Assembly (NCBI GenBank): GCA_019358895.1
Contig: JAHHIG010000019.1
Location: forward strand, 45,177-109,176
Origin: Tildeniella nuda ZEHNDER 1965/U140
GTDB taxonomy: Bacteria; Cyanobacteriota; Cyanobacteriia; Leptolyngbyales; Leptolyngbyaceae
Reading direction: 5' to 3'
DNA: 64,000 nt
Position 1 is the first letter of the stretch, and the number at the start of each line of letters is the position of its first letter. Of this stretch, positions 1-64,000 are shown piece after piece. Both the position numbers and the translations under genes were made by a program. The notes beneath the pieces were generated by a model, which had not been told where the DNA came from, ran no database searches, and was given only the letters and a program-made list of their open reading frames with translations.

Positions 1-86
1 CCTAGTGTTCTGTCAAAAACATACCTCACACCCATCCCAGCTTTGGTTTACCCGTCAACTAAAAGTTGACAGACGACTAGCGAACG

Positions 87-581
87 TTAGGCGAGGGCTG
101 GGGCGAGGGCTGCCACAGGCGTGGGGGTGGACGCTTTTTTGGTGCGACGGGCAAATTGTTGTTTCAGTTGTTCGACGACGGTTTCCATCCCCGGCATATC
201 TTTGTGCGCTTTAGCACAGTCATAGACTTTGAGCGCCGCTGTATAGGCTTCGCAGTTGGCGGCGGTGTAGGTGTCGTTGACCACACTTTGCAGTTGAGTG
301 ATCGCCATCAAAATCGGATGAAGGTCTTCCATCAATTGCACGTCTTTTTGCATTTCTTCAATGTCAAACGATCGCGGCAGACAATCGTTATGACGTTGAG
401 CCACTTCCAGCGCATTTAAGATGAAGCCCCGTGAGCGATCGCCAGTTTTGGGCAGTGCCTTACGTTCGTCAGCAGTAAAGGAGGTCAGGAAGGGCATGGC
501 TGTTTTGAGCGTTTCAATCGCTTCTACGACGGTAGTTTTGTCGCTGGCACTGAGCGTAGCACTGACTCGATTTTGGATCAT
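87..581 (-). CDS. hypothetical helical protein
   Basis: I do not recognise this 164-residue protein. It is soluble and predicted mostly helical, with no signal peptide or membrane segment. The last 20 or so residues are Arg/Lys then Ala/Pro-rich and probably disordered. The ATG at 581 follows an AAGGT-like ribosome site on the - strand, which supports the start. It stands alone, with the 71-bp repeat array upstream of it (679-1031). The length, codon use and HIP1 sites in the coding frame suggest a real gene. No function can be assigned. Confidence 0.7.
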   Translation of the reverse strand: MIQNRVSATLSASDKTTVVEAIETLKTAMPFLTSFTADERKALPKTGDRSRGFILNALEVAQRHNDCLPRSFDIEEMQKDVQLMEDLHPILMAITQLQSVVNDTYTAANCEAYTAALKVYDCAKAHKDMPGMETVVEQLKQQFARRTKKASTPTPVAALAPALA

Positions 582-678
582 TTTGTTACCTTCTAAGGTG
601 GTTACTACTTAGATAGCTTGCCGCTGCGGTGGCTGACCAAGGGCGATCACCCCTCACCGAAGATCTACGGAGCACTCA

Positions 679-1031
679 GTGACAGCAGCATTCAGGAGTC
701 AGGAGCCAGAAGTCAGAAGTGAACAAGGCTTCCAGGATGGCTTTCAGGTGTGACAGCAGCATTCAGGAGTCAGGAGCCAGAAGTCAGAAGTGAACAAGGC
801 TTCCAGGATGGCTTTCAGGTGTGACAGCAGCATTCAGGAGTCAGGAGCCAGAAGTCAGAAGTGAACAAGGCTTCCAGGATGGCTTTCAGGTGTGACAGCA
901 GCATTCAGGAGTCAGGAGCTAGAAGTCAGAAGTGAACAAGGCTTCCAGGATGGCTTTCAGGTGTGACAGCAGCATTCAGGAGTCAGGAGCTAGAAGTCAG
1001 AAGTGAACAAGGCTTCCAGGATGGCTTTCAG
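679..1031. repeat. 71-bp tandem repeat, five copies
   Basis: Five head-to-tail copies with exact 71-bp spacing begin at about 680, 751, 822, 893 and 964. The last copy lacks its final bases. Copies 1-3 read GGAGCCAGAAG where copies 4-5 read GGAGCTAGAAG; otherwise they look identical. Each unit contains short direct repeats of the form TCAGGAGTCAGGAG. Because 71 is not a multiple of three and all frames carry stops, this is not coding. The near identity points to recent expansion. Confidence 0.95.
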
Positions 1032-1220
1032 ACTGAGTGATGGACTTCATTTGGCTGCAAACTGCTGTATGAATCACTGGTACAAGATTTAAGGCCTTTT
1101 TGTGACTTTTTGGAAGCACTTAAGGACGCTGAGCGAAACAGGCCATGGCGATCGCCAAGAAATATTTGAGCCAATCGTCCTGCACGCGCTGCCTCGATTT
1201 AAATCTGACCGGAGGCCATT

Positions 1221-1260
1221 GAAGAACGGATGAAGATATCTGTGGAAGCATCCGTTCTTC
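1221..1260. promoter_or_regulatory. stem-loop in the leader of the exporter permease
   Basis: GAAGAACGGATG (1221-1232) pairs perfectly with CATCCGTTCTTC (1249-1260) across a 16-nt loop. No T-tract follows. It lies about 90 bp upstream of the permease start. It could be an RNA leader element or the end of an upstream transcript; the sequence does not decide. Confidence 0.45.
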
Positions 1261-1350
1261 CTGTTTAGCTGATTGAGGAGAGAAGGATCGGTATAAGGAT
1301 CACAGCTAAAAACGCCCAGATGAATCTGAAACAGTAGAGCAAGCAGGCCA

Positions 1351-2193
1351 ATGAATACGAAACAGGTACACCATAAAGAACTGGTCATTGAGGCAGGTCG
1401 GGCAGAGCGCCAATATTGGAAGGATCTCTGGAAGTACCGGGAACTGTTTTATTTTTTAGCGTGGCGCGATATTTTGGTGCGTTACAAGCAAACAGTGATC
1501 GGGCTGGCGTGGGCACTGATAAGACCCTTTTTGACGATGGTCGTGTTTACAGTGGTGTTTGGCAATTTGGCAAAGTTACCCGCACCAGCAGGGGTGCCAT
1601 ATCCCATCTTGGTTTTTGCTGCTATGTTGCCCTGGCAGTTCTTTTCAGGAGCGATGTCTGAGTGTAGCAATAGCCTGATCGCGAACTCAAACCTGATTTC
1701 TAAGGTCTACTTTCCGCGTTTGATTGTGCCGACGAGTGCGGTAATTGTGAGCTTTGTCGATTTCTTGATTTCGGGTATGATTTTGCTGGGGCTAATGGCG
1801 TGGTATAACTTTGTGCCCGATTGGCATATTCTGACGCTGCCGCTGTTTATCGTCATTGCGTTTGCAGCCGCGATCGGCATTGGTCTCTGGTTAGCGGCAT
1901 TAAATGTGGAGTACCGCGATTTTCGCTACATCGTGCCGTTTATTGTGCAGTTTGGGCTGTATATCTCGCCAGTGGGCTTTAGCAGTAGTGTGGTGCCTGA
2001 CCAGTGGCGATTGCTGTACTCGCTCAATCCAATGGTAAGTGTGATTGATGGCTTTCGGTGGGCAATTTTGAAGGGCAATGCGGAGATTTATCTACCAGGC
2101 TTTGCGCTGTCGCTGGGTTTGGTGGTGCTGTTGTTTTTTAGTGGCATCTGGTACTTCCGCCGTATGGAACGCACGTTTGCCGATGTCATTTAG
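1351..2193 (+). CDS. ABC-2 polysaccharide exporter permease (Wzm-like)
   Basis: Inner-membrane channel subunit of an ABC exporter for lipid-linked polysaccharide. The 280 residues match the family's usual length. A cytoplasmic N-terminus is followed by six hydrophobic segments. Family landmarks are visible: a GLAWALIRPF motif near residue 50, YFPRLIVP near 128, NVEYRDFRY near 183 and NPM..VIDGFRWA near 225. Its ATPase partner should be the gene at 4694, but toxin-antitoxin remnants lie between them, so the usual tight permease-ATPase operon is interrupted. The ATG at 1351 has only a weak GCAGG ribosome site. Confidence 0.9.
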   Translation: MNTKQVHHKELVIEAGRAERQYWKDLWKYRELFYFLAWRDILVRYKQTVIGLAWALIRPFLTMVVFTVVFGNLAKLPAPAGVPYPILVFAAMLPWQFFSGAMSECSNSLIANSNLISKVYFPRLIVPTSAVIVSFVDFLISGMILLGLMAWYNFVPDWHILTLPLFIVIAFAAAIGIGLWLAALNVEYRDFRYIVPFIVQFGLYISPVGFSSSVVPDQWRLLYSLNPMVSVIDGFRWAILKGNAEIYLPGFALSLGLVVLLFFSGIWYFRRMERTFADVI

Positions 2194-2509
2194 GCTGGCT
2201 GTAGTTTGGTAACGCGGCTGGTGCTGTTTGCCTACGGCATGACATCCTCTAAAGCGAGGCGTAATTCTGGAAAGAGCGTTGACTGAGTCATCACATCGGG
2301 ACGTCACACTGTTGCCTCGGTTGCAGGAGGGCGAATCAAACACGTTTTAAGAATCGTTCAATTTCGCTGTAAGCGCAGCATTTCTCCTGAACGCTTTCGC
2401 CGGAAACTGCAAGAACTCACCCAGGTGATGGAACGCTCTCAAACGTTGCGTCAGTCCTATACACTTGAGACAGAGTAGGATCGATCGTGCGGTAGGATCG
2501 AGCAAACGA
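2194..2509. other. gap with a possible coding fossil
   Basis: There is no intact gene. On the + strand an open stretch from 2359 to the TAG at 2476-2478 reads as a plausible basic, helical C-terminus (FRRKLQELTQVMERSQTLR) but has no start codon. It could be a remnant of a lost gene. I cannot name its family. Confidence 0.3.
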
Positions 2510-2872
2510 ATGATTGAACAAAAATACATCGACTATTGGCGCGATCGCCAAGCGAAGCAAGCGGCTGAAGCGAAAGCATTGGCTCAACAAGCATGGATCG
2601 ATGTACAGCAAATTGCTGATTTATTAGTGTCTGAGTTTGGGGCAACCCAGATTATTGTCTTTGGCTCTTTAGTGAAGGATGATTGTTTTGACGCTGAATC
2701 AGACCTTGATATCGCTGTAGCAGGTATTCCACCCGCACAATTTTTCTCAGCAATGGCAGCGGCTAATCGGATCACGCAGCAATGGGTAGATCTAAAACCG
2801 ATGGAGTCGCTCGATCCGCACTTTCTTCAAAAAGTTCTCAAAACGGGAAAACGCATCAATGCGGAAGGTTAA
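2510..2872 (+). CDS. MNT-type nucleotidyltransferase (antitoxin of a HEPT/MNT module)
   Basis: Minimal nucleotidyltransferase. In HEPT/MNT modules such proteins neutralise the HEPT toxin, in characterised cases by adding AMP groups to it. The core VFGSLVKDD...SDLDIAV holds the GS motif and the metal-binding D-x-D. I chose the ATG at 2510, which follows an AGGATCG-type ribosome site; an upstream in-frame TTG at 2465 is less likely. The N-terminus is rich in Ala, Lys and Gln and helical, as is common in cyanobacterial members. The stop overlaps the next start by 14 bp, so the two genes are probably translationally coupled. Confidence 0.85.
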   Translation: MIEQKYIDYWRDRQAKQAAEAKALAQQAWIDVQQIADLLVSEFGATQIIVFGSLVKDDCFDAESDLDIAVAGIPPAQFFSAMAAANRITQQWVDLKPMESLDPHFLQKVLKTGKRINAEG

Positions 2873-3362
2873 GGCGGCTGAAATTATGGCGCTGGTAGCG
2901 GATCTTTCGACAGAGTTGGCAAAAATGCAACAGCTCGAAGCGCAAATGCAGCGAGTGCAAACAGAGCTAGACGCTGATCCTGCACGTGCTGATCTGCTCT
3001 ACGAGAATTTTGCACTCAAGCTGCATAATTTTTATACGGGGTGTGAACGTATTTTTCAACTCATTTCAACTGAGCTAAATGGCGGTGTGCCATCGGGTAG
3101 TGACTGGCACCGACGACTGCTAGACCGGATGAAGGTTGAGCGCGAAGACCGACCGGCTGTAATCTCAGCAGCAATGGCGTTGAAACTACAAAACTACCTG
3201 GGCTTTCGCCACGTTGTTCGCAGTTTGTACGGATACGAACTTGATCCGCAGCGGATTGCAGAGCTGGTGAGAGCCTACCCAGCTGTGTGTGGTCAATTTG
3301 AGGGAGAGATACAAGCGTTTATGACGTGGCTGAGAGAACTGTCAACCAGCCTGGATGTCTAG
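2859..3362 (+). CDS. HEPT-like protein (toxin partner of MNT)
   Basis: All-helical 167-residue protein overlapping the MNT gene, the standard position for the HEPT partner. Characterised HEPT toxins are RNases with an R-X4-6-H motif. The equivalent stretch here, near residue 125, is GFRHVVRSLYGYELD: the arginine is present, but serine stands where the catalytic histidine is expected. The gene could be a non-nuclease branch or an inactivated toxin. Start is the ATG at 2859, with an alternative ATG at 2886. Confidence 0.75.
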   Translation: MRKVKAAEIMALVADLSTELAKMQQLEAQMQRVQTELDADPARADLLYENFALKLHNFYTGCERIFQLISTELNGGVPSGSDWHRRLLDRMKVEREDRPAVISAAMALKLQNYLGFRHVVRSLYGYELDPQRIAELVRAYPAVCGQFEGEIQAFMTWLRELSTSLDV

Positions 3363-3475
3363 AGGAGCGATCGAACGGCAAAGGGTGACGTCTCTCAACT
3401 TGAGAACACAAGGTTTTGGGTTCTTGCGGGAGTAAGATAAAGGGAGATCTGGTGATCGCGTGGGAGTTGCGACGC

Positions 3476-3853
3476 ATGACAGTGCCTCTGATTGCTGCAG
3501 AAACGATGGTGGCTTATCGGGCTGCTGCTCGAAGACGAGAACGGTAACGGTGTGATGTGTTGCACGATCGCCATCAATTGGGGTTAGCGGTGGCAACGCA
3601 AGCGGCAGTTTTGCTGAAGCAAGAATTTAAGGCTGAGAAAGTCGTTTTATTTGGATCGATGCTGTCGGTTGCTCACATTCACATACGATCGGATGTCGAT
3701 TTAGCTGTGTGGGGTCTCAACCCTCAAGCCTACTACCGGGCTGTCGGTTGTCTACTAGCGTTGGACTCTAGAATTCAGATTGACTTGGTAGAAGCAGAAT
3801 TAGCCTCTCCGCGCATCCTCCATGCCATTGAAACGACAGGGGTGGTCTTGTGA
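3476..3853 (+). pseudogene. second MNT-type nucleotidyltransferase, interrupted by one stop
   Basis: From the ATG at 3476 the frame reads MTVPLIAAETMVAYRAAARR, which resembles the N-terminus of cyanobacterial MNT proteins. It meets an in-frame TAA at 3545-3547, then continues in the same frame through VVLFGSMLS...SDVDLAVWGL (GS and D-x-D) to the stop at 3853. A GTG at 3557 could restart translation and give a 98-residue catalytic domain. A single C-to-T change (CAA to TAA) would explain the break. No HEPT gene follows. It is a recent pseudogene or a protein trimmed by reinitiation. Confidence 0.75.
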
Positions 3854-3887
3854 AGCCATTTTCCTCGTCATTGGTAATGTAACCGAG

Positions 3888-3992
3888 GGGAATTTTTGTC
3901 GTAAGCCTCATCCGGATATTGCTGGAAAGTCTGCAATCCTGGGTAATATTATTGACACCGTGCCAGACACAGATTGGAATCTTGGTGAATGA
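3888..3992 (+). pseudogene. vapB-like antitoxin remnant
   Basis: The frame ending in TGA at 3990-3992 reads KPHPDIAGKSAILGNIIDTV and then PDTDWNL. This resembles the C-terminus of small antitoxins paired with PIN toxins in cyanobacteria. No proper start or N-terminus is visible. It overlaps the toxin remnant by four bases (ATGA), as intact vapBC pairs often do. Confidence 0.65.
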
Positions 3993-4375
3993 TCATACTC
4001 GATACGCATATATAGCTATGGTGGATCAATGAAGATGCCAACAAGCTTGGGGCGACTAAAAAGGAGCAAATAGAATCGAGTGATAAGGTTGCGGTGTCTG
4101 CAATCAGCTGCTTTGAAGTTGCCTGGCTTGAACGCCATGGACGAATGTACTCCCCCTTGATAGGGCAATCTGGTTTGAAAAAGCGCTAGAGGGTTCTTAT
4201 CCTGTTGCTACCAATAACGCCACAGATTGCGAGCATTGCGGTAGATTTGCCAGAGCACCACCGCGGTCTCTAGGAAAGGCTGATTATTGTAACCGCGATC
4301 GCGTACAACGCTTGTTTGATGTCGGCAAATAGTCAATTCCCAAATTATGCAGCATTGACGGATAGGCTATTGTGA
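3989..4375 (+). pseudogene. vapC-like PIN-domain toxin, decayed
   Basis: The ATG at 3989 opens MIILDTHI, then a TAG (4013-4015) where these proteins normally have tryptophan, then LWWINEDANKLG and VAVSAISCFEVAWLERHGR. After a frame change, WFEKALEGS is recognisable. In another frame come IASIAVDLPEHHR, a TAG, ERLIIVTAIA and LMSANSQFPNYAALTDRL, ending at TGA 4373-4375. These are the successive landmarks of a PIN nuclease, including the first Asp and the C-terminal DR-type region. At least two stops and one frameshift make it non-functional. Confidence 0.8.
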
Positions 4376-4693
4376 GCGATCGCCTGACGCATGGAATCTT
4401 TCAAGCGTTCAGTCGGGTTGCTACTGTTTGAATGGCGCGATCGACAGTCGATCGCGCCGCAATGCGCCTCATGGGTAACAACGTCTTGCCAAAAGAATAA
4501 TGTAAGGCGATCTGTAGTAGGGACGTTCCATGGAACGTCCCTACTACAGATTATGAACTCTCTGCGTAATGTGAAGAGCAGAAGAAGGATGCAGGTTTCT
4601 CGGTATTCTTCCTGATTCTGTAACGAAATGTTTGTACAACCTAAAAGACACAGGGCATTGTACCAACCACTTTAACTTGATGAGGTTTTCCGC
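4376..4693. other. gap before the exporter ATPase
   Basis: No gene is visible. The stretch holds the long palindrome described separately (4510-4551). The bases just before 4694 are probably the leader of the ATPase gene. No clear promoter boxes could be assigned. Confidence 0.5.
4510..4551. repeat. 42-bp perfect palindrome
   Basis: Bases 4510-4551 are their own reverse complement, centred on GACGTTCCATGGAACGTC. The same GGGACGTTCC core is familiar to me as a dispersed palindromic element in cyanobacterial intergenic DNA. As RNA it would form a long hairpin. No T-tract follows, so a mobile palindromic repeat is likelier than a dedicated terminator. Confidence 0.85.
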
Positions 4694-5980
4694 ATGAGTG
4701 ACACGGTTATTCGAGTTGAGAATCTGAGCAAGAAGTATATCCTCAGCCACCAGCAGGAAGGGCAGAAGTATAAGGCGCTGCGGGATGTGATGGCGGATAG
4801 TGCTAAGGCAGTTGGGAAGAAGCTGCTTAAGCCATCGAGCAAAACAGTGAACTCAATCCGCGAGGAGTTTTGGGCGCTGAAGGATGTGTCGTTTGAGATT
4901 AAGCAAGGCGACAGAGTGGGCATTATTGGGCGCAATGGAGCAGGTAAATCGACGCTGTTGAAAGTGTTGAGCCGCATTGTAGAACCAACGAGCGGCAGCA
5001 TTGGTATTCGTGGACGAGTGGCAAGTTTGCTAGAGGTGGGTACGGGATTTCACGCGGAATTGACAGGTAGAGAAAATGTTTATCTCAACGGTGCCATTTT
5101 GGGCATGAGCCGGGAGGAAATTAAACGCAAGTTTGATGAAATTGTAGCGTTTGCTGAGGTAGAGAAGTTTTTAGATACTCCTGTCAAACGTTACTCATCA
5201 GGAATGTATGTCCGTTTAGCCTTTTCAGTGGCAGCTCATTTAGAACCAGAGATTTTAATTGTGGATGAAGTGCTAGCCGTTGGGGATGCTAATTTTCAGA
5301 AGAAGTGCCTTGGCAAAATGCAGGATGTTTCTAAGAACCAGGGTCGAACCATTTTATTTGTTAGTCATAATAGCGATGCAATCCAGAGACTATGCTCGAA
5401 GTGTCTAATGCTCGAACGAGGCCAAGTAGCAGCATATGGTGATATGACTGGCGTAATGTCACGTTACTTATCTAGCAGTAATCATCAAGCTTCACCGATT
5501 CAATGGTTTGATCTTTCTAGCAGTCCTAGGGTGAGAGGAAATAAAAAAGCTCAGTTTACAGCTATTCATTACAACAGTACAAACAAAGCAGTGGCATTTA
5601 ATCCTTATCCAGATGGGCCACTTGAATTTTCAGTATCTATCGAATCTGAGGTTCCACAAACAGTTGGTAGCTTTGCATTAACTTTATACGACCAGAATGG
5701 AGCCAAGTTAGTGAATGCTGATACCCTCTCTACTGGTCAAGTGTTTTCTCTTCAAAGAGGAAAGAATTTAGTTAATCTTACACTTAAACAGTTACACCTA
5801 AATCCAGGCATCTATATCCTTGGATTATGGCTATCTGATCCCTTGTCAAACACTATATTTGACCATATCGAGTCTGCATTTGAAATGGAAGTTGTCGATC
5901 CTGGATTTGAAAGCTTAGGTGCTAGATCATCGGCAGATGGTGTTGTTACATCTTCTTTTGAGTTTTCACTAGTTAATTGA
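4694..5980 (+). CDS. ABC exporter ATPase with Wzt-type C-terminal domain
   Basis: ATPase of the polysaccharide exporter whose channel is at 1351. Walker A (GRNGAGKST) lies at residues 79-87, the signature YSSGMYVRLAFS at about 167-178, Walker B and its aspartate in ILIVDEVLAVGD at 187-198, and the H-loop in FVSHNSD near 225. Residues 270-428 form a beta-rich tail like the Wzt carbohydrate-binding domain, which in characterised systems recognises the finished polymer end. The N-terminus has the long insertion typical of this subfamily. The last third is more AT-rich than the ATPase part, as expected for a variable recognition domain. Confidence 0.92.
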   Translation: MSDTVIRVENLSKKYILSHQQEGQKYKALRDVMADSAKAVGKKLLKPSSKTVNSIREEFWALKDVSFEIKQGDRVGIIGRNGAGKSTLLKVLSRIVEPTSGSIGIRGRVASLLEVGTGFHAELTGRENVYLNGAILGMSREEIKRKFDEIVAFAEVEKFLDTPVKRYSSGMYVRLAFSVAAHLEPEILIVDEVLAVGDANFQKKCLGKMQDVSKNQGRTILFVSHNSDAIQRLCSKCLMLERGQVAAYGDMTGVMSRYLSSSNHQASPIQWFDLSSSPRVRGNKKAQFTAIHYNSTNKAVAFNPYPDGPLEFSVSIESEVPQTVGSFALTLYDQNGAKLVNADTLSTGQVFSLQRGKNLVNLTLKQLHLNPGIYILGLWLSDPLSNTIFDHIESAFEMEVVDPGFESLGARSSADGVVTSSFEFSLVN

Positions 5981-5994
5981 TTCCACGCTAATTA

Positions 5995-6035
5995 GTCTTT
6001 CCAAAACAATGTGCTTCACGATTATCTGGAAAGAC
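5995..6035. other. stem-loop after the ATPase gene
   Basis: GTCTTTCCA (5995-6003) pairs perfectly with TGGAAAGAC (6027-6035) across a 23-nt loop, starting 15 bp after the ATPase stop. It may mark a processing or termination point. No T-run is present. Confidence 0.35.
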
Positions 6036-6133
6036 TGTAACAAGCGGCAGAAACTGGTCAATGCTTTGAGATTGGTGCTGGTTTCTGTCCTCATATTGTT
6101 AAAAACAACCAAAAAACACAAATTATTGAGCGT

Positions 6134-7471
6134 ATGAATACTTGTCAAGAGCCAACAATAGCACTACTGCCGTGGGGACACGTCTGGGAAGACTTTTACG
6201 ATAGCATTGGTGTTTCACTTGAAGCCTTTTGCAATGAAATGACTGGTGGTTGGCAATTTGGGTACATTGATGCACTCAAACTGGCTGGAGTACGAACACT
6301 AGTTATTTATCCATCAACCCGCGTAACTGAACCTACTCGCTTTACACACAAGCCCACAGGTTGCACAATTTGTCTATTACCAGTACCCAAATCTTATCTC
6401 GCAATTCGTCGTCGAATGAAGCTACAGTATCCTTCATTTGGTGGAAGTATAGAGGCTTTGTTTGGTGAAGCTAAGGGCACTCGTCGGACAGTCCACAAAA
6501 TTCTTGGTGACATTGCTCCTTATCTTGCGACACCAATAGGGTTAGTCGCTCAGGAGCTGCGAAAGGAAGGCTGCCACGCCATTTTATGCCAGGAATATGA
6601 ATACTTTCGCTTTGATGTTTGCGCTCTTTTAGGGCGTATGACAGGTTTACCAGTATTTGCGACTTTTCAAGGAACAAACGGTGATGGAAACTGGTTCGGT
6701 CGAAAATTACATCCTCTCACAATTAAATCATGTGGAGGTTTGATTATTGGTCCTCAAACTGAGATCCAACGAGTTCGCACCTCCTACAGCCTTCCACCTC
6801 AAAAAACAGCTCAGATTTTTAATCCTCTTGATTTGGATTTATGGCACCCTGTTGATCGGGCTGAAGCTCGCGCAAAATTGAATTTGCCTGCTCATGCTCA
6901 TGTTGTCATATGGCATGGACGGGTAGAAATGCATATCAAAGGGCTTGATGTGTTACTGGATGCATGGAAGCAGATTTGCTTGGAGCTTGCAGGACGGGAT
7001 CTCCGGTTGCTATTAATTGGTACAGGTAGAGATGCTGAAAAGCTAAAACAACGAATTGCCGAGTTACCTCTGAAAAATGTGCAGTGGGTGAATGAATATA
7101 TTAATGATCGGGCTGCGATGCGGCAACTTTTATCTGCTGCTGATGTCTACGCCTTTCCATCTCGCTTCGAAGGTTTTCCGGTTGCACCAACTGAAGCAAT
7201 GGCTTGTGGATTACCTGTTGTTGCAGCCGCAGCTCCTGGAATTCCTGATATCTTTAAAGCTGGGGAGCAGGATGGCGGTATTGTTGTACCTTGTGATGAC
7301 GCAATAGCTTTTGCATCTGCTCTTAAACAAGTTTTAGAAGATACGGTTTACAGAGATAAACTCGCATACTGTGCTCGTCGCCGCATAGAGGAACACTTTT
7401 CGTTAGAGGCTATTGGCAAACAGCTACGAAGTTTTCTGTTACAGGAAATGAAAACGGTTGCAGACCTTTAG
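6134..7471 (+). CDS. GT4-family glycosyltransferase
   Basis: GT-B retaining sugar transferase of 445 residues. The N-terminal acceptor domain is atypical, beginning ALLPWGHVWEDF. The C-terminal donor domain has IWHGRVEMHIKGLDVLLDAW near 260 and the E-x7-E pair in RFEGFPVAPTEAMACGLPVV (E346 and E354). It is the first transferase after the exporter ATPase, so it probably adds a sugar to the exported polymer. Donor and linkage cannot be read from sequence. The gene is AT-rich compared with later housekeeping genes, typical of polysaccharide loci. Confidence 0.88.
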   Translation: MNTCQEPTIALLPWGHVWEDFYDSIGVSLEAFCNEMTGGWQFGYIDALKLAGVRTLVIYPSTRVTEPTRFTHKPTGCTICLLPVPKSYLAIRRRMKLQYPSFGGSIEALFGEAKGTRRTVHKILGDIAPYLATPIGLVAQELRKEGCHAILCQEYEYFRFDVCALLGRMTGLPVFATFQGTNGDGNWFGRKLHPLTIKSCGGLIIGPQTEIQRVRTSYSLPPQKTAQIFNPLDLDLWHPVDRAEARAKLNLPAHAHVVIWHGRVEMHIKGLDVLLDAWKQICLELAGRDLRLLLIGTGRDAEKLKQRIAELPLKNVQWVNEYINDRAAMRQLLSAADVYAFPSRFEGFPVAPTEAMACGLPVVAAAAPGIPDIFKAGEQDGGIVVPCDDAIAFASALKQVLEDTVYRDKLAYCARRRIEEHFSLEAIGKQLRSFLLQEMKTVADL

Positions 7472-7550
7472 AATTTGCAACAAAAACAAGGTTGACTGTC
7501 AAAGAAACGCTTAATTCATTATCAACAAAAATGTAGGAAGAAGTAAGCTT

Positions 7551-8630
7551 ATGTTTTTCAAAGATATTTACCAGTATTTAAGGACATTTCAGCAAAGAAT
7601 CACAAGACGCATGCAGATGTCATATATCTTGGAGAATTATATCCATCCCTTAATTGTTTCTTTGAGTGTTAAGCACGTCTATGGTCCAAGGCGAATCAAA
7701 TATAACATTGACGAATTGCTAGTGCTATGTTTGCTTAGAGACGGAGAGCTATACATCACATCTTTTATCCATCACTATTTTTCATTGGGGGTTAAACACA
7801 TAGTTTTCTTAGATAATGGCTCAACTGATGACACCATCAAAATAGCGCGTCAACATGAAAACGTCACCATTCTTCGTACAAAAATTCCTTACAGAAAATA
7901 CGAAACTTTTATGAAGAAGTACTTGGTAAAACGTTTTTCAAGAAACAGATGGAACTTATTTTCTGATATAGACGAGTTATTTGATTATCCTTACTCTGAC
8001 AAACTCGGTTTAAAGTCTTTTTTGAATTACCTGAATGCAAACTCTTATACCGCTGTTTTAGCGCACATGCTTGATATGTTTTCAGAAGTTCCATTAGGAC
8101 TTTTGAAGAGCGATAAGAGTGACGATCTGAAGAAGACATACACGTTTTATGACATCTCTAATCTTAGAAGAGAAAGATATCCTTCAGGGTATGGAGATAG
8201 CAAGGAAAATATCAATTGGCATATCGGTGGGGTTCGTAAAACCTTGTTCAACACAGATAATTATCTAACAAAAGCTGCTTTGATTCTCTATAAGCAGAAA
8301 ATGCGTATCTTTGTTAATTGCCATCAAGTTGAATTTGCATCAATAGCTGATGTTACAACTGTACTTCTACACTATCCCTTCACAAGTTTATTCTATAAAA
8401 AGGTTGCTGATGCGGTAGAAACTGATAGGTATGCATCATCAGCGAGTCAAGAGTATGAAATGTACTGGAAGAGATTGCAGGAGGATAAGAACCTTCCTAT
8501 TAAACAAGAAAATGCCTGCCAGTTGACAAGAGTTGATGAATTAATAGAAAGGGATTTTTTAGTTATTTCTGAAAGCTATGTTCAATGGGTAAAGCAATAT
8601 GGCAAAGCTGCTAAAAGCATCAATTATTAA
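7551..8630 (+). CDS. glycosyltransferase family 2-like protein
   Basis: GT-A type transferase of 359 residues in the group that begins with a C/R-rich DGE motif (LLRDGELYITSFIHHY), followed by VFLDNGSTDDT near residue 85 and the metal-binding SDIDELFDY near 140. This pattern fits the GT2-related families Glyco_tranf_2_4 and GT92. It has no signal peptide and is presumably cytoplasmic. It lies 79 bp after the previous transferase in the same direction. AT-rich codon use again suggests a laterally exchanged cluster. Confidence 0.82.
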   Translation: MFFKDIYQYLRTFQQRITRRMQMSYILENYIHPLIVSLSVKHVYGPRRIKYNIDELLVLCLLRDGELYITSFIHHYFSLGVKHIVFLDNGSTDDTIKIARQHENVTILRTKIPYRKYETFMKKYLVKRFSRNRWNLFSDIDELFDYPYSDKLGLKSFLNYLNANSYTAVLAHMLDMFSEVPLGLLKSDKSDDLKKTYTFYDISNLRRERYPSGYGDSKENINWHIGGVRKTLFNTDNYLTKAALILYKQKMRIFVNCHQVEFASIADVTTVLLHYPFTSLFYKKVADAVETDRYASSASQEYEMYWKRLQEDKNLPIKQENACQLTRVDELIERDFLVISESYVQWVKQYGKAAKSINY

Positions 8631-8887
8631 CTTGGTCATTTAAGACGTGACATCAATGGCTGGGTGCTGTATAGCCGTACAGATATGCTTCTCTAGAGCG
8701 CCAGCGTGACGCACTAAGCGATCGCCAATGGTGCGTTACGGTGATGAAAATAAACTCTATACCGTTTTCCTGTCACCATAAATAATTATTGTCATGCTAA
8801 TAAAAGCCCTTTGACTTTAATAGCGAAAATTCTATGAAAACAAATCAATAAACTTAAAAGCTGGAATCAAAAGAATTTACTAATTTA

Positions 8888-9934
8888 ATGGATAGACTTA
8901 TGCCAGAAACATATCAGACCCTTTATCGCACACTAATTTCACCTATTTCTGATGGAACTCCTCGCCCTTTGTGGTCTGTAATGATTCCAACTTACAACTG
9001 TGCGTACTATCTACGTAAAACCCTAGCGAGCGTCTTAGAGCAAGATCCAGGCGCAGAGATGATGCAGATCGAAGTGGTTGATGATCACTCTACTAAAGAC
9101 GATCCTCAAGCGGTTGTAGAAGAATTAGGTAAGGGACGGGTTGGATTTTATCAACAGCCACAAAACGTAGGCTATATCAAGAATTTTGAAACTTGTTTAC
9201 AGCGATCGCGTGGGAGGTTAGTTCATCTTTTGCACGGAGATGATCGCGTATTACAAGGGTTTTACAGGAAACTACAACAAGGTTTTGAACAGCATCCTGA
9301 AATTGGTGCTGCTTTCTGTCGCCATATTTATATGGACGAACGGGGAAACTGGACTGGCATCTCCTGGTTAGAGCAGCCTGAGCCTGGCATTTTGACTAAT
9401 TGGTTAGAACGCATCGCCGTTCAGCAAAGAATTCAAACGCCCTCGATCGTTGTTCGACGAGATGTGTATGAGCGACTCGGCGGTTTTGATCACCGTATGT
9501 CTTGCTGGGGAGAGGATTGGGAGATGTGGGTACGCATTGCTGCTAATTATCCAGTTTGGTATGAAGTTGAACCGTTAGCTTTATACCGTAAGAGTTCAAC
9601 TTCATTAACTGGAACATCAATACGCATAGGTAAGAATATCCAGGACTTTCGAAAAGCAGTTGGCATTGTTCAGAACTATTTACCCAATGGAGATGCTCAG
9701 AAACTCACAAAAATTGCATTACAGAATTATGCGTTCTATGCATTGAACACAGCTAATGAATTTGCTCAGTCAGGAGATACTTCATCCGCTATTAACCAGC
9801 TTAAAGAAGCCTTAAAGTGCTGCCATTCATCAAGGGTTCTTCAATCCTCAATGAAGCTAGGTATGAAATTATTCTATCTAGAGTCCTTAAGAAAAATACG
9901 CATAAAATCAGGTACTAGGGAAGTAAATCTCTAA
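8888..9934 (+). CDS. GT2-family glycosyltransferase
   Basis: Inverting GT-A transferase of 348 residues. The nucleotide-binding start (MIPTYNCAYYLRKTLASVL) is near residue 32, the D-x-D-type loop is LHGDDRVL near 117, and the probable catalytic-base region is CWGEDWEMWVRIA near 213. The C-terminal 80 residues are helical. ATG codons at 8888 and 8900 are both possible starts. A 257-bp non-coding stretch separates it from the previous gene, so it may have its own promoter. Confidence 0.88.
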   Translation: MDRLMPETYQTLYRTLISPISDGTPRPLWSVMIPTYNCAYYLRKTLASVLEQDPGAEMMQIEVVDDHSTKDDPQAVVEELGKGRVGFYQQPQNVGYIKNFETCLQRSRGRLVHLLHGDDRVLQGFYRKLQQGFEQHPEIGAAFCRHIYMDERGNWTGISWLEQPEPGILTNWLERIAVQQRIQTPSIVVRRDVYERLGGFDHRMSCWGEDWEMWVRIAANYPVWYEVEPLALYRKSSTSLTGTSIRIGKNIQDFRKAVGIVQNYLPNGDAQKLTKIALQNYAFYALNTANEFAQSGDTSSAINQLKEALKCCHSSRVLQSSMKLGMKLFYLESLRKIRIKSGTREVNL

Positions 9935-10048
9935 AGCCTCAATTCCTGGCTCCCTTTAAGCACTTATAAATGGTATCTGGGAATTATGTGTGCTTCACTC
10001 TAACGCTTAAATTGTTCCTTACTTTTCGTCTAACTCCGTCTGGCTACT

Positions 10049-10957
10049 ATGAAACCACCCATCAGTGTCATAATCTGTGCTCACAACCCTCGACGTAGTT
10101 ATATTGACAAAGTGCTAACTGCACTAATGTCTCAAACCCTACCCTTTGAGCAATGGGAATTACTGTTGATTGATAATGCGAGTGAGCAAAAGCTTTCTAC
10201 AAAACTGGACTTGAGCTGGCACTCTAATGCTCGGCACATTCAAGAAACTCAACTCGGGCTCACTCATGCTCGACTAAGGGGAATTCGAGAGGCTCAAGGT
10301 GAAATCTTAGTTTTTGTAGATGATGATAATGTACTAGAGTTAGATTACTTAGAAATTACCCTACAGATTAGCAAAAGCTACCCAATGGTTGGCTCCTGGG
10401 GAGGACAAATCAAAGCAGTATTTGAAGAAGAACCTCCGGAGTGGGCAAAACCATATTTGCCATACTTAGCAATCCGAGAATTTAACCAAGACCAGTGGTC
10501 AAATTTCTCGTATATGAATGAGAGTACTCCTTGTGGGGCGGGACTTTGTGTACGAAAAGCTGTAGCTGAAAAATATGCTGAATTAATTCATAGTGATCCT
10601 AAGCGAGCAGGTTTGGGTCGCAAGGGTAAAGTTCTAACTTCCTGTGAAGATTCAGATTTAGCGCTTGTTGCTTGCGATATTGGGTTAGGGATGGGGCAAT
10701 TCAAAGCACTAAAATTGACGCATTTAATTCCATCTAGTCGACTTCAAGAAGAGTATCTAATCAAGCTGACCGAGAGTATGGTTTTTTCTAAGGTTATCTT
10801 GGATTCTCTTCGGGGCAAATATCCTCAAAAGCCTTCTTGGGGAACCCAGATAAAGCAATACTACAAACGTTCGCGGAAATCAGCTATGGAACGTCGTTTT
10901 CATGATGCTGTGCAAAGAGGCTACGGTTTGGCTCTGAAAACCCTCTCTTCTGGTTAA
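10049..10957 (+). CDS. GT2-family glycosyltransferase
   Basis: A 302-residue GT-A transferase. SVIICAHNPRRSYIDKVL opens the fold, LLIDNASE follows near residue 48, the metal site is FVDDDNVLELDY near 90, and TSCEDSDLALVACDIG near 205 is the likely acceptor/base region. It lacks membrane segments. It probably acts on the same polymer as its neighbours. The start at 10049 fits the family's usual N-terminus, although no strong ribosome site is visible. Confidence 0.88.
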   Translation: MKPPISVIICAHNPRRSYIDKVLTALMSQTLPFEQWELLLIDNASEQKLSTKLDLSWHSNARHIQETQLGLTHARLRGIREAQGEILVFVDDDNVLELDYLEITLQISKSYPMVGSWGGQIKAVFEEEPPEWAKPYLPYLAIREFNQDQWSNFSYMNESTPCGAGLCVRKAVAEKYAELIHSDPKRAGLGRKGKVLTSCEDSDLALVACDIGLGMGQFKALKLTHLIPSSRLQEEYLIKLTESMVFSKVILDSLRGKYPQKPSWGTQIKQYYKRSRKSAMERRFHDAVQRGYGLALKTLSSG

Positions 10958-11287
10958 GCAGTACTATGTACTGCTCTTCACAGATGTTAAAAAAAGACCC
11001 CAACCTTTTTTCTACCAGGCTTGCGCGATTTTTTTCTACTAGGCTTGCACGAGGTTAAGAGGAGACCTTACAAGTGCTATTCCGATCCAGTTCTTCATAA
11101 GAAAGGAGACGATTCATTTAACATTCCTCTTTTTAAGATGGATTTTGGGGACCTAATCTTAATATATGGAACGATATGGTATCGTCTCAAAAACTCATGT
11201 AGAAACAACGAAATGAGAAGAACTTAGTCCAGACATTTATTAAGGTTTAGCTTCTAAGTATAGCTTCTCTAAGATAGGTTAGCACTT
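10958..11287. other. gap between transferase genes
   Basis: No convincing gene is present. A short direct duplication (TTTTTTCTACYAGGCTTGC) occurs twice near 11008-11038. A possible 68-codon frame starts with TTG and has no family resemblance, so I do not call it. The region is AT-rich and probably contains the promoter for the next gene. Confidence 0.5.
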
Positions 11288-12220
11288 ATGAAAATTCCTG
11301 TAATCATTGCTCATTTTGATACCGCTCCAGCTTATCTAGGTTATTCCTTGAGTTCTGCCGCAGGCTTAAACAGTCAAGTTATACTGATTGGTGATAAAGC
11401 TAATCAACACGTATGGAAGAACCATTGGGATGCTTCTTCTATAGAACCTGAGAAGTATCAGAACTTCATGAGAAATTATGTTCAAATGTCTGATTACTCG
11501 AAGAAGTATGAAATCAGCTTCTGGAAGCGCATGTTTCTTCTCGAAGAATGGATGAAAGTTCATGGATCAGACAAAGCGTTTTTGTTAGACAGCGATATTA
11601 TCACCTTTGCCAACTACACAGCAGATGTTTACCCTCTACTTCCGCAGGATTGTATTGCAGGCTTAACTACTCCTGAAAAACAAGATAACTTTTTTTGGGC
11701 AGCCTCTACTCACTTCTCTTACTGGACCTTAGAGGGAATTGAAAGCTTTACAAACTTTTGCATTGACACGTATACCAATAGAAATAATCTACGCAGTCTA
11801 CTAGAAGCAAAACACAAATGGCATCTTGAAAACTGTGCTCCTGGTGGCGTTAGCGAAATGACCCTCTTGTATTTGTGGTCTAAAGACAATAGCAGAATTT
11901 ATAACTTTGCTAAGACTCTAGAAGGTATGGCTTCAGATCACAGTATCAGCACACCAACCAACTATCATGAAAATGAATATAAATTAAGATTTGGCGTGAA
12001 ACAATTTGTTTTTAAAAACGGAATTCCCTATGGATATAACAATGTTCTAAACAAAAAAATAAAATTTGTTTGCCTGCATTGCCAAGGTGATGCCAAGCTG
12101 GCGATGAAACTTTTAGTTAGCAAAAGATGGAGAAGGTTCTATTTTGCTGGCAGGCTAATAGGACAAACAAGAGCTTTTCTTGGAGCAAGAAAAGCGGCTT
12201 TAAAGCAAATGAAGATATAA
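11288..12220 (+). CDS. possible GT-A fold transferase of unrecognised family
   Basis: A 310-residue cytoplasmic protein that I cannot place in a named family. The stretch KAFLLDSDIITFANYT near residue 96 has a D-x-D of the kind that binds metal and nucleotide sugar in GT-A enzymes, with a hydrophobic strand before it. The N-terminus (MKIPVIIAHFD) could be a first Rossmann-like strand. A conserved-looking GGVSEMTLLYLW near 186 and a C-terminal basic helix follow. Its place among nine transferases supports a sugar-transfer role. AT-rich codon use matches its neighbours. Confidence 0.7.
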   Translation: MKIPVIIAHFDTAPAYLGYSLSSAAGLNSQVILIGDKANQHVWKNHWDASSIEPEKYQNFMRNYVQMSDYSKKYEISFWKRMFLLEEWMKVHGSDKAFLLDSDIITFANYTADVYPLLPQDCIAGLTTPEKQDNFFWAASTHFSYWTLEGIESFTNFCIDTYTNRNNLRSLLEAKHKWHLENCAPGGVSEMTLLYLWSKDNSRIYNFAKTLEGMASDHSISTPTNYHENEYKLRFGVKQFVFKNGIPYGYNNVLNKKIKFVCLHCQGDAKLAMKLLVSKRWRRFYFAGRLIGQTRAFLGARKAALKQMKI

Positions 12221-12424
12221 ATTAAAAGAGCTACACCTCAGGTCAAAAGACTGATTGATAAATTCGATCAAAAAGCACCAATTTACTTTGCACTGCCGCT
12301 GGATCTACCAGATATAGAGAAGCTTTTCCTAAAACGATCGCTTTATGGCAGTAGATATTTTTCAGCTCATTGCCATTTACTCTCTGCTCATAGCTCTACT
12401 GGCGCTAAGGCTTGAGCCAATAAC

Positions 12425-13651
12425 TTACATACACTCTAAAATAACTTTCAACTGTTGGCGTAATTGAGCAATAGAGTGAATATGCCTGTATTCCTCAAAG
12501 TTAGGTTTGATTATGCATTCTTGATTGAGCCATTTGCCGAGAGTCCGTAGGGCGACGAGGGCCTCAGAAAGATGATTGGGAGTTGCAGTTACTCCTAACT
12601 GATAACGACGAGCTCTTTCCCCAATGCAAAATTGGTTACTTGTGATTATAGGTTTTTCAAAAATAGCAGCTTTTGTGAGGATGTTACTGCTATGTGGATA
12701 GTCATATAGAGCAAATAGCGCATCGCAGGTTGAAATGATAGCATTGAATTGTGGTTCACCCGGAATTCGCTCAAGATGAAATAAACAATTATCGGGATTT
12801 GACTCAATTACACAATTAATTTCTGTCTGCTCATCAATTGAGTACTCTTGCCTGTATAGCTTTCCTGCAAAAACAAAAAAAAAGTTTTCCTCAACTGTTT
12901 CTCTAGACATCCTAAGCATCGTTAAAAAGCCCTTATACCTGCCCAGAGCACCTAGTAACCCAATTATTTTCCGGCCCTTTGCTTTTTCCTGGATTGTTTG
13001 CACTAATTCAAAGCTTAAATCTGGTGGTGACTCATCTGCAAAATCAGGAAAAGTAATAACAGGTTTATTGCCGAGAGACGCTTGAAGAGCCTCTGCCACT
13101 CCCTCATCTAGAAGAGCGATGGATTGGCAGTAGGCGGAGTGCAGAAGTGAGTGTCTTTGAAGGAGGTGTCTCCCCATGAAACTAAACCGTTGCTTTTGAC
13201 GCAGGTGCCGAGGCTGAAAATACAGTCCAGACCACTTATAGGGAAAGATTCGATCAATAGTTTGGCAATTGAGATACGAGCTTAAATAGCTATCAATCCA
13301 CAAGCAAAATACCAGGTCGGGATACTTGCCAAGTTTTGATGCAGCAAATTGGATCGATCGAGCCATATCCTTCCAATGTTCTAGGACATCAACGGCTCCG
13401 TGCAGTTGCCTGGCTCCTGGAAGTTTAGGATAAATAGCTTTTTTGACTGTCGGTCTGTGAATTTCAAATACACTAATATTTTGAATATAATCTTGAAGCT
13501 GAGAAGAAATCCAATCCTGAAGATTTTTAGGATCGGGGCAGAATGCTATTACCTGACAACCAAGTTCAAGAGCTAAGCGAGTAATGCTTTTGAAATAAGT
13601 TTCATGATGACCATCCCAAAATATGTCAACTAAGGCAATAACTTTTCTCAA
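12425..13651 (-). CDS. GT-B fold glycosyltransferase-like protein
   Basis: A 408-residue protein read against the direction of the cluster. The N-terminal strand is followed by DIFWDGHHETYF, a GT4-like first loop. The C-terminal half has GLLGALGRYKGFLTMLRM near 230 and a late donor-site region (CDALFALYDYPHSSNILTKAAIFEKPII) in place of the usual E-x7-E. The only plausible start is a TTG at 13651, preceded by GGAG. Inverted orientation and a rare start suggest separate acquisition or regulation. A transferase role is likely; the substrate is unknown. Confidence 0.72.
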   Translation of the reverse strand: MRKVIALVDIFWDGHHETYFKSITRLALELGCQVIAFCPDPKNLQDWISSQLQDYIQNISVFEIHRPTVKKAIYPKLPGARQLHGAVDVLEHWKDMARSIQFAASKLGKYPDLVFCLWIDSYLSSYLNCQTIDRIFPYKWSGLYFQPRHLRQKQRFSFMGRHLLQRHSLLHSAYCQSIALLDEGVAEALQASLGNKPVITFPDFADESPPDLSFELVQTIQEKAKGRKIIGLLGALGRYKGFLTMLRMSRETVEENFFFVFAGKLYRQEYSIDEQTEINCVIESNPDNCLFHLERIPGEPQFNAIISTCDALFALYDYPHSSNILTKAAIFEKPIITSNQFCIGERARRYQLGVTATPNHLSEALVALRTLGKWLNQECIIKPNFEEYRHIHSIAQLRQQLKVILECM

Positions 13652-14123
13652 GCTTCTAGCTCCAAACTTGTACCGCTGTTCAGAATCTTCAAGTGGTTAA
13701 GAGTGACCACCAATAGACTCATCTTGTTATTACTGAGTTTAAAGCGTCAATCAGGAAACTTTTCGCATCTTGAGCTATTTATTTATCTGCTTTCTCTCGA
13801 TCGTTATCATCAACAATCAAGTCACTTGAATGTCTCAGACAGCACTACAAGCTTCTGAGTCTTTGTGAAAGTAAATCTTAGTACGAGTTGTTCAGTGTGA
13901 AATGAAACCTCCGTTTTGCTGGAGCCTCGTAAGTTGAGGTTGAGCGAAGGATTCCCTCTTCCTAGCATAATCGTCAGGAATGTAAAGATTTGATGGAGAT
14001 AACCTGACACCTCAGGAGAATTCCTGATTGCAGATTTGCGAGTTGAAATATGTAAGCGATGATAGCTAAACTCGACTGTTCGAAGTATATCAACTAAGCC
14101 TTGGTAGCTTTAGTCCTACTGTT
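13652..14123. other. divergent intergenic region
   Basis: It lies between the inverted transferase and the ligase-like gene, so it should hold two divergent promoters. I could not assign -10 or -35 boxes with confidence and see no repeat or convincing small gene. Confidence 0.4.
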
Positions 14124-15488
14124 GTGGAGATTATGGAGATAATTTCATTAGCAATTCTATTAATTGGATGTAGCTTATCCATGATCTTCTTTGTAGTTGT
14201 GTTCCACTACACTAGCAAAAAGAAAGTAACCGACAAGCTAGACAAGCTATTTACTCTGGCTGTGGTTATCTTTATTCTGCCAACAGTCATTCTTTCTCCT
14301 TTTCAGTTCCAGGATCTAGCGATCGGAGATATCCCGCTCACAAAGCTGGTTGTAAGGCTGGCTTTTTATAGTGTAATACTTATTTTCTTCAGAGCTTGGT
14401 TTCGTGGGTTTCTACGTAACTCAGTTGAGTTGTTTAAAGAGCCCTTTTTGGCTCTCCTTCTCGTTCTAGCGCTTTTATCTTTTGGATGGTCTGACACTCC
14501 TGGTTTAACCTTCCGCGGGAGCTTGGCAGCGCTGATAGTAGCTATGCTCGCTGCACACATTGCAAAACGATATAGTTGGGAAGAGCTGAATTATTTCATT
14601 CGATGGAGCTTAACAATTACAGCTATTTTAAGCCTGTTTGCTGTTGTCTTACTACCTTCGATCGGACGACTTGAGCTTTCGTATTGGAGAGGCATTTTCG
14701 TAGGTAGCAAGGCTATGCCTATTGAAATGAGCCTAAATATCCTTTTATGGTATTGGTACATCCTTTGTCACTCAAAACACCGCTTAATATCGCTTGGCAT
14801 TATATTTCTATCAGTTGTTCTGCTAAGTATGGGGAGAGCCATATCAAGTGTTTTTATCCTTCTTGCTCTACTTTGTTTGTTGACGGCACTACGGTCTATC
14901 CGGTTGTATAAACATAGGCAGGCTCCATTGATTATTTTATTTTTTCTAATAGTTGGGATTCTTGGCGGTTCAATCATCACTGAGAATGCAGCTAGCATCA
15001 TTGTGGCATCTGGAAGGAACACCAATTTGACAGGTCGTGCAGAAATTTGGCCCCAAGTTCTAGGGTACATTGCGCAAAGACCATGGACCGGGTATGGGTA
15101 TGCAGGTTTTTGGCAGTTTTGGAGGGGTTCAGATAATCCCGCTGCAAGTATTTTTCTTCCTGGTTATGTTCCAGGTCATGCCCATAATGGCTTTCTAGAG
15201 ATTCTTCTACAACTAGGAATTCCCGGGCTAGTGTTTTATCTTGGTGCATACTTAAGAGCCATCACTTCAGCATTTACTCACAGTATGAACAGTAAGCTGA
15301 GTGAAGCAACTCTGCCACTTATAGTGCTACTGTTTCTCGCACTTACCAATAATACAGAAACCGAGCGCCAAGGTTTAATTGGAGCAAATTTCTACTGGTT
15401 TTACTTTGTGCTAATGCACATTCGACTAAACATTGAAGCTAGAAGAAGCTTCAAGAGAAATAGACTCATAGAGAATTTTAGTACATAG
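14124..15488 (+). CDS. O-antigen ligase / polymerase-like membrane protein
   Basis: A 454-residue polytopic protein with about eleven hydrophobic segments. A large extracytoplasmic loop carries GRAEIWPQVLGYI and then the family's hallmark PGHAHNGFLEILLQLGIPGLVFYL near residue 350, matching the Wzy_C/O-antigen ligase domain. Such proteins transfer or polymerise undecaprenyl-linked sugars on the outer face of the inner membrane. Starts possible are GTG 14124 and ATG 14133. It is followed four bases later by the next transferase, so they form an operon. Confidence 0.88.
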   Translation: MEIMEIISLAILLIGCSLSMIFFVVVFHYTSKKKVTDKLDKLFTLAVVIFILPTVILSPFQFQDLAIGDIPLTKLVVRLAFYSVILIFFRAWFRGFLRNSVELFKEPFLALLLVLALLSFGWSDTPGLTFRGSLAALIVAMLAAHIAKRYSWEELNYFIRWSLTITAILSLFAVVLLPSIGRLELSYWRGIFVGSKAMPIEMSLNILLWYWYILCHSKHRLISLGIIFLSVVLLSMGRAISSVFILLALLCLLTALRSIRLYKHRQAPLIILFFLIVGILGGSIITENAASIIVASGRNTNLTGRAEIWPQVLGYIAQRPWTGYGYAGFWQFWRGSDNPAASIFLPGYVPGHAHNGFLEILLQLGIPGLVFYLGAYLRAITSAFTHSMNSKLSEATLPLIVLLFLALTNNTETERQGLIGANFYWFYFVLMHIRLNIEARRSFKRNRLIENFST

Positions 15489-15492
15489 CATT

Positions 15493-16410
15493 ATGAATAC
15501 CCCAGTTGCCTTACTGATCTTTAAACGACCTGACACAACTGAAAAGGTCTTTGAAGTAATTCGTCAAGTTAAACCTTCTAAATTGCTGGTAGTTGCTGAT
15601 GGTCCGCGTTCTGACCGCCCAGGCGAAGCAGAGAAGTGTGAGGCAGCTCGTGCTGTTATCGATCGTGTCGATTGGGACTGCGAAGTCCTAAGAAATTATG
15701 CCGATTTTAATTTAGGGTGCCAGCAGCGTGTGGTGAGTGGGCTAGATTGGGTATTCGACACGGTTGAAGAAGCGATTATTTTAGAAGACGATTGCTTACC
15801 CCATCCATCATTCTTTCGTTTTTGTGAAGAACTGTTAGACCGTTACCGACATGACGAACGCGTCTTTGCAATCTCAGGACAAAATGTGCAAAAGAGTTGG
15901 AACCGAAGTCAGTACAGCTACTACTTTTCTCGTTACCACCACGGTTGGGGCTGGGCAAGTTGGCGCAGAACCTGGAAGCATTTTGATGTTGAAATCCCGC
16001 TCTGGCCACTGATCCGCGATCAGGGCTTACTAGAGGATATCTTAAGGGATGCTAATGCCATAAAAGTCTGGACTCAAGTGTTTCAATCCATGTATGAACA
16101 GGAGAGAGACACAATTTGGGATTATCAAATGATGTTCACCTGCTGGATACAAAGTGGCTTGACTATCTTACCTCGCGTGAAGTTAGTCGAAAATATCGGC
16201 TTCAGCCAAGATGGAACGCATACCCTTTCTGAAAACAATCCTTACAGCAAAATTCCACTTGGAGCGGTTACTTTTCCCTTAAAGCATCCCCCTTATATTA
16301 TCCGAGATGCCCAAGCCGATGACTTTACACAACAGACGTTGTTTGATTACCAGCCAAACTTGTTCAAACGTGTCGTGAAAAAAATGAGAAGTTTCAAACA
16401 TAATTCCTAG
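15493..16410 (+). CDS. GT-A glycosyltransferase (GNT-I/HlpA-like)
   Basis: A 305-residue protein of the group often annotated as hemolytic protein HlpA-like or sugar transferase. It starts VALLIFKRPDTTEKVFEVI, has LVVADGPRSDRPGE near residue 36 and a metal site AIILEDDCLPHPSFFRF near 95, followed by GWGWASWRRTW near 155 and DTIWDYQMMFTCW near 215. The EDD motif resembles eukaryotic GNT-I. It almost abuts the ligase-like gene, so the two are probably co-transcribed. Confidence 0.85.
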   Translation: MNTPVALLIFKRPDTTEKVFEVIRQVKPSKLLVVADGPRSDRPGEAEKCEAARAVIDRVDWDCEVLRNYADFNLGCQQRVVSGLDWVFDTVEEAIILEDDCLPHPSFFRFCEELLDRYRHDERVFAISGQNVQKSWNRSQYSYYFSRYHHGWGWASWRRTWKHFDVEIPLWPLIRDQGLLEDILRDANAIKVWTQVFQSMYEQERDTIWDYQMMFTCWIQSGLTILPRVKLVENIGFSQDGTHTLSENNPYSKIPLGAVTFPLKHPPYIIRDAQADDFTQQTLFDYQPNLFKRVVKKMRSFKHNS

Positions 16411-16446
16411 TCTAAGAATTGGACGACCACCCTACTGATTTGAACT

Positions 16447-17718
16447 ATGCAAGTTTTACATTTAAGTAGCTCTGATGATGGAGGTGCGGGTCGGGCAGCG
16501 CACCGTCTACATAAAGGTTTACGGAACCTAGCTGTAACGTCTCATCTACTGACACAACATAAAACCAGTGATGATACAACGGTCTTATGTCCACAAACAA
16601 AGCTAGAAAAGGTAATTCATCGGTTAAAATTACCTGAACGTCTAGACGCTCTGCCACTGAAACGGTACGCTAACCCTAAAGAGATTGCGTTTACGCCACA
16701 GTGGTTTCCAGACAATGCCCTCTCTAAGGTGGCTCAAATTGATACAGATATTGTTAATCTCCATTGGCTGGGTCATGGTTACTTACAGCTTGAAACAATT
16801 GCCAAACTAAATAAACCCATTGTCTGGACGCTGCACGATATGTGGGCATTTACCGGTGGATGCCACTACACCGGAGACTGCGATCGTTATGTTGTTAATT
16901 GTGGTAACTGCCCGCAATTACAAAGTGACAAGGAGCACGACCTATCACGCTGGGTTTGGCAGCGCAAAGCAAAGGCTTGGAAGCAGCTAGATCTAACTAT
17001 TGTGACTCCCAGCATCTGGCTTGCCCGCTGTGCCTCTTCTAGTGCGTTGTTTCATAATTTGCAGGTAAAAGTGATTCCCAATGGACTAGATACCCAGATC
17101 TATAAACCATTGAATCGACAACTTGCTCGCGATCGGCTGAATTTACCTCAAGATAAATCACTTATTTTGTTTGGAGCTATGCGTCCAACAGGAGACCCCC
17201 GAAAAGGATTTCATTTATTACACTCTGCCTTGCAACGCCTGAAACAAACAGAATGGCAAGACAAAATTGAGTTGGTTATTTTTGGTGTATCTCAACCTAG
17301 CACTTCAGTTGATTTAGGATTCTCTACCCATTATCTCGGTAAATTGAGTGATGATATTTCATTGGCGCTAGTATATGCTGCAGCTGATGTCTTTGTTGCA
17401 CCTTCTGTGCAAGACAATCTGCCAAATACGATTATGGAGGCGATCGCTTGCGGGACTCCTTGCGTTGCCTTCAATCTCGGAGGGATGCCAGACATGATTG
17501 AGCATAAACGTAACGGTTATCTAGCTCAACCTTATGAAGTTGACGATTTGGCTCAAGGAGTTGCTTGGGTGTTAGGCGACGAGGAACGACATTTGAAGTT
17601 ATGCGACCGTGCACGCCAGAAAGCTGAACAAAAATTTACTTTGGAAATGCAAGCCAAAGAATATTTGCGGCTTTATCAAGAGATAACAGATAAAACTTCG
17701 ACGCGTCAAATTGTTTAG
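16447..17718 (+). CDS. GT4-family glycosyltransferase
   Basis: A 423-residue GT-B transferase. The N-terminal domain starts MQVLHLSSSDDGGAGRAAHR and carries the subgroup's cysteine cluster FTGGCHYTGDC...NCGNCPQL (about residues 138-160), which could bind a metal. The donor domain includes RPTGDPRKGFHLL near 250 and DNLPNTIMEAIACGTPCVAF near 326, where the usual first Glu of E-x7-E is Asp. The gene lies 36 bp after its neighbour and is probably in the same operon. Confidence 0.88.
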   Translation: MQVLHLSSSDDGGAGRAAHRLHKGLRNLAVTSHLLTQHKTSDDTTVLCPQTKLEKVIHRLKLPERLDALPLKRYANPKEIAFTPQWFPDNALSKVAQIDTDIVNLHWLGHGYLQLETIAKLNKPIVWTLHDMWAFTGGCHYTGDCDRYVVNCGNCPQLQSDKEHDLSRWVWQRKAKAWKQLDLTIVTPSIWLARCASSSALFHNLQVKVIPNGLDTQIYKPLNRQLARDRLNLPQDKSLILFGAMRPTGDPRKGFHLLHSALQRLKQTEWQDKIELVIFGVSQPSTSVDLGFSTHYLGKLSDDISLALVYAAADVFVAPSVQDNLPNTIMEAIACGTPCVAFNLGGMPDMIEHKRNGYLAQPYEVDDLAQGVAWVLGDEERHLKLCDRARQKAEQKFTLEMQAKEYLRLYQEITDKTSTRQIV

Positions 17719-18269
17719 AAATAACTTAATGGTTGGCTGAGAGCTTGCACTACCCTCAAGGAGGGTTACCAAAAGAGTAAACGTCTGGAGAAGAAGGCAT
17801 AGTAATAATTTGGATTGACAATTATAGGAAGGCTCGCCATTCACACTCAAGAGCTTACTACAAATTTCTTTCCTTAATACTTAAGATGTATCGAAAAGCA
17901 GACTCAATGCTTTGTTTGGGCTATCTCTAGAAGCCCAAGGACATCACTTATCCCAATACACCTATGTGAACCAACACGTTCGTCGAGTCTATAAGCGAAC
18001 CACTATAGTTGGTTTACCCACAAGGCAGTTCGCACTAACCTCCGAGATCTTTTGTAGCAAACTAGCAAACTTTTGCCTTGTTCAACAGTTCCACTGTGCG
18101 AAAGCATTTCGGACGAACGACTAGTTGTGAAGAAATAGTGAAGAATGACTGTAGGGCTTTTCATTTCTCCTGATAGTGGAGCTTTAGAAGGAATAACGAA
18201 ATGTAAGCAGTCATAGATTTATTCCTGTTACTGCACTACTTGTATCAACTCAACCCCAATTTGTTAATT
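17719..18269. other. gap between transferase genes
   Basis: A short perfect inverted repeat (ACCCTC/GAGGGT, about 17752-17767) lies 34 bp after the previous stop. An open stretch from about 17912 includes LSLEAQGHHLSQYTYV, which may be a gene fossil, but it has no recognisable family. No intact gene is seen. Confidence 0.4.
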
Positions 18270-19169
18270 ATGGGAAGTCATCGTCTTGCAGTCCTCATGA
18301 CGTGTCATAACCGGAGGGAAAAGACTTTAGCTTGCTTGTCCGCTTTGTACAAACAACAGTCTCCAACAAATCTCGCTCTCAGCATTTACTTGGTGGATGA
18401 TGGTAGTACTGATGGTACTTTTCAGGCAGTGCGCCAGAGCTATCCCCAAGTTTGCCTACTTAAGGGTAGCGGAAGCTTATTCTGGACAGGCGGCATGCAT
18501 CGAGCATTTGCAGAAGCGCTTGAGCATGAGCATGACTTCTACTTGTGGCTAAATGACGACACTATCCTCTATCCACAAGCACTGGATACATTGCTTCACA
18601 CCTGGAATGAGTTAGATAAGCAGGGTGAGCATCATGCGCTCATCATCGGATCTACACAAGACCCAGAGAGCAATGAACTAACCTATGGAGGTTTACGCTG
18701 CACTGCTTGGTTTCGTCCTCTCAACTTTTCGCTTGTAAAACCAATGGAAGTTTCACAACAGTGTCAAACCATGAATGGCAACTGTGTATTAATTCCTCAT
18801 GAGGTTGCTAAAAGGGTGGGTAACGTAGATCCAATCTTTAGACATTACCTGGCTGACTATGATTATGGTCTGAGGTCTCGGCAACAGTGCTGTACCCTTT
18901 GGATTGCTCCACACTACATCGGGACCTGTTCTAACAATGGATTGGGAAATGAAAAGAAGTATAAAAATCTATCCCCAAGTCAGCAATTGCAGAAGCTAAC
19001 GCAACCCAAAGGTCTGTTAGCCGAAGATGCTGTTCTCTATTCGTTAGAAGAATGGAAAGTTTTTGCTCAACGGCACGGTGGACCATTTTGGTACATCTAT
19101 TGGTTGTCACCATATAGAAGAATAATCTGGTCACTTGCCCTTAATAAACTAAAAGCGGTAGCGGCTTAG
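18270..19169 (+). CDS. GT2-family glycosyltransferase
   Basis: A GT-A transferase of about 299 residues. I chose ATG 18270 (MGSHRLAVLMTCHNRREKTL), which matches the usual N-terminus, over an upstream TTG at 18240. Landmarks are LVDDGSTDGTF near residue 42 and the acceptor-site DD in FYLWLNDDTILYPQAL near 92. LADYDYGLRSRQQ near 203 resembles the ED base loop of rhamnosyltransferase-like members. It is probably cytoplasmic and probably works on the cluster's polymer. Confidence 0.87.
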   Translation: MGSHRLAVLMTCHNRREKTLACLSALYKQQSPTNLALSIYLVDDGSTDGTFQAVRQSYPQVCLLKGSGSLFWTGGMHRAFAEALEHEHDFYLWLNDDTILYPQALDTLLHTWNELDKQGEHHALIIGSTQDPESNELTYGGLRCTAWFRPLNFSLVKPMEVSQQCQTMNGNCVLIPHEVAKRVGNVDPIFRHYLADYDYGLRSRQQCCTLWIAPHYIGTCSNNGLGNEKKYKNLSPSQQLQKLTQPKGLLAEDAVLYSLEEWKVFAQRHGGPFWYIYWLSPYRRIIWSLALNKLKAVAA

Positions 19170-19251
19170 AACGTTCGAGATTAGTGAGTTCAACGTTACA
19201 TCTAACTACCGGTTAATTTCAGCACTCTCAAGATATACTCCAGGAACCTAT

Positions 19252-20391
19252 ATGAGTGATCTTCGCATTGCCTGGGTTTTTCCTTCGCTTCGAACAGGCA
19301 ATTATTGGCATCCTGTTTTCAGTAGATTCACTACAACCTTCAGGAAAACCGTTATCTATACAGGGCTTTGGACAGGATTTTCTCCGGGATTTGAAAACAC
19401 TTTTTCTATTCAAGTCGTTGGGAAAACAAAGTTTTTAGAAACTAAAGTGACGGATGGCTACAGCCGTGGCGTATCCTATGTTTCTCCAAAAATTATCATC
19501 TATTTGCTTCGCTTCAGGCCACAGGTAATATTTACGATGGGTTTCTCTATCTGGACACTCTTTATCGTGCTCCTAAAACCTCTGTGTAGATGGCGGATTG
19601 TAATTGTTTATGACGGCAGCAGTCCCAATATAGACTGTCTAGATTCTCCATTTCGCATATGGCTACGGCGTATAATGATTAGCTTATCAAATGCTTGTAT
19701 TACTAATACCCAAGCTGGAAGATCTTATTTAACTAGGATTCTGAAGGCTAAAGAGAACTGTGTATTTCAGCAACCGTATGAAGTTCCTGATTCAACCGCA
19801 TTGTTAAAGGTTTTGCCCGATTCTGAATCTATGCCACGCCAGTCTCAGCGACCAGTTTTTCTATTTGTTGGACAACTAATTCAGCGCAAAGGACTGAGCC
19901 TACTGCTGCAAGCATGTGTGATTCTACAGTCGTGGGGCTACCGAAATTACGGTTTACAAGTTATTGGTCAGGGTTCCATGGAAGAAGAACTCAAAGCATT
20001 CAGCCAGCAGCATAATCTACCTGTGGATTGGATTGGATGGGTAGATTATGGTAAGATTGGAAATTATTTTCGTAATGCTGATGTCTTTGTTTTACCTACA
20101 TTAGAAGATACATGGGGAATGGTCGTTCTAGAATCCATGGTGTTTAGTAAACCAGTTCTCTGCTCTAAATGGGCAGGAGCCTCAGAAATGATTTCACATG
20201 GAGAGAATGGGTACCTTTTTGATCCAAACCAGCCTGAGGATCTTGCTAAAACTATGCGTCATATTATCGAACATCCTGATTTGATTACCACTATGGGTGA
20301 AAAATCTAAGCAAGTGATTGCTCAGCATACTCCCGAAACCGCCGCAAAGTTTCTTACTGAAGTAGCTTTATTCGCTATAGAAGATCAGTAA
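19252..20391 (+). CDS. GT4-family glycosyltransferase
   Basis: A 379-residue GT-B transferase. The ATG at 19252 follows an AGGAACC ribosome site. The acceptor domain has a hydrophobic stretch near 85-115 that may associate with the membrane. The donor domain shows FVGQLIQRKGLSLLLQA near 205 and LPTLEDTWGMVVLESMVFSKPV near 282, the E-x7-E equivalent. Its AT-rich composition is like that of the surrounding genes. Confidence 0.88.
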   Translation: MSDLRIAWVFPSLRTGNYWHPVFSRFTTTFRKTVIYTGLWTGFSPGFENTFSIQVVGKTKFLETKVTDGYSRGVSYVSPKIIIYLLRFRPQVIFTMGFSIWTLFIVLLKPLCRWRIVIVYDGSSPNIDCLDSPFRIWLRRIMISLSNACITNTQAGRSYLTRILKAKENCVFQQPYEVPDSTALLKVLPDSESMPRQSQRPVFLFVGQLIQRKGLSLLLQACVILQSWGYRNYGLQVIGQGSMEEELKAFSQQHNLPVDWIGWVDYGKIGNYFRNADVFVLPTLEDTWGMVVLESMVFSKPVLCSKWAGASEMISHGENGYLFDPNQPEDLAKTMRHIIEHPDLITTMGEKSKQVIAQHTPETAAKFLTEVALFAIEDQ

Positions 20392-20518
20392 GGGAAGAGG
20401 GAAATATGTTGCTTCTAATCAATCCTCTTTGAAAGCTGTAACAGAACTTCGACAGTTATTTCTAATTGTTAAAATGATCATAATTTCTGCCTGAGTCTAC
20501 TACAGAAACAAGTTTTAT

Positions 20519-21646
20519 ATGCACGTCTTGATTCCCGCATTGCACAGACCTTCTCAGCCAACAGGTGTGTGTCGTTATGCAGCTAATCTTGCCCAATGTT
20601 TAGCTGAAACTATTTCCGTCAGACAAGTGACTTTAATAGTTGGTAAATGGCAAACGCACTACTTTAAGGACCTATTTTCGTCTGAAAAAATAAAGCTAAT
20701 TAATGTAGATATTGAAAATAACTCAACTTCTAGAAACCTCTGGTTTCTACTCAAGCTGCCCAAGTTGTCTAATCAACTTCAGCCAGATATTGTGCATATG
20801 TCATTTCCCTTTCCGTTTATCCGCACACTGTTTTCTGTACCTATTATTTCTACCATTCACGACCTTTACCCTTTTGAATGCCCAGAGAATTTTGGATACC
20901 CGTATGTTTGGTTTAATCAGTTATTTTTAAGGCTATGTGTCCTTAATAGCCATGGAATCAGTTGCGTCTCTCAAGTTACCTTGAAAGAGCTCAAACTCTA
21001 TTTTTCAAGCCTTGATAAACCGACTGATGTCATTTATAACTCTGTAGATTTTAGTAATACTCGCTCAGTTGCTCCAAGTCAACTTGGTAATCAGCCAGAG
21101 TTTCCTTTTTTGCTTTGGGTTGCCCAGCACCGGAAGAACAAAAACATTGATTTATTGCTAGAAGCCTATAATCAACTACTTCAAGCACGAATTCTTAGTG
21201 CCTCAACTCGACTAATCTTGGTAGGCAGCCCTGGTCCTGAGACCAATACATTGTATAAGCAGATTAATTCACTAGGGTTACAAGAACGTGTTTTGATGCT
21301 CTCATCGATTTCTGATCATGAATTACACTGGCTATATCAGCACTGTAATGTGTTTGTTGCACCCTCTTCAACCGAGGGATTTTGCATTCCTTTAGCAGAA
21401 GCACGTTATTTTGGTTGCAGAGTTGTTTGCTCTGATATTCCGATTTTTCGAGAGGTTGCCTCTTTGAATTGCGTGTTTTTTGATTTGCAACTAGACCCGA
21501 TCAAAAATCTAGTGGAAGCAATTGCTCAATCTTTAAAACTTCCTTGCAATCAGCACCCCAAGGAAGATCTCTTTTCGAGAGCACACACTGCTCAGCAATA
21601 TCTCAAACTGTATGAAAAAGTCTCGAATTTGTCTCTAAAATCATGA
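20519..21646 (+). CDS. GT4-family glycosyltransferase
   Basis: A 375-residue GT-B transferase resembling bacterial mannosyltransferases. It has a Gly-Val loop (PTGVCRYAANLAQ) near residue 14, IHDLYPFECPENF near 118, WVAQHRKNKNIDLLLEAY near 199, and E-x7-E in SSTEGFCIPLAEARYFGCRVV near 283. No membrane segments. It lies 127 bp after the previous gene. Donor and acceptor are not determinable from sequence. Confidence 0.88.
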   Translation: MHVLIPALHRPSQPTGVCRYAANLAQCLAETISVRQVTLIVGKWQTHYFKDLFSSEKIKLINVDIENNSTSRNLWFLLKLPKLSNQLQPDIVHMSFPFPFIRTLFSVPIISTIHDLYPFECPENFGYPYVWFNQLFLRLCVLNSHGISCVSQVTLKELKLYFSSLDKPTDVIYNSVDFSNTRSVAPSQLGNQPEFPFLLWVAQHRKNKNIDLLLEAYNQLLQARILSASTRLILVGSPGPETNTLYKQINSLGLQERVLMLSSISDHELHWLYQHCNVFVAPSSTEGFCIPLAEARYFGCRVVCSDIPIFREVASLNCVFFDLQLDPIKNLVEAIAQSLKLPCNQHPKEDLFSRAHTAQQYLKLYEKVSNLSLKS

Positions 21647-22045
21647 ACTGATCAACTATTCTGTATTTTCAGCATAGGACTGGGCGGTAGCAAGTTGACG
21701 ACCAACCTGTGAGAGAATCTGAGTTGGCATTTTCGCATCCGCATCAAACACTGATTTAAAAAATAGACAGCTATTTTTTACTGATGATCTTATGACAATC
21801 AATTAGGTGGAATATAGTAAGTTGTCATTGCCCATTCAAAGCAAAGATAATGACGACTAAGCTTCTTTCCTTAAAACTCTGGTTGTTGCAAGTAAAAAGC
21901 ATTTGAGCCTCTCTACAAATTTTATTGAAGATGGCAGAGCTTGAGAGCCTTGCTCAAGCTCTGCCATCGTGTTGAGGCAATTAATCAAAGTGCTCGTTTT
22001 AGAAAATTAGCAAAAAATATGATCAAAGATCTCCTGCATACTAAG
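21647..22045. other. gap upstream of the last cluster transferase
   Basis: No gene is called here. In-frame TTG (21941) and ATG (22019) codons precede the chosen start of the next gene, but the residues they would add have no family resemblance. Confidence 0.4.
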
Positions 22046-23218
22046 ATGAGCATTCTCAGCGTACATAATTGTTACCTGCTCTACGGTGGAGAAGATGAGT
22101 CTCGCCGTGTAGAAGAGCGTATGCTACAAAAGATGGGACATCAGGTAGGGATTTATGAAGAGGATAACCAAAGAATTGCAACTATCAATTCAATCCAAAT
22201 GGCTCTGAAAACAACCTGGTCTATAGAGTCATACCGCATTCTCAAAGAAAAACTCAATCATCAACCTCAGGACATTGTTCACGTTCAAAACTTTTTCCCC
22301 CTGATTTCCCCTTCTGTTTACTATGCAGCAAAAGAAGTAGGCGTACCTGTTGTTCAGACGCTTCGTAACTACCGCTTGCTCTGCCCCAATGCTCTCTTTT
22401 TTCGACAGGGAAAAGTTTGTGAGGATTGTTTGGGTAAGTTTTTACCTTTACCTGGTGTGCTACATGGCTGCTACAAGGAGAGTCGAATGGCTACCGCAGC
22501 TGTAGCTGCGATGCTATCGATTCACCGGACAGTTGGTACTTGGGCAGAAATGGTAGACACTTACATTGCCTTGAGCGAATTTGCTCGTCAAAAGTTTATC
22601 GAGGGGGGACTACCAGAAGAGAGAATTTTAGTTAAACCCAACTTTGTTGATCCTGATCCCGGCGCAGGTAGTGGACAGGGCGGCTATGCTCTTTATGTAG
22701 GAAGACTATCAGTCGAAAAAGGTTTAGATACCCTGGTGAAAGCCTGGAAGCAAATGAAAATAAAAACCCCTCTAAAAATAGTCGGAGAGGGACCCTTGGC
22801 TCAAAGACTGGCAGATGAGACCAGCAACATGCCTCATATTACCTGGTTAGGTCGCAAATCTATTCAAGATACGTATGAATTAATGGGAGAGGCAAAATTT
22901 CTGGTCTTCCCATCAGAGTGGTATGAAACGTTTGGTCGAGTTGCAGTAGAAGCGTTTGCAAAAGGTACACCTGTTATCGGTGCTGACATTGGAGCGATCG
23001 CTGAACTAATTGATCATAAACGTACTGGTCTTAAGTTCTGTCCAGGCAATCCGGCGGACTTGGCTGCTCAAATTGAATGGCTTTTAACGCACCCACTTGA
23101 ATATAAACAGATGCGTCACGAAGCACGAGCAGAGTTTGAAGCAAACTATACGATGAATCGGAATTACCACAGGTTAATGGAGATTTATGAGTTGACTCGA
23201 AGACGTGCTAGCTGTTGA
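22046..23218 (+). CDS. GT4-family glycosyltransferase
   Basis: A GT-B transferase of 390 residues from the ATG at 22046. This start gives MSILSVHNCYLLYGGEDESR, the family's characteristic opening (SVHN..L..GGED). Further landmarks are DIVHVQNFFPLISPSVYYAA near 75, a cysteine pair around LLCPNALFFRQGKVCEDC near 110, YVGRLSVEKGLDTL near 215, and E-x7-E in YETFGRVAVEAFAKGTPVIG near 295. It is the last gene of the + strand polysaccharide cluster and meets the exosortase unit tail to tail. Confidence 0.88.
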   Translation: MSILSVHNCYLLYGGEDESRRVEERMLQKMGHQVGIYEEDNQRIATINSIQMALKTTWSIESYRILKEKLNHQPQDIVHVQNFFPLISPSVYYAAKEVGVPVVQTLRNYRLLCPNALFFRQGKVCEDCLGKFLPLPGVLHGCYKESRMATAAVAAMLSIHRTVGTWAEMVDTYIALSEFARQKFIEGGLPEERILVKPNFVDPDPGAGSGQGGYALYVGRLSVEKGLDTLVKAWKQMKIKTPLKIVGEGPLAQRLADETSNMPHITWLGRKSIQDTYELMGEAKFLVFPSEWYETFGRVAVEAFAKGTPVIGADIGAIAELIDHKRTGLKFCPGNPADLAAQIEWLLTHPLEYKQMRHEARAEFEANYTMNRNYHRLMEIYELTRRRASC

Positions 23219-23319
23219 AGCATAATCGACACCATATTTGCTTGAGTAGTATAGTTGACTGGGTTTAGTTAAACTGCTTCAATCTGCTTTGTTAGACAGC
23301 GTTATTGGCACAAGCTGAG

Positions 23320-24276
23320 CTAAGGCTTTGCTTTTGCAGGTTGCTTTAAAGCTGCCATAAGAATGTAGTAATAAACTGTAAACAAAGCGCCAACAAAAAT
23401 CTGAGATCCCCAAGAACTGTGCCAGAAGTGAAACCAGTAGCTTCCCCAATATACTGATGCGATCGCCATCAACATAATACGTGGAACGTTGAACAGTAGC
23501 GAGAGGAAAACTCCAGTGATAGTTAAAAGAATAATTTTATACAGTCGCTGTTTCAGAAATAGTCCAAACAAAGCACCCATGATTGCAACTGAGACCGCCA
23601 TGTGAAAGCCACTGCAGCCGAAATTAACCTCAACGGCTCCATGCTCTAGGAAAATAATTGTTTCGCTTACTGTTGCTGGTTGACCAATTGCCTGTAATCC
23701 AATGGTTCCGCCCCATGCCATCAGTTTTTCTAGCCATTGATTGGGCATAAACGTTTGCCAGATGATTGTAGTAGTGTCTCCCGGTCGAGGGTAAACGCTC
23801 AAGGCAACCAGAAGTGTTGCTAATTTATAGCGATTGAAGAAGGTAGCTCCCCATGTACTACAAACGATCCCAGTGAGAACAATTAACCAAGCTAACCCTT
23901 GAGACCAAAGAGCAAACCTGCAGAAAGGGAAAACTGCAAAGCCAGCTAAAATCAGAAGGTGTCCTAGTAACTGATCCTCCTCAGATGCTGTCATTTTGCT
24001 TAGTTCTTTTCGCTGTCCCCACAGGTTCTGAAACGCCAGGAAGACCATGCCACTAATAAGAAATAACCCAAGGGAGCCACGTGAACCCCGAACAATCAAA
24101 TCTGTAGACCAGATTAGAAAGTAGTATAGTCCCACAGCTAATCCCACCAAGATGATGCGCCCATGATTGGTTTTGAGCTTCTCACGCAGCAAACATGCCG
24201 TCCAATCAAAACCGTTTTGAGCTTGATGTATTAGTGCCTGCCTATTTTTTTGAGGCTTCATAAACTTCATAGACAT
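23320..24276 (-). CDS. cyanoexosortase (exosortase/archaeosortase family)
   Basis: Membrane transpeptidase-like enzyme that recognises PEP-CTERM-type tails. It has 318 residues with about eight hydrophobic segments. The three invariant residues of the family are visible: Cys221 in NFGCSGFHM, Arg266 in FNVPRIMLMA and His286 in FHFWHSSWG. The adjacent HpsJ-like gene and PTPA-CTERM protein argue for the cyanoexosortase A type, but the subtype is inferred from context. Exosortases are often found next to extracellular polysaccharide loci, as here. Confidence 0.9.
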   Translation of the reverse strand: MSMKFMKPQKNRQALIHQAQNGFDWTACLLREKLKTNHGRIILVGLAVGLYYFLIWSTDLIVRGSRGSLGLFLISGMVFLAFQNLWGQRKELSKMTASEEDQLLGHLLILAGFAVFPFCRFALWSQGLAWLIVLTGIVCSTWGATFFNRYKLATLLVALSVYPRPGDTTTIIWQTFMPNQWLEKLMAWGGTIGLQAIGQPATVSETIIFLEHGAVEVNFGCSGFHMAVSVAIMGALFGLFLKQRLYKIILLTITGVFLSLLFNVPRIMLMAIASVYWGSYWFHFWHSSWGSQIFVGALFTVYYYILMAALKQPAKAKP

Positions 24277-24549
24277 TTTATAAACTGGTAAAGTCTCAAC
24301 TCATGCGAATGCTTTCCACTGGCGGGTATTGACGCTACTACGAAAATAGCGTCACGAGCACAATTCAATTCAACGATTTTTTGAGAGGCTTTAACCGTCA
24401 CATCCCAACTAGATTGGAAGCTAAAAGCCCAGCTAGCAAGTCACTAAGAAAAATGGGACTACAAATTGACTCTCAGTTCGAGTGCGGAAAGTAGTGAGCA
24501 TCTTGGCTCGTATTCTCTGCTATTTCGTTACAATTAGCTCTTACCGCAA

Positions 24550-25152
24550 TTAACTTTTACGCGATCGCATACCATACCGACCAAGGCTAATCAGTGCAAC
24601 GCCAATTACTACTAAATTGCCGACGATCGCGATCGCCGTTTTCAAAATACCAGTCTTAGCGTTTTGCTTGAGTGATATAGCTCTGGTATCAACGGTTTGA
24701 GCCGCTTGTTGTAATTGCTCTGGTGTAATATTTGGTGCGGCTTTCGGATCGTTCTTTGCCTTCTCAATTTGAGTTTGAACCTGAGTAGCCTGAGTTGTAA
24801 TGTTTTTGACAGCCAGATCATTCAGCGTCAAGCCATCACGGATGACCAGAACACAAGAGAGCAGGTAGGCAACTCCGATCGCTAAACAAACGGTACCCAG
24901 TTGCTTACGCAAAGCACGAGCTTCTAAACTACCGTAAAGGGTGAGTGCAGCACCAAAAAGCAAAATGATGCTGCGATCGCTCACCTGTTGTAAAAAACCG
25001 ATGCGCCACTCTGCGCTGCCCAAGCTAGGCGGCAACGCCAGAATCAGCACATCGATGATAAACCCAGCCAAGCAGGCAATGCCAACAATACGGCAGAGCG
25101 CTCTACCAGAGTAAGAAGGAGCAAGATTGTTTGGAGCAGAGGTAGTAGCCAT
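24550..25152 (-). CDS. HpsJ-like, cyanoexosortase-associated membrane protein
   Basis: A 200-residue protein with four hydrophobic segments (about residues 20-40, 60-80, 83-105 and 168-192). Between segments 3 and 4 is a polar, Gln/Lys-rich helix with coiled-coil character (TQATQVQTQIEKAKND). The pattern and position match HpsJ-like proteins that accompany cyanoexosortases; HpsJ itself is known from hormogonium polysaccharide secretion. It lies between exosortase and substrate genes on the same strand. A role in sorting or polysaccharide secretion is inferred. Confidence 0.8.
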   Translation of the reverse strand: MATTSAPNNLAPSYSGRALCRIVGIACLAGFIIDVLILALPPSLGSAEWRIGFLQQVSDRSIILLFGAALTLYGSLEARALRKQLGTVCLAIGVAYLLSCVLVIRDGLTLNDLAVKNITTQATQVQTQIEKAKNDPKAAPNITPEQLQQAAQTVDTRAISLKQNAKTGILKTAIAIVGNLVVIGVALISLGRYGMRSRKS

Positions 25153-25326
25153 AGTAATTAATTGCTATGAACGGAAGAATTTGGCAGACAACTACTCTTT
25201 CCACATTTTCACAGACACATCAGGGAACTATACACGGACTTCAAACTAAAGCGGAGAATCTTGTCCTGTCCTCGTCTAAAGCCATACTTCCTAACGTTGT
25301 ACGCGGCTGTAACCCCCAGGCTCAAC

Positions 25327-25357
25327 TAAAAAGGGCACCTTTAGTGAGATGCCCCTA
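25327..25357 (-). terminator. intrinsic terminator after the PTPA-CTERM gene
   Basis: On the - strand a stem GGGGCA/TGCCC with a 12-nt loop is followed by TTTTTA, about 50 bp beyond the stop at 25408. A second hairpin (CTCCCC/GGGGAG, about 25373-25391) lies between. This would separate the abundant substrate transcript from the HpsJ-like gene. Confidence 0.6.
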
Positions 25358-25407
25358 AAACAGATACTGCAACTCCCCTTAGCTTGGGGAGACGGGCATG
25401 CTAGACA

Positions 25408-26037
25408 CTAAGTGTTTAACTCAGCTTTCTCAGCTGCTGCAACCCTCCGCTTGCGGAGAACCCCTACACCCAGTGCAATTAACCCTGGCAGCAGAGCAGG
25501 CGTGGGAACAGGCGTGATACTACCCGAAAAGGTGGTAGTACCACTCACAGTCGGTTGAGCGAACTGAGCAGAAACCGCGCCGTTGCCAAGCACAATACCT
25601 GACCCATCCGTAAAGAAGCCGTCAAAGGTAAAAAAGTTAAATCCGGTGCTGGAAAAAACTCCTGCCACAGAGGCAGTAACCTTAGTGAGCGAGAAGGTGA
25701 CATTGTCCCCGTCGTAAAGCAAGCCAGTGATGAAATTGGGCAGAAGCGTGCTTTGGTCAGTAGAGACATCTTTAATCTTGGCTCCACCTACCGCCTCTGC
25801 AAACAGACCGGAATTAGCTCCGATTTCAATGTCACCGTCAGCGGCTCCGAAAGCGAAGCCAGGATTTGGGAGGAAGTCAAAGTTAAAGGCAGTTCCCGTT
25901 TGTGTGATGCTCACACTACCGGTAAAGTTAAGGTTACTGCTCACGCTGGCAGCCTGTACAGACGCTGCACCTAGAGTTGAACCTGCTACAGCAGCAGCAG
26001 CAACCGTTGCCTTAAAGACGATGGATTTGAAATTCAT
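25408..26037 (-). CDS. secreted PTPA-CTERM protein (exosortase substrate)
   Basis: A 209-residue exported protein. A signal peptide spans about residues 1-30 (basic start, Ala-rich core, VQAA cleavage region). The mature part is rich in Gly, Ser, Thr and Phe and probably all-beta. The C-terminus has the tripartite sorting signal: PTPA at 178-181, a hydrophobic segment LLPGLIALGVGV and a basic RKRR cluster, unusually followed by about 11 more residues. It is the natural substrate for the exosortase 1.1 kb away. Its function outside the cell is unknown. Confidence 0.88.
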   Translation of the reverse strand: MNFKSIVFKATVAAAAVAGSTLGAASVQAASVSSNLNFTGSVSITQTGTAFNFDFLPNPGFAFGAADGDIEIGANSGLFAEAVGGAKIKDVSTDQSTLLPNFITGLLYDGDNVTFSLTKVTASVAGVFSSTGFNFFTFDGFFTDGSGIVLGNGAVSAQFAQPTVSGTTTFSGSITPVPTPALLPGLIALGVGVLRKRRVAAAEKAELNT

Positions 26038-26464
26038 TGCTTGAACCTACCTAATTGTGCTGTGTTCGGTTTAATGTTGTTTCAACTGAACCTGGTAGGC
26101 TACCGGAGTTTAGCGAATGTAGACCTCAAAGCCTCAGGCGAATGAATGAATCACTTGTAGAAAGCGGATGACATTATTGACCTGTTGCTTTGTCAGTCCG
26201 ACTAAAAAATTGGTTCGATAGCCTGGTAATGCACCATCGGTAGACGGTTTAGCCTTGTAAAGAGGGAAAGTAACGCTGGGAGTATCTGCACTTCAGCACT
26301 ATCTCACTTATTCACTAGTAGACCGAAAAGTATCTAACATAGAGTCCAGTATTTAGACGTTTTACAGGAACTTCACAGATAATTCTGCGTTTATGAAGCT
26401 ACGTTTGAGAATTAGGGGCGCAAGGTTTGTCTTGATAGGGGCAAGACCAGTGTTAGAAGCCCTT
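26038..26464. other. gap with a possible coding fossil
   Basis: On the - strand an uninterrupted frame without a start codon runs from about 26293 to a TAG at 26100. It reads like a protein C-terminus: LPGYRTNFLVGLTKQQVNNV then IRFLQVIHSPEALR. The LTKQQVNNVIRFLQ part recalls the end of di-haem cytochrome peroxidase-type proteins, but no CxxCH is present. It is probably a gene remnant upstream of the PTPA-CTERM promoter. Nothing else was seen. Confidence 0.35.
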
Positions 26465-29400
26465 TCAAACACTGTTCAAAAACTCTAGAGTGACGGTGGT
26501 TTGATTGTCGCTACTGGTGAAGTGGATGGTTGCCCCTAAGCGTTCGGTAAGTTTTTGTACCAGCGTTAAGCCAAGCCCTGTACCGCCATATTTCCAGGGG
26601 TCATTGTTGGGAATGCGGTAGAACTTATCAAAAATGCGATCGCACTCAACGGCTGGAATGGTCACGCCAGAATTAGTGACGTGAATAGTTGTGATGGTTG
26701 CAGTGGCGTGCGCTGCTAGAGTGATGGTTTCCCCAGCCGGAGAGTACTTGCAGGCATTTTGCAGCAGCTCAGTCAGAATGCGCTCCAGGTAAGCACGATC
26801 GGTGATGAGCGATGGTAATGTTTCAGGTACCTCGATGAGCAATTGCTGCTGTTGTTTGTGAGTGCGCTCAAGAAAGGGTTCGGCAAGGTGAGCAAGAAAG
26901 GGGGTGAGCGCGATCGAGGTGAGCGTGAGCGGTTCAACGCCTGCATCAAGACGAGCCAGATCGAGGAGGTCATTAATCAGCCTAATTTCTCGCTGTCCTT
27001 CCTCACGTAGAATGTTGAAATAGCGGTTGATGGGGTTTGCTTCATCATCAAAGACACCCAATGGCTTTAAGCCAATTTCCAGCATTTGGGTTGCCATTTT
27101 GATATTGGACATGGGTGTCCGCAGTTCATGGGAAACGGTACTCAGAAAGTCGTCTTTCAATTGGTTCAATCGCTCTAGCTCTTCTACCTGAGACTGAGCG
27201 GCTTGATAGAGTCGAGACTGACGCAGCGCGATCGCGCATTGATTGGCAACCTGCTGCACCAGCCGGATTTCTAGTTCTTCAAAAGAGGTGTGCTGTGGCT
27301 TGAACAACCACATGTCTCCTAAAACACCGCTTTCATCCATTAGGGGACAGATCAAAATGGTTGAAATATGTTTGATATTTCGGCAGGGGTCTGCTGTTAA
27401 CGAGGTTACACAGCAATGCACGGACTGTCCACGTAAAACCTGGTCATAAAGGTCAGGATTCCGGTCGAACGGGACTGTAACACCGACACCAGTTGATACC
27501 CGCTCTCGGATATGTTCGTAACAGATGGTCGAGGTACGGCGTTCCATATCGTAAAGAGCGGCATCACAGCAATCGATCGCTAGATCGATCGCCAGTGCCT
27601 GCACCGCTGTCTGCAAGATTTGCGTTTCGTCCAGGCTATCGCGGACGTGATCGGTGATGCGTTTAAGCAGTGCTTCAAACTTTAACGCCTTTTGCAGCTG
27701 GGCAGTACGTTCCTGCACCTGTCGTTCTAAATCAGTATTGAGGGTTTGCACCTGTTGGTAGAGCGCTGCTTGTTGGATGGCGATCGCGAGTTGATCCGCT
27801 ACAGCCTGGACAAGTTCTACTTGCTCATCTTGCCAACACGCGATCGGTTGGCTTGAACGTAGACTAAAGCTCCCCCAGACCGTATCACCCACGATGACTG
27901 GCACCAATAGCCATGCTCCCGGTAGCTTTCGAGCAAAGTTTTGGTTACTATGACTGTCAATAGCCGCCGCATCGGTTACTTTAATAATCTCTCGGCGCTT
28001 CAGTTGCGCTGCAAAGGGATTCCCCTCGTCGGAAATTTCTAGCCCAAGATCATCGAACAGATTGGCTTTCCGTCGATAGCTGGCAACGTAGAGCCAGCAG
28101 TGGCGCTCTGGCAAATACTGCACTACGGCGGCTTGATCGACGTTTAGGAGTTGAGCAATTTCGGTAGCAGCGGCGGTTAGAATCGTGCATAAATTCAGAG
28201 ATTGGCGAATAGTCTGTACGACGCGGCTGATTGCCTGCTCTCGTTCTACACGCTCCTGTAGTCCAAGCTCAGCCTGTTTGCGATCGGTGATATCTACATT
28301 CACTCCCAGCATTCGCACGAGTGCACCGGAAGCATCCCGTAGCACGTTACCTTTTGTTGCTGACCAACGAATAGTGCCATCAGGTCGCACAAAGCGAAAC
28401 TCAAGCTCATAGGCTTCACCTTGCTTCACGCTACGGGTCATGGCATCAACAACGCGCCTGCGATCGTCGGGGTGAATCATCGCGATCACGGTTTCAAACT
28501 GTCCATCGAAGCTGCCTGGCTGTATACCCATCAGCCGTTCCAAGCTTGCAGACCAAACCATTTTGTTGGTGATCATGTTCCAGTCCCAACTGCCCATATG
28601 AGCCGCTTCAAAAGCAAGACGGGAGCGTTCTTCACTCTCACGTAGGGCGGCTTCAGCCTGTTTGCGATCGGTGATATTGCGGACGAGCAGCAGGACTTCA
28701 TGCTCTCGGTACGGCACCACTCTGACTTCCTCTGTCTGGAGTTCGCCATCAATCAAAAGTGCTTGCTCATAGAACTGAATGGCACGAGTTTGTAGTGCTG
28801 TAGTGATGGCATCCATGCGCAGTTGAGCGACATCAAACGGCAGACTGTCGTAAACGCTCATACCAACGAAGTCAACCGTTTTGCCGACTACTCTAAAGGT
28901 TGGTGTGGCAAGAAATTCTAAATAATGCCCAGTCCCATCAACCCGCATGATTAAATCGGGTAGCGCACTGAGCAGAGCACTCTTGCTAGCTTCGCTTTCC
29001 AGCAGTGCGGCTTCCGATCGCTTGCGATCGCTGATATCGAGGTGCATGCCATCGATAATCAACTCCCCGTGTTCACCCCTGGAGAACTGAGCATCATCCC
29101 TGACCCATAAAGCTTCTCCAGCAGCCGTCATGAGACGATATTCTAAAGAATCCATTCCCAGGGTTTCTGAAGCAGCTTTGATCGCCTCAAAGAAACGTCT
29201 GCGATCGTCAGGATGGACAAGTTCGAGTGCGTGTTCCGGGTGCGCCATGAGCGCCTGTGGGTCGCGCCCCAGCAGTCTACGGTACGCTTCACTTAGGAAA
29301 AGGCTAGAAAGCTCGCCCTCTGGGCTATACACTGCTCGATAGATTGCACCTGGCAGTTTGGCTGCGATCGCGCCAATGAGCTGTTCTTGAAGCGTACCGC

Positions 29401-29911
29401 CGAGCTGAATCGCTACGCCGAGCTGCATAGCAACCATTTGCAAACATTGCACCTCCAGCGGCTGCCACGCATGTGCATTCTGACAGTGATACGCAATCAA
29501 CAAGCCCCATAAAGCGCCCTGAACGAAAAGTGGTACAACGAGGGATGCTCGATGCAGTCGAGTCAAGCGCCCTGTAGAGCTGGAATCATTACTGTTAGCG
29601 CTAAAATCGTCGATCGCCTTCGTGTAACCTTGCTGGTAATGCTCAACCCACGGAGCGGTAACAGATGGATCATCCAGCCGCTGTCCTAAGAGCGGTGCCC
29701 ACTCACTGCCCACTGACTCAACCGCGACGCTCTCACCGCCATCAGGGAGAAAGCGATACAACAACAAGCGATCGGTTTGCAGTAGCGCTCGAGTGGAGTC
29801 CAACGCCGTCTGTAGGATGTCTTCTAACACTACAGACTGTTGGATTTGCAGGGCGATCGCCGAAACTCCCTCTAAAATTTGTGCAGGTGTTCTAAACTGA
29901 TCAGCAATCAT
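26465..29911 (-). CDS. GAF/PAS multi-sensor histidine kinase
   Basis: A 1148-residue cytoplasmic sensor kinase. Apparent order: GAF (about 15-170), three PAS/PAC units (about 180-300, 305-420 and 425-550; each ends with a DxTDRKxAE-type motif), GAF (about 555-705), a coiled-coil linker, GAF (about 740-900), HisKA with phospho-acceptor His928 in FLSTVSHELRTP, and HATPase_c with N-box Asn1052 and GGTGLGL near 1109. All kinase motifs look intact. No transmembrane segment or receiver domain is present and no response regulator is adjacent, so the partner must lie elsewhere. I see no obvious bilin-binding Cys context. Confidence 0.93.
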   Translation of the reverse strand: MIADQFRTPAQILEGVSAIALQIQQSVVLEDILQTALDSTRALLQTDRLLLYRFLPDGGESVAVESVGSEWAPLLGQRLDDPSVTAPWVEHYQQGYTKAIDDFSANSNDSSSTGRLTRLHRASLVVPLFVQGALWGLLIAYHCQNAHAWQPLEVQCLQMVAMQLGVAIQLGGTLQEQLIGAIAAKLPGAIYRAVYSPEGELSSLFLSEAYRRLLGRDPQALMAHPEHALELVHPDDRRRFFEAIKAASETLGMDSLEYRLMTAAGEALWVRDDAQFSRGEHGELIIDGMHLDISDRKRSEAALLESEASKSALLSALPDLIMRVDGTGHYLEFLATPTFRVVGKTVDFVGMSVYDSLPFDVAQLRMDAITTALQTRAIQFYEQALLIDGELQTEEVRVVPYREHEVLLLVRNITDRKQAEAALRESEERSRLAFEAAHMGSWDWNMITNKMVWSASLERLMGIQPGSFDGQFETVIAMIHPDDRRRVVDAMTRSVKQGEAYELEFRFVRPDGTIRWSATKGNVLRDASGALVRMLGVNVDITDRKQAELGLQERVEREQAISRVVQTIRQSLNLCTILTAAATEIAQLLNVDQAAVVQYLPERHCWLYVASYRRKANLFDDLGLEISDEGNPFAAQLKRREIIKVTDAAAIDSHSNQNFARKLPGAWLLVPVIVGDTVWGSFSLRSSQPIACWQDEQVELVQAVADQLAIAIQQAALYQQVQTLNTDLERQVQERTAQLQKALKFEALLKRITDHVRDSLDETQILQTAVQALAIDLAIDCCDAALYDMERRTSTICYEHIRERVSTGVGVTVPFDRNPDLYDQVLRGQSVHCCVTSLTADPCRNIKHISTILICPLMDESGVLGDMWLFKPQHTSFEELEIRLVQQVANQCAIALRQSRLYQAAQSQVEELERLNQLKDDFLSTVSHELRTPMSNIKMATQMLEIGLKPLGVFDDEANPINRYFNILREEGQREIRLINDLLDLARLDAGVEPLTLTSIALTPFLAHLAEPFLERTHKQQQQLLIEVPETLPSLITDRAYLERILTELLQNACKYSPAGETITLAAHATATITTIHVTNSGVTIPAVECDRIFDKFYRIPNNDPWKYGGTGLGLTLVQKLTERLGATIHFTSSDNQTTVTLEFLNSV

Positions 29912-30068
29912 CTTTATCTAGAGAAGACATAAAGCTATTACACCTATAGCAAGAGTGCCACAGTATCCATTGAGTTGAAACACTACTTCCTAAACCCATC
30001 TAGCTCTAGCTTAGTGATAAAATCCTCGTTCAAAGCTTGATTTTCATGCTGTCAAAGGTACGTCTCAC

Positions 30069-30938
30069 TTATAGCCCCTGCCCTAAAGCACCGCCCAACC
30101 CCTGAAACATAAGCCACGATAGGAAAAAATTAGAAATAAAGATAGCAAGCAGCGAAGTTACAACAGCGGTTGTTGTCGATTGCCCAACGCCCTTAGCACC
30201 GCCAGTGGTCGTCAATCCCCAGCTAGAGCCGATGATGGCAATCAGCGCTCCAAAGAAAACGGCTTTGATCGGTGCGCCGCATAGATCCCACACGCTTAAA
30301 AAGTTACGGGCAGAATCGATAAACACTTTATGGGGAATGCTATAGAGGCTACTGGCGATAATCATGCCGCCAATCATGCCAGTTAATAGTGAGAGGACAG
30401 TTAAAATCGGCAGCATCAGGCAGCAAGCAATGACCCTGGGGATCACCAAATAGTCGATCGGATCGGTTTTCAACATGTAGAGCGCATCGATTTGTTCGGT
30501 CACACGCATTGTGCCCAGTTCGGCTGCAAAGGCAGACCCCACACGCCCTGCCAGAATGACCGCTGTTAACACGGGAGCCATTTCACGAGTAAGAGAGATG
30601 GCTAGAACTCCACCGACTGCGCTACTTGCACCGAAGTTAATGAACTCTCTAGAGACCTGAATGGTAAAGACCATCCCAATGAAAGTGGAAGTCAGCAAGG
30701 CGATCAGTAGTGACTCTGGTCCTACGGCTGCCATTTGCTCAAGCGTATTGCGGCGATGGATTTTACCTGCCAGTAAATGCACCATCACCTGTCCACCCAG
30801 TAGGATCGCTGCTATTAGGCGCTGACCCCACAGGCTCAAGCTAGAAGTCAGTGGCTTTTCACTCACGGTAATACAACATGAAACAATCACCTTAGCAAGA
30901 ATAGCGGATTGCTTTGAGGTCGTCAGCAAGACAAGCAT
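30069..30938 (-). CDS. MlaE-family lipid ABC transporter permease
   Basis: Inner-membrane permease of an MCE-type lipid transporter, which moves phospholipids between membranes. The sequence from LWGQRLIAAILLGGQ onward is typical: about five hydrophobic segments, GPESLLIALLTSTFIGMVF, REMAPVLTAVILAGRVGSAFAAELGTM and a late GLTTTGGAKGVGQSTTTAVV. The start is uncertain. ATG 30938 overlaps a 71-codon frame upstream; GTG 30890 (one base after that frame's stop) or GTG 30866 would give a family-typical N-terminus. No ATPase or MCE substrate-binding gene is adjacent. Confidence 0.9.
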   Translation of the reverse strand: MLVLLTTSKQSAILAKVIVSCCITVSEKPLTSSLSLWGQRLIAAILLGGQVMVHLLAGKIHRRNTLEQMAAVGPESLLIALLTSTFIGMVFTIQVSREFINFGASSAVGGVLAISLTREMAPVLTAVILAGRVGSAFAAELGTMRVTEQIDALYMLKTDPIDYLVIPRVIACCLMLPILTVLSLLTGMIGGMIIASSLYSIPHKVFIDSARNFLSVWDLCGAPIKAVFFGALIAIIGSSWGLTTTGGAKGVGQSTTTAVVTSLLAIFISNFFLSWLMFQGLGGALGQGL

Positions 30939-31107
30939 AGATCCGCTTCCGATCGAGTGCCTTTGCCCACACCCAACCCTTCAACAGACAAGCGACGATC
31001 GTTTCAGGGAGTGCGGCATGAGTAGCTTTGCACACGGCTCTCAGATTTTGTGAGACAACTGACGAGCCATCGACTCGCTGACGGGCGCGATCGCACCTCC
31101 GTCCCAA
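30892..31107 (-). CDS. possible 71-residue protein upstream of mlaE
   Basis: An open frame that fills the space between the MlaE gene and the next divergent gene. Its second half (LPETIVACLLKGWVWAKALD) reads like a natural C-terminal helix. The stop at 30892 is one base from a GTG that could start MlaE, which would allow translational coupling. It has no recognised family and could equally be a remnant of an older gene. Confidence 0.3.
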   Translation of the reverse strand: MGRRCDRARQRVDGSSVVSQNLRAVCKATHAALPETIVACLLKGWVWAKALDRKRIYACLADDLKAIRYSC

Positions 31108-31259
31108 TCAGCCTTTGGTCTGTGCCCTGCGACGAATGTCTCTTTACCACACAAACCGCATGTCTTGATTTTCTTGGAATTGTTCACAGAGCTTCAACAA
31201 GATATTTAAGCTTGATTTAAGATTTCTCACATCTCCTGGTGATCGAGACGATCGCTCCT

Positions 31260-31616
31260 ATGGTAGAGATGAACTCGCATCGCCTCAAGTCGCCTAACTG
31301 GATGAACCAGCATCTTACTCCTATGCTCATGTCACCCGCGTTTATTCGTTCCCTGCTGTTGACCAGCACGTTTAGCTTTGCCTCTCCCATTGTGCTGATC
31401 GGCATTCTGCTGGCGTTGCTGTCGGCGATCGAACAAGTGCCCGTCGTTGCGGCGATCGCGCAAGTTGGAGCCGCAAAGCTCTTACAGTTTCTAGCAGTCT
31501 TTGGGAGCGGCGACTCACTTCAGGGAACGTTGGTCATTGGGCTGACCTGCGGGTTGGTCGGCGCACTGTTTGATGCCTACGCCTTTTATCGGCACCAAAA
31601 TTTGCGCGATAGTTAG
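31260..31616 (+). CDS. small membrane protein of unknown function
   Basis: About 118 residues from ATG 31260; GTG 31239 and ATG 31269 are alternatives. Two or three hydrophobic segments are visible: one near residues 30-50 (ending in ALLSAIEQ), a moderately hydrophobic middle, and LVIGLTCGLVGALFDAYAFY at the end before a short polar tail. I do not recognise the family. It is divergent from mlaE and precedes the uncharacterised gene at 31757 by 140 bp. Confidence 0.6.
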   Translation: MVEMNSHRLKSPNWMNQHLTPMLMSPAFIRSLLLTSTFSFASPIVLIGILLALLSAIEQVPVVAAIAQVGAAKLLQFLAVFGSGDSLQGTLVIGLTCGLVGALFDAYAFYRHQNLRDS

Positions 31617-31756
31617 CAACCGATTAATAAACAGAGTTAGCGGTCTGCCTGTTGGCTGGGTAAGACGTAGACGCTTGTGCGATGAGCGCCCAGCCGTTGA
31701 GACGGATAGAACCTGATAGTTCAGGTCTCGACTAAGCTGAGGAAGAAAGAAGACAG

Positions 31757-32554
31757 ATGGTAAAGCAGGACATCTCGATACAGCTATTGCCGGGAATGCT
31801 TCAGATTGTCGGGGAACATCAGTGTGCAGGTCAACAGCCGGATAATCTTTGCGGACCGTATTGGGCAGCACTGTTGTTGCGATCGCGTGGCTTCCATCAT
31901 CTCACTTCAGAGTACATGGCTCAGTTAGCAGGTTCTGTTCTCCCTACAGGCGATCCCATCACCTGGTTGCCTCAAGGCGCAGCTTCAAAACAGGACTATG
32001 AACTGCCACTTCCCACTGCTCTGCGTCCTGAAGACGCGGGAACGTCCGCGCAGGGGTTAATGACGGCTGTTGCAATGTCTGAGCATAGTCACACACTCCT
32101 GCCCCTACAGACAGAATGGTCAGCAGAGAAAGTCGCTGCTGTTCTAGAACTGTGCCAAAAGCATCCCGCTTGGAATGCGGTTCCCTTGTGCAATGTACGA
32201 ACGGGACATCTATGGGGTTCTCATCTAAGCGTGAAGGACGCGATCGCTTATCTAAAGGGTGGATCAATATCACCACCACCTGCCGATTGGAATGTTGGTC
32301 ATTTTATGGCGCTGGCAGGCACCGTCGCGGGTCAAACGCGCTCCCTGGTAATCGTCTGTGATACCTATCCGATGTTTGGCTGGCAGGGCTATCACCTTCA
32401 ATCGGCAGATGCGATCGCCCAGGCTCTCAACCGAGACGATGGTTATGGTGGCGGCATCCTTCTATTTATTGCCACTCACGATAGAGAACAGATAGAGCAA
32501 CACGCGCAAGCCGCAGGTTTCCACATTGAGGCTTGGGACAACGGCAGTCCTTAA
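31757..32554 (+). CDS. uncharacterised protein, possible C39-like cysteine hydrolase fold
   Basis: A 265-residue soluble protein. It resembles an uncharacterised family that I believe is DUF6885, which I could not verify. Three motifs suggest a papain/C39-like hydrolase: Cys32 in QQPDNLCGPYWAALLL (helix N-terminus), His182 in WNVGHFMALAG, and Asp202 in VIVCDTYP. There is no signal peptide. It sits tail to tail with the glutamine-synthetase-like gene (40 bp), suggesting a link to gamma-glutamyl chemistry, but the catalytic triad and any link are inference. Confidence 0.65.
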   Translation: MVKQDISIQLLPGMLQIVGEHQCAGQQPDNLCGPYWAALLLRSRGFHHLTSEYMAQLAGSVLPTGDPITWLPQGAASKQDYELPLPTALRPEDAGTSAQGLMTAVAMSEHSHTLLPLQTEWSAEKVAAVLELCQKHPAWNAVPLCNVRTGHLWGSHLSVKDAIAYLKGGSISPPPADWNVGHFMALAGTVAGQTRSLVIVCDTYPMFGWQGYHLQSADAIAQALNRDDGYGGGILLFIATHDREQIEQHAQAAGFHIEAWDNGSP

Positions 32555-32593
32555 ACCTCTACTTTCTACTCCCTACTTCCTACTCCCTACTCC

Positions 32594-33973
32594 CTAATAA
32601 ATCTCCATATACTCTTGCCGTTCCCATTCCGTGATGTGGTCGTGGAAGCGGGCAAGTTCAAATTGCTTGACGGTTGTGAATAGATGGACAAACTCTTCGC
32701 CTAAGAGCGATCGCAGTTCCTCATCTGCCGCCAATGCCTCCAGTGCTGCTTCCAGGGTTTGAGGAAACTTGGGTAGCGTGGGATTGTCTTCACTCGGTCC
32801 CTCGACTGGGGGCTGCAAGGCGTACTGATGCTGGATCCCCAGCAAGCCAGCAGCCAGGGTTGCCGCTGCGGTGAGGTAGGGATTGCTCAGTCCCGATGCT
32901 GCCCGCATTTCGAGATGAGTGTCTTCATCATGGGTAGCTTTGACGCGCACCATTGCCGATCGGTCTTCGATACCCCAGCTAATGTTGGACGGCGCGAAGG
33001 TGTGAGGCTTGAGGCGACGGTAGCAGTTTGGCGTGGGACCAATGAGCGGAAACATCGCCGGAGTATGGGTGAGAATACCCTGAATGAAAGATTTGAACGT
33101 GGTGGATAAACCATCGGGATCGTCCTGATCCACACAGATATTCTTGCCTGTGTTGCGATCGAGCAAGCTGATGTGAAAATGGCAGCAACATCCCGCGCGA
33201 TCGGCAAACGGCTTGGACATAAAGGTTGCCAGGTAGCCCATGCGATGAGCAATTTCCTTCACCGCATTCTTGAACGTAAACGCTTTGTCGGCACCGCGAA
33301 GACCGATACCCGGACCAAAATTGATCTCAAACTGCGAGGGTGCGTACTCACAGTTGCTCGTAATCACATCCACGCCAGAACCGCGCAGGTAGTCTAGGAG
33401 TTGATCCAGTTCGGGCACATATTGATTGCGAATTTGATTAAAGATGTGTAGCCCACCGAACAACGGTTCTTGTGTTTCGCCGTGCAACAGATAGAACTCA
33501 AATTCGTGTCCCATCATCACGTCAAAACCCATCGCAGCGGCTTTGTGCAGCAGTGCCTTGAGGACATAGCGTGGTGCAACAGTTAGCGGATCGTTGGAAC
33601 TCCACTGCGGATCGCAAATGACTTTAGCGGTGCGATCGAGCCACGGCACAGGGGTCAGCGTATCGAGGTCAGGTATCAACATGTGATCGCGGTATTTCCG
33701 CTCCTCATGCAGTCCCGCTCCCGAAACGACCATTGAAGCCGTATCAAGCGCCAGCGTACCGCCGTAGAAGTTCAAACCCTTGCGGGTGTAGTTTTCCACC
33801 TTATCAATGGGAACCACTTTTGAGCGGGAGATCCCGTGCAGATCAGGCAACTCAAACCGTACATATTCAATCTCCCACTCCTTAAGAGTGGACATGAATT
33901 GGTCAATGCGATCGGATGCTGCCTGCTCTGCCCCGTTGCTCGTTAAATTAGATGAAACAAATTCCGTTACCAT
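32594..33973 (-). CDS. glutamine-synthetase-family ligase (probable gamma-glutamyl-amine synthetase)
   Basis: A 459-residue GS-fold enzyme that would form a gamma-glutamyl amide from glutamate, ATP and an amine. Visible GS landmarks are HEFEFYLL near 155, NCEYAPSQFEINF near 210, a substrate/ATP loop FMSKPFADRAGCCCHFHISL near 255 in place of the GlnA form with GSGMHxH, and YRRLKPHTFAPSNISWGIEDRSAMVRV near 325. The triple cysteine before HFH and the N-terminal extension separate it from true GlnA and fit PuuA/GlnA3-like ligases. It lies six bases after an amino-acid permease on the same strand. Confidence 0.88.
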   Translation of the reverse strand: MVTEFVSSNLTSNGAEQAASDRIDQFMSTLKEWEIEYVRFELPDLHGISRSKVVPIDKVENYTRKGLNFYGGTLALDTASMVVSGAGLHEERKYRDHMLIPDLDTLTPVPWLDRTAKVICDPQWSSNDPLTVAPRYVLKALLHKAAAMGFDVMMGHEFEFYLLHGETQEPLFGGLHIFNQIRNQYVPELDQLLDYLRGSGVDVITSNCEYAPSQFEINFGPGIGLRGADKAFTFKNAVKEIAHRMGYLATFMSKPFADRAGCCCHFHISLLDRNTGKNICVDQDDPDGLSTTFKSFIQGILTHTPAMFPLIGPTPNCYRRLKPHTFAPSNISWGIEDRSAMVRVKATHDEDTHLEMRAASGLSNPYLTAAATLAAGLLGIQHQYALQPPVEGPSEDNPTLPKFPQTLEAALEALAADEELRSLLGEEFVHLFTTVKQFELARFHDHITEWERQEYMEIY

Positions 33974-33979
33974 GAGTCG

Positions 33980-35443
33980 CTAAACCTTTTTCATGTCGCT
34001 GAAGCGTGTATGTGTAGCTTCAATATCGTTTTCCATCTCTTGGATAATCTCAGGCGAACGGAACCGCAGAAAGAGGAACCAGCCTGCCCCGATCGCCATG
34101 TAGAGGAAGAACCAGTAGGGAAAGGCGTTGAAGGGTGCAGCGGGTGTGGGAAACAGGTCGCTACCGGGAAGCCCAATACTGCCAAGGACGGGGATAACCA
34201 TAAAGCCCACGCCCAAAACCGCAAACAAAACATCACTCCAGCGCAGTTGATGCTCACGATATAGATAAACCGGAGCTGCGATCGAGATCAAAATATAAGC
34301 AACCAGAAACCCATAGGTTGCAATGGTGCCAAAGTAGCCATATCCTTCCAGCACCTTGACACCGCTTGAAATTGCCAGTACAGGAGCCAGAAACGTAAGC
34401 ACCGCCGTGATCGTAATGGCAATGTGCGGAGTCTCATTCCGACCGTGTGCCTGACCGACAAGATTATGGAAAATTCCATGCCGCCCCATTGAGAAGAAAA
34501 TTCGCGCGCCCGCATTTAAGCTGGCAAGGGCGCAAGCAAAGAGACTGACCATTGCGCCAAGTGAAATCAACGCTCCAAAAAAGGTAACGCCTGCAAACTT
34601 CGCCAAATCGTTCAACGGTGCCTCGCTCTTGTTAAAGGCGACAGGGGCACCTTGAAAACCAAGCACTTCAATGTAGGAAAGAACGATGAAGAAAAGCCCC
34701 GAAATGACTGTACTGATGATGACTGCACGGGGAATACTCCTCAACGGGTTTTTCGCCTCATCACCCAGCGTTGTGGCGCTTTCAAACCCAACATAGCTAA
34801 AGACTGCCAGCACCAGTCCGGTCACGATTCCGCCTGAGCTTGCACCTTGAAGGCTTAACTGAGCCGGATCAATGATGGTACCTTTCTTGGCTATCACAAT
34901 GAGCGCCAGGATAATGATTAGCCCAACCGAAGCGGCTTCCACTGCCAGCATCACCACGGTCGAAAGCTCAATATCCTTGTATCCCACATACCAGGCAGAG
35001 CCGACGCAAATGGCAATTAAGAAGATGGTTAGCCCGATCGACGGGCTAATGCCCACCATACTCAGCAAGACCTGACTGTAGTTGGCAAAACCACAGGTAA
35101 CAGCCATTGCCGTCAGCAGATATGCCAGAATTAGTGCCCAACCCGTCAGCACACCAGCGATCGGTCCAAGTCCCCTGGTGATGTAGGCGTAGAGGGAACC
35201 GGGAGACGCGGAACGACGCGCAAACTGGTTGATATTGATGCCAACAAAGGTCAACCCGATCGTGGCAAAGACAAAGGTCAACCAGGTGCCCACGCCAGCC
35301 GTGGCAAACACGAGCGCTGCATTCACGGTTGGCGTTACCGTCGGCGCAATGTTGGCGATCGACTGAGCAATCACTTCAGGAAAAGAAAGACATTCGGGTC
35401 GAAGACCAGAAAGACTCGGTTTAATCTCTAAGTCGGTAGACAT
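33980..35443 (-). CDS. APC-family amino acid/amine permease
   Basis: A 487-residue transporter with about twelve hydrophobic segments. The APC signature is clear: the broken first helix with TPTVNAALVFATAGVGTW, RSASPGSLYAYITRGLGPIAG near 75, and SYVGFESATTLGDEAKNPLRSIPRA near 215. It is six bases upstream of the GS-like ligase, so uptake and gamma-glutamylation are almost certainly co-expressed. The substrate is probably an amino acid or polyamine-like amine. ATG 35443 is the start. Confidence 0.92.
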   Translation of the reverse strand: MSTDLEIKPSLSGLRPECLSFPEVIAQSIANIAPTVTPTVNAALVFATAGVGTWLTFVFATIGLTFVGININQFARRSASPGSLYAYITRGLGPIAGVLTGWALILAYLLTAMAVTCGFANYSQVLLSMVGISPSIGLTIFLIAICVGSAWYVGYKDIELSTVVMLAVEAASVGLIIILALIVIAKKGTIIDPAQLSLQGASSGGIVTGLVLAVFSYVGFESATTLGDEAKNPLRSIPRAVIISTVISGLFFIVLSYIEVLGFQGAPVAFNKSEAPLNDLAKFAGVTFFGALISLGAMVSLFACALASLNAGARIFFSMGRHGIFHNLVGQAHGRNETPHIAITITAVLTFLAPVLAISSGVKVLEGYGYFGTIATYGFLVAYILISIAAPVYLYREHQLRWSDVLFAVLGVGFMVIPVLGSIGLPGSDLFPTPAAPFNAFPYWFFLYMAIGAGWFLFLRFRSPEIIQEMENDIEATHTRFSDMKKV

Positions 35444-35803
35444 AATAAACCTTAGGGAACAAAGAACTCAATAGCCACAACGGTTGCACGTGGACGTTTT
35501 AATCATTTACGAATTAACGTCTTAGAGATGGACAACATCTACGCAGTTGCATCAAGATAGGTCTCAAGCAAAATGCTAAGACCGCCTACAGTAAGGCACT
35601 CGAATCGTTTTAGATTAGTTTTAACAACGTGAGCTTTGAGCTAAAAAATACGTTCTTTGAGTAGCGCTCGCAGACGTTCCTAATCAAAAACTGAATTTCC
35701 GCTTAAGCTACGCTACTTAGAAAAACAAATTCGTAGCAAGCATTACTAACTCAAAGCTTCCATACGGAGAACTGTTTCCGATCGGTTGTCATCATTAGGA
35801 CAA
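35444..35803. other. gap upstream of the permease-ligase operon
   Basis: The 360 bp between the permease start and the end of the first PhyH gene should carry the operon promoter. It is AT-rich near 35650-35750. I saw no convincing gene, operator or repeat. Confidence 0.4.
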
Positions 35804-36691
35804 TCAGATGCTGACCAGAGCATCGTCGCAGTATGCCATGACCATTGGAGTGCGATCGCCTGCTTGTGTCCAAAGGATGGGAAAGAAACTTTCATCCATC
35901 GCCGTTTCACCGATCCGGCGGTAGCGGCTGAAAATGTAACCTGAACCCACGCCAGGAGGTTGAAACCGGGCATCGGCTGGAAGGGTTGTAATGGCGAAAC
36001 TCTGGCGAGTTTGATCAGCGGTAGTGTTTCTCCCCGAACCATGCCACAGATTGCCGTGTAGAAAAATGCAGCCACCCGCCGGAATCTCTACCGCTAAGAG
36101 CGCAGGCTGGTCAACCCCTGCCTCTTTTGCCGCTTGCCAAAGAGGCTGTCGGTAATCCTCTTTTGGCGCATGAAGAAAGCGGAATTGATCAGAGCACTGC
36201 CATTGATGCGAGTGAGGTACAATCTCCAACGTGCCTGGTGAACCCGTCGTATCACTCAGGGCAATCCAGCAGGTGATGACGGAAGATGGGTCGATGCAGG
36301 TAAACGCCGTGTTGTTGCGATGGAACAACACTTCTGGCGCACCGGGAGGCTTGATCCAGCAGCTATCCGTTGCCAGTCGTCCACCGCTCCAACCCATAAG
36401 TGTGGCATTCAAGCGAGCAATTTCGGCTGAGAGGGCAAGGCTGGCAACGGTACGATCGCACCGCCACATCCCACACATTTGTCGGGTCGCAGTTGGCTGG
36501 TTTAGCCCTGGTCGTCCGTGCCATTCATCGGGATAAACACCTGTTTCAAATTGAGTCGCAAAGAGGGGATCCAGTCGATCGACCACGCGATCGATCAGTT
36601 CTAAATCCAAAAATTTCTCCAGAATCAGAAACCCTTCTGCTTGAAACTGATGGATTTGCCCGTCACTTAGCTGCACTGGCTCATGATTCAT
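35804..36691 (-). CDS. PhyH-family oxygenase-like protein with altered iron site
   Basis: A 295-residue member of the phytanoyl-CoA dioxygenase family, Fe(II)/2-oxoglutarate oxygenases that hydroxylate diverse substrates. The usual HxD iron ligand pair is here HRN (His124, Asn126 in VLFHRNNTAF). The distal His217 in NLWHGSGRN and the following Arg of TRQSF, expected to bind 2-oxoglutarate, are kept. It is paralogous to the next gene along its whole length. I chose ATG 36691 over the upstream TTG. Loss of the acidic ligand suggests either inactivity or changed chemistry. Confidence 0.85.
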   Translation of the reverse strand: MNHEPVQLSDGQIHQFQAEGFLILEKFLDLELIDRVVDRLDPLFATQFETGVYPDEWHGRPGLNQPTATRQMCGMWRCDRTVASLALSAEIARLNATLMGWSGGRLATDSCWIKPPGAPEVLFHRNNTAFTCIDPSSVITCWIALSDTTGSPGTLEIVPHSHQWQCSDQFRFLHAPKEDYRQPLWQAAKEAGVDQPALLAVEIPAGGCIFLHGNLWHGSGRNTTADQTRQSFAITTLPADARFQPPGVGSGYIFSRYRRIGETAMDESFFPILWTQAGDRTPMVMAYCDDALVSI

Positions 36692-36763
36692 CAATGGCAA
36701 TCCTCAATGGTTTGTGAGCGATGTTCTTTGGCTCAAACATCACTCTCTGTAATACCCGACTTC

Positions 36764-37663
36764 TTAAACCATCATCAGTGGAGCCTGTGCTGCCAGCGCA
36801 TCCTCACAATAATTCCCTAAAAAGGGCGTGCGATAGCCATCTTGCTGATAGACGATCGGAAAGAAGCTTTCATCCATCGTGTCATCCCCAAAGCGCTTAT
36901 AACGTCCGGCAATGTATCCTCCCGGTACGTAGGCTCCCGTTGGTTGAAAGCGTGACTCCGCTGGGATGTGTACAATCACAAGACTGCGGCGAACGACATC
37001 AGGCATCAGGTTTTTTCCAGAACCATGCCACATATGACCGTGATGGAACGCACAACTGCCTGGTTTTAGCTCTAGTTCCATCACCTCTGGCTGGTCGATG
37101 CCTGCCCGTTTCGCTGCCTGTTCCATTTCCCAGCGATAGCTGCGACTGGGTGCGTGAAACTCTGGCACGGCACCGGAGCGCATCCAACGATGAGACCCGC
37201 GAACATACTCGATCGTGCTTGCCCCACGAACTGCGTGGCTGAGGGCAATCCAACACGTGACTAACTGCTGGGGCGTATGGTAGAACGAATACATTGAGTC
37301 CTGATGCAGCGTCGTTTCGGTCGCGCCAAAGGGCTTCATCCACAGGCTGTCACTCAAAATCCGTGCGCCACTCCAGCCAGCCAACTCTGCGCTAATGGCT
37401 CCCATTCTGGCGGACAGAACGACAGAGGCGAGGGCGCGATCGCTCTTCCAAACATTGCTCATTTGCCCTGACGCGCCCGGTAGACCCAGAGACGGATTCC
37501 AATACCACTCATCGGGATAATTCCCTGTCTCAAACTCACCGTCAAAAAGCGGCTCTACCCGCTCAACCAGACGGTTAACTATGGTTTCATCCAAAAGGTT
37601 TTCAATGATTAAAAACCCATTTTCATGAAATTGATTAATTTGCTCTGAGGTTAAAGAAACCAT
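36764..37663 (-). CDS. PhyH-family Fe(II)/2-oxoglutarate dioxygenase
   Basis: A 299-residue paralogue of the neighbouring gene with a complete metal site: His120 and Asp122 in TTLHQDSMY, and His213 in HMWHGSGKN with the Arg pair VVRRSLV after it. It probably hydroxylates a small molecule handled by the local gamma-glutamyl pathway. ATG 37663 is preferred to TTG 37681. The 72-bp gap to the paralogue and the same direction suggest an operon formed by tandem duplication. It is divergent from the amidotransferase gene. Confidence 0.88.
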   Translation of the reverse strand: MVSLTSEQINQFHENGFLIIENLLDETIVNRLVERVEPLFDGEFETGNYPDEWYWNPSLGLPGASGQMSNVWKSDRALASVVLSARMGAISAELAGWSGARILSDSLWMKPFGATETTLHQDSMYSFYHTPQQLVTCWIALSHAVRGASTIEYVRGSHRWMRSGAVPEFHAPSRSYRWEMEQAAKRAGIDQPEVMELELKPGSCAFHHGHMWHGSGKNLMPDVVRRSLVIVHIPAESRFQPTGAYVPGGYIAGRYKRFGDDTMDESFFPIVYQQDGYRTPFLGNYCEDALAAQAPLMMV

Positions 37664-37841
37664 TGCACCACTCAGTTCCAATCCTTGGGATCGTTAGCCT
37701 GCCCAACAAAATGCGAAACAGTTTCAATGCTACTCTGCTTAGTGCAAACCTGACAACCAAGTGCTTAGAACGCAACACATAAGTCATCGACTCATGACAT
37801 AAACACTCACTCTAGATTACTGATCCACGATCGAGATACCA

Positions 37842-38564
37842 ATGAAAAAAAAACCATCTATTCTAGTAATTCGGCATGAAAAGTGCTCCAGTTTAGGCTT
37901 ACTAGAAACTGCGCTAAGAAAACAGGCAGTGCCTTTTAAGTACCTGGACACACCTCAGGGTGAAGTACTGTTAGAGCCAGTTAATCAATACTCTCATATT
38001 ATTGTTTTAGGCGGCTCAATGAGCGCCTATGAAGATCAAGAACATGCGTTTCTAAGATATGAATTTAAGCTCTTAGAAGATGCGATCGAACAGGGAATTT
38101 CGACTCTAGGCATCTGTTTAGGCTCTCAGATTTTGGCAACCGTTTTAGGTGCTAAAGTTTACCGAGGAGAGGCTGGACGAGAAGCAGGTTGGTGCGACGT
38201 TCAGTTACTCCAATCCTCAGCAACCGATCCTTTATTGAAGGAGTTCCCTGAGCGCTTCAAGGTTTTCCAATCTCACCAGGATACCTTTGAAATACCATCG
38301 GGTTGTGTGCATTTAGCAAGAAGCGAGAAGTACGCCCATCAAGCATTTCGGTATCAAAATCATGTATGGGCAATGCAATTCCATCTCGAAATTGATGAGA
38401 ATGTTTTAGGCGATTGTGCTGCTGTGATCGACCAGGAGTTGAAAGACAGTAACATTCAAGATACCAATTTAATTCAACTGCTAAAGGACGCAAAAGAGCA
38501 CTCTCCTTTCGTGGCACCGCTGGCAAATCGTTTTATGCATAACTTTCTAGAGTTGGCGCGATAG
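37842..38564 (+). CDS. class I glutamine amidotransferase-like hydrolase
   Basis: A 240-residue stand-alone GATase1 domain. The triad is complete: Cys92 in LGICLGSQILA, and His181 and Glu183 in MQFHLEID. No synthetase domain is attached. Related free-standing enzymes hydrolyse gamma-glutamyl bonds, for example PuuD with gamma-glutamyl-GABA, though this sequence is closer in style to GuaA-type GATases. Divergence from the PhyH genes and proximity to the GS-like ligase make gamma-glutamyl release its likely role; this is inference. Confidence 0.85.
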   Translation: MKKKPSILVIRHEKCSSLGLLETALRKQAVPFKYLDTPQGEVLLEPVNQYSHIIVLGGSMSAYEDQEHAFLRYEFKLLEDAIEQGISTLGICLGSQILATVLGAKVYRGEAGREAGWCDVQLLQSSATDPLLKEFPERFKVFQSHQDTFEIPSGCVHLARSEKYAHQAFRYQNHVWAMQFHLEIDENVLGDCAAVIDQELKDSNIQDTNLIQLLKDAKEHSPFVAPLANRFMHNFLELAR

Positions 38565-38599
38565 CAGTCCTGAATCAAGCGCGAAATTGGGTGACAGCT

Positions 38600-38826
38600 T
38601 TGATGGTTTCATGCTGGCTGTATCCTTTTTACTTGCTTGCAATCGATAGTCCAATGGGTGGGCTGCTGAGTAACCTGGGCACGATCGCTCTGACCACGTT
38701 TGTCGTTATACAGACGTTATACAGATCTGGTCAGTCTCAAAGCTCACCACCCTCTTGAGTTTGCCTGTCATTTTCTGGGTTACCGTTGCAACGCTAACCG
38801 TCCTCAAAGGTTTAGGGTGGCTTTAA
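38600..38826 (+). pseudogene. frameshifted small membrane protein
   Basis: Two hydrophobic stretches in different frames follow the amidotransferase gene. The first is MVSCWLYPFYLLAIDSPMGG with LSNLGTIALTTFVVIQTLY; the second is SKLTTLLSLPVIFWVTVATL ending KGLGWL at TAA 38824-38826. Joined, they would make a two- or three-helix protein. No intact start and frame is present, so I read it as a frameshifted remnant. Confidence 0.45.
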
Positions 38827-38914
38827 CCAACAGCTCTGATATTTACAAGGCAGTGCTTAAATTCTGCACAAATGTTTGAGACCCGATTGCTCCATCCATC
38901 AAGGAACCTTTTCT

Positions 38915-39544
38915 ATGTTGAAGCTCATCCACATTAGCGTGATTGCTGGTTGTTTTGGCGCTCTTTCGCTGCTGCCACTGCCGCTTGCCTCCGGCTCTAG
39001 TTTATTCAACAGCACGGTTGATCAATTGCCGACAGAAGAGCGAGTGCTCTTGCGAAACGGTCAGCCGCTGATTACGGGAGAGAACGGTCAGTATACAGCC
39101 AGAGTTTTACTCTCAACGTCGGCAGATACAGTATGGTCGGTGCTCACAGACTACAGCAATACGCCAACGTTCATGCCGTATGTAGTGTCGAGCAAAGTGA
39201 TTACGGTCAATGGCAATCAGAAAGTGATTGAGCAGGTTGATGTGCGCCAAGTGTTTTTTGTGACTGCTCGATCGCGGATTCGCTCAGCGATTACGGAAAC
39301 AGCCAAAACCCGCATTGACTTTCAAGCGATCGACGGTGACTTGAAAAGCCTGAAGGGTTACTGGCTGCTAGAACCGATCGCGCCCTACACAGGTGCAAAA
39401 GCAAATCAGATTTTGCTGACTCAAGTCATTGAGGTGCAACCCAAAGCGGGAACGCCATCAAGGATCTTTTACGACGTTTTCAAGGATTCATTGGGCGAGA
39501 GCATGAGCGCTATCAAGAGAGAAACTGAACGACGCACTCAATAG
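38915..39544 (+). CDS. exported SRPBCC-family (START-like) protein
   Basis: A 209-residue protein from ATG 38915, which follows an AAGGAA ribosome site at nine bases. A signal peptide or anchor (MLKLIHISVIAGCFGALSLL) is followed by a SRPBCC/cyclase-dehydrase fold, recognisable from SADTVWSVLTDYSNTPTFMPYV near 75 and a C-terminal long helix. Such domains bind hydrophobic ligands in a helix-grip pocket. It is probably periplasmic or thylakoid-luminal. It stands alone. Confidence 0.82.
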   Translation: MLKLIHISVIAGCFGALSLLPLPLASGSSLFNSTVDQLPTEERVLLRNGQPLITGENGQYTARVLLSTSADTVWSVLTDYSNTPTFMPYVVSSKVITVNGNQKVIEQVDVRQVFFVTARSRIRSAITETAKTRIDFQAIDGDLKSLKGYWLLEPIAPYTGAKANQILLTQVIEVQPKAGTPSRIFYDVFKDSLGESMSAIKRETERRTQ

Positions 39545-39702
39545 TGTTGGTGCAAATAAACCAGAGCGATCGGCTTGTAAATGACGTTGATTAAGCGCGT
39601 TCCGCCTCCCACTCGTCTACCGGGAACCCCTTTGCCCGCTAGAGCCGTATCAGTCATAAACAGCAAGAGCGCGATCGTAGTCATTAAGATACTCAAACGC
39701 AT
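39538..39702 (-). CDS. small exported Gly/Arg-rich protein
   Basis: From ATG 39702 it encodes 54 residues: a clean signal peptide (MRLSILMTTIALLLFMTDTALA) and a short basic mature part, GKGVPGRRVGGGTR, then LINVIYKPIALVYLHQHY. The PGRRVGGGTR motif recalls the start of DUF928-type cyanobacterial proteins, so this may be a truncated relative. Its 3' end overlaps the SRPBCC gene by seven bases, tail to tail. Confidence 0.55.
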   Translation of the reverse strand: MRLSILMTTIALLLFMTDTALAGKGVPGRRVGGGTRLINVIYKPIALVYLHQHY

Positions 39703-39882
39703 ACACCGAACCTCAACAGTAACACTGCGATAATTCTTAGCGGTTCGGCTCCGAATGAACAGCGTGATTGTACGGCTGTGTGAAAAACCAATAAACACAG
39801 CCACTAGCAGTAGGGCGTTGAAGGCTCCAGATTGCTACTCAACTACCCGGCACGGAGACAGCGTTTGGTGGGGCAGAAAGCG

Positions 39883-41271
39883 TCAGTTTGTGTTAGGAAT
39901 GCGCTTGCCGTAGCTTGCCAGCACTTGCAGCACGATGCCTGGTGCCAACAGCGCTGTTGGCGGCTTGACCATATGCACCACTTCCGCAAACGTTTTCATA
40001 AGAGCTGGACTGTCCTGCATGAGTACAGTGACACGATCGAAATACTTTTGCATCAGACGCTCACGCCTCCCTGGTTGCGCTCCCTTTGTCGTAGACCAGC
40101 GACCATCTTCTCCCGTTGCCATTAGCCAAGGAGTTTTGAGCTGACGGGCAAGCTGCTTGTGAAACCGGAGCGAGAAATGATTGCGTGTCTGAGTTTGCAC
40201 CTGTTTTAAGCAGCGATCGAGCGTCATTGCGCTCAAGGCTGCTGTTGTCATGCCCTGTCCATAGACTGGATTGAAGGCGCAGACTGCATCACCCAGCGCC
40301 ACAATACCCTCAGGCATGTGATGCAAGCGCTCATAGTGTCGCCAACGATTTTCGGTACGACGATAGCTGTAGATCGGCGATAGCGGTTGCGCCTCTTTGA
40401 GCAAGTCATACAGAATGGGTACCCGCAAACTGCGAGCAAACGCCAGAAAGCCTGTCTCGTCTGTCGGTGGGTAGTCGTGTCCTACGCCGCCGAGGGTGAC
40501 GATCCAACGATCGTTCTCGATCGGATACAGTACACCGCCGCGCGAGTTAACCCCTTCGAGTGCAGCGACAGTGATGCCTTGCCAATCGGCTTCTAAAGAC
40601 TTTGGACGCTCATACCAGCGGCTTGCATAACCGAGAAAGGCATTAATCATCGTTTCTGGTGGTGCATCGTAGCCCATCTGCGTTAACCAGCTAGGCAAAG
40701 CAGAATTCCGCCCACTGGCATCAACCACCAGCGCGGCACTCAGCAACGGCACTGATGCGGCATCCGGAGTACGCCAGTGCAACTGAACGCCGTTCACGCG
40801 CTGGTTCTCCTTTGTGGTGAGCAATCCCTCGACCTGACAGCCTGTGAGCAACGTCAACTTTGGAGATGCTAGCAGCCGTTGACGGATCAGCCCTTCCAGT
40901 AGCGTCCGGCTACACGTCCGTCCTGACAGATCGGATGAACAGCGCGGCAGCCACTTCCCCGCCCCCAACATGAGCCAGTCAGCCGTCCACTCGACGGTCG
41001 GCGCACCTGCTGCGGTGAGTGCTGCTGCTAAACCTGGAAAGAGCTGTTCTAGCAAGCGTTGACCTTGGGTCAGTAGCACGTGGACATGCTGCGATTGCGG
41101 CACACCGGGACGAGTTGCTAGTGGGTCAGAAACACCATCGCGCTCGATCAGCACGACCTCAGCAAAATGGTCGATCAGGACGCGAGCGGCAAGCAGACCC
41201 GCCATGCTGCCACCAATAACAATGGCACGACGGGGTGAATCAACGCTCGTGTCGGCGACTAAACTAATCAT
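39883..41271 (-). CDS. FAD-dependent oxidoreductase/monooxygenase-like protein
   Basis: A 462-residue flavoprotein of the PHBH/UbiH-like group. The FAD-binding RAIVIGGSMAGLLAARVL (GxxxxG form) starts at residue 16 and is followed by VVLIERD. A second FAD motif is GIVALGDAVCAFNPVYGQGMTTAALSA near 325. It contains VVDASGRNSALPSWL near 185. It may oxidise an aromatic or isoprenoid substrate. No partner genes are adjacent. Confidence 0.85.
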   Translation of the reverse strand: MISLVADTSVDSPRRAIVIGGSMAGLLAARVLIDHFAEVVLIERDGVSDPLATRPGVPQSQHVHVLLTQGQRLLEQLFPGLAAALTAAGAPTVEWTADWLMLGAGKWLPRCSSDLSGRTCSRTLLEGLIRQRLLASPKLTLLTGCQVEGLLTTKENQRVNGVQLHWRTPDAASVPLLSAALVVDASGRNSALPSWLTQMGYDAPPETMINAFLGYASRWYERPKSLEADWQGITVAALEGVNSRGGVLYPIENDRWIVTLGGVGHDYPPTDETGFLAFARSLRVPILYDLLKEAQPLSPIYSYRRTENRWRHYERLHHMPEGIVALGDAVCAFNPVYGQGMTTAALSAMTLDRCLKQVQTQTRNHFSLRFHKQLARQLKTPWLMATGEDGRWSTTKGAQPGRRERLMQKYFDRVTVLMQDSPALMKTFAEVVHMVKPPTALLAPGIVLQVLASYGKRIPNTN

Positions 41272-41350
41272 GGGCTGAATCGCAAGTACGTTTTAATCGT
41301 ATCAAGCGCGTCCGTGCTTTCAGCATATTGGTAGCGAACTCTGATGATCC

Positions 41351-42754
41351 TTACAGCAACTCGCGCACGTCAGTTACCTGACCTGTAACCGCTGCGGCAA
41401 CCACCATCGCGGGACTCATCAGCAACGTGCGACCAGACGATGAGCCTTGCCGCCCTTTGAAATTGCGGTTTGATGACGAGGCGCTGAGTTGGCGACCCTG
41501 AAGTTTATCAGGATTCATGGCGAGACACATGGAGCAGCCCGGTTCGCGCCACTCAAAACCAGCCTCAACAAAGATTTTGTGTAGCCCTTCTGCTTCTGCC
41601 TGTTTTTTCACGCGCTCAGAGCCAGGGACGACAAATGCCTTCATGCCTTCGACGACATGCCGCCCTTGAGCAAACTTGGCAGCTTCGCGGAGGTCGCTGA
41701 TTCTGCCGTTGGTGCAGCTACCGATAAAGCAGACATCAACTTTTGTGCCCTGGACGAGCTTGCCTGGTTGCAAATCCATGTAGTGATACGCTTCTTCGGC
41801 GATCGCCCGCTCATCCACAGGCATTTCAGCGGGTGTTGGCACGGTTTCATTGACGGCAATGCCTTGACCCGGCGTGATGCCCCAGGTGATCGTAGGCGCG
41901 ATCGTGGCTGCATCAAAAATCACAACATCATCATAAACGGCATCGGCATCGCTACGAATGTTGTTCCACCAGGCAATTGCCTTCTCCCATTCGGCTGCTT
42001 TTGGCGCAAAATCGCGTTCTTTGAGGTAGTCGAATGTAACCTGATCGGGATTGACGTAGCCGCAGCGGGCACCGCCTTCGATCGCCATATTGCAAACCGT
42101 CATCCGCTCTTCCATGCTCATCTGCTCAAAGGTCGTACCCGCAAATTCATACGCATAGCCCACACCACCCTTCACGCCCAGCTTCCGAATGATGTGCAGG
42201 ATGACATCTTTGGCATAAACACCGGGCTTCAGGCTGCCGTTCACTTCAATTTTGCGGACTTTGAGCTTTGCCAGCGCCAGCGTTTGAGATGCCAGCACAT
42301 CGCGTACCTGGCTGGTGCCAATACCAAAGGCGATCGCGCCAAACGCTCCATGCGTGGCAGTATGGCTGTCTCCACAAGCGATCGTCATACCTGGTTGAGT
42401 CAAGCCCTGTTCTGGAGCGATCACATGCACAATGCCCTGATTGCCCGACCCGACGTTGTAGAACGTGATGCCGTTTTCCTTACAGTTCTGCTCCAGCGCC
42501 TGCATCATCTCTTCGGCGATCGAGTCTGCAAGGGGACGCGCCAGATTGTCGGTCGGTACGATGTGATCGACGGTAGCAATCGTGCGATCGGGGAACAACA
42601 CCGTTAGATTCCGTTCGCGTAACATCGCAAAAGCCTGGGGACTGGTGACTTCGTGAATCAGGTGCAGCCCAATGAAGAGTTGCGTCTGTCCAGACGGCAA
42701 AACGCCGACGGTGTGTGCATCCCAAACTTTATCAAACAGCGTCCCTGTGCTCAT
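41351..42754 (-). CDS. leuC: 3-isopropylmalate dehydratase large subunit
   Basis: Leucine biosynthesis: isomerises 2- to 3-isopropylmalate. The 467 residues match the usual length of LeuC. Aconitase-family landmarks include the [21 protein letters not shown] stretch near 127 and the 4Fe-4S cysteines in [10 protein letters not shown] near 345 and [11 protein letters not shown] near 408. The small subunit leuD, often next to leuC, is not in this window. Confidence 0.97.
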
Positions 42755-42868
42755 GGTTTTTGTGTTGCTTGCCCGCGATCGGTGTGTGGTGGGACTCTAT
42801 TCTACCAAGCGATGCTGACAACATGGCGAAAAGCGATCAGCATTAGCGATTAGCTGACTGCAAATCAT

Positions 42869-43000
42869 TGAGTTTTGCTCACATGAGTTTTGCTCACAAA
42901 TGATTTAGGGCTGCCTATAGTCCACTCTTTGCTGAAAGCTGACCGCTGAGAGCTAACCGCTGAAAGCTGACCGCTGACCGCTGAAAGCTGACCGCTCATT
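42869..43000. repeat. short tandem and octamer-like repeats
   Basis: A 15-bp unit (TGAGTTTTGCTCACA) occurs twice in tandem at 42869-42898. It is followed at about 42930-43000 by alternating GCTGAAAGCTGACCGCTGA-type units. The AGCGGTCAGC motif recurs at about 45450, 46385, 50770, 51040, 58120 and 59845. Confidence 0.8.
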
Positions 43001-43001
43001 G

Positions 43002-44405
43002 CTAAAACGGCACAACCAACGACGCACCTAGCAGCACGACAGCCATTGTGTCCACAATGCCGTGAATGGTAATCGAAACCCAGAGACGATTCGTTTCACC
43101 AAAGGCAAGGGAGTAAAACATGGATGCCAGGGTTGCCAGTACGGCGTAAGTGGCTTTGTACTGCAATGGTGAGAGTGCGCTACCAGATTCGGGATCATTG
43201 CCGATGTGACAGATGCCAAAAACCACGGAGCACACGATCGCCGACCACCAAACAAGCTGTTGCCGACTCAAAGAGGAGTGCGATCGCGTTTGCAGTTGGT
43301 CACGAATGAACACCATCAACCCCGATCGGAACAGAATTTCCTCAAAGATGCCCACCCGAAAGCTGAAAAGAATGGCGTAGCTCAGGAAAAAAGGCACATC
43401 GCTACCGATCGCACGCCAATCGAAGGCAGAAGCCGTTTTGGATGGCGCAAAGTTGAGCAATAATGCCAATGGCACCAGGAGACAAATCGCTGTCAAGATG
43501 GCTTTGGCAACATAGAACAAATCGATTTTGCGAATCTCAAAGCTATAGCCAAAATGCGATCGTCCCATGCCCGTGCCATGAATCCAAACCAGAACAAAGA
43601 GAGTGAGGCTAATAAACGCGCCAAAACTGAAGGCAGGTTTAGAAAACATAAAGAGGCTGATCAGACAAGCCGCTGCTAGCAGCAGATCAAAGACCGTTGT
43701 GCGATCAAATAGCGTTGTTCTCACAATGGGCAGATGCATCAAGGCGACAATGATAAAGTAGCCAAAGCCAATGATGTACCCTGAGTTTACAGTCTCGATT
43801 CCAGCGGACAAAAAAGAGGTATTAACGAGGCTAGTATAAATAAAATGAAGGCTTAGTAAAAGAATGATTTGACTGCTATCTCTGATGGTTTGAGGAAGCG
43901 ATCGATACTTTCTTTTATGAATTTTATGCTTGCGTAACTCTAGCAGTAGAAAGGGGATGCGAAGCACAATAAAGGCTCCCATCAAAAAGATAAGAACGTT
44001 AGCCCAAAAGTAATCTTTAATAATTAAGCTCTCAAAGTCTTCAAGACAGGTAAAAAGCGTTGGATTTAGTGCCAACAGTTTAATCAGGCTAATGTAAAGC
44101 CCCAGCAGCAGGCAAATAAGTACTTGAAACCAGAGTCCGTTGTTTCTCAATAGCACTCGCTTAGCGAACGCTGTCCCGATCGAAGTGGCTAGAAAAAAGA
44201 TTGGTATAGCAGCAAAAATAACGAAGGAAGATGCTTCAATGAACCGTTCAGTTAACGTCCATAGTTGTTCACCAAAACCCAGCCGAACGACGATCGCGCC
44301 AAACCAGAGAATGCATCCAATGACTGCAAAAGTCACTTCTCCTTTGCCGCTATACTGCTTAGGCTTAGCAAACTCACAGCGGTTGGCTAAAAAGTCTATA
44401 CTCAT
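43002..44405 (-). CDS. CPBP-family intramembrane glutamic protease
   Basis: A 467-residue membrane protein with about eleven hydrophobic segments. The C-terminal CPBP/Abi domain shows its motifs in order: GIFEEILFRSGLM (E-E-x3-R) near 350, GICHIGND near 400, and a last helix with HGIVDTMAVVL near 448. These form the active site of Rce1-like proteases. The N-terminal 250 residues are an additional polytopic region of unknown role. ATG 44405 is divergent from the GT39 gene. Confidence 0.87.
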   Translation of the reverse strand: MSIDFLANRCEFAKPKQYSGKGEVTFAVIGCILWFGAIVVRLGFGEQLWTLTERFIEASSFVIFAAIPIFFLATSIGTAFAKRVLLRNNGLWFQVLICLLLGLYISLIKLLALNPTLFTCLEDFESLIIKDYFWANVLIFLMGAFIVLRIPFLLLELRKHKIHKRKYRSLPQTIRDSSQIILLLSLHFIYTSLVNTSFLSAGIETVNSGYIIGFGYFIIVALMHLPIVRTTLFDRTTVFDLLLAAACLISLFMFSKPAFSFGAFISLTLFVLVWIHGTGMGRSHFGYSFEIRKIDLFYVAKAILTAICLLVPLALLLNFAPSKTASAFDWRAIGSDVPFFLSYAILFSFRVGIFEEILFRSGLMVFIRDQLQTRSHSSLSRQQLVWWSAIVCSVVFGICHIGNDPESGSALSPLQYKATYAVLATLASMFYSLAFGETNRLWVSITIHGIVDTMAVVLLGASLVVPF

Positions 44406-44553
44406 TCAGCAATATTGGATAGCAAATAGATCTTGAAATCATAACACTCTGCTCATTGCTCCTGCGTCAGAGAGTAAAGGGCTGAAACTTACTAGCGTAA
44501 GATTGGCTAGCGTCAGAATGCTGTTAGCGATCGACATCAGCACGGAGCAGGGC

Positions 44554-46197
44554 ATGGAAGCGGTAAAAAAATGGTTCATTCAGCGAGAAAATATGCCGCT
44601 GGTAAGCCTTTTAGCAGGTGGCTTGCTGCTTCGGTGCGCGATCGCTGTTTGGCTACCGCCTGGTTTTGATGAAGGCTACTACTATCTCTACACGCTTCAT
44701 CCAGACTGGAGCTACTTTGACCATCCTCCATTGGTCGCGTTGACAACAGGCTTTGGTCCGTGGCTGACAGGCAATGTTTCTCCTTTCACCATTCGCCTGG
44801 GCACGCTACTGCTGCACACGGGATCGTTACTGCTGCTGTACTTGACCAGTGTGCGGCTTTTTTCAAGGCAAGCGGCGGTGCTGACGTTGGCGATCGCAAC
44901 TCTGATCCCTATCTTCCAACTCGGCTTCGGCGTGCTAACCTTGCCAGATAGCCCGCTGATGTTCTTTTGGACAGCGGCACTCTACATAGCGGTACGTGAG
45001 TTTTTTTGTCCTGGAGAAGAAGGGGAACCGCAGAGGCGCAGAGACGCAGAGAGTGTCTCTTCATGCCCTTATTGCCCCAGCTATCGACTCGCGATCGTCG
45101 GGCTGCTCGTCGGGCTGGCTTGCCTGGGTAAATATCATGGCTTGGCACTGGGTTTTGGGTTAATCGGATTCTGCCTCACCAGTCCACGCTATCGGGTCGC
45201 ATTCGTTTCTCCCTGGATGCTGGCAAGTTTGGGCTTGTTTGCGCTGGCAGTGCTGCCGATCGTGGTTTGGAATACTCAGCATGATTGGGTCTCGCTACGG
45301 TTTCAGTCAGGGCGGGCAGTGCCCGATCGTGGTTACAGTCTTCTGGATTTGCTGGTCACTTTTCTCGCGGGCGTTGGTTACTTGTTTCCAACCTTCGGCT
45401 TTCCGCTTTGGTGGGTGAGTGGAAAAGCAGTGGTAGAGGCAGTCAGCGGTCGGCGGTCAGCGGTTAGCAAAACTCACAATTCAAAACTCAAAACTTCCTT
45501 TACGCTCTGGCTTGCCCTTCCCTTGATGCTGACCTTCACACTGATGGGTGGCTATCGATCGATCTTGCCAACATGGGCAATGCCAGGTTTTTGGGGCGCA
45601 ACACTATTGTTGGGACAACAGGCGGTCACTTGGCAAGGTCGCGCTGTCAAACGCTGGCTTGTGGGTTCGGGATTGGTGGTAAGCAGTTTGCTGTTGGTGG
45701 CGCTGCTGCATGTGACGATCGGTACCTTTCAAAAACCAAGCCGCTATGCCTTGTTTGGTGGCTTTCTCACGCCCGCTAATGATGCTTCCACACAACTTAT
45801 TGACATCCAACAACTACGACAAGGCTTTGCAGATTCGACAACGCTCACTGCCGCGATGCAAAATACAGATTTTTTGTTTACCAATGATTTGTATTTGGCA
45901 GGACAGTTGGGTATGGCGATCGCGCCTCTCAACCCTAAACCCATCACCTGCTTTGACAAAGATTTGCGTGGTTTTGCTTTCTGGTCAACCCGCAAACAAT
46001 GGGTCGGACAAAGCGGTCTTCTAGTCACAACAGCATTGCAAGCGCAATTAGCTGTGGATCAATATCAGAACTACTTCCAGGATATTCAGAAGGTTGCTGA
46101 CGTTCCAATTCAACGGGGAGGGGCGATCGTTCAGGTGATTGAAATCTACCAGTGCAAGACCATGCTAAAACCCTATCCACGACCATATGGGGTATGA
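44554..46197 (+). CDS. GT39/ArnT-like membrane glycosyltransferase with in-frame repeat insertions
   Basis: Integral-membrane transferase using polyprenyl-phosphate sugars. The first loop has LPPGFDEGYYYLY and FDHPPLVAL, the acidic motifs of the PMT/ArnT group, followed by about ten hydrophobic segments and a C-terminal soluble part. I chose ATG 44554 (GGAG upstream); ATG 44518 and TTG 44503 are possible. Two segments are unlike the family: CPGEEGEPQRRRDAESVSSC (about 45009-45070) and EAVSGRRSAVSKTHNSKLKT (about 45436-45495). Both are translated copies of common intergenic repeats. The frame survives both, so the protein may still fold. Confidence 0.85.
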   Translation: MEAVKKWFIQRENMPLVSLLAGGLLLRCAIAVWLPPGFDEGYYYLYTLHPDWSYFDHPPLVALTTGFGPWLTGNVSPFTIRLGTLLLHTGSLLLLYLTSVRLFSRQAAVLTLAIATLIPIFQLGFGVLTLPDSPLMFFWTAALYIAVREFFCPGEEGEPQRRRDAESVSSCPYCPSYRLAIVGLLVGLACLGKYHGLALGFGLIGFCLTSPRYRVAFVSPWMLASLGLFALAVLPIVVWNTQHDWVSLRFQSGRAVPDRGYSLLDLLVTFLAGVGYLFPTFGFPLWWVSGKAVVEAVSGRRSAVSKTHNSKLKTSFTLWLALPLMLTFTLMGGYRSILPTWAMPGFWGATLLLGQQAVTWQGRAVKRWLVGSGLVVSSLLLVALLHVTIGTFQKPSRYALFGGFLTPANDASTQLIDIQQLRQGFADSTTLTAAMQNTDFLFTNDLYLAGQLGMAIAPLNPKPITCFDKDLRGFAFWSTRKQWVGQSGLLVTTALQAQLAVDQYQNYFQDIQKVADVPIQRGGAIVQVIEIYQCKTMLKPYPRPYGV

Positions 46198-46733
46198 GAC
46201 GGTTTGCAGTAGGAGCACAAAGCTTTGGAGCTTAACGGCTCTTGAGAGACCAAAATGGAGCAAGCCAACGCCACAGTTGAGCCAACACAGAAGCATTTTC
46301 GTGACCGATAATCTCTCAACGTTCGGCTTCAATGCTGTGTTACACCATTTCACTAAGCTGTGGCTACACAGGGAAGCTTCGGCTGGCGGTCAGCGGTCAG
46401 CGGTCAGCAGCAAGAACGAATCTGTAGGGCGATTTTGTAGAATTGGTATTATTCGCACACACAATGCTTGCAGCACGATCGCCATCAGATTCGACAGAAA
46501 AATGACTGTTAGTAATACCATTTCACGAGACTGCGGCTACACAGGTTGCTTCCATTCTCCTTTGGCTCTAGGTTTTAAAACATGCCCTAGAAACACGAGT
46601 CTCATCTCAGCATTCATAGGGCTGTCTTGGAAAAACCATATCAGGATGGGTTTAGCGACAGGCTCTCGACTCAAGCAAGGGCAGTCAGCGAAACCTGCTC
46701 CTACAATCACTAAATCAAATGGTTGCATCTATC
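46198..46733. other. repeat-rich intergenic region
   Basis: No gene is called although one frame stays open across much of it. It consists of a full copy of the MITE-like repeat (46340-46453), a partial second copy beginning near 46512, and unassigned DNA. The open frame has no family resemblance and runs through the repeat. Confidence 0.6.
46340..46453. mobile_element. MITE-like repeat, copy A
   Basis: It starts TACACCATTTCACTAAGCTG and ends GAATTGGTATTATT, the ends being imperfect inverted repeats of each other. The middle carries TGGCTACACAGG, AGCTTCGGCTGGCGGTCAGC and CGAATCTGTAGGGCGATTTT. The same order recurs at 50725-50975 and 59799-59919. It codes for no protein and has the size of a miniature element. 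A fragment with the same left end begins near 46512. Confidence 0.7.
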
Positions 46734-46943
46734 ATGACTCTACAAACTCGCGGTTCTGCCGCTCTCGACACAGCCCAGCGTCGCCTTGCCAACCTCAAAT
46801 CAATGGATGAAAGCCTGGATCTGGGTCACGGGCTGACCATTGCCGCCTACACCCAAATCATCGAAACCACTCGCACTGCCATAGAAGCTCACAACACCCT
46901 CTTTTTAATCAGTCAGCTAAAACCATTCAACGTTAAGAAATGA
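46734..46943 (+). CDS. small hypothetical protein
   Basis: A 69-residue soluble helical protein (MTLQTRGSAALDTAQRRLAN onward); ATG 46719 would add five residues. It looks like a genuine small cyanobacterial protein, with balanced composition and a compact helix-turn-helix-like length, but I do not recognise it. It is convergent with the next gene, 55 bp away. Confidence 0.6.
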   Translation: MTLQTRGSAALDTAQRRLANLKSMDESLDLGHGLTIAAYTQIIETTRTAIEAHNTLFLISQLKPFNVKK

Positions 46944-46998
46944 GGGCGAACGATCGCTCGCCCTTACCAGCGTAAAATCTTGCTCAAAAAACGTTCCG

Positions 46999-48123
46999 CT
47001 AATTGACGGTGTTTTTGCTGGCAGCATCTGTCAGTAAGCGAGGACCGTTATCTCTATGAGCCATGTAATACTGATGCTCACGCCGTTGCTTGATGATACG
47101 TCCAGCGTGCTGAACGGGTCGTCCAATCAGCTTCTGAAGCGGTGATTGACGTAGCCACTGCTCGTAACCTGCCGCAATAGGATTTGCTAGTAAATTGCGT
47201 AGATAAAGCGCAACTTTGTCTTCTGTAAATTCGCTGGCGCGTCGAAAGCCGTTTTCAACCATAGCAGCATAGAGTGCTGGCTCATCTTGTAACCGCTTGA
47301 GAGCAGCGATCGCCTCCTCTGGCGTGGTCACCTCAATGTAGTCGAGCGCCGATTGCCGTAAATCCTGGTACGCAGGTTCAGGGCTGAGAATAGCCGGACA
47401 GCCAGCAAACCAGGCATTCGTCAACTTCAGAGCTGGTTTGAGCGTACTGTCGTAGCGTGTAATGTTTCGTACAGCAATCACAGCATCGGCTGTTTTGTAG
47501 TCGCGCCAACCGTCAAAACCTGCCTCTTCTGAGCTAAGAACAAGCTTTATACGCAGCGCTTTGAGCGCCTCTAAAAAGGTTGAGCTTTTGAATCCTTCAG
47601 CCAAGTTGTAGCTGTTGCCTTTAAAGGTCAAGTTTTCAATGCGTGTGCCCCGCGACGGATCACGCGGCTCTAAGTTGGGTTGGGGCCAGTGCGGCAAGAA
47701 GTGGTGCGTCGAATCGATCGCGCCCACCTTATTTAAAACAATACGGCGCTCACAAAGTTCAGGATGAGGGCGATCGTACTGCACAGCGACAACATAGCTG
47801 CGGTACGAGAAATCCGCCAGATAAATATAGTCGAAAGGAACAATATTGATACTTCCTGGTACAAGATGAGGAACGAGGTGTACATTCAAACCTCGTTTCT
47901 TCAGGTTCATAAACGTCTGTGCTGACCAAATGTCTTCCGAAAGCACACATTGCTTGTAAAGAGCATCAGTGATCTTCTGATTGGGATTGTCAATTAAATC
48001 ATTCCACTTAGACTCTTTGGTCACCAGATAAACTGGGTATGGCAGTAGCTCTAATGGCTTTTGCCTCTGGGTGAAATAGGGGTTGATAGTAGCGCTAGAG
48101 CCGTGAGGGTGCATTGTGGTCAT
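46999..48123 (-). CDS. glycosyltransferase-like protein (GT-B type)
   Basis: A 374-residue soluble protein. The C-terminal half resembles the donor domain of GT1/GT4 enzymes: AVIAVRNITRYDSTLKPALK near 215, TNAWFAGCPAILSPEPAY near 238 and ITTPEEAIAAL-like text near 270. The N-terminal domain is unlike well-known families and the E-x7-E motif is not clear. It lies outside the main polysaccharide cluster. A sugar-transfer role is likely but unproven. Confidence 0.68.
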   Translation of the reverse strand: MTTMHPHGSSATINPYFTQRQKPLELLPYPVYLVTKESKWNDLIDNPNQKITDALYKQCVLSEDIWSAQTFMNLKKRGLNVHLVPHLVPGSINIVPFDYIYLADFSYRSYVVAVQYDRPHPELCERRIVLNKVGAIDSTHHFLPHWPQPNLEPRDPSRGTRIENLTFKGNSYNLAEGFKSSTFLEALKALRIKLVLSSEEAGFDGWRDYKTADAVIAVRNITRYDSTLKPALKLTNAWFAGCPAILSPEPAYQDLRQSALDYIEVTTPEEAIAALKRLQDEPALYAAMVENGFRRASEFTEDKVALYLRNLLANPIAAGYEQWLRQSPLQKLIGRPVQHAGRIIKQRREHQYYMAHRDNGPRLLTDAASKNTVN

Positions 48124-48901
48124 GGGTTAAGTACCAGATTGCTGTAAGGGAGGATCTCTCTATTTTTTTGGAAGAAAAAGCGTTTTTTTAATCGCGTGTT
48201 CTTAGTCAGAAGCAGAGAAAAATAGGTGTAAAAAATTTATCGTTAGTTGAGCTGAAAAGCCTTGTAACTACTGATATGTAGTTGTAACTACTGATATGTA
48301 GTTGTAACTACTGATACGTAGAAGATTTACCATTGACAAGACAGCGCTATTTTTCTTCGTCTTTCACCAACAGAACCAACCGGAAGAACATTTTGAGAGA
48401 AGCAATAAAGATTAAAGTAGCAGAACCGTACTATTACCTACATCTTGCATCTTCATGCTCACCAAATCTTTAAACTTACGCTAAGAGGAATTCAAATAAG
48501 CTCACTAAGCCCTTTTGATTTCAGGGAGCTGCCTATCTTGAGAAGCTTATAAGTTCACTATGAACAGTCATCGGAGTGGGTCAAACCAACCTTGAGCGCG
48601 ATCGAAATATGTGCTCAAACACCTCTTTCAAAGCCTTGGTCTCGTCAAGCTAATCGCTGATACCACCTGAACGCAAGAGAATATTAACGCTTAGCCAACA
48701 GTTTTCAACTGGCGAAGAGCGGGAAAATTGGTAACTAACAAAATAGCTCTACTTCTACGTTGCTCCAAGCTTGAACCTCTTTTGAGTTTGCAGATAGAGG
48801 CGTTACCTACACGTAGAAGATCCCGTTTAAAGAACATGAAGCAGAGCTTGAAATAGATGCTTCAAGCTCCGTATCTCCTCTGTAGATGATTGTTCTAGGC
48901 A
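48124..48901. other. long intergenic region with a 20-bp triplet repeat
   Basis: No gene is visible in nearly 780 bp. It contains the 20-bp tandem repeat at 48261-48320. The rest is unassigned; it is AT-rich near 48160-48240, where the promoter of the - strand gene at 46999-48123 may lie. I saw no tRNA-like fold. Confidence 0.5.
48261..48320. repeat. 20-bp tandem repeat, three copies
   Basis: The unit GTTGTAACTACTGATATGTA occurs at 48261, 48281 and 48301. The first copy begins with C and the last has ACGTA at its end. Each unit carries TACTGATATGTA; such direct iterons could bind a regulator, but nothing proves it. Confidence 0.9.
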
Positions 48902-49618
48902 TCAGGCATCACAGCAAGACGCAAGGGGAAGCGCGATCGTGACTGTTTGTAACCCATCAACATGCTGCTGGCATGTAACGTGTCCTCGCTGCACTTCAAT
49001 ACGACGGCAGCAAAGGATAATTTCGGTGGCAAAATCTCGATCGCCAGCGGGGGCAAACCGCTGCGCTGTAATGTGCAGCACGACGCGATCAGCTCTATGG
49101 GCGGCACCTAAAATGACTGGCGAACCTACATCAGAATATTTTAAGCCTCTGGCGAGAAGGTCGGTCAGCACGGCTTCAGTCAATTCTTGATCGGCTAAAG
49201 CTGGTGGTAGAGCGGCATCAATGTCACAGATCAGTCGAGCAGGGCTACCGTCTTTGGGGTCAAGCAGGTGGCGAGTCACTCCTACCAGGAGCGGTGTCAA
49301 TGTTAAAGGCTCTAGCTTCACGTCTACCCTGCCAGCTTCTAGCTTTTGCAGCAGCATGGTGTCTGCAATCAAATCACATAGACTGTTAATCTCGTGCTGC
49401 ATGATACTGAGATGGTAGTACCACGGCGCTTCTTGACGAACGTTGACTAACGACTGCAAATGAACGTTCAAAGTGTCCAGCGATCGCCCAACCCGTCGTT
49501 CCAGTGAAGCGATCACCGCTTTTTGTGCCGCTAAATGCTTCTTGAGTTGCACACTTTCTAACTGCAACTGCTGTAGCGTATTTGGCTGAGTTTGAGCGGG
49601 AGCGTGTGCTTGGGGCAT
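48902..49618 (-). CDS. degenerate histidine-kinase-like protein
   Basis: A 238-residue protein that follows the HisKA-HATPase layout but lacks key residues. An N-terminal coiled coil is followed by a dimerisation-like helix pair (HLSIMQHEINSLCDLIADTM, then KLEAGRVDV) without the SHELRTPL phospho-acceptor box. The ATPase-like part has LLARGLKYSD where kinases have LLxNAxKYS, so the N-box Asn is lost, and there is no glycine-rich GxGLGL lid. It is probably catalytically inactive and may act by binding another kinase. Confidence 0.75.
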   Translation of the reverse strand: MPQAHAPAQTQPNTLQQLQLESVQLKKHLAAQKAVIASLERRVGRSLDTLNVHLQSLVNVRQEAPWYYHLSIMQHEINSLCDLIADTMLLQKLEAGRVDVKLEPLTLTPLLVGVTRHLLDPKDGSPARLICDIDAALPPALADQELTEAVLTDLLARGLKYSDVGSPVILGAAHRADRVVLHITAQRFAPAGDRDFATEIILCCRRIEVQRGHVTCQQHVDGLQTVTIALPLASCCDA

Positions 49619-49733
49619 AACGTCTAAAAAGGGTTCCTCTAGTCTCCGTTATAACCTGTTCTGTTAAGAAAGGTAACGAATCGGAGGCTTTAAATACTTT
49701 TGAACGAAACCCAGTTTCTGCGTGAGACTTGAT

Positions 49734-50663
49734 CTATTGACTGTTCTCCAAATTTGCTTGGGCGTTCCGTCGCAGCATCCAGGGTTTAATGCGTCTTAGA
49801 GCGGAGCCTGTAAACTGTCGATCGTAATCTTCATCGGTGATGGTGGCTAAGGCTGGCAAGGTCGAGGTGAGATTCCAGGGGTGCGGCTGAAAGTCAGCGA
49901 CATCAGTCGGCTGGGCAAAGCGTTGATTCCAGGGGCAGACATCCTGGCAGATATCGCAGCCTGCTACCCAGCCCTGGAGATGAGGGACGATCGCGTTGGG
50001 TAAGGTCGCTGCCCGATTTTCGATCGTGTGATAGGCGATGCAGCGATTGGCATCCACTACTTGAGGCGTTGGAATCGCACCAGTAGGACAGGCATCCATG
50101 CAGCGCGTACAGGTGCCACAGTGAGCCGTATGTGGGCGATCGGGCGGCAGAGACAGATTCGTTAGCACTTCGCCCAAAAACACCCACGAACCGTATTCTC
50201 GCGTGATAACGTTACCGTTTTTGGCAATCCAACCGATGCCAGCCCGCTGCGCCCACACTTTATCTTGTACAGGTCCGGTATCGGCATAATAGCGAGCCTG
50301 CACAGCCTCTCCCTGACTGCTGATCCAGGCAGTGAGCGCTTTCATCTTCTTGTGCAGTACCTTGTGATAGTCACGCCCCCAACCGTAACGGGCGATTTTT
50401 GCTGTCGTGCTGCTGTTAGGGCGCACAGAAGGAGTGTAGTAGTTCAGCGCGACACAAATCACAGACTGAACATCTGGCATGACCTGTCGAATATCCTGCC
50501 GCTTCGGATTCTCCATCCAGGACATATCTGCCTGATAGCCGCTGTTGAGCCAGGTTTGCAGGCGCGTATCCTCAGACGCTTCAGGTGCGATCGCCGCAAT
50601 CCCAACCTGATGAAAGCCGATTTCCAGTGCTTTTTGCTTAATTTGGGTGTCAAGGGTCATTGC
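49734..50663 (-). CDS. queG: epoxyqueuosine reductase
   Basis: Last step of queuosine synthesis: reduces epoxyqueuosine in tRNA. A cobalamin-binding N-terminal region is followed by ARYGWGRDYHKVLHKKM near 95 and YADTGPVQDKVWAQRAGIGW near 130. Two 4Fe-4S motifs, CGTCTRCMDACPTGAI (near 185) and CDICQDVCPW (near 238), are complete. Length (309 residues from ATG 50663) is at the short end of the family. A start at 50672 would add three residues. Confidence 0.95.
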   Translation of the reverse strand, partial: AMTLDTQIKQKALEIGFHQVGIAAIAPEASEDTRLQTWLNSGYQADMSWMENPKRQDIRQVMPDVQSVICVALNYYTPSVRPNSSTTAKIARYGWGRDYHKVLHKKMKALTAWISSQGEAVQARYYADTGPVQDKVWAQRAGIGWIAKNGNVITREYGSWVFLGEVLTNLSLPPDRPHTAHCGTCTRCMDACPTGAIPTPQVVDANRCIAYHTIENRAATLPNAIVPHLQGWVAGCDICQDVCPWNQRFAQPTDVADFQPHPWNLTSTLPALATITDEDYDRQFTGSALRRIKPWMLRRNAQANLENSQ

Positions 50664-51112
50664 TCTTTGCAAGCAGGGGCAGAAGGCAGGAGGCAGCAGG
50701 CAGCAGGCAGGAGCAACTCAAAACTAATACCATTTCACTAAACTGTGGCTACACAGGCAAGCTTCGGTCAGCGGTCAGCAGCAAAAACGAATCTGTAACG
50801 TGATGTGCCACTAAATTTGCCCTCATCCCCACCCTTCTCCCTGGGGAGAAGGGCTTTCAGGCGTTTCCGGTTCCCTCTCCTGCTGGGAGAGGGCTAGGGT
50901 GAGGGCAGTCTCAGCAGGTATTTTAGGAAAGTCGTACATCGCGAATCTGTAAGGCGATTTTATCGAATTGGTATAAGGGCAGCAGTTAGTAAAAGTTGAT
51001 AAGCAAACTACACAATCAAATGGGACATGTTCAATGCTGAAAGCTGACGGCTGACCGCTTCCAGAGATTGTCAGTTTAATCGAGGACTGCTACTGAGCTA
51101 CCAGCTTTAGAG
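50664..51112. other. repeat-filled intergenic region
   Basis: It is almost entirely repeat DNA: MITE-like copy B with a nested insertion (50725-50975), then GCTGAAAGCTGACGGCTGACC-type sequence near 51032. No gene is seen. Confidence 0.75.
50725..50975. mobile_element. MITE-like repeat, copy B, split by a second repeat
   Basis: The left part (TAATACCATTTCACTAAACT onward) and right part (GGCGATTTTATCGAATTGGT) match copies A and C. Between them, 50799-50941 is a different element rich in CCCTCATCCCC and GGGTGAGGGC inverted segments, a common cyanobacterial intergenic repeat. The 11-bp CGAATCTGTAA occurs at 50788-50798 and again at 50942-50952, consistent with a target duplication made when the second element entered. 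Confidence 0.72.
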
Positions 51113-51364
51113 CTACTTCTGGTTTTGCGATCGAAAGCGTCCAGCTACAAAATCGCGCTCTTTGAGGTGTTTGGTTGGGCGACCGCTGACTCGCTTACGC
51201 CACATTCTAAAGCTCGACGGTTGCATCTCTCGCCGCATGAGGGCAATGACCTGTTTTTCGAGCAAACCAAACTGTCGTTCGATCGCCTCAAAGGGTGTAC
51301 GGTCTTCCCATGCCATTTCGAGAATGCGATCGATCGTTTCGGTGTCAAGCTCTGGAAGATTCAT
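51113..51364 (-). CDS. TIGR03643/DUF2805-family protein
   Basis: An 83-residue basic protein from ATG 51364 (MNLPELDTETIDRILEMAWE). The helical N-terminus, EDRTPFEAIERQFGLLEKQV and the conserved MxPSSFRMWRKRVSGRPTKH are characteristic of the TIGR03643 family. The fold looks like a helix-turn-helix and suggests nucleic-acid binding. Function is unknown. An upstream in-frame start at 51418 has no family match. Confidence 0.85.
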   Translation of the reverse strand: MNLPELDTETIDRILEMAWEDRTPFEAIERQFGLLEKQVIALMRREMQPSSFRMWRKRVSGRPTKHLKERDFVAGRFRSQNQK

Positions 51365-51443
51365 AGTCAAGTCACCACTTAGCGCAGTCGGTAGTCTTAG
51401 CCTAACGCTGAGAGACAATAACCGTCAGGTCAATTCGCTTCAA

Positions 51444-52166
51444 TTAAGCACTTTGACTGTCTAAACGTTTGACCATGCGATGCACTCCACCAGAGCGAGT
51501 TAATTGCTCAAAGCGCTGGGTTGATTTACTGCATGTCACTCGATAACCAAGGCGCTCGAATAAGGCTCTGGCGGACGTGTTGGTATAGGTCACGTCGAGC
51601 GCGATCGTCTGACAGTGGTGGGCACGTGCCTGCACTTCAGCCTGGGCAAGCAGGTAGGTGCCCAAACCCTGGTCACGGCATTCTGGGACGACGCTAAGAC
51701 CCAGAATGTAATAATCCTGGACAGAAATATCCTGCTTGATACGAGTCAGGTCTGCTAGATTGACCAAAATTTTGGGTAGCTTGCGAAGCGGCAGAATGCG
51801 TGCCATCACTTGATGCACTTTTTCATCTGCCTGACGTTTTAAAAAGCCCGGATAGCTAATCATGACACCAGCAGGTTGATTCAGCACTTCAATGACTTGA
51901 GCATGTTCGTAGCTGAAAGCATGTTGAGGGTAGGCAAACGCCTGACCAAAAATCGCCTTTGATTCCTCAAATGGGGAAGCAAAAATGTAACTGAAAACGG
52001 CTGGACCTGCCGAGAAAAATAGTGGGGCAGCCCAAGCTACATCCTCAGCGATCGCCGGACGTAGGGTGATATTTTGTGCGAACGGTTGCAACAGCATGTC
52101 TAGCGCTCTATTCGTCACCCAGTATACCCATGTTGATTGCAATGACGAACGAGTGCTGTCTGGCAT
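51444..52166 (-). CDS. GNAT-family N-acetyltransferase
   Basis: A 240-residue acetyltransferase. The core is ITLRPAIAEDVAWAAPLFF near 33, a long middle insertion, then the acetyl-CoA-binding LGLSVVPECRDQGLGTYLLAQAE near 155 (Q-x-x-G-x-G/A type) and ALDVTYTNTSARALFERLGYRV near 192. ATG 52166 is used; ATG 52097 (MLLQPFAQN) would fit the family N-terminus as well. The substrate is unknown. Confidence 0.88.
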   Translation of the reverse strand: MPDSTRSSLQSTWVYWVTNRALDMLLQPFAQNITLRPAIAEDVAWAAPLFFSAGPAVFSYIFASPFEESKAIFGQAFAYPQHAFSYEHAQVIEVLNQPAGVMISYPGFLKRQADEKVHQVMARILPLRKLPKILVNLADLTRIKQDISVQDYYILGLSVVPECRDQGLGTYLLAQAEVQARAHHCQTIALDVTYTNTSARALFERLGYRVTCSKSTQRFEQLTRSGGVHRMVKRLDSQSA

Positions 52167-52401
52167 TGGTCATTTAACTGAAGCACCTTGCGATTGAATC
52201 TGGGCATTAGCGCTTCAACCTGATGAGATTGGTCAGACAGTCCGATCGCCGGATAGATCTTTGAAAATTGTATTCCTTAGAACCCACAGCGCACTGTCCA
52301 AGGCTAAAGGGTTTCGTTGATTATAAGCGTTCCCAGGGCTTGAAAAGGGCATAAAGTTTTTGTCATTTGGAGGGGTGACACTTTGACGATAGAGTGCGTT
52401 A

Positions 52402-53151
52402 ATGGGAATGTCGAAACACAGACAGAGAACTGATGTTGCCATGCTGCCGAGCTACACCGTGCGAGAAAGCCCTAAAGCAAAGCATGTCTCTCTCAAGATT
52501 TCAGTGGCAGGCAGCCTGGAGGTTGTCGTACCGCAAGGTTACGATCGAACCGCCATCCCTGCAATCTTGCAGCGTAAACAGCGCTGGATTAAGCGGGTGA
52601 CTCAGCAGGTCGAGACACGTCAAGCCTTAGTTGGAGTAGAGCCAGCCGATCAGCTACCAGGGCGACTTTGCCTGCGCGCGATCGCGCAAAATTGGCAGGT
52701 TGACTATTGCCCTACTCAGCTACCCGGCGTTCGGGCGATCGAGCAAGCTGACCTGACGCTAAGCCTTTTTGGACAGACGACCGATCAAAACGCCTGTAGT
52801 GAAGCTTTACGGCAGTGGGTGATTGGCAAGGCTCAGAAGCATCTCCTTCCCTGGCTGCGGAGTGTGAGTAAAGAATTAGAGCTACCGTTTGAAACTGCGT
52901 CTGTGCGCGGTCAAAAGACCCGTTGGGGCAGTTGTTCTAGCCGCAAAACGATCAGTCTCAACTGCAAACTACTCTTTCTGCCCAGCGAGTTGGTGCGCTA
53001 CGTCTTCATCCATGAGCTATGCCATACCGTGCATTTGAACCATTCAGCAGCATTTTGGGCATTAGTCGCTCACTACGAACCCGCCTATCGACAGCTTGAT
53101 GATGGGTTACGGGATGCTCGTTATCATGTACCGCTCTGGATGGAGACGTGA
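52402..53151 (+). CDS. YgjP/DUF45-type zinc metallopeptidase
   Basis: A SprT-like metalloprotein of 249 residues. The N-terminal half has a beta-rich domain (VRESPKAKHVSLKISVAGSL, VVPQGYDR). The zinc site is FIHELCHTVHLNHSAAFWALV (HExxH with a downstream His) near 210, preceded by the family's RGQKTRWGSCSSRKTISLNC. ATG 52402 is the longest start; ATG 52441 also fits. The physiological substrate is unknown. Confidence 0.88.
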   Translation: MGMSKHRQRTDVAMLPSYTVRESPKAKHVSLKISVAGSLEVVVPQGYDRTAIPAILQRKQRWIKRVTQQVETRQALVGVEPADQLPGRLCLRAIAQNWQVDYCPTQLPGVRAIEQADLTLSLFGQTTDQNACSEALRQWVIGKAQKHLLPWLRSVSKELELPFETASVRGQKTRWGSCSSRKTISLNCKLLFLPSELVRYVFIHELCHTVHLNHSAAFWALVAHYEPAYRQLDDGLRDARYHVPLWMET

Positions 53152-53265
53152 GGAAAGGATGAAGGCTAAAGGATGAAAGATAGGGCTGGACGCGAGTCTT
53201 TATACCTACTCTGTCTTTTTATCCCTTATCATTTAGCCTTTAGCCTTTCCTCTTAGCCTTTCCCT

Positions 53266-53844
53266 ATGTCTTTGGCTTCCTGGCGGTCGCCGCTTGCCCA
53301 TGCTCTTCACCGCAATCGCTCTCTGGCGTATGCTCGTTATTTGCAGCTTGCAACCGTGCGTGCCGATCAGCGTCCTGCAAACCGTACGATCGTGTTTCGG
53401 GGGTTTCTTGATGGGACGAACCAACTGCAATTTGTCACTGACGCTCGGAATGAGAAGGCAGACCAGATCGATCGCACTCCCTGGGGTGAAGCCTGCTGGT
53501 ATTTTCCCAAAACGCGGGAACAGTTCCGTCTTGCAGGTGCTTTACTGTTAGTCAGAGCCGATCACCCTGATCCATTACTGCTCAAGGCGAGACAGACTGC
53601 ATGGCAGGCGTTATCCGATGGTGCCCGGACTCAGTTTGCCTGGGCGCATCCTGGTAAGCCTCAAACCGATCGCGATGGCTTCAATGTGCCTGTACCTGAG
53701 GCTACGACTCCTTTACCGCATTTTTGCCTGCTGCTGCTCGATCCGCAGGAAGTCGATCACCTGGAGCTACGCGGTGATCCCCAAAATCGCTGGCTGCATC
53801 AGCAAGACGGCTCAGGCTGGTCTGTCCAGGCAATCAATCCTTGA
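53266..53844 (+). CDS. Alr4036-type FMN-binding pyridoxamine-phosphate-oxidase-like protein
   Basis: A 192-residue split-barrel flavoprotein. The N-terminus (SLASWRSPLAHALHRNRSLA), RPANRTIVFRGF and the WYFPKTREQFRLAG strand match the Alr4036/Npun_F5749 family typical of cyanobacteria. It probably binds FMN; the substrate is unknown. It follows the DUF45 gene by 114 bp of pyrimidine-rich DNA and is convergent with the methyltransferase. Confidence 0.85.
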   Translation: MSLASWRSPLAHALHRNRSLAYARYLQLATVRADQRPANRTIVFRGFLDGTNQLQFVTDARNEKADQIDRTPWGEACWYFPKTREQFRLAGALLLVRADHPDPLLLKARQTAWQALSDGARTQFAWAHPGKPQTDRDGFNVPVPEATTPLPHFCLLLLDPQEVDHLELRGDPQNRWLHQQDGSGWSVQAINP

Positions 53845-53857
53845 AGATGGGAGAGCT

Positions 53858-54505
53858 TTAGCCTTCGTATGAACGATCGCCCAAAGCGATTGGCTTCGCA
53901 GTCGCAACCATCAATTCCCACGCTAAAGTAAGGCGAACTCTGGTGGCGCGCCGGATTTGAAAGCCTGCCGCACCTAGAAAGCTATGAAACTCGACCTGGG
54001 TGTAGCACTGTCTATACGCTGGATCAAACCGCTTCAACGCAAAATCGTACAGCCGACACAGCCAGTCGTCCTTACACCAATCGAGGATAACCAGTTCGCC
54101 ATCGGGCTTGAGTACCCGTTTCATTTCGATGAGGGCTGCGATCGGGTCGTCAAAGTAGTGAAGGGCACTGGCAGATACAATGACATCAAAGTTGCGATCG
54201 GCGAACGGCAAGGCAGCGACAGAAGCCTTTTGGAACGAAACATTGGGAAAGGCACGACACTTTTGTTGAGCAATGTCTAACATCTTCTCGGAGAGATCGA
54301 TGCCGACGATCGATTGTGTCGGGTGCTCCCGCAGTACCAGGCGCTCAAACGTTCCTGTGCCGCAAGCGACATCAAGAACAGTGCTGGTTGGGCTAAGCTG
54401 CGCCCAGTCTTTGAGAAACGCCAGAGTTTTAGCGACGTAACGACTCCAAACGCGATCGTACAACGCTGCCATTTGGTTGTATTGCTTACGGACGTTGGTT
54501 TCCAT
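53858..54505 (-). CDS. class I SAM-dependent methyltransferase
   Basis: A 215-residue methyltransferase. Motif I is VLDVACGTGTFERLVL near 43, followed by GIDLSEKMLDIA near 68, and motif IV-like FDVIVSASALHYFDD near 105. It lacks the conserved cysteines expected of arsenite methyltransferase ArsM, although it is head to head with the arsenosugar genes (60 bp). It could be a lipid or quinone methyltransferase. Confidence 0.85.
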   Translation of the reverse strand: METNVRKQYNQMAALYDRVWSRYVAKTLAFLKDWAQLSPTSTVLDVACGTGTFERLVLREHPTQSIVGIDLSEKMLDIAQQKCRAFPNVSFQKASVAALPFADRNFDVIVSASALHYFDDPIAALIEMKRVLKPDGELVILDWCKDDWLCRLYDFALKRFDPAYRQCYTQVEFHSFLGAAGFQIRRATRVRLTLAWELMVATAKPIALGDRSYEG

Positions 54506-54565
54506 AGGGCTGCTCGGCTCCAGCGTTCAGAGTATGCTCACTACAGTAAGGATTACAGATAACCC

Positions 54566-55192
54566 GTGAGCGATCGCCTCATTATTTTTACGCGCTACCC
54601 AGAAGCTGGAAAAGCAAAAACGCGACTGATTCCCGCTTTGGGAGCTGAAGCAGCCGCAGAACTCCATCGTCAGATGACTGAATATACGCTGGCTCAAGTT
54701 AAACGATTGCAGCAAAGTCTATCGTTAACGGTTGAAATCTGGTTTGCGGGGGGCGATCGCATCCAAATGCAAACCTGGTTAGGTTCTGATCTCAGCTATC
54801 AGCCACAGCCTGAGGGGGATCTGGGCGATCGCATGGCACAGGCATTCCAAACCGCGTTTGATAATGGTGTGAAGGCAGCGATCATCATTGGCACGGATTG
54901 TCCAGAGTTGACGGACGTGCTGCTGACAGAGGCATTTCAGGCACTACAGCAAACTGATTTGGTGTTAGGACCTGCAACGGATGGTGGCTATTACCTCATT
55001 GGGCTGAGACGATCGGTGCCTGAGTTGTTTAAGACGATCGCCTGGAGCACCGATCGCGTGTTTCAGCAAACGGTAGACATTGCCAGCAATTTGAATCTGT
55101 CTCTCGCCACTTTGCCAGCGCTTACGGATGTCGATCGACCCGACGATTTACCCGTTTGGGAGCGAACCATCACACCTAGTTCTGTGCTGTAG
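54566..55192 (+). CDS. TIGR04282-family arsenosugar-associated glycosyltransferase
   Basis: A GT-A/nucleotidyltransferase-like protein of 208 residues starting with GTG 54566. Landmarks are LIIFTRYPEAGKAKTRLIP at the start, DLGDRMAQAF near 88, and AIIIGTDCPELTDVLL near 108. This is the TIGR04282 family, which accompanies ArsS in cyanobacteria; its reaction is unproven. It begins the + strand arsenosugar set. Confidence 0.88.
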   Translation: MSDRLIIFTRYPEAGKAKTRLIPALGAEAAAELHRQMTEYTLAQVKRLQQSLSLTVEIWFAGGDRIQMQTWLGSDLSYQPQPEGDLGDRMAQAFQTAFDNGVKAAIIIGTDCPELTDVLLTEAFQALQQTDLVLGPATDGGYYLIGLRRSVPELFKTIAWSTDRVFQQTVDIASNLNLSLATLPALTDVDRPDDLPVWERTITPSSVL

Positions 55193-55622
55193 AGTTAGCC
55201 TGTTGCACCCAGGATGCTTCAGGTACTCCGTCATAGAGAACGTCAACAATTTTGTCTAACGTCATGAGTCGATAGTGAATACTATCCGCGTAACCTACTA
55301 TTTGACTCTCTGAGAAGGATTTTAACCATGTAGAATGCTTGACAATGAGGAGTGGAAAAGTCCATCCCACCCACTTTCCTTCAAGCTTCGGGATCGGCTC
55401 AACGAAAGCCACATTCCAGGGATGAACAAATTCCTCATGAACAGTGTAGGCTGGCGTGCGACCGACGAAATTTATTCGGAGTTTTGCATGAAGCCCATCA
55501 ACCGTCTTAGAGAAAATGAGTGTTATGGATAGCCCTTGTTCACCTTCGTTGATCCGAGCACAATGCACAGGGTTTGTAATCCCTTCTACGGGTTCCCATT
55601 TTTCATAGCGTTCAAGTTCCAT
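55176..55622 (-). CDS. hypothetical protein
   Basis: An unrecognised soluble 148-residue protein, rich in beta structure and aromatic residues (HPWNVAFVEPIPKLEGKWVGW). It is convergent with the TIGR04282 gene, overlapping its 3' end by 17 bp, and divergent from ArsS. The insertion on the opposite strand between two arsenosugar genes is unusual. No transmembrane segments or signal peptide are visible. Confidence 0.6.
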   Translation of the reverse strand: MELERYEKWEPVEGITNPVHCARINEGEQGLSITLIFSKTVDGLHAKLRINFVGRTPAYTVHEEFVHPWNVAFVEPIPKLEGKWVGWTFPLLIVKHSTWLKSFSESQIVGYADSIHYRLMTLDKIVDVLYDGVPEASWVQQANSTAQN

Positions 55623-55723
55623 CCGGCAACTCCAAAAGTGGTTTCAACGTGAAGCAGTCAGCAACCATTTGTAAACGATAAGCTTTTAATAGAAGACCAC
55701 AGGCAGACTGCAAAGGATTTTTA

Positions 55724-56860
55724 ATGTCTGAAACGGTACAAGACTTGACGGTAAGCATTGAGAAGAACCTCGAACGGAAGCCGTCAGCGCCATCCAAAGC
55801 GACAACGGCATTGCTGTATGGTCGATCGCGCCTCGCTGATCCACAACAACAGCTTGCAGATCTGGCAGCCGTGGATTTGTCCCAAACGCCGCAGCAGGGC
55901 GATTTTGCTCAAACGCTGGCAGCGCACCAGTGGCAAATCCTACAACCCGGCAAACTGGAGATTTTTCAAATCAACCTCGGCAAGCTGTGCAATATGACGT
56001 GCAGCCATTGCCATGTGGATGCAGGTCCCACGCGCACGGCTGAAAATATGGATCGATCGACGATCGAGTCCTGCCTGCAAGCATTAGATCAGACAGAAGC
56101 CCATACGGTCGATCTCACAGGTGGTGCGCCTGAAATGAATCCTCATTTTCGCTATCTGGTGGATCAATGTGTGGCGCGGGGCAAGCATGTGATCGATCGC
56201 TGCAATTTAACCGTTCTCTTGCTACCACGAATGCAGGATCTCCCTGAATGGCTGGCTGAACGGGGCGTAGAGATAGTCTGTTCGCTGCCCCACTATCAGC
56301 AACAAGGAACTGATACCCAACGCGGCGATGGTACGTTTGAGAAATCCATTCAAGCTCTACAACGGTTGAATGCAGCAGGCTATGGAAAGGGCGATTCTCA
56401 ACGTCAATTGGTCTTAGTGACGAATCCGTTGGGTACGTGCCTCGCCAAAAACAACCCTTGCATTGAGAAAGAATGGAAAAATGGGTTGCAGGAAAATTAT
56501 GGAATTACCTTCGATCGCCTCATTGCCCTCAATAATATGCCGATCTCTCGCTACCTGGAATGGTTAGAGACTTCAGGCAATCTGCAAGCGTATATGGAAC
56601 GTCTTGTGAATGCGTTTAATCCGGGTACGATCGCGGGTTTGATGTGTCGCAACACGCTGTCGATTTCCTGGGACGGTCGCCTTTTCGACTGCGATTTTAA
56701 TCAAATGCTGGACTTAGATGTACAACAACCGGATGGTCAGCGATCTCACATCCGCGACTTTAATCCAACGTTTCTAGCTAAACGAGAGATTGTCACCGGA
56801 CATCATTGCTTTGGCTGTACGGCTGGTGCGGGTAGTTCGTGTAGTGGGGCGATCGTGTGA
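55724..56860 (+). CDS. arsS: arsenosugar biosynthesis radical SAM protein
   Basis: A 378-residue radical SAM enzyme. The 4Fe-4S/SAM motif CNMTCSHC (Cys89, Cys93, Cys96) is CxxxCxxC, followed by LTGGAPEMNPHF, the family's GGAPE. The C-terminus has a second cysteine-rich stretch GHHCFGCTAGAGSSCSG, the usual SPASM-like end of ArsS (TIGR04167). It is proposed to join the 5'-deoxyadenosyl group to a methylated arsenic compound. ATG 55724 follows AAAGGA. ArsM is not adjacent. Confidence 0.92.
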   Translation: MSETVQDLTVSIEKNLERKPSAPSKATTALLYGRSRLADPQQQLADLAAVDLSQTPQQGDFAQTLAAHQWQILQPGKLEIFQINLGKLCNMTCSHCHVDAGPTRTAENMDRSTIESCLQALDQTEAHTVDLTGGAPEMNPHFRYLVDQCVARGKHVIDRCNLTVLLLPRMQDLPEWLAERGVEIVCSLPHYQQQGTDTQRGDGTFEKSIQALQRLNAAGYGKGDSQRQLVLVTNPLGTCLAKNNPCIEKEWKNGLQENYGITFDRLIALNNMPISRYLEWLETSGNLQAYMERLVNAFNPGTIAGLMCRNTLSISWDGRLFDCDFNQMLDLDVQQPDGQRSHIRDFNPTFLAKREIVTGHHCFGCTAGAGSSCSGAIV

Positions 56861-56870
56861 CCAAGGACAA

Positions 56871-56903
56871 AGATCCCCGACTTCTTCAAGAAGTCGGGGA
56901 TCT
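56871..56903. repeat. perfect palindrome after arsS
   Basis: AGATCCCCGACTTCTT pairs exactly with AAGAAGTCGGGGATCT around one central base, 10 bp after the arsS stop. The CCCCGACTTCTT palindrome is a common cyanobacterial dispersed repeat. It could act as a transcript-end hairpin even though no T-run follows. Confidence 0.85.
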
Positions 56904-56960
56904 GAGAATCTGTACACTTGCTTGCTAGAGCTTTTGCAGATCTTTAGGAATGCCAATTCT

Positions 56961-57287
56961 ATGTTCTCAAACATGAACGGATCAAAGGTCTTTAAAGTCT
57001 TTTTAATCTTGTGTATTCCTAGTTCAGTAATTACTCATTTTTTAGTTCTTTGGTTTGCAAAGCCCAACCTTTATTTACCTCAGCTTCTTTCTCTTAAGAC
57101 GATATTATTTTTCTTATCAATAGGTATACCCATCGGTACATTCAAGTCTCTTTTTGTTAGCGCTACTGCCTTTTTCGCCGTACCACGTTTACGATGGTGG
57201 GTGATTTTAGGAAGTACAGTAGCTTTATCGTTACCAGAGGCATGGATCTACTACGAACTTTGGACATGGACGTTTCCTTTTGGTTAA
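56961..57287 (+). CDS. small membrane protein in the arsenosugar cluster
   Basis: A 108-residue polytopic protein from ATG 56961 (AGGA upstream). Three hydrophobic segments are visible: VFKVFLILCIPSSVITHFLV, LSLKTILFFLSIGIPIGTF and a third with WWVILGSTVALSLPEAW. No family is recognised. Its place between arsS and the TIGR04283 gene suggests an associated role, possibly in export, but this is inference. Confidence 0.65.
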   Translation: MFSNMNGSKVFKVFLILCIPSSVITHFLVLWFAKPNLYLPQLLSLKTILFFLSIGIPIGTFKSLFVSATAFFAVPRLRWWVILGSTVALSLPEAWIYYELWTWTFPFG

Positions 57288-57299
57288 TTTGGTTTTCCC

Positions 57300-58034
57300 A
57301 TGCCTCGAGTTTCCATCATCATTCCCACCCTAAATGAGGCAACTTCACTAGGAAGGACATTGCGCTGCCTGAGCGTACTCGATCCGCCTGCGTGGGAAAT
57401 TTTGGTGGTGGATGGTGGCAGTCAGGATCAAACAGTGTCGATCGCCAAAACCGCTGCATTCCTGGTTATCACATCCGAACAGGCAGGACGATCGGTTCAA
57501 ATGAATCGGGGTGCGGAAGTAGCTACTGGAGAGATTCTTTGCTTTCTTCATGCGGATACATTGGTGCCCGATGATTTGGTGACAGTGATTGCAAGGACGT
57601 TGGGGAATCCCGCGATCGCCTGTGGTGGTTTCATCTCACTCATGACAGGCACCGAAACCACTCGCTGGGGCGTGTCCTTACACAACTACTTGAAAACCTA
57701 CTACGCGCCTTTGCTGTTCCGTCCCTACCGTTTCTTTTTCAAAGGGTTACGGCTGCTGTTTGGCGATCAAGTCATGTTCTGCCGTCGCGGTGATTTTTGG
57801 GCGTGTGGTGGCTTCGATCCAGCACTCCCCATTATGGAAGAAGCGGACTTGTGCCTGAAACTGCTACCCTATGGGCGCATCCGCCAGGTGAATCGAGTCG
57901 TACAGTCGTCCGATCGCCGCGTGGCAAAATGGGGGACGCTCAAAGCAACGGCGATTTATCTTTACATTGGGTTTCTTTGGGGCATCGGCGCGTCCGCCAC
58001 AACACTTAAGCGCTTCTACGAAGACATTCGCTAG
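57300..58034 (+). CDS. TIGR04283-family arsenosugar-associated glycosyltransferase
   Basis: A 244-residue GT2-type transferase. RVSIIIPTLNEATSLGRTL opens the fold, VVDGGSQDQTV follows near 36, and the acceptor DxD is LCFLHADTLVPDDL near 80. GGFDPALPIMEEADLCLKLL near 177 is the base region. The family is typically found with ArsS and the TIGR04282 protein, as here, and is thought to work on the arsenosugar product. It is 13 bp after the small membrane protein gene. Confidence 0.9.
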   Translation: MPRVSIIIPTLNEATSLGRTLRCLSVLDPPAWEILVVDGGSQDQTVSIAKTAAFLVITSEQAGRSVQMNRGAEVATGEILCFLHADTLVPDDLVTVIARTLGNPAIACGGFISLMTGTETTRWGVSLHNYLKTYYAPLLFRPYRFFFKGLRLLFGDQVMFCRRGDFWACGGFDPALPIMEEADLCLKLLPYGRIRQVNRVVQSSDRRVAKWGTLKATAIYLYIGFLWGIGASATTLKRFYEDIR

Positions 58035-58042
58035 CCATGAGT

Positions 58043-58108
58043 AGAAACCGGGTTTCTTAAGCGACGATACGTTTCAATTGATTGTTAATGATCAGAAACC
58101 CGGTTTCT
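58043..58108. repeat. paired AGAAACCGGGTTTCT palindromes
   Basis: AGAAACCGGGTTTCTT near 58043 and CAGAAACCCGGTTTCTG near 58091-58108 are each self-complementary. They can also pair with each other to close a 33-nt loop. This is another common cyanobacterial palindromic repeat. It begins about 10 bp after the TIGR04283 stop. Confidence 0.75.
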
Positions 58109-58229
58109 GAGGCTAAAGGGTAAAAAGCTGACCGCTGATTGCTCAAAAGTCCCCCGCCTCCCCTGCTCCCTCCGCTTCCCCTGCTCTCTCTGCACCCCAT
58201 ATCCCATACCCCTTTCATCCTCACTCCTC

Positions 58230-59780
58230 ATGCTCCCTTTCATCCACGACGAACCTGCTGTCCAACCACTGAATGAGTACAACCAGGAACTGCTAGCTCA
58301 GGTGCATCCACCAGATTGGGTGAATCCTGAACCTGCTGCGCTCTATGACCTAGTGGTGATCGGTGCGGGGACAGCAGGATTGGTGGTTGCAGCCGGGGCA
58401 GCAGGGCTAAAGCTGGGGTTGAAGATTGCCCTGATTGAAAAAAGCCTGATGGGTGGCGATTGCCTCACATTAGGCTGTGTGCCCTCCAAAACGGTGATTC
58501 AGTCCTCACGGGTCGCTGCCACAATACGGAATGCTGCACCGTTTGGCATTCATCCACCAGAGTCGGTAGACGTTGATTTTGCAGCGGTGATGCAGCGGAT
58601 GCGACGGGTTCGAGCCGAAATCAGCCATCACGACTCCGCAAAAGAGTTTAGTAGCCAGGGCATTGACGTGTTTCTGGGTAAGGCGACATTCCTTGATGGA
58701 AACACAGTTGAAGTGAACGGTAGCCACTTGCGCTTCAAGAAAGCAGTCATCGCAACAGGTGCTCGTGCCTCTCATCCCAAGATTCCTGGACTTGCAGACG
58801 CTGGATTTCTGACGAATGAAACAGTCTTCTCGCTCACCGATCGCCCAGCCCGCTTAGCCGTTATTGGTGGCGGACCGATCGGTTGTGAACTGGCACAGGC
58901 ATTCCATCGCCTCGGCAGTGAAGTAACCTTGCTGCACAAGAATGATCATTTGCTCGATCGCGAAGATCCTGATGCTGCCGAACTGATACAGCAACGCTTT
59001 CTCCAGGAAGGACTACACCTCGTTTTGGGTAGCACGATCGAACGGGTCGAAAAAACAGATGCGGGCAAGGTGATTTACTATCAGCAGCAGGGCGAAACCA
59101 AAACGGTAGTAGTAGACGAAATTCTCATTGGCGCGGGACGATCGCCCAACGTCGATGGACTCAACTTAGACGCAGTCGGTGTCAAACATGATGCCCATCA
59201 TGGCGTAGTCGTGAATGACTACCTGCAAACAACCAACCCTCGCATCTTTGCCGCTGGCGACATCTGTATGCAGTGGAAATTTACCCACGCAGCCGATGCA
59301 GCGGCTCGTCTGGTCATTCAGAATGCTCTCTTCGCTCCGTTTGGCTTGGGACGCAACAAACTCAGCAGCCTGGTGATGCCGTGGGTAACCTACACCGATC
59401 CTGAAATTGCCCATGTTGGACTCTACGAAGCAGACGCGCAAGCCAAAGGCTTAGACACTGACACAATCCACATTCCTTTCTCAGAGGTCGATCGTGCGCT
59501 CACCGACGGAGAAACAGATGGATTCATTAAAATTCTGCTGCGACGTGGCTCAGATCAAATTCTTGGAGCGACGATCGTGGCGCGTCATGCAGGCGAAATG
59601 ATCAGCGAAGTGACGCTGGCAATCGTCACCAAAAAGGGACTTAAAGCGCTCTCGAAAGTGATTCATCCGTATCCAACCCAGGCAGAAGCAATTAAAAAAG
59701 CGGCTGATACTTATTACCGTCAAGCCTTTCTCAATCCAACCACTCAATTTTTGTTAAAGCTCGTCGCAAAATTTAGCTAG
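58230..59780 (+). CDS. mercuric-reductase-like pyridine nucleotide-disulfide oxidoreductase
   Basis: A 516-residue FAD/NAD(P)H flavoprotein. FAD motif LVVIGAGTAGLVVAAGAAGL starts near 41, the redox-active disulfide GGDCLTLGCVPSK has Cys78 and Cys83 (C-x4-C), the NAD(P) motif AVIGGGPIGCELAQAF is near 214, and HPYPTQAE near 474 holds the His-Glu dyad. The C-terminus lacks the vicinal Cys pair of true MerA, so it is more likely a related oxidoreductase. Such genes often lie near arsenosugar genes in cyanobacteria. Confidence 0.88.
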   Translation: MLPFIHDEPAVQPLNEYNQELLAQVHPPDWVNPEPAALYDLVVIGAGTAGLVVAAGAAGLKLGLKIALIEKSLMGGDCLTLGCVPSKTVIQSSRVAATIRNAAPFGIHPPESVDVDFAAVMQRMRRVRAEISHHDSAKEFSSQGIDVFLGKATFLDGNTVEVNGSHLRFKKAVIATGARASHPKIPGLADAGFLTNETVFSLTDRPARLAVIGGGPIGCELAQAFHRLGSEVTLLHKNDHLLDREDPDAAELIQQRFLQEGLHLVLGSTIERVEKTDAGKVIYYQQQGETKTVVVDEILIGAGRSPNVDGLNLDAVGVKHDAHHGVVVNDYLQTTNPRIFAAGDICMQWKFTHAADAAARLVIQNALFAPFGLGRNKLSSLVMPWVTYTDPEIAHVGLYEADAQAKGLDTDTIHIPFSEVDRALTDGETDGFIKILLRRGSDQILGATIVARHAGEMISEVTLAIVTKKGLKALSKVIHPYPTQAEAIKKAADTYYRQAFLNPTTQFLLKLVAKFS

Positions 59781-59798
59781 AAACGCAGATTGATATTG

Positions 59799-59919
59799 GT
59801 TATACCATTTCACAAATTGTGGCTACACAGGCAAGCTTCGGCTGGCGGTCAGCGGTCAGCAGCAAAAACGAAGCAGCAAAAACGAAGCAGCAGGGCGATT
59901 TTATAGAACTGGCATGATT
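59799..59919. mobile_element. MITE-like repeat, copy C
   Basis: It runs from TATACCATTTCACAAATTGT to TATAGAACTGGCATGATT and contains TGGCTACACAGG, CTTCGGCTGGCGGTCAGC and GGCGATTTTATAG in the same order as copies A and B. Near 59862-59890 the segment AGCAAAAACGA is tandemly repeated, a local expansion. It lies 19 bp after the MerA-like stop. Confidence 0.7.
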
Positions 59920-59932
59920 CGCCAGCGATCGC

Positions 59933-60586
59933 TCATGCCTCGCGTTTTGCAGCGACAACGCCGCGATCGATTGAGTCAGGCATCTCGTTTGCTACAGGAA
60001 AAACTGGATGCCCTTTGCCCAGAAAAACCCTGGTCGTTTGCTGTACCACTTCGCTCCAATTAATTTGGGCTGGCTCCACTTCAGCAGGAGGATGGCGAAT
60101 TGCGTAACGTGCTACCTCATCAATGATGCGGTTATACAAATCCTCGTCTGTCTGAATCGGCTTATCGCTGGTTCTCGTTGTATCCCGCCAGCGTCTCACC
60201 GTCTCACTCATAAACGCTGCCTCCAGACAGACTTCATCGCTGACCAGCACAGTGATATCGGGTTCGTGGCACCGCCGTACTGGGTTGTAGCGGGCGTGCA
60301 AGCCTTGCCTGTAAATGCTGACCAAATGCGTACTCAGGCGATCGCGCTTATGCACAACAGGCACATCCGGCAAGTAGGCAAGCGTATCCCACCCAAAGAT
60401 GAGGTCATAGTCAAGCTCTTTGTAAGCGGCTCTCCAGGTACGATACGCACGATGGGTTCGCCGCTGGTAGCGTATAATACTCACCCCTTCCCCGTGAATC
60501 ACCTCCTCTTCTAACGTTTCCAGCTTCGGTTGTGCTTTGCCCAAGAACCAATTAATGAGGCGCTTGAGCAGATCTTGGATTTTCAT
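59933..60586 (-). CDS. hypothetical cyanobacterial protein
   Basis: A 217-residue soluble protein that I cannot name. The basic, helical N-terminus (MKIQDLLKRLINWFLGKAQP) could associate with a membrane. A central region has RAYRTWRAAYKELDYDLIFGWDT, and the C-terminal part is beta/helix mixed. There are no catalytic motifs I recognise. It is on the opposite strand from its neighbours. Confidence 0.6.
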   Translation of the reverse strand: MKIQDLLKRLINWFLGKAQPKLETLEEEVIHGEGVSIIRYQRRTHRAYRTWRAAYKELDYDLIFGWDTLAYLPDVPVVHKRDRLSTHLVSIYRQGLHARYNPVRRCHEPDITVLVSDEVCLEAAFMSETVRRWRDTTRTSDKPIQTDEDLYNRIIDEVARYAIRHPPAEVEPAQINWSEVVQQTTRVFLGKGHPVFPVANEMPDSIDRGVVAAKREA

Positions 60587-60869
60587 AGCGACGCAGGAAA
60601 AGATGGTTTCAGTATGCCCAAACTGCCTGAAATCACTACAGCTAGCCGTTTACCTGAAGATGGTTAGTTACGATTGTTAAGTAGCAGGGCAGTGCCCACC
60701 CTTAATTTCAATCTCAAATAGACAGCTCAAATAGACAACGACTCATTACAGAGACTCCCTGAGCTATATCCAAGACGCGCCGACTCATCGCCAAGCCCGG
60801 ACAACCTATCACAAAGACTCTCTGACTCATCGCCAAGCCTAGACGATCGACCACAGGGACGCACTGAAG

Positions 60870-61017
60870 CTATATCAAAGACTCGACGACCTATATCAAA
60901 GACTCGACGACCTATATCAAAGACTCGACGACCTATATCAAAGACTCGACGACCTATATCAAAGACTCGACGACCTATATCAAAGACTCGACGACCTATA
61001 TCCAGGACTCGACGACC
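60870..61017. repeat. 21-bp tandem array encoding a heptad
   Basis: Seven tandem copies start at about 60871, 60892, 60913, 60934, 60955, 60976 and 60997. Six are identical over TATATCAAAGACTCGACGAC and the last has TATATCCAGG. Read on + frame 3 it gives (LYQRLDD) repeated, and on - it gives (RRVFDIG) repeated. Both frames are open, but neither has a clear start, ribosome site or family. More diverged relatives of the unit occur at about 60755-60860. Confidence 0.9.
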
Positions 61018-61256
61018 TAGTTTAAACAGCGGGGGTTGAACCCTGGCATGACGACGACACACCTTAGACGTTGGCGCTACCTATGGCTTTTTGAGTGAGG
61101 CTAAAGCCTTCTTTGTTGCGGTGAGATAAGCCAGCGCTATACTCTGTTCCCCGCTGCCATCAACCCAACGATCGCTCCCTTAACCTGGTCGCTGCCATGA
61201 CCCAGCTATGATGGTTTGAGTAAACCGCAACTTGCCCTGATGTCGTCCAGGTATCC

Positions 61257-63116
61257 ATGCTGAAACGCCTGACTCATCGTATGCTGCTGATGGCTGTGCT
61301 ATTGGTCATACTCAGTCTTGTTTACTCCACTCTCACGCCTGCAATGTCTGCCAAACCGATCCTTCTGACGGAGCCATTTCTGCAATTGCCATCAGAATCT
61401 TCTGTCCGCGTTGTGTGGTTCACCGAATTCGCAGGCACAAAACACACGGTGGCATATGGGGATGCATTGACCCGCACCGCAACCGCAACCACGACTCAGC
61501 TAAGCCGCACCCGCGAAGATGCCGAGTCTCAACGCGCCACGAAATACTCTGGAGTGACTGTGCGTCCCATCTGGCGACATGAGGCGGAAGTCACAGGGTT
61601 AAAGCCCGATCGACGTGTGCCTTACCGAGTGACCAGCGTGCGTGAAGAGGGCGTAGCTGTGAATAGCGAGACTTATACCTTAACGGCGAAACCAGTACCC
61701 GGAAAGCCCCTCAAAATTCTGCTGACCTCCGACCACCAAATCAAGCCGATGGTGGCAGCTAACTTGCAAAAAGTGGTGGAGACGATCGGGCAGGTCGATC
61801 TCGTCCTCTTTGCCGGGGATTTGATCAACGTTGCCGATCGCGCCTCCGAATGGTTTGACGATGCCTGTGGTGGTTCGCTCTTTCCAGGTCTGCAAGGTCG
61901 CGCCTGCTACGAGCTAGAGAAAAACGGCATCAAGACTCGCTACAAAGGGGGAGCCATCATTCAACATGCGCCGATGTATACCGCGATCGGCAACCACGAA
62001 GTCATGGGACGCTTCTCCACCACTGACTCGTTGGGCGAGCAGTTCAACAATACAGTACCGTATGAAATTGGAGAAGCATCCTTTTATACTTCAGTTCTCA
62101 ACAGTGGTAAACCAGTAGAGAATCCGGCAAATCCAGCAATTCTTAAAGCATGGGTGAAAGAACACTCGTTCAACACAGACACGTATGAAGAGATTTTTAC
62201 GTTGCCACAAAGTCCCCAAGGTGGAAAGCGGTATTATGCCGTGACTTTTGGCGATGTGCGTCTGGTCGTACTCTACATCACCAACGTTTGGCGTACTCCC
62301 AGTCTTGCAGCAGATGCTAGAGGGAAGTATCGAGAACGGGAACAGGATATTGAGAACGCACAAGATCTAAACAGCTGGGGCTGGGGACAGCATCTTTTTG
62401 AACCGATCGCCAAAAACAGCCCTCAATACAATTGGTTAGCACAAGAACTCAGTAGCCCAGAGTTTAAACGAGCCAAATATAAGCTGGTCATGTTCCATCA
62501 TCCACCCCACTCTTTAGGTGAAAACATCGTTCCTGCTTACACTCGTCCGGTGCTAGTGGTTGATCAGCAAAATCTTGAGGGACGGCAAATCCAAGCGTGG
62601 ATGTGTCCTAATAATCAGTCCTGTCCTCCTCCAGAAAGTAGTGAACCACAGTTAATACGTTTCACCACGGTTCGTTACGAGTACCCGATCAAAGATGACT
62701 ACATCATTCGAGATGTGGTGCCGCTATTAGAAAAAGCGGGTGTGCAACTGGTGTTTTACGGGCATTCGCATCTGTGGAATCGGTTCATGAGTCCCAGCGG
62801 AACGCACTTTTTAGAAACCTCAAATGTGGGCAATTCCTACGGCGCTTTTGTGGGCGACCTCAAGCGTAATGTCCCAACAGGCTACAAGGAACACTACGCC
62901 GCGACGGGCAATCCCAATGGGTTAGAACCGATCGTGCCCACGATCGCCCCTCTCCTTGATGCTAAAAAACAGCCCATGCCCTACATCGCCAGCAATGACA
63001 TCACTGCCTTTAGCATTTTTGATACAGGCACAGGCACTATCAGCAGCTATCGGTTTGATACGCGCGACCCAAAGTCTGCTGTGGTCAAGTTTGATGAGTT
63101 CAAGCTGAAGCAATAA
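61257..63116 (+). CDS. exported metallophosphoesterase (purple acid phosphatase-like)
   Basis: A 619-residue secreted protein. The N-terminal signal (LLMAVLLVILSLVYSTL) is followed by a fibronectin-like domain (LQLPSESSVRVVWFT, EAEVTGLKPDRRVPYRVTSV), then the calcineurin-like domain: LLTSDHQ near 157, LFAGDLIN near 183, AIGNHEVMG near 244, MFHHPPHS near 417 and FYGHSHLWNR near 502. These supply the two-metal site. It probably hydrolyses phosphoesters outside the cytoplasm. The first motif has DHQ rather than DxH. No neighbouring phosphate genes. Confidence 0.9.
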   Translation: MLKRLTHRMLLMAVLLVILSLVYSTLTPAMSAKPILLTEPFLQLPSESSVRVVWFTEFAGTKHTVAYGDALTRTATATTTQLSRTREDAESQRATKYSGVTVRPIWRHEAEVTGLKPDRRVPYRVTSVREEGVAVNSETYTLTAKPVPGKPLKILLTSDHQIKPMVAANLQKVVETIGQVDLVLFAGDLINVADRASEWFDDACGGSLFPGLQGRACYELEKNGIKTRYKGGAIIQHAPMYTAIGNHEVMGRFSTTDSLGEQFNNTVPYEIGEASFYTSVLNSGKPVENPANPAILKAWVKEHSFNTDTYEEIFTLPQSPQGGKRYYAVTFGDVRLVVLYITNVWRTPSLAADARGKYREREQDIENAQDLNSWGWGQHLFEPIAKNSPQYNWLAQELSSPEFKRAKYKLVMFHHPPHSLGENIVPAYTRPVLVVDQQNLEGRQIQAWMCPNNQSCPPPESSEPQLIRFTTVRYEYPIKDDYIIRDVVPLLEKAGVQLVFYGHSHLWNRFMSPSGTHFLETSNVGNSYGAFVGDLKRNVPTGYKEHYAATGNPNGLEPIVPTIAPLLDAKKQPMPYIASNDITAFSIFDTGTGTISSYRFDTRDPKSAVVKFDEFKLKQ

Positions 63117-63306
63117 AGGCTTTAGGCTTTGCGAAGAAGCGACTCTGAACTACGCGGGAACCTCTGTTATCTGCGCGATCGCAGCATCAACCGGGTGAAG
63201 TGACTGGGATTGAGCGTCAAAATTTGGTCGGCGCTACTTTGAAGGCATCTATAATGGGGCGATCGCTTTTGATCAAGCCCTCAATAGTAACACGTTGGCG
63301 TGTAAA

Positions 63307-63807
63307 ATGTCTAGTCACGGTGGCAAACAAGGTGGAAGTAAATATCAGCCATTGTTAGACGCATTGCGTCAGAGCGATCAAACGCACATCACCTTGACCT
63401 TTGCTGAAATTGAGGCATTGCTTGGCGGAGCGCTTCCCCCTTCTGCTCGCATCAAACGCGGTTGGTGGAGCAATCGCAGTAAAGGCGCGCTGCAAGCGGT
63501 TGCCTGGATGTCGGCAGGGTATTTAGTGGACGCGATCGACCTGGATAGTGAACAGGTAACATTTACCAAACCACCACAAGTCTACAAAGTGCAGTGCATC
63601 GACGATACTTTGCAGTGGAACAGTGAGTTGATTCGTGCCTTGCGGTTGCACATGGGGCTGAGTCAAGCAGACATGGCGAAAGAATTAGGAGTCCGTCAAC
63701 AAACGGTAAGTGAATGGGAGAAAGGCGTTTATGCCCCCACTCGCGCTAGTTCCAAGCACCTAACATTGGTGGCAGAGAAAGCAGCGTTTCGCTATGAGAT
63801 TTACTGA
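63307..63807 (+). CDS. XRE-type DNA-binding protein with N-terminal DUF7662-like domain
   Basis: A 166-residue protein from ATG 63307; TTG 63295 would add four residues. The N-terminal part (KYQPLLDALRQSDQTHITLT onward, with IEALLGGALPPSARIKRGWW) looks like the small DUF7662 domain often found alone or with nuclease partners. The C-terminal 65 residues form a classic HTH: LRLHMGLSQADMAKELGVRQ and QTVSEWEKGVYAPTRAS. It probably senses an unknown signal and binds DNA. No operon partner is visible within the window. Confidence 0.78.
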   Translation: MSSHGGKQGGSKYQPLLDALRQSDQTHITLTFAEIEALLGGALPPSARIKRGWWSNRSKGALQAVAWMSAGYLVDAIDLDSEQVTFTKPPQVYKVQCIDDTLQWNSELIRALRLHMGLSQADMAKELGVRQQTVSEWEKGVYAPTRASSKHLTLVAEKAAFRYEIY

Positions 63808-63891
63808 ACTAGCTGGTACACGGCTGGCAGTGAACAATAGAGTTGGCGCTGCATAGGCGATCGCGCTTAAACTAACGTCAGTTCGACGAGG

Positions 63892-64000
63892 TCAAAAGAT
63901 AGCCGGAGGCAATGCTGGCAAGTCTTTGCACTCTAAATCCAAGGAGGGCTTTTTCTCCTGGTAGGTATAGGCGATTAAGCCTGCCAGCAAGTTGACCAAG
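63892..64000 (-). CDS. 3' end of a possible transposase (partial)
   Basis: The last 35 codons of a frame that enters from beyond the right edge: LVNLLAGLIAYTYQEKKPSL, then DLECKDLPALPPAIF and TGA at 63892-63894. The style resembles the C-terminus of cyanobacterial insertion-sequence transposases, but I cannot assign a family from this tail. Confidence 0.4.
   Translation of the reverse strand, partial: LVNLLAGLIAYTYQEKKPSLDLECKDLPALPPAIF

Follow-up and report, generated by a model that had tools for sequence, protein, structure and literature searches.

Layout of the locus

Six genes and one predicted promoter lie between nucleotides 31757 and 38564 of the window, by which we mean the whole 64,000-nucleotide stretch of Tildeniella nuda DNA that was analysed (Table 1). 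A preliminary description of this DNA had assigned positions to the six genes, and all of them were confirmed in place. The six-base gap between permease and ligase, with the permease upstream, and the tail-to-tail orientation of the DUF6885 and ligase genes were likewise confirmed. The two PhyH genes are separated by 63 bases. Two features had been missed by the earlier reading: PhyH1 carries HRN where PhyH2 carries HQD, and an NtcA-type site is present at 35733-35746.

Table 1. Genes and predicted promoter elements of the cluster (window coordinates)
Feature	Position	Strand	Remarks
DUF6885 protein	31757..32554	+	predicted papain-like cysteine hydrolase, Cys32/His182/Asp202
GS-like ligase	32594..33973	-	PF00120, 298 bits; predicted gamma-glutamyl organic-amine synthetase
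APC-superfamily permease	33980..35443	-	PF00324, 117.7 bits
-10-like TAGCTT	35705..35710	-	exactly 22 nt past the NtcA-type site
NtcA-type site GTAATGCTTGCTAC	35733..35746	-	permease start codon lies 289 nt downstream
PhyH1, PhyH-fold protein with HxN replacing HxD	35804..36700	-	predicted non-catalytic partner
PhyH2, PhyH oxygenase retaining HxD..H and Arg	36764..37681	-	PF05721, 81.2 bits
Class I amidotransferase-fold hydrolase	37842..38564	+	PF00117, 67.6 bits; divergent from PhyH2

A Pfam scan of the eight proteins encoded between 31757 and 41271 detected no PuuB- or PuuC-type domain, which bears out the earlier statement that the Puu oxidase and aldehyde dehydrogenase are absent from the cluster, and no Rieske oxygenase or reductase beside the ligase. 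General promoter and terminator scans stayed at background level. No Rfam family reached its gathering score anywhere in the window, so that the permease leader of about 255 nt is without a known riboswitch at that threshold.

The ligase, its neighbours and the NtcA-type promoter

Alignment of the GS-like ligase revealed Tyr in place of Asp50' and Phe in place of Glu327, with the other catalytic residues checked being intact. Among 26 aligned rows of the clade (6 of 30 loci were excluded by a length filter), the Tyr is present in all 26 and the Phe in 25, the Rhizobium row having Tyr at this position, and the GlnA of the same genome (L035) retains both Asp50' and Glu327. In a phylogenetic tree, which did not include Streptomyces GlnA3 and GlnA4, the ligase belongs to a clade of its own (support 100/100) outside GlnA and GmaS, and the three GlnA rows group without it, also with 100/100 support. 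The phylogeny that the preliminary description had proposed as a check thus agrees with the loss of the two GlnA residues, and together they rule out an ammonia-using GlnA. Model scores remained below the cut-offs of TIGR00653 (241 bits; cut-off 429) and of the GmaS/type III GS model TIGR03105 (276.2 bits; cut-off 469.6). The protein shows the GoaS-type residue pattern, in which a GS fold retains its metal, ATP and glutamate residues (four conserved motifs were checked) but has lost two ammonia-site residues, and is predicted to be a gamma-glutamyl organic-amine synthetase.

We compared the surroundings of 30 ligase loci, counting homologues at E 1e-10 with set identity floors inside the fetched flanks, several of which end at contig ends. 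DUF6885 was found at 14 of these loci, the permease at 13, PhyH1 at 11, PhyH2 at 10 and the amidotransferase at 6, whereas the flanking genes at 38876, 39886 and 30072, used as negative controls, were found at none. The grouping therefore exceeds chance, and the neighbouring SRPBCC, FAD and MlaE genes were ruled out as pathway members (0/30). The co-occurrence anticipated in the preliminary description is conserved, in a subset of ligase genomes: 12 of 28 carry both DUF6885 and the PhyH pair, 3 DUF6885 alone, 1 the pair alone and 12 neither (Fisher p = 1.7e-4, uncorrected for descent and incomplete assemblies). The last 12 indicate that the ligase also has other partners; P450 and ABC transporter genes are among its other neighbours. 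An intact GAT-PhyH2-PhyH1 block lies on a separate contig in the genomes of two ligase loci without PhyH (L005 and L006), and in L073 and L074 the amidotransferase gene accompanies PhyH2-PhyH1 away from the ligase. The culturable cyanobacterium Phormidium tenue FACHB-886 also carries the cluster. Within 386 genomes of the phylum, the ligase clade (E 1e-140) and DUF6885 each occurred once, in the source genome of the window. Literature searches, which covered titles and the starts of abstracts and left out most subscription journals, returned no description of this cluster.

In NtcA-activated promoters, GTAN8TAC and TAN3T are separated by about 22 nt. The full pattern GT[A/G]N8TAC-N22-TAN3T precedes the permease in the window and in 11 of 11 other permease-then-ligase loci (12/12; shuffle mean 0.04) and was found in 1 of 134 other gaps, this spacing test having been set up only once the spacing had been seen. 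GTG replaces GTA at three of the 12 loci, and nine of the 12 regions ahead of the permease contain the strict site (shuffle mean 0.9). Counts of plain GTAN8TAC are unconvincing alone (the window has 14; mean 6.8), and the motif also occurs in 13 of the 134 other intergenic gaps, some of which belong to related amine loci; it is the position and the 22-nt spacing that make the site convincing. Eight other regions upstream of the ligase contained the full pattern in no case and the bare site in three. The strict site was found in 1 of 9 gaps between the amidotransferase gene and PhyH2 and in none of the three regions that precede DUF6885 in the second arrangement.

The predicted promoter at all 12 permease-then-ligase loci favours nitrogen scavenging over synthesis of a specialised metabolite, in which the glutamyl group would serve as protection or carrier, PhyH2 would tailor the conjugate and the hydrolases would deglutamylate it. 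Such a role is suggested by ligase relatives that have genes for a cytochrome P450, a MATE exporter and a pyridoxal decarboxylase in their vicinity (L017; the same ORF families in L018), and by one genome (G300) in which a PhyH pair adjoins polyketide synthase, P450 and methyltransferase genes in the absence of this ligase clade. The permease, however, is of the amino-acid APC type and not a typical exporter, and none of the six cluster proteins has an assembly-line or adenylation domain in the Pfam scan. We consider biosynthesis of this kind rather unlikely at the locus.

The PhyH pair and the two predicted hydrolases

PhyH1 and PhyH2 belong to separate clades (support 100/99 and 100/100, respectively), and their genes are adjacent in 15 complete pairs and in one more pair broken by a contig end. 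They had been described as PhyH-type oxygenase paralogues of the Fe(II)/2OG type. This held for PhyH2, whose iron triad HxD..H is kept in 16 of 16 sequences, but not for PhyH1: among the 120 PhyH1 matches listed of 365, none has an intact triad, which rules out two ordinary oxygenases. PhyH1 is nevertheless under purifying selection, and the loss of the triad in a protein so maintained suggests that it is probably a non-catalytic subunit.

Alternatively, PhyH1 could be a Fe(II)/2OG enzyme of an unusual kind, binding iron through Asn, or through two His and another ligand, and acting after PhyH2. Halogenases work with HxA or HxG in the Fe(II) site, and a chlorinating-enzyme model matches PhyH1 weakly (22.1 bits, against a cut-off of 226.3). 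In the same listed sequences (120 of 365), both His are kept in 102, in 101 of them as H,N,H, and the Arg at the usual 2OG position in 111. The distal His is replaced by Arg, Gln or Asn in 18 of the 120, though, so that the metal site looks dispensable, and the closest structural match of PhyH1 is RESC14, described as a PhyH pseudoenzyme (PMC12936278). Catalysis by PhyH1 thus appears unlikely, and we retain the non-catalytic subunit as the preferred reading.

The DUF6885 protein matches PF21819 with 298.9 bits (gathering score 27), its sole Pfam match at E 0.001. Its predicted structure is that of a papain-like cysteine hydrolase with cyanobacterial phytochelatin synthase as the closest match; no phytochelatin-synthase sequence model was matched in the Pfam scan, and the likeness is one of fold only. 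The structure model is confident and supports the possible Cys/His/Asp hydrolase noted earlier, and we take the protein to be a predicted member of this hydrolase class. A literature search for DUF6885, with most subscription journals outside its scope, was without result.

In the amidotransferase, the reported Cys92, His181 and Glu183 were confirmed, and the triad is kept in five of five aligned orthologues. Its match to Peptidase C26 (PF07722; 22.1 bits, cut-off 20.5) extends over only 37 residues and is inferior to that with PF00117. This match would fit a rearranged Puu-type pathway, in which putrescine or another polyamine is imported, glutamylated, oxidised and hydrolysed. Both systems have an APC permease, a GS-like ligase and a class I amidotransferase fold, and at one related locus (L012) the permease and ligase genes adjoin a type III GS and a PuuD-like Peptidase C26 gene. 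The individual proteins argue against it: the ligase scored 241.5 bits with the gamma-glutamylputrescine synthetase (PuuA) model (cut-off 650), the permease is 21% identical to PuuP, the match to E. coli PuuD is insignificant (E 0.04), the best amidotransferase model is PRK07053 (163.6 bits, itself under the cut-off of 250), and PuuB- and PuuC-type domains are missing from the eight proteins scanned. A strict Puu pathway is ruled out by the weak PuuA, PuuP and PuuD matches, and a rearranged one seems quite improbable. The Puu analogy drawn in the preliminary description holds only loosely, and the AtdA/NpaA layout is nearer.

Proposed pathway and relation to known systems

We propose, with a probability of about one in two, that the locus encodes a nitrogen-scavenging pathway comprising amine import, gamma-glutamylation, oxidation of the conjugate and nitrogen release. 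When nitrogen is limiting, NtcA would activate the permease and ligase genes, the permease would likely import the candidate amine, and the ligase would convert it with ATP to gamma-glutamyl-NH-R. PhyH2, in a putative heteromer with PhyH1, would then hydroxylate the carbon adjoining the amide nitrogen, and PhyH1 may shape the pocket or stabilise PhyH2, by analogy with TlxI for TlxJ. The resulting carbinolamide would break down to an aldehyde and glutamine, by which the nitrogen would be released. The amidotransferase-type hydrolase may strip glutamate off stalled conjugates, as the GAT-like enzyme of aniline oxidation is reported to do, and DUF6885 may hydrolyse another amide or isopeptide bond in the substrate or conjugate. 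The sequences themselves show the set of genes with its recurrence, the state of the ligand residues and the pattern of an NtcA-type promoter ahead of permease and ligase; substrate, reaction order and contact between PhyH1 and PhyH2 are what we infer here. A more specific version, in which an alkylamine yields glutamine and an aldehyde through an NtcA-controlled ligase and an oxygenase of one live and one dead PhyH protein that splits the N-alkyl bond oxidatively, with the phytochelatin-synthase-like hydrolase completing the route, is tentative.

A hint of a small alkylamine substrate comes from related single PhyH genes, which often lie beside trimethylamine genes. Eleven loci have just one PhyH homologue; nine of them have a binding-protein gene, eight a GS-like ligase and four both Tmm (798 bits in L053; cut-off 675) and a Tdm-like protein; one (L030) continues directly into an operon of the window type, and another (L083) has none of these neighbours. 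A heme-type HODM-family protein was found in four of 14 genomes searched, in one case (G005) inside the single-PhyH locus itself, and was absent from 10, the completeness of these genomes being mostly unestablished. A plain replacement of the heme-type dimethylamine demethylase by single PhyH proteins is a candidate reading of these counts. The neighbourhoods alone lead us to favour small alkyl- or methylamines as substrates. Searches of the literature outside most subscription journals found nothing that combined cyanobacteria, trimethylamine monooxygenase and phytanoyl-CoA dioxygenase, or gamma-glutamylmethylamide and 2-oxoglutarate-dependent demethylation.

We give little credence to amine detoxification, in which glutamylation would merely blunt a toxic amine and the oxygenase would have another target: GlnA2 glutamylation has been tied to survival when polyamines become toxic (PMC8998196), and M. 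tuberculosis GlnA3 is described as glutamylating spermine without being essential for spermine detoxification (PMC11841054), but the NtcA-type promoter and the unlinked GAT-PhyH2-PhyH1 block retained in two ligase genomes speak against it.

If the nitrogen-scavenging pathway is real, it would add a further oxygenase class to glutamylation-dependent amine use, beside the flavin oxidase and aldehyde dehydrogenase of Puu and the Rieske enzymes of AtdA/NpaA, and an organic-nitrogen source for cyanobacteria under NtcA. It would also be a bacterial example in which an oxygenase has an iron-less paralogue as its partner, and the DUF6885 Pfam family would gain a pathway together with a fold and likely catalytic residues.

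We call the cluster a proposed form of glutamylation-dependent amine catabolism with a new combination of parts. The E. coli Puu system shares the three protein types named above, but the window cluster has a PhyH pair and DUF6885 in addition, and no PuuB/PuuC-type gene. In Tmm-Tdm-GmaS loci, GS-like ligases also lie beside amine-oxidising enzymes, and in some cyanobacteria such loci include a single PhyH gene; the window cluster differs in lacking Tmm and Tdm, in a ligase that is not GmaS and in having a PhyH pair. In TlxI-TlxJ, an intact Fe(II)/2OG enzyme is described as having a catalytically incompetent paralogue for its partner (PMC12141560). That heterodimer acts in fungal meroterpenoid tailoring and TlxI is reported to be without the 2OG-binding Arg, whereas PhyH1 is without the metal carboxylate and is known with PhyH2 as a pair of adjacent genes whose products may be in contact. 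Alr0975/NsPCS, reported to convert glutathione to gamma-Glu-Cys and Gly (PMC12065762), has the papain-like fold modelled for DUF6885 and a gamma-glutamyl peptide as substrate, but DUF6885 is a separate Pfam family with 13% identity across the aligned region. Closer in layout are AtdA, TdnQ and NpaA, where a GS-like ligase without Asp50' and the flap Glu (NpaA1) is accompanied by an oxygenase and by a class I amidotransferase as a separate protein. NpaA1-A5 are described as ligase, amidotransferase and oxygenase, the last acting after glutamylation (PMC11335346), and annotated plasmid loci bear out this layout. The window ligase is 28% identical to NpaA1 and falls in a different clade; the amidotransferase is 24% identical to NpaA2. 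In contrast to AtdA/NpaA, which acts on aniline or naphthylamine with a Rieske dioxygenase and reductase, the window cluster combines the PhyH pair with a permease, DUF6885 and an NtcA-type promoter in a cyanobacterial host.

Conservation and layout of the gene cluster

Positions 31757-38564 of the window, which lies in a 6.08 Mb assembly and is cyanobacterial judging by the closest relatives, hold six genes (see table), and the gene set, positions and strands of the preliminary description were all borne out. Querying the genome collection with the ligase gave 30 loci, among which L032 and L033 are halves of one gene in the same assembly, and L008 and L021 belong to one genome. Counted as matches at set identity floors inside the fetched flanks, DUF6885 was present at at least 14, the permease at 13, PhyH1 at 11, PhyH2 at 10 and the amidotransferase at 6 of the 30 loci, all lower bounds because the contig ends near the ligase in several loci. 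Three genes just outside the set in the window occurred at 0/30 ligase loci and thus mark its borders. The gamma-glutamyl amine pathway proposed earlier had been tied to conserved co-occurrence, and the gene set is indeed conserved in a subset of the genomes with ligase loci: the grouping is real. At L014 the permease match is split into two overlapping pieces, possibly by a frameshift or an assembly error.

An even draw of 386 genomes from the phylum contained the ligase clade (cut-off E 1e-140) and DUF6885 in the window's own genome only; five genomes, this one among them, had PhyH1-like proteins (E 1e-40). Among the 28 genomes carrying ligase loci, DUF6885 occurred in 15 and the PhyH pair in 13; in a fourteenth, G409, there is one PhyH gene instead of two. 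Both were found in 12, DUF6885 only in three, the pair only in one and neither in 12 (Fisher p 1.7e-4, shared descent ignored).

L005 and L006 carry permease, ligase and DUF6885 with no PhyH nearby, and their genomes hold an intact amidotransferase-PhyH2-PhyH1 block on a separate contig (L073, L074). At L007 this block lies between the permease and the gene bordering the permease in L005 and L006. The cluster therefore seems to consist of two blocks, separable in position yet retained within one genome. In a second arrangement (L020, L022, L030 and, in part, L027) all genes are on the same strand in the order DUF6885, ligase, PhyH2, PhyH1, amidotransferase-fold protein, with no APC permease in the fetched flanks. 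Its amidotransferase-fold protein has Ser for the nucleophile Cys and retains His-x-Glu (L020, L022 and L030 aligned).

Elsewhere in the window, an AT-rich segment (40-43% GC vs ~50%; seven reading frames scanned) encodes a Wzt-like ABC protein, glycosyltransferases and an O-antigen ligase, and is likely a surface-polysaccharide island.

Features of the window and of related loci
Feature	Coordinates	Strand	Remark
DUF6885 protein	31757-32554	+	convergent with permease-ligase operon
GS-like ligase	32594-33973	-	one operon with permease, gap 6 bases
APC permease	33980-35443	-
Leader (~255 nt)	35444-35704
NtcA-type site	35733-35746	-
PhyH1	35804-36700	-	transcribed after PhyH2; 63 bases between
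PhyH2	36764-37681	-
Class I amidotransferase-fold protein	37842-38564	+	divergent from PhyH2
Probable polysaccharide segment	4694-20391
Amidotransferase-fold protein, second arrangement	L022:5308-6126; L020:13820-14623; L030:13415-14218; L084:2293-3096		3' of PhyH1
Permease matched in two pieces	L014:2434-3856
Rhizobium ligase group	L049:11172-16482
Methylated-amine locus	L053:7677-15269
P450/decarboxylase locus	L017:9968-17096
PKS locus	L051:4699-18001

Residues and phylogeny of the ligase

The four checked motifs for metal, ATP and glutamate are all conserved in the ligase. After a length filter that excluded 6/30 loci, Asp50' was Tyr in 26/26 aligned rows of the ligase clade and flap Glu327 was Phe in 25/26 (Tyr in the Rhizobium row); GlnA of the window's own genome retains both residues. 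The NpaA1 structure paper (PMC11335346) describes organic-amine ligases as having lost Asp50' and the flap Glu. The ligase clade (100/100) is separate from GlnA, GmaS, NpaA1 and the methylamine-locus GS, with deeper joins unsure since PuuA and several others sit on long branches. A position within ammonia-using GlnA, the outcome that would have spoken against the pathway, was thus not found: the ligase falls outside GlnA and has lost two ammonia-handling residues. The window's genome also encodes an additional GmaS-like protein (L036). On a plasmid of Rhizobium sp. ACO-34A (L049), a 49% identical ligase has a class I amidotransferase on one side and an amidase on the other; genes for a 2Fe-2S ferredoxin and for serine hydroxymethyltransferase come next.

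An NtcA-type promoter pattern

At NtcA-activated promoters the site is generally followed by about 22 nt and TAN3T. Of 12 permease-then-ligase loci, nine have strict GTAN8TAC ahead of the permease (shuffle mean 0.9). With GTG allowed, all 12 show the site, exactly 22 nt and TAN3T, against a mean of 0.04/12 in shuffled regions and 1/134 in other intergenic gaps at the same loci (before the L022 transporter gene), the spacing criterion having been set only after the spacing was noticed in these loci. PMC3610870 gives GTA-N8-TAC and GTG-N8-TAC near -41 as NtcA sites. Against the NtcA reading, the strict site occurred in only 1/9 amidotransferase/PhyH2 gaps and in 0/3 regions upstream of DUF6885 in the second arrangement; other upstream-of-ligase regions had the full pattern in 0/8 and the bare site in 3/8. 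An Rfam search of the leader between the putative promoter and the permease start gave no match.

Substrate hints and the predicted pathway

A third, single-gene PhyH type occurs at 11 fetched loci, with a solute-binding-protein gene in nine and a GS-like ligase in eight; L083 has neither of these, nor trimethylamine monooxygenase or TMAO-demethylase-like protein. The last two accompany the single PhyH at L030, L053, L054 and L078 (at L053, 798 bits, cut-off 675, and 826 bits, under the cut-off of 1100). Strict NtcA-type sites lie in 6/9 PhyH/binding-protein gaps, and at L030 the methylated-amine locus continues directly into the window-type operon. This neighbour association points to small alkylamines as candidate substrates. 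Gene content varies among the cyanobacterial methylated-amine loci (L053, L054, L030, L078, L052, L075-L077): besides one intact PhyH and a binding protein, the set includes a GS-like ligase of 500 aa, trimethylamine monooxygenase and a TMAO-demethylase-like protein.

Other neighbours suggest other substrate directions: P450, decarboxylase and MATE genes near ligase relatives (L017; L018 from shared ORF families), a PKS adjoining the PhyH pair (L051), an omega-aminotransferase at L005-L007 and L033 (L005 scanned), and aldehyde dehydrogenases at L008, L013, L015 and L016 (L008 scanned). The scanned L017 locus encodes a cytochrome P450, a tyrosine-decarboxylase-like PLP enzyme and a MATE transporter. 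At L051 the PhyH1-PhyH2 pair lies by PKS, P450, acyltransferase and methyltransferase genes, in a genome (G300) with no ligase clade (E 1e-140) and no DUF6885.

The gamma-glutamyl amine pathway remains plausible after both comparisons, with two changes: a non-catalytic role is most likely for one PhyH of the pair, and nitrogen scavenging is the putative function to which the promoter pattern points. Gene content and its recurrence, the residues, the models and the promoter pattern are observed; import, glutamylation, oxidation and hydrolysis, as well as heteromer formation, are predictions. Because the Rieske oxygenase of the AtdA/NpaA systems is absent from the window cluster, it is not a member of that group, but its predicted mode of working is alike.
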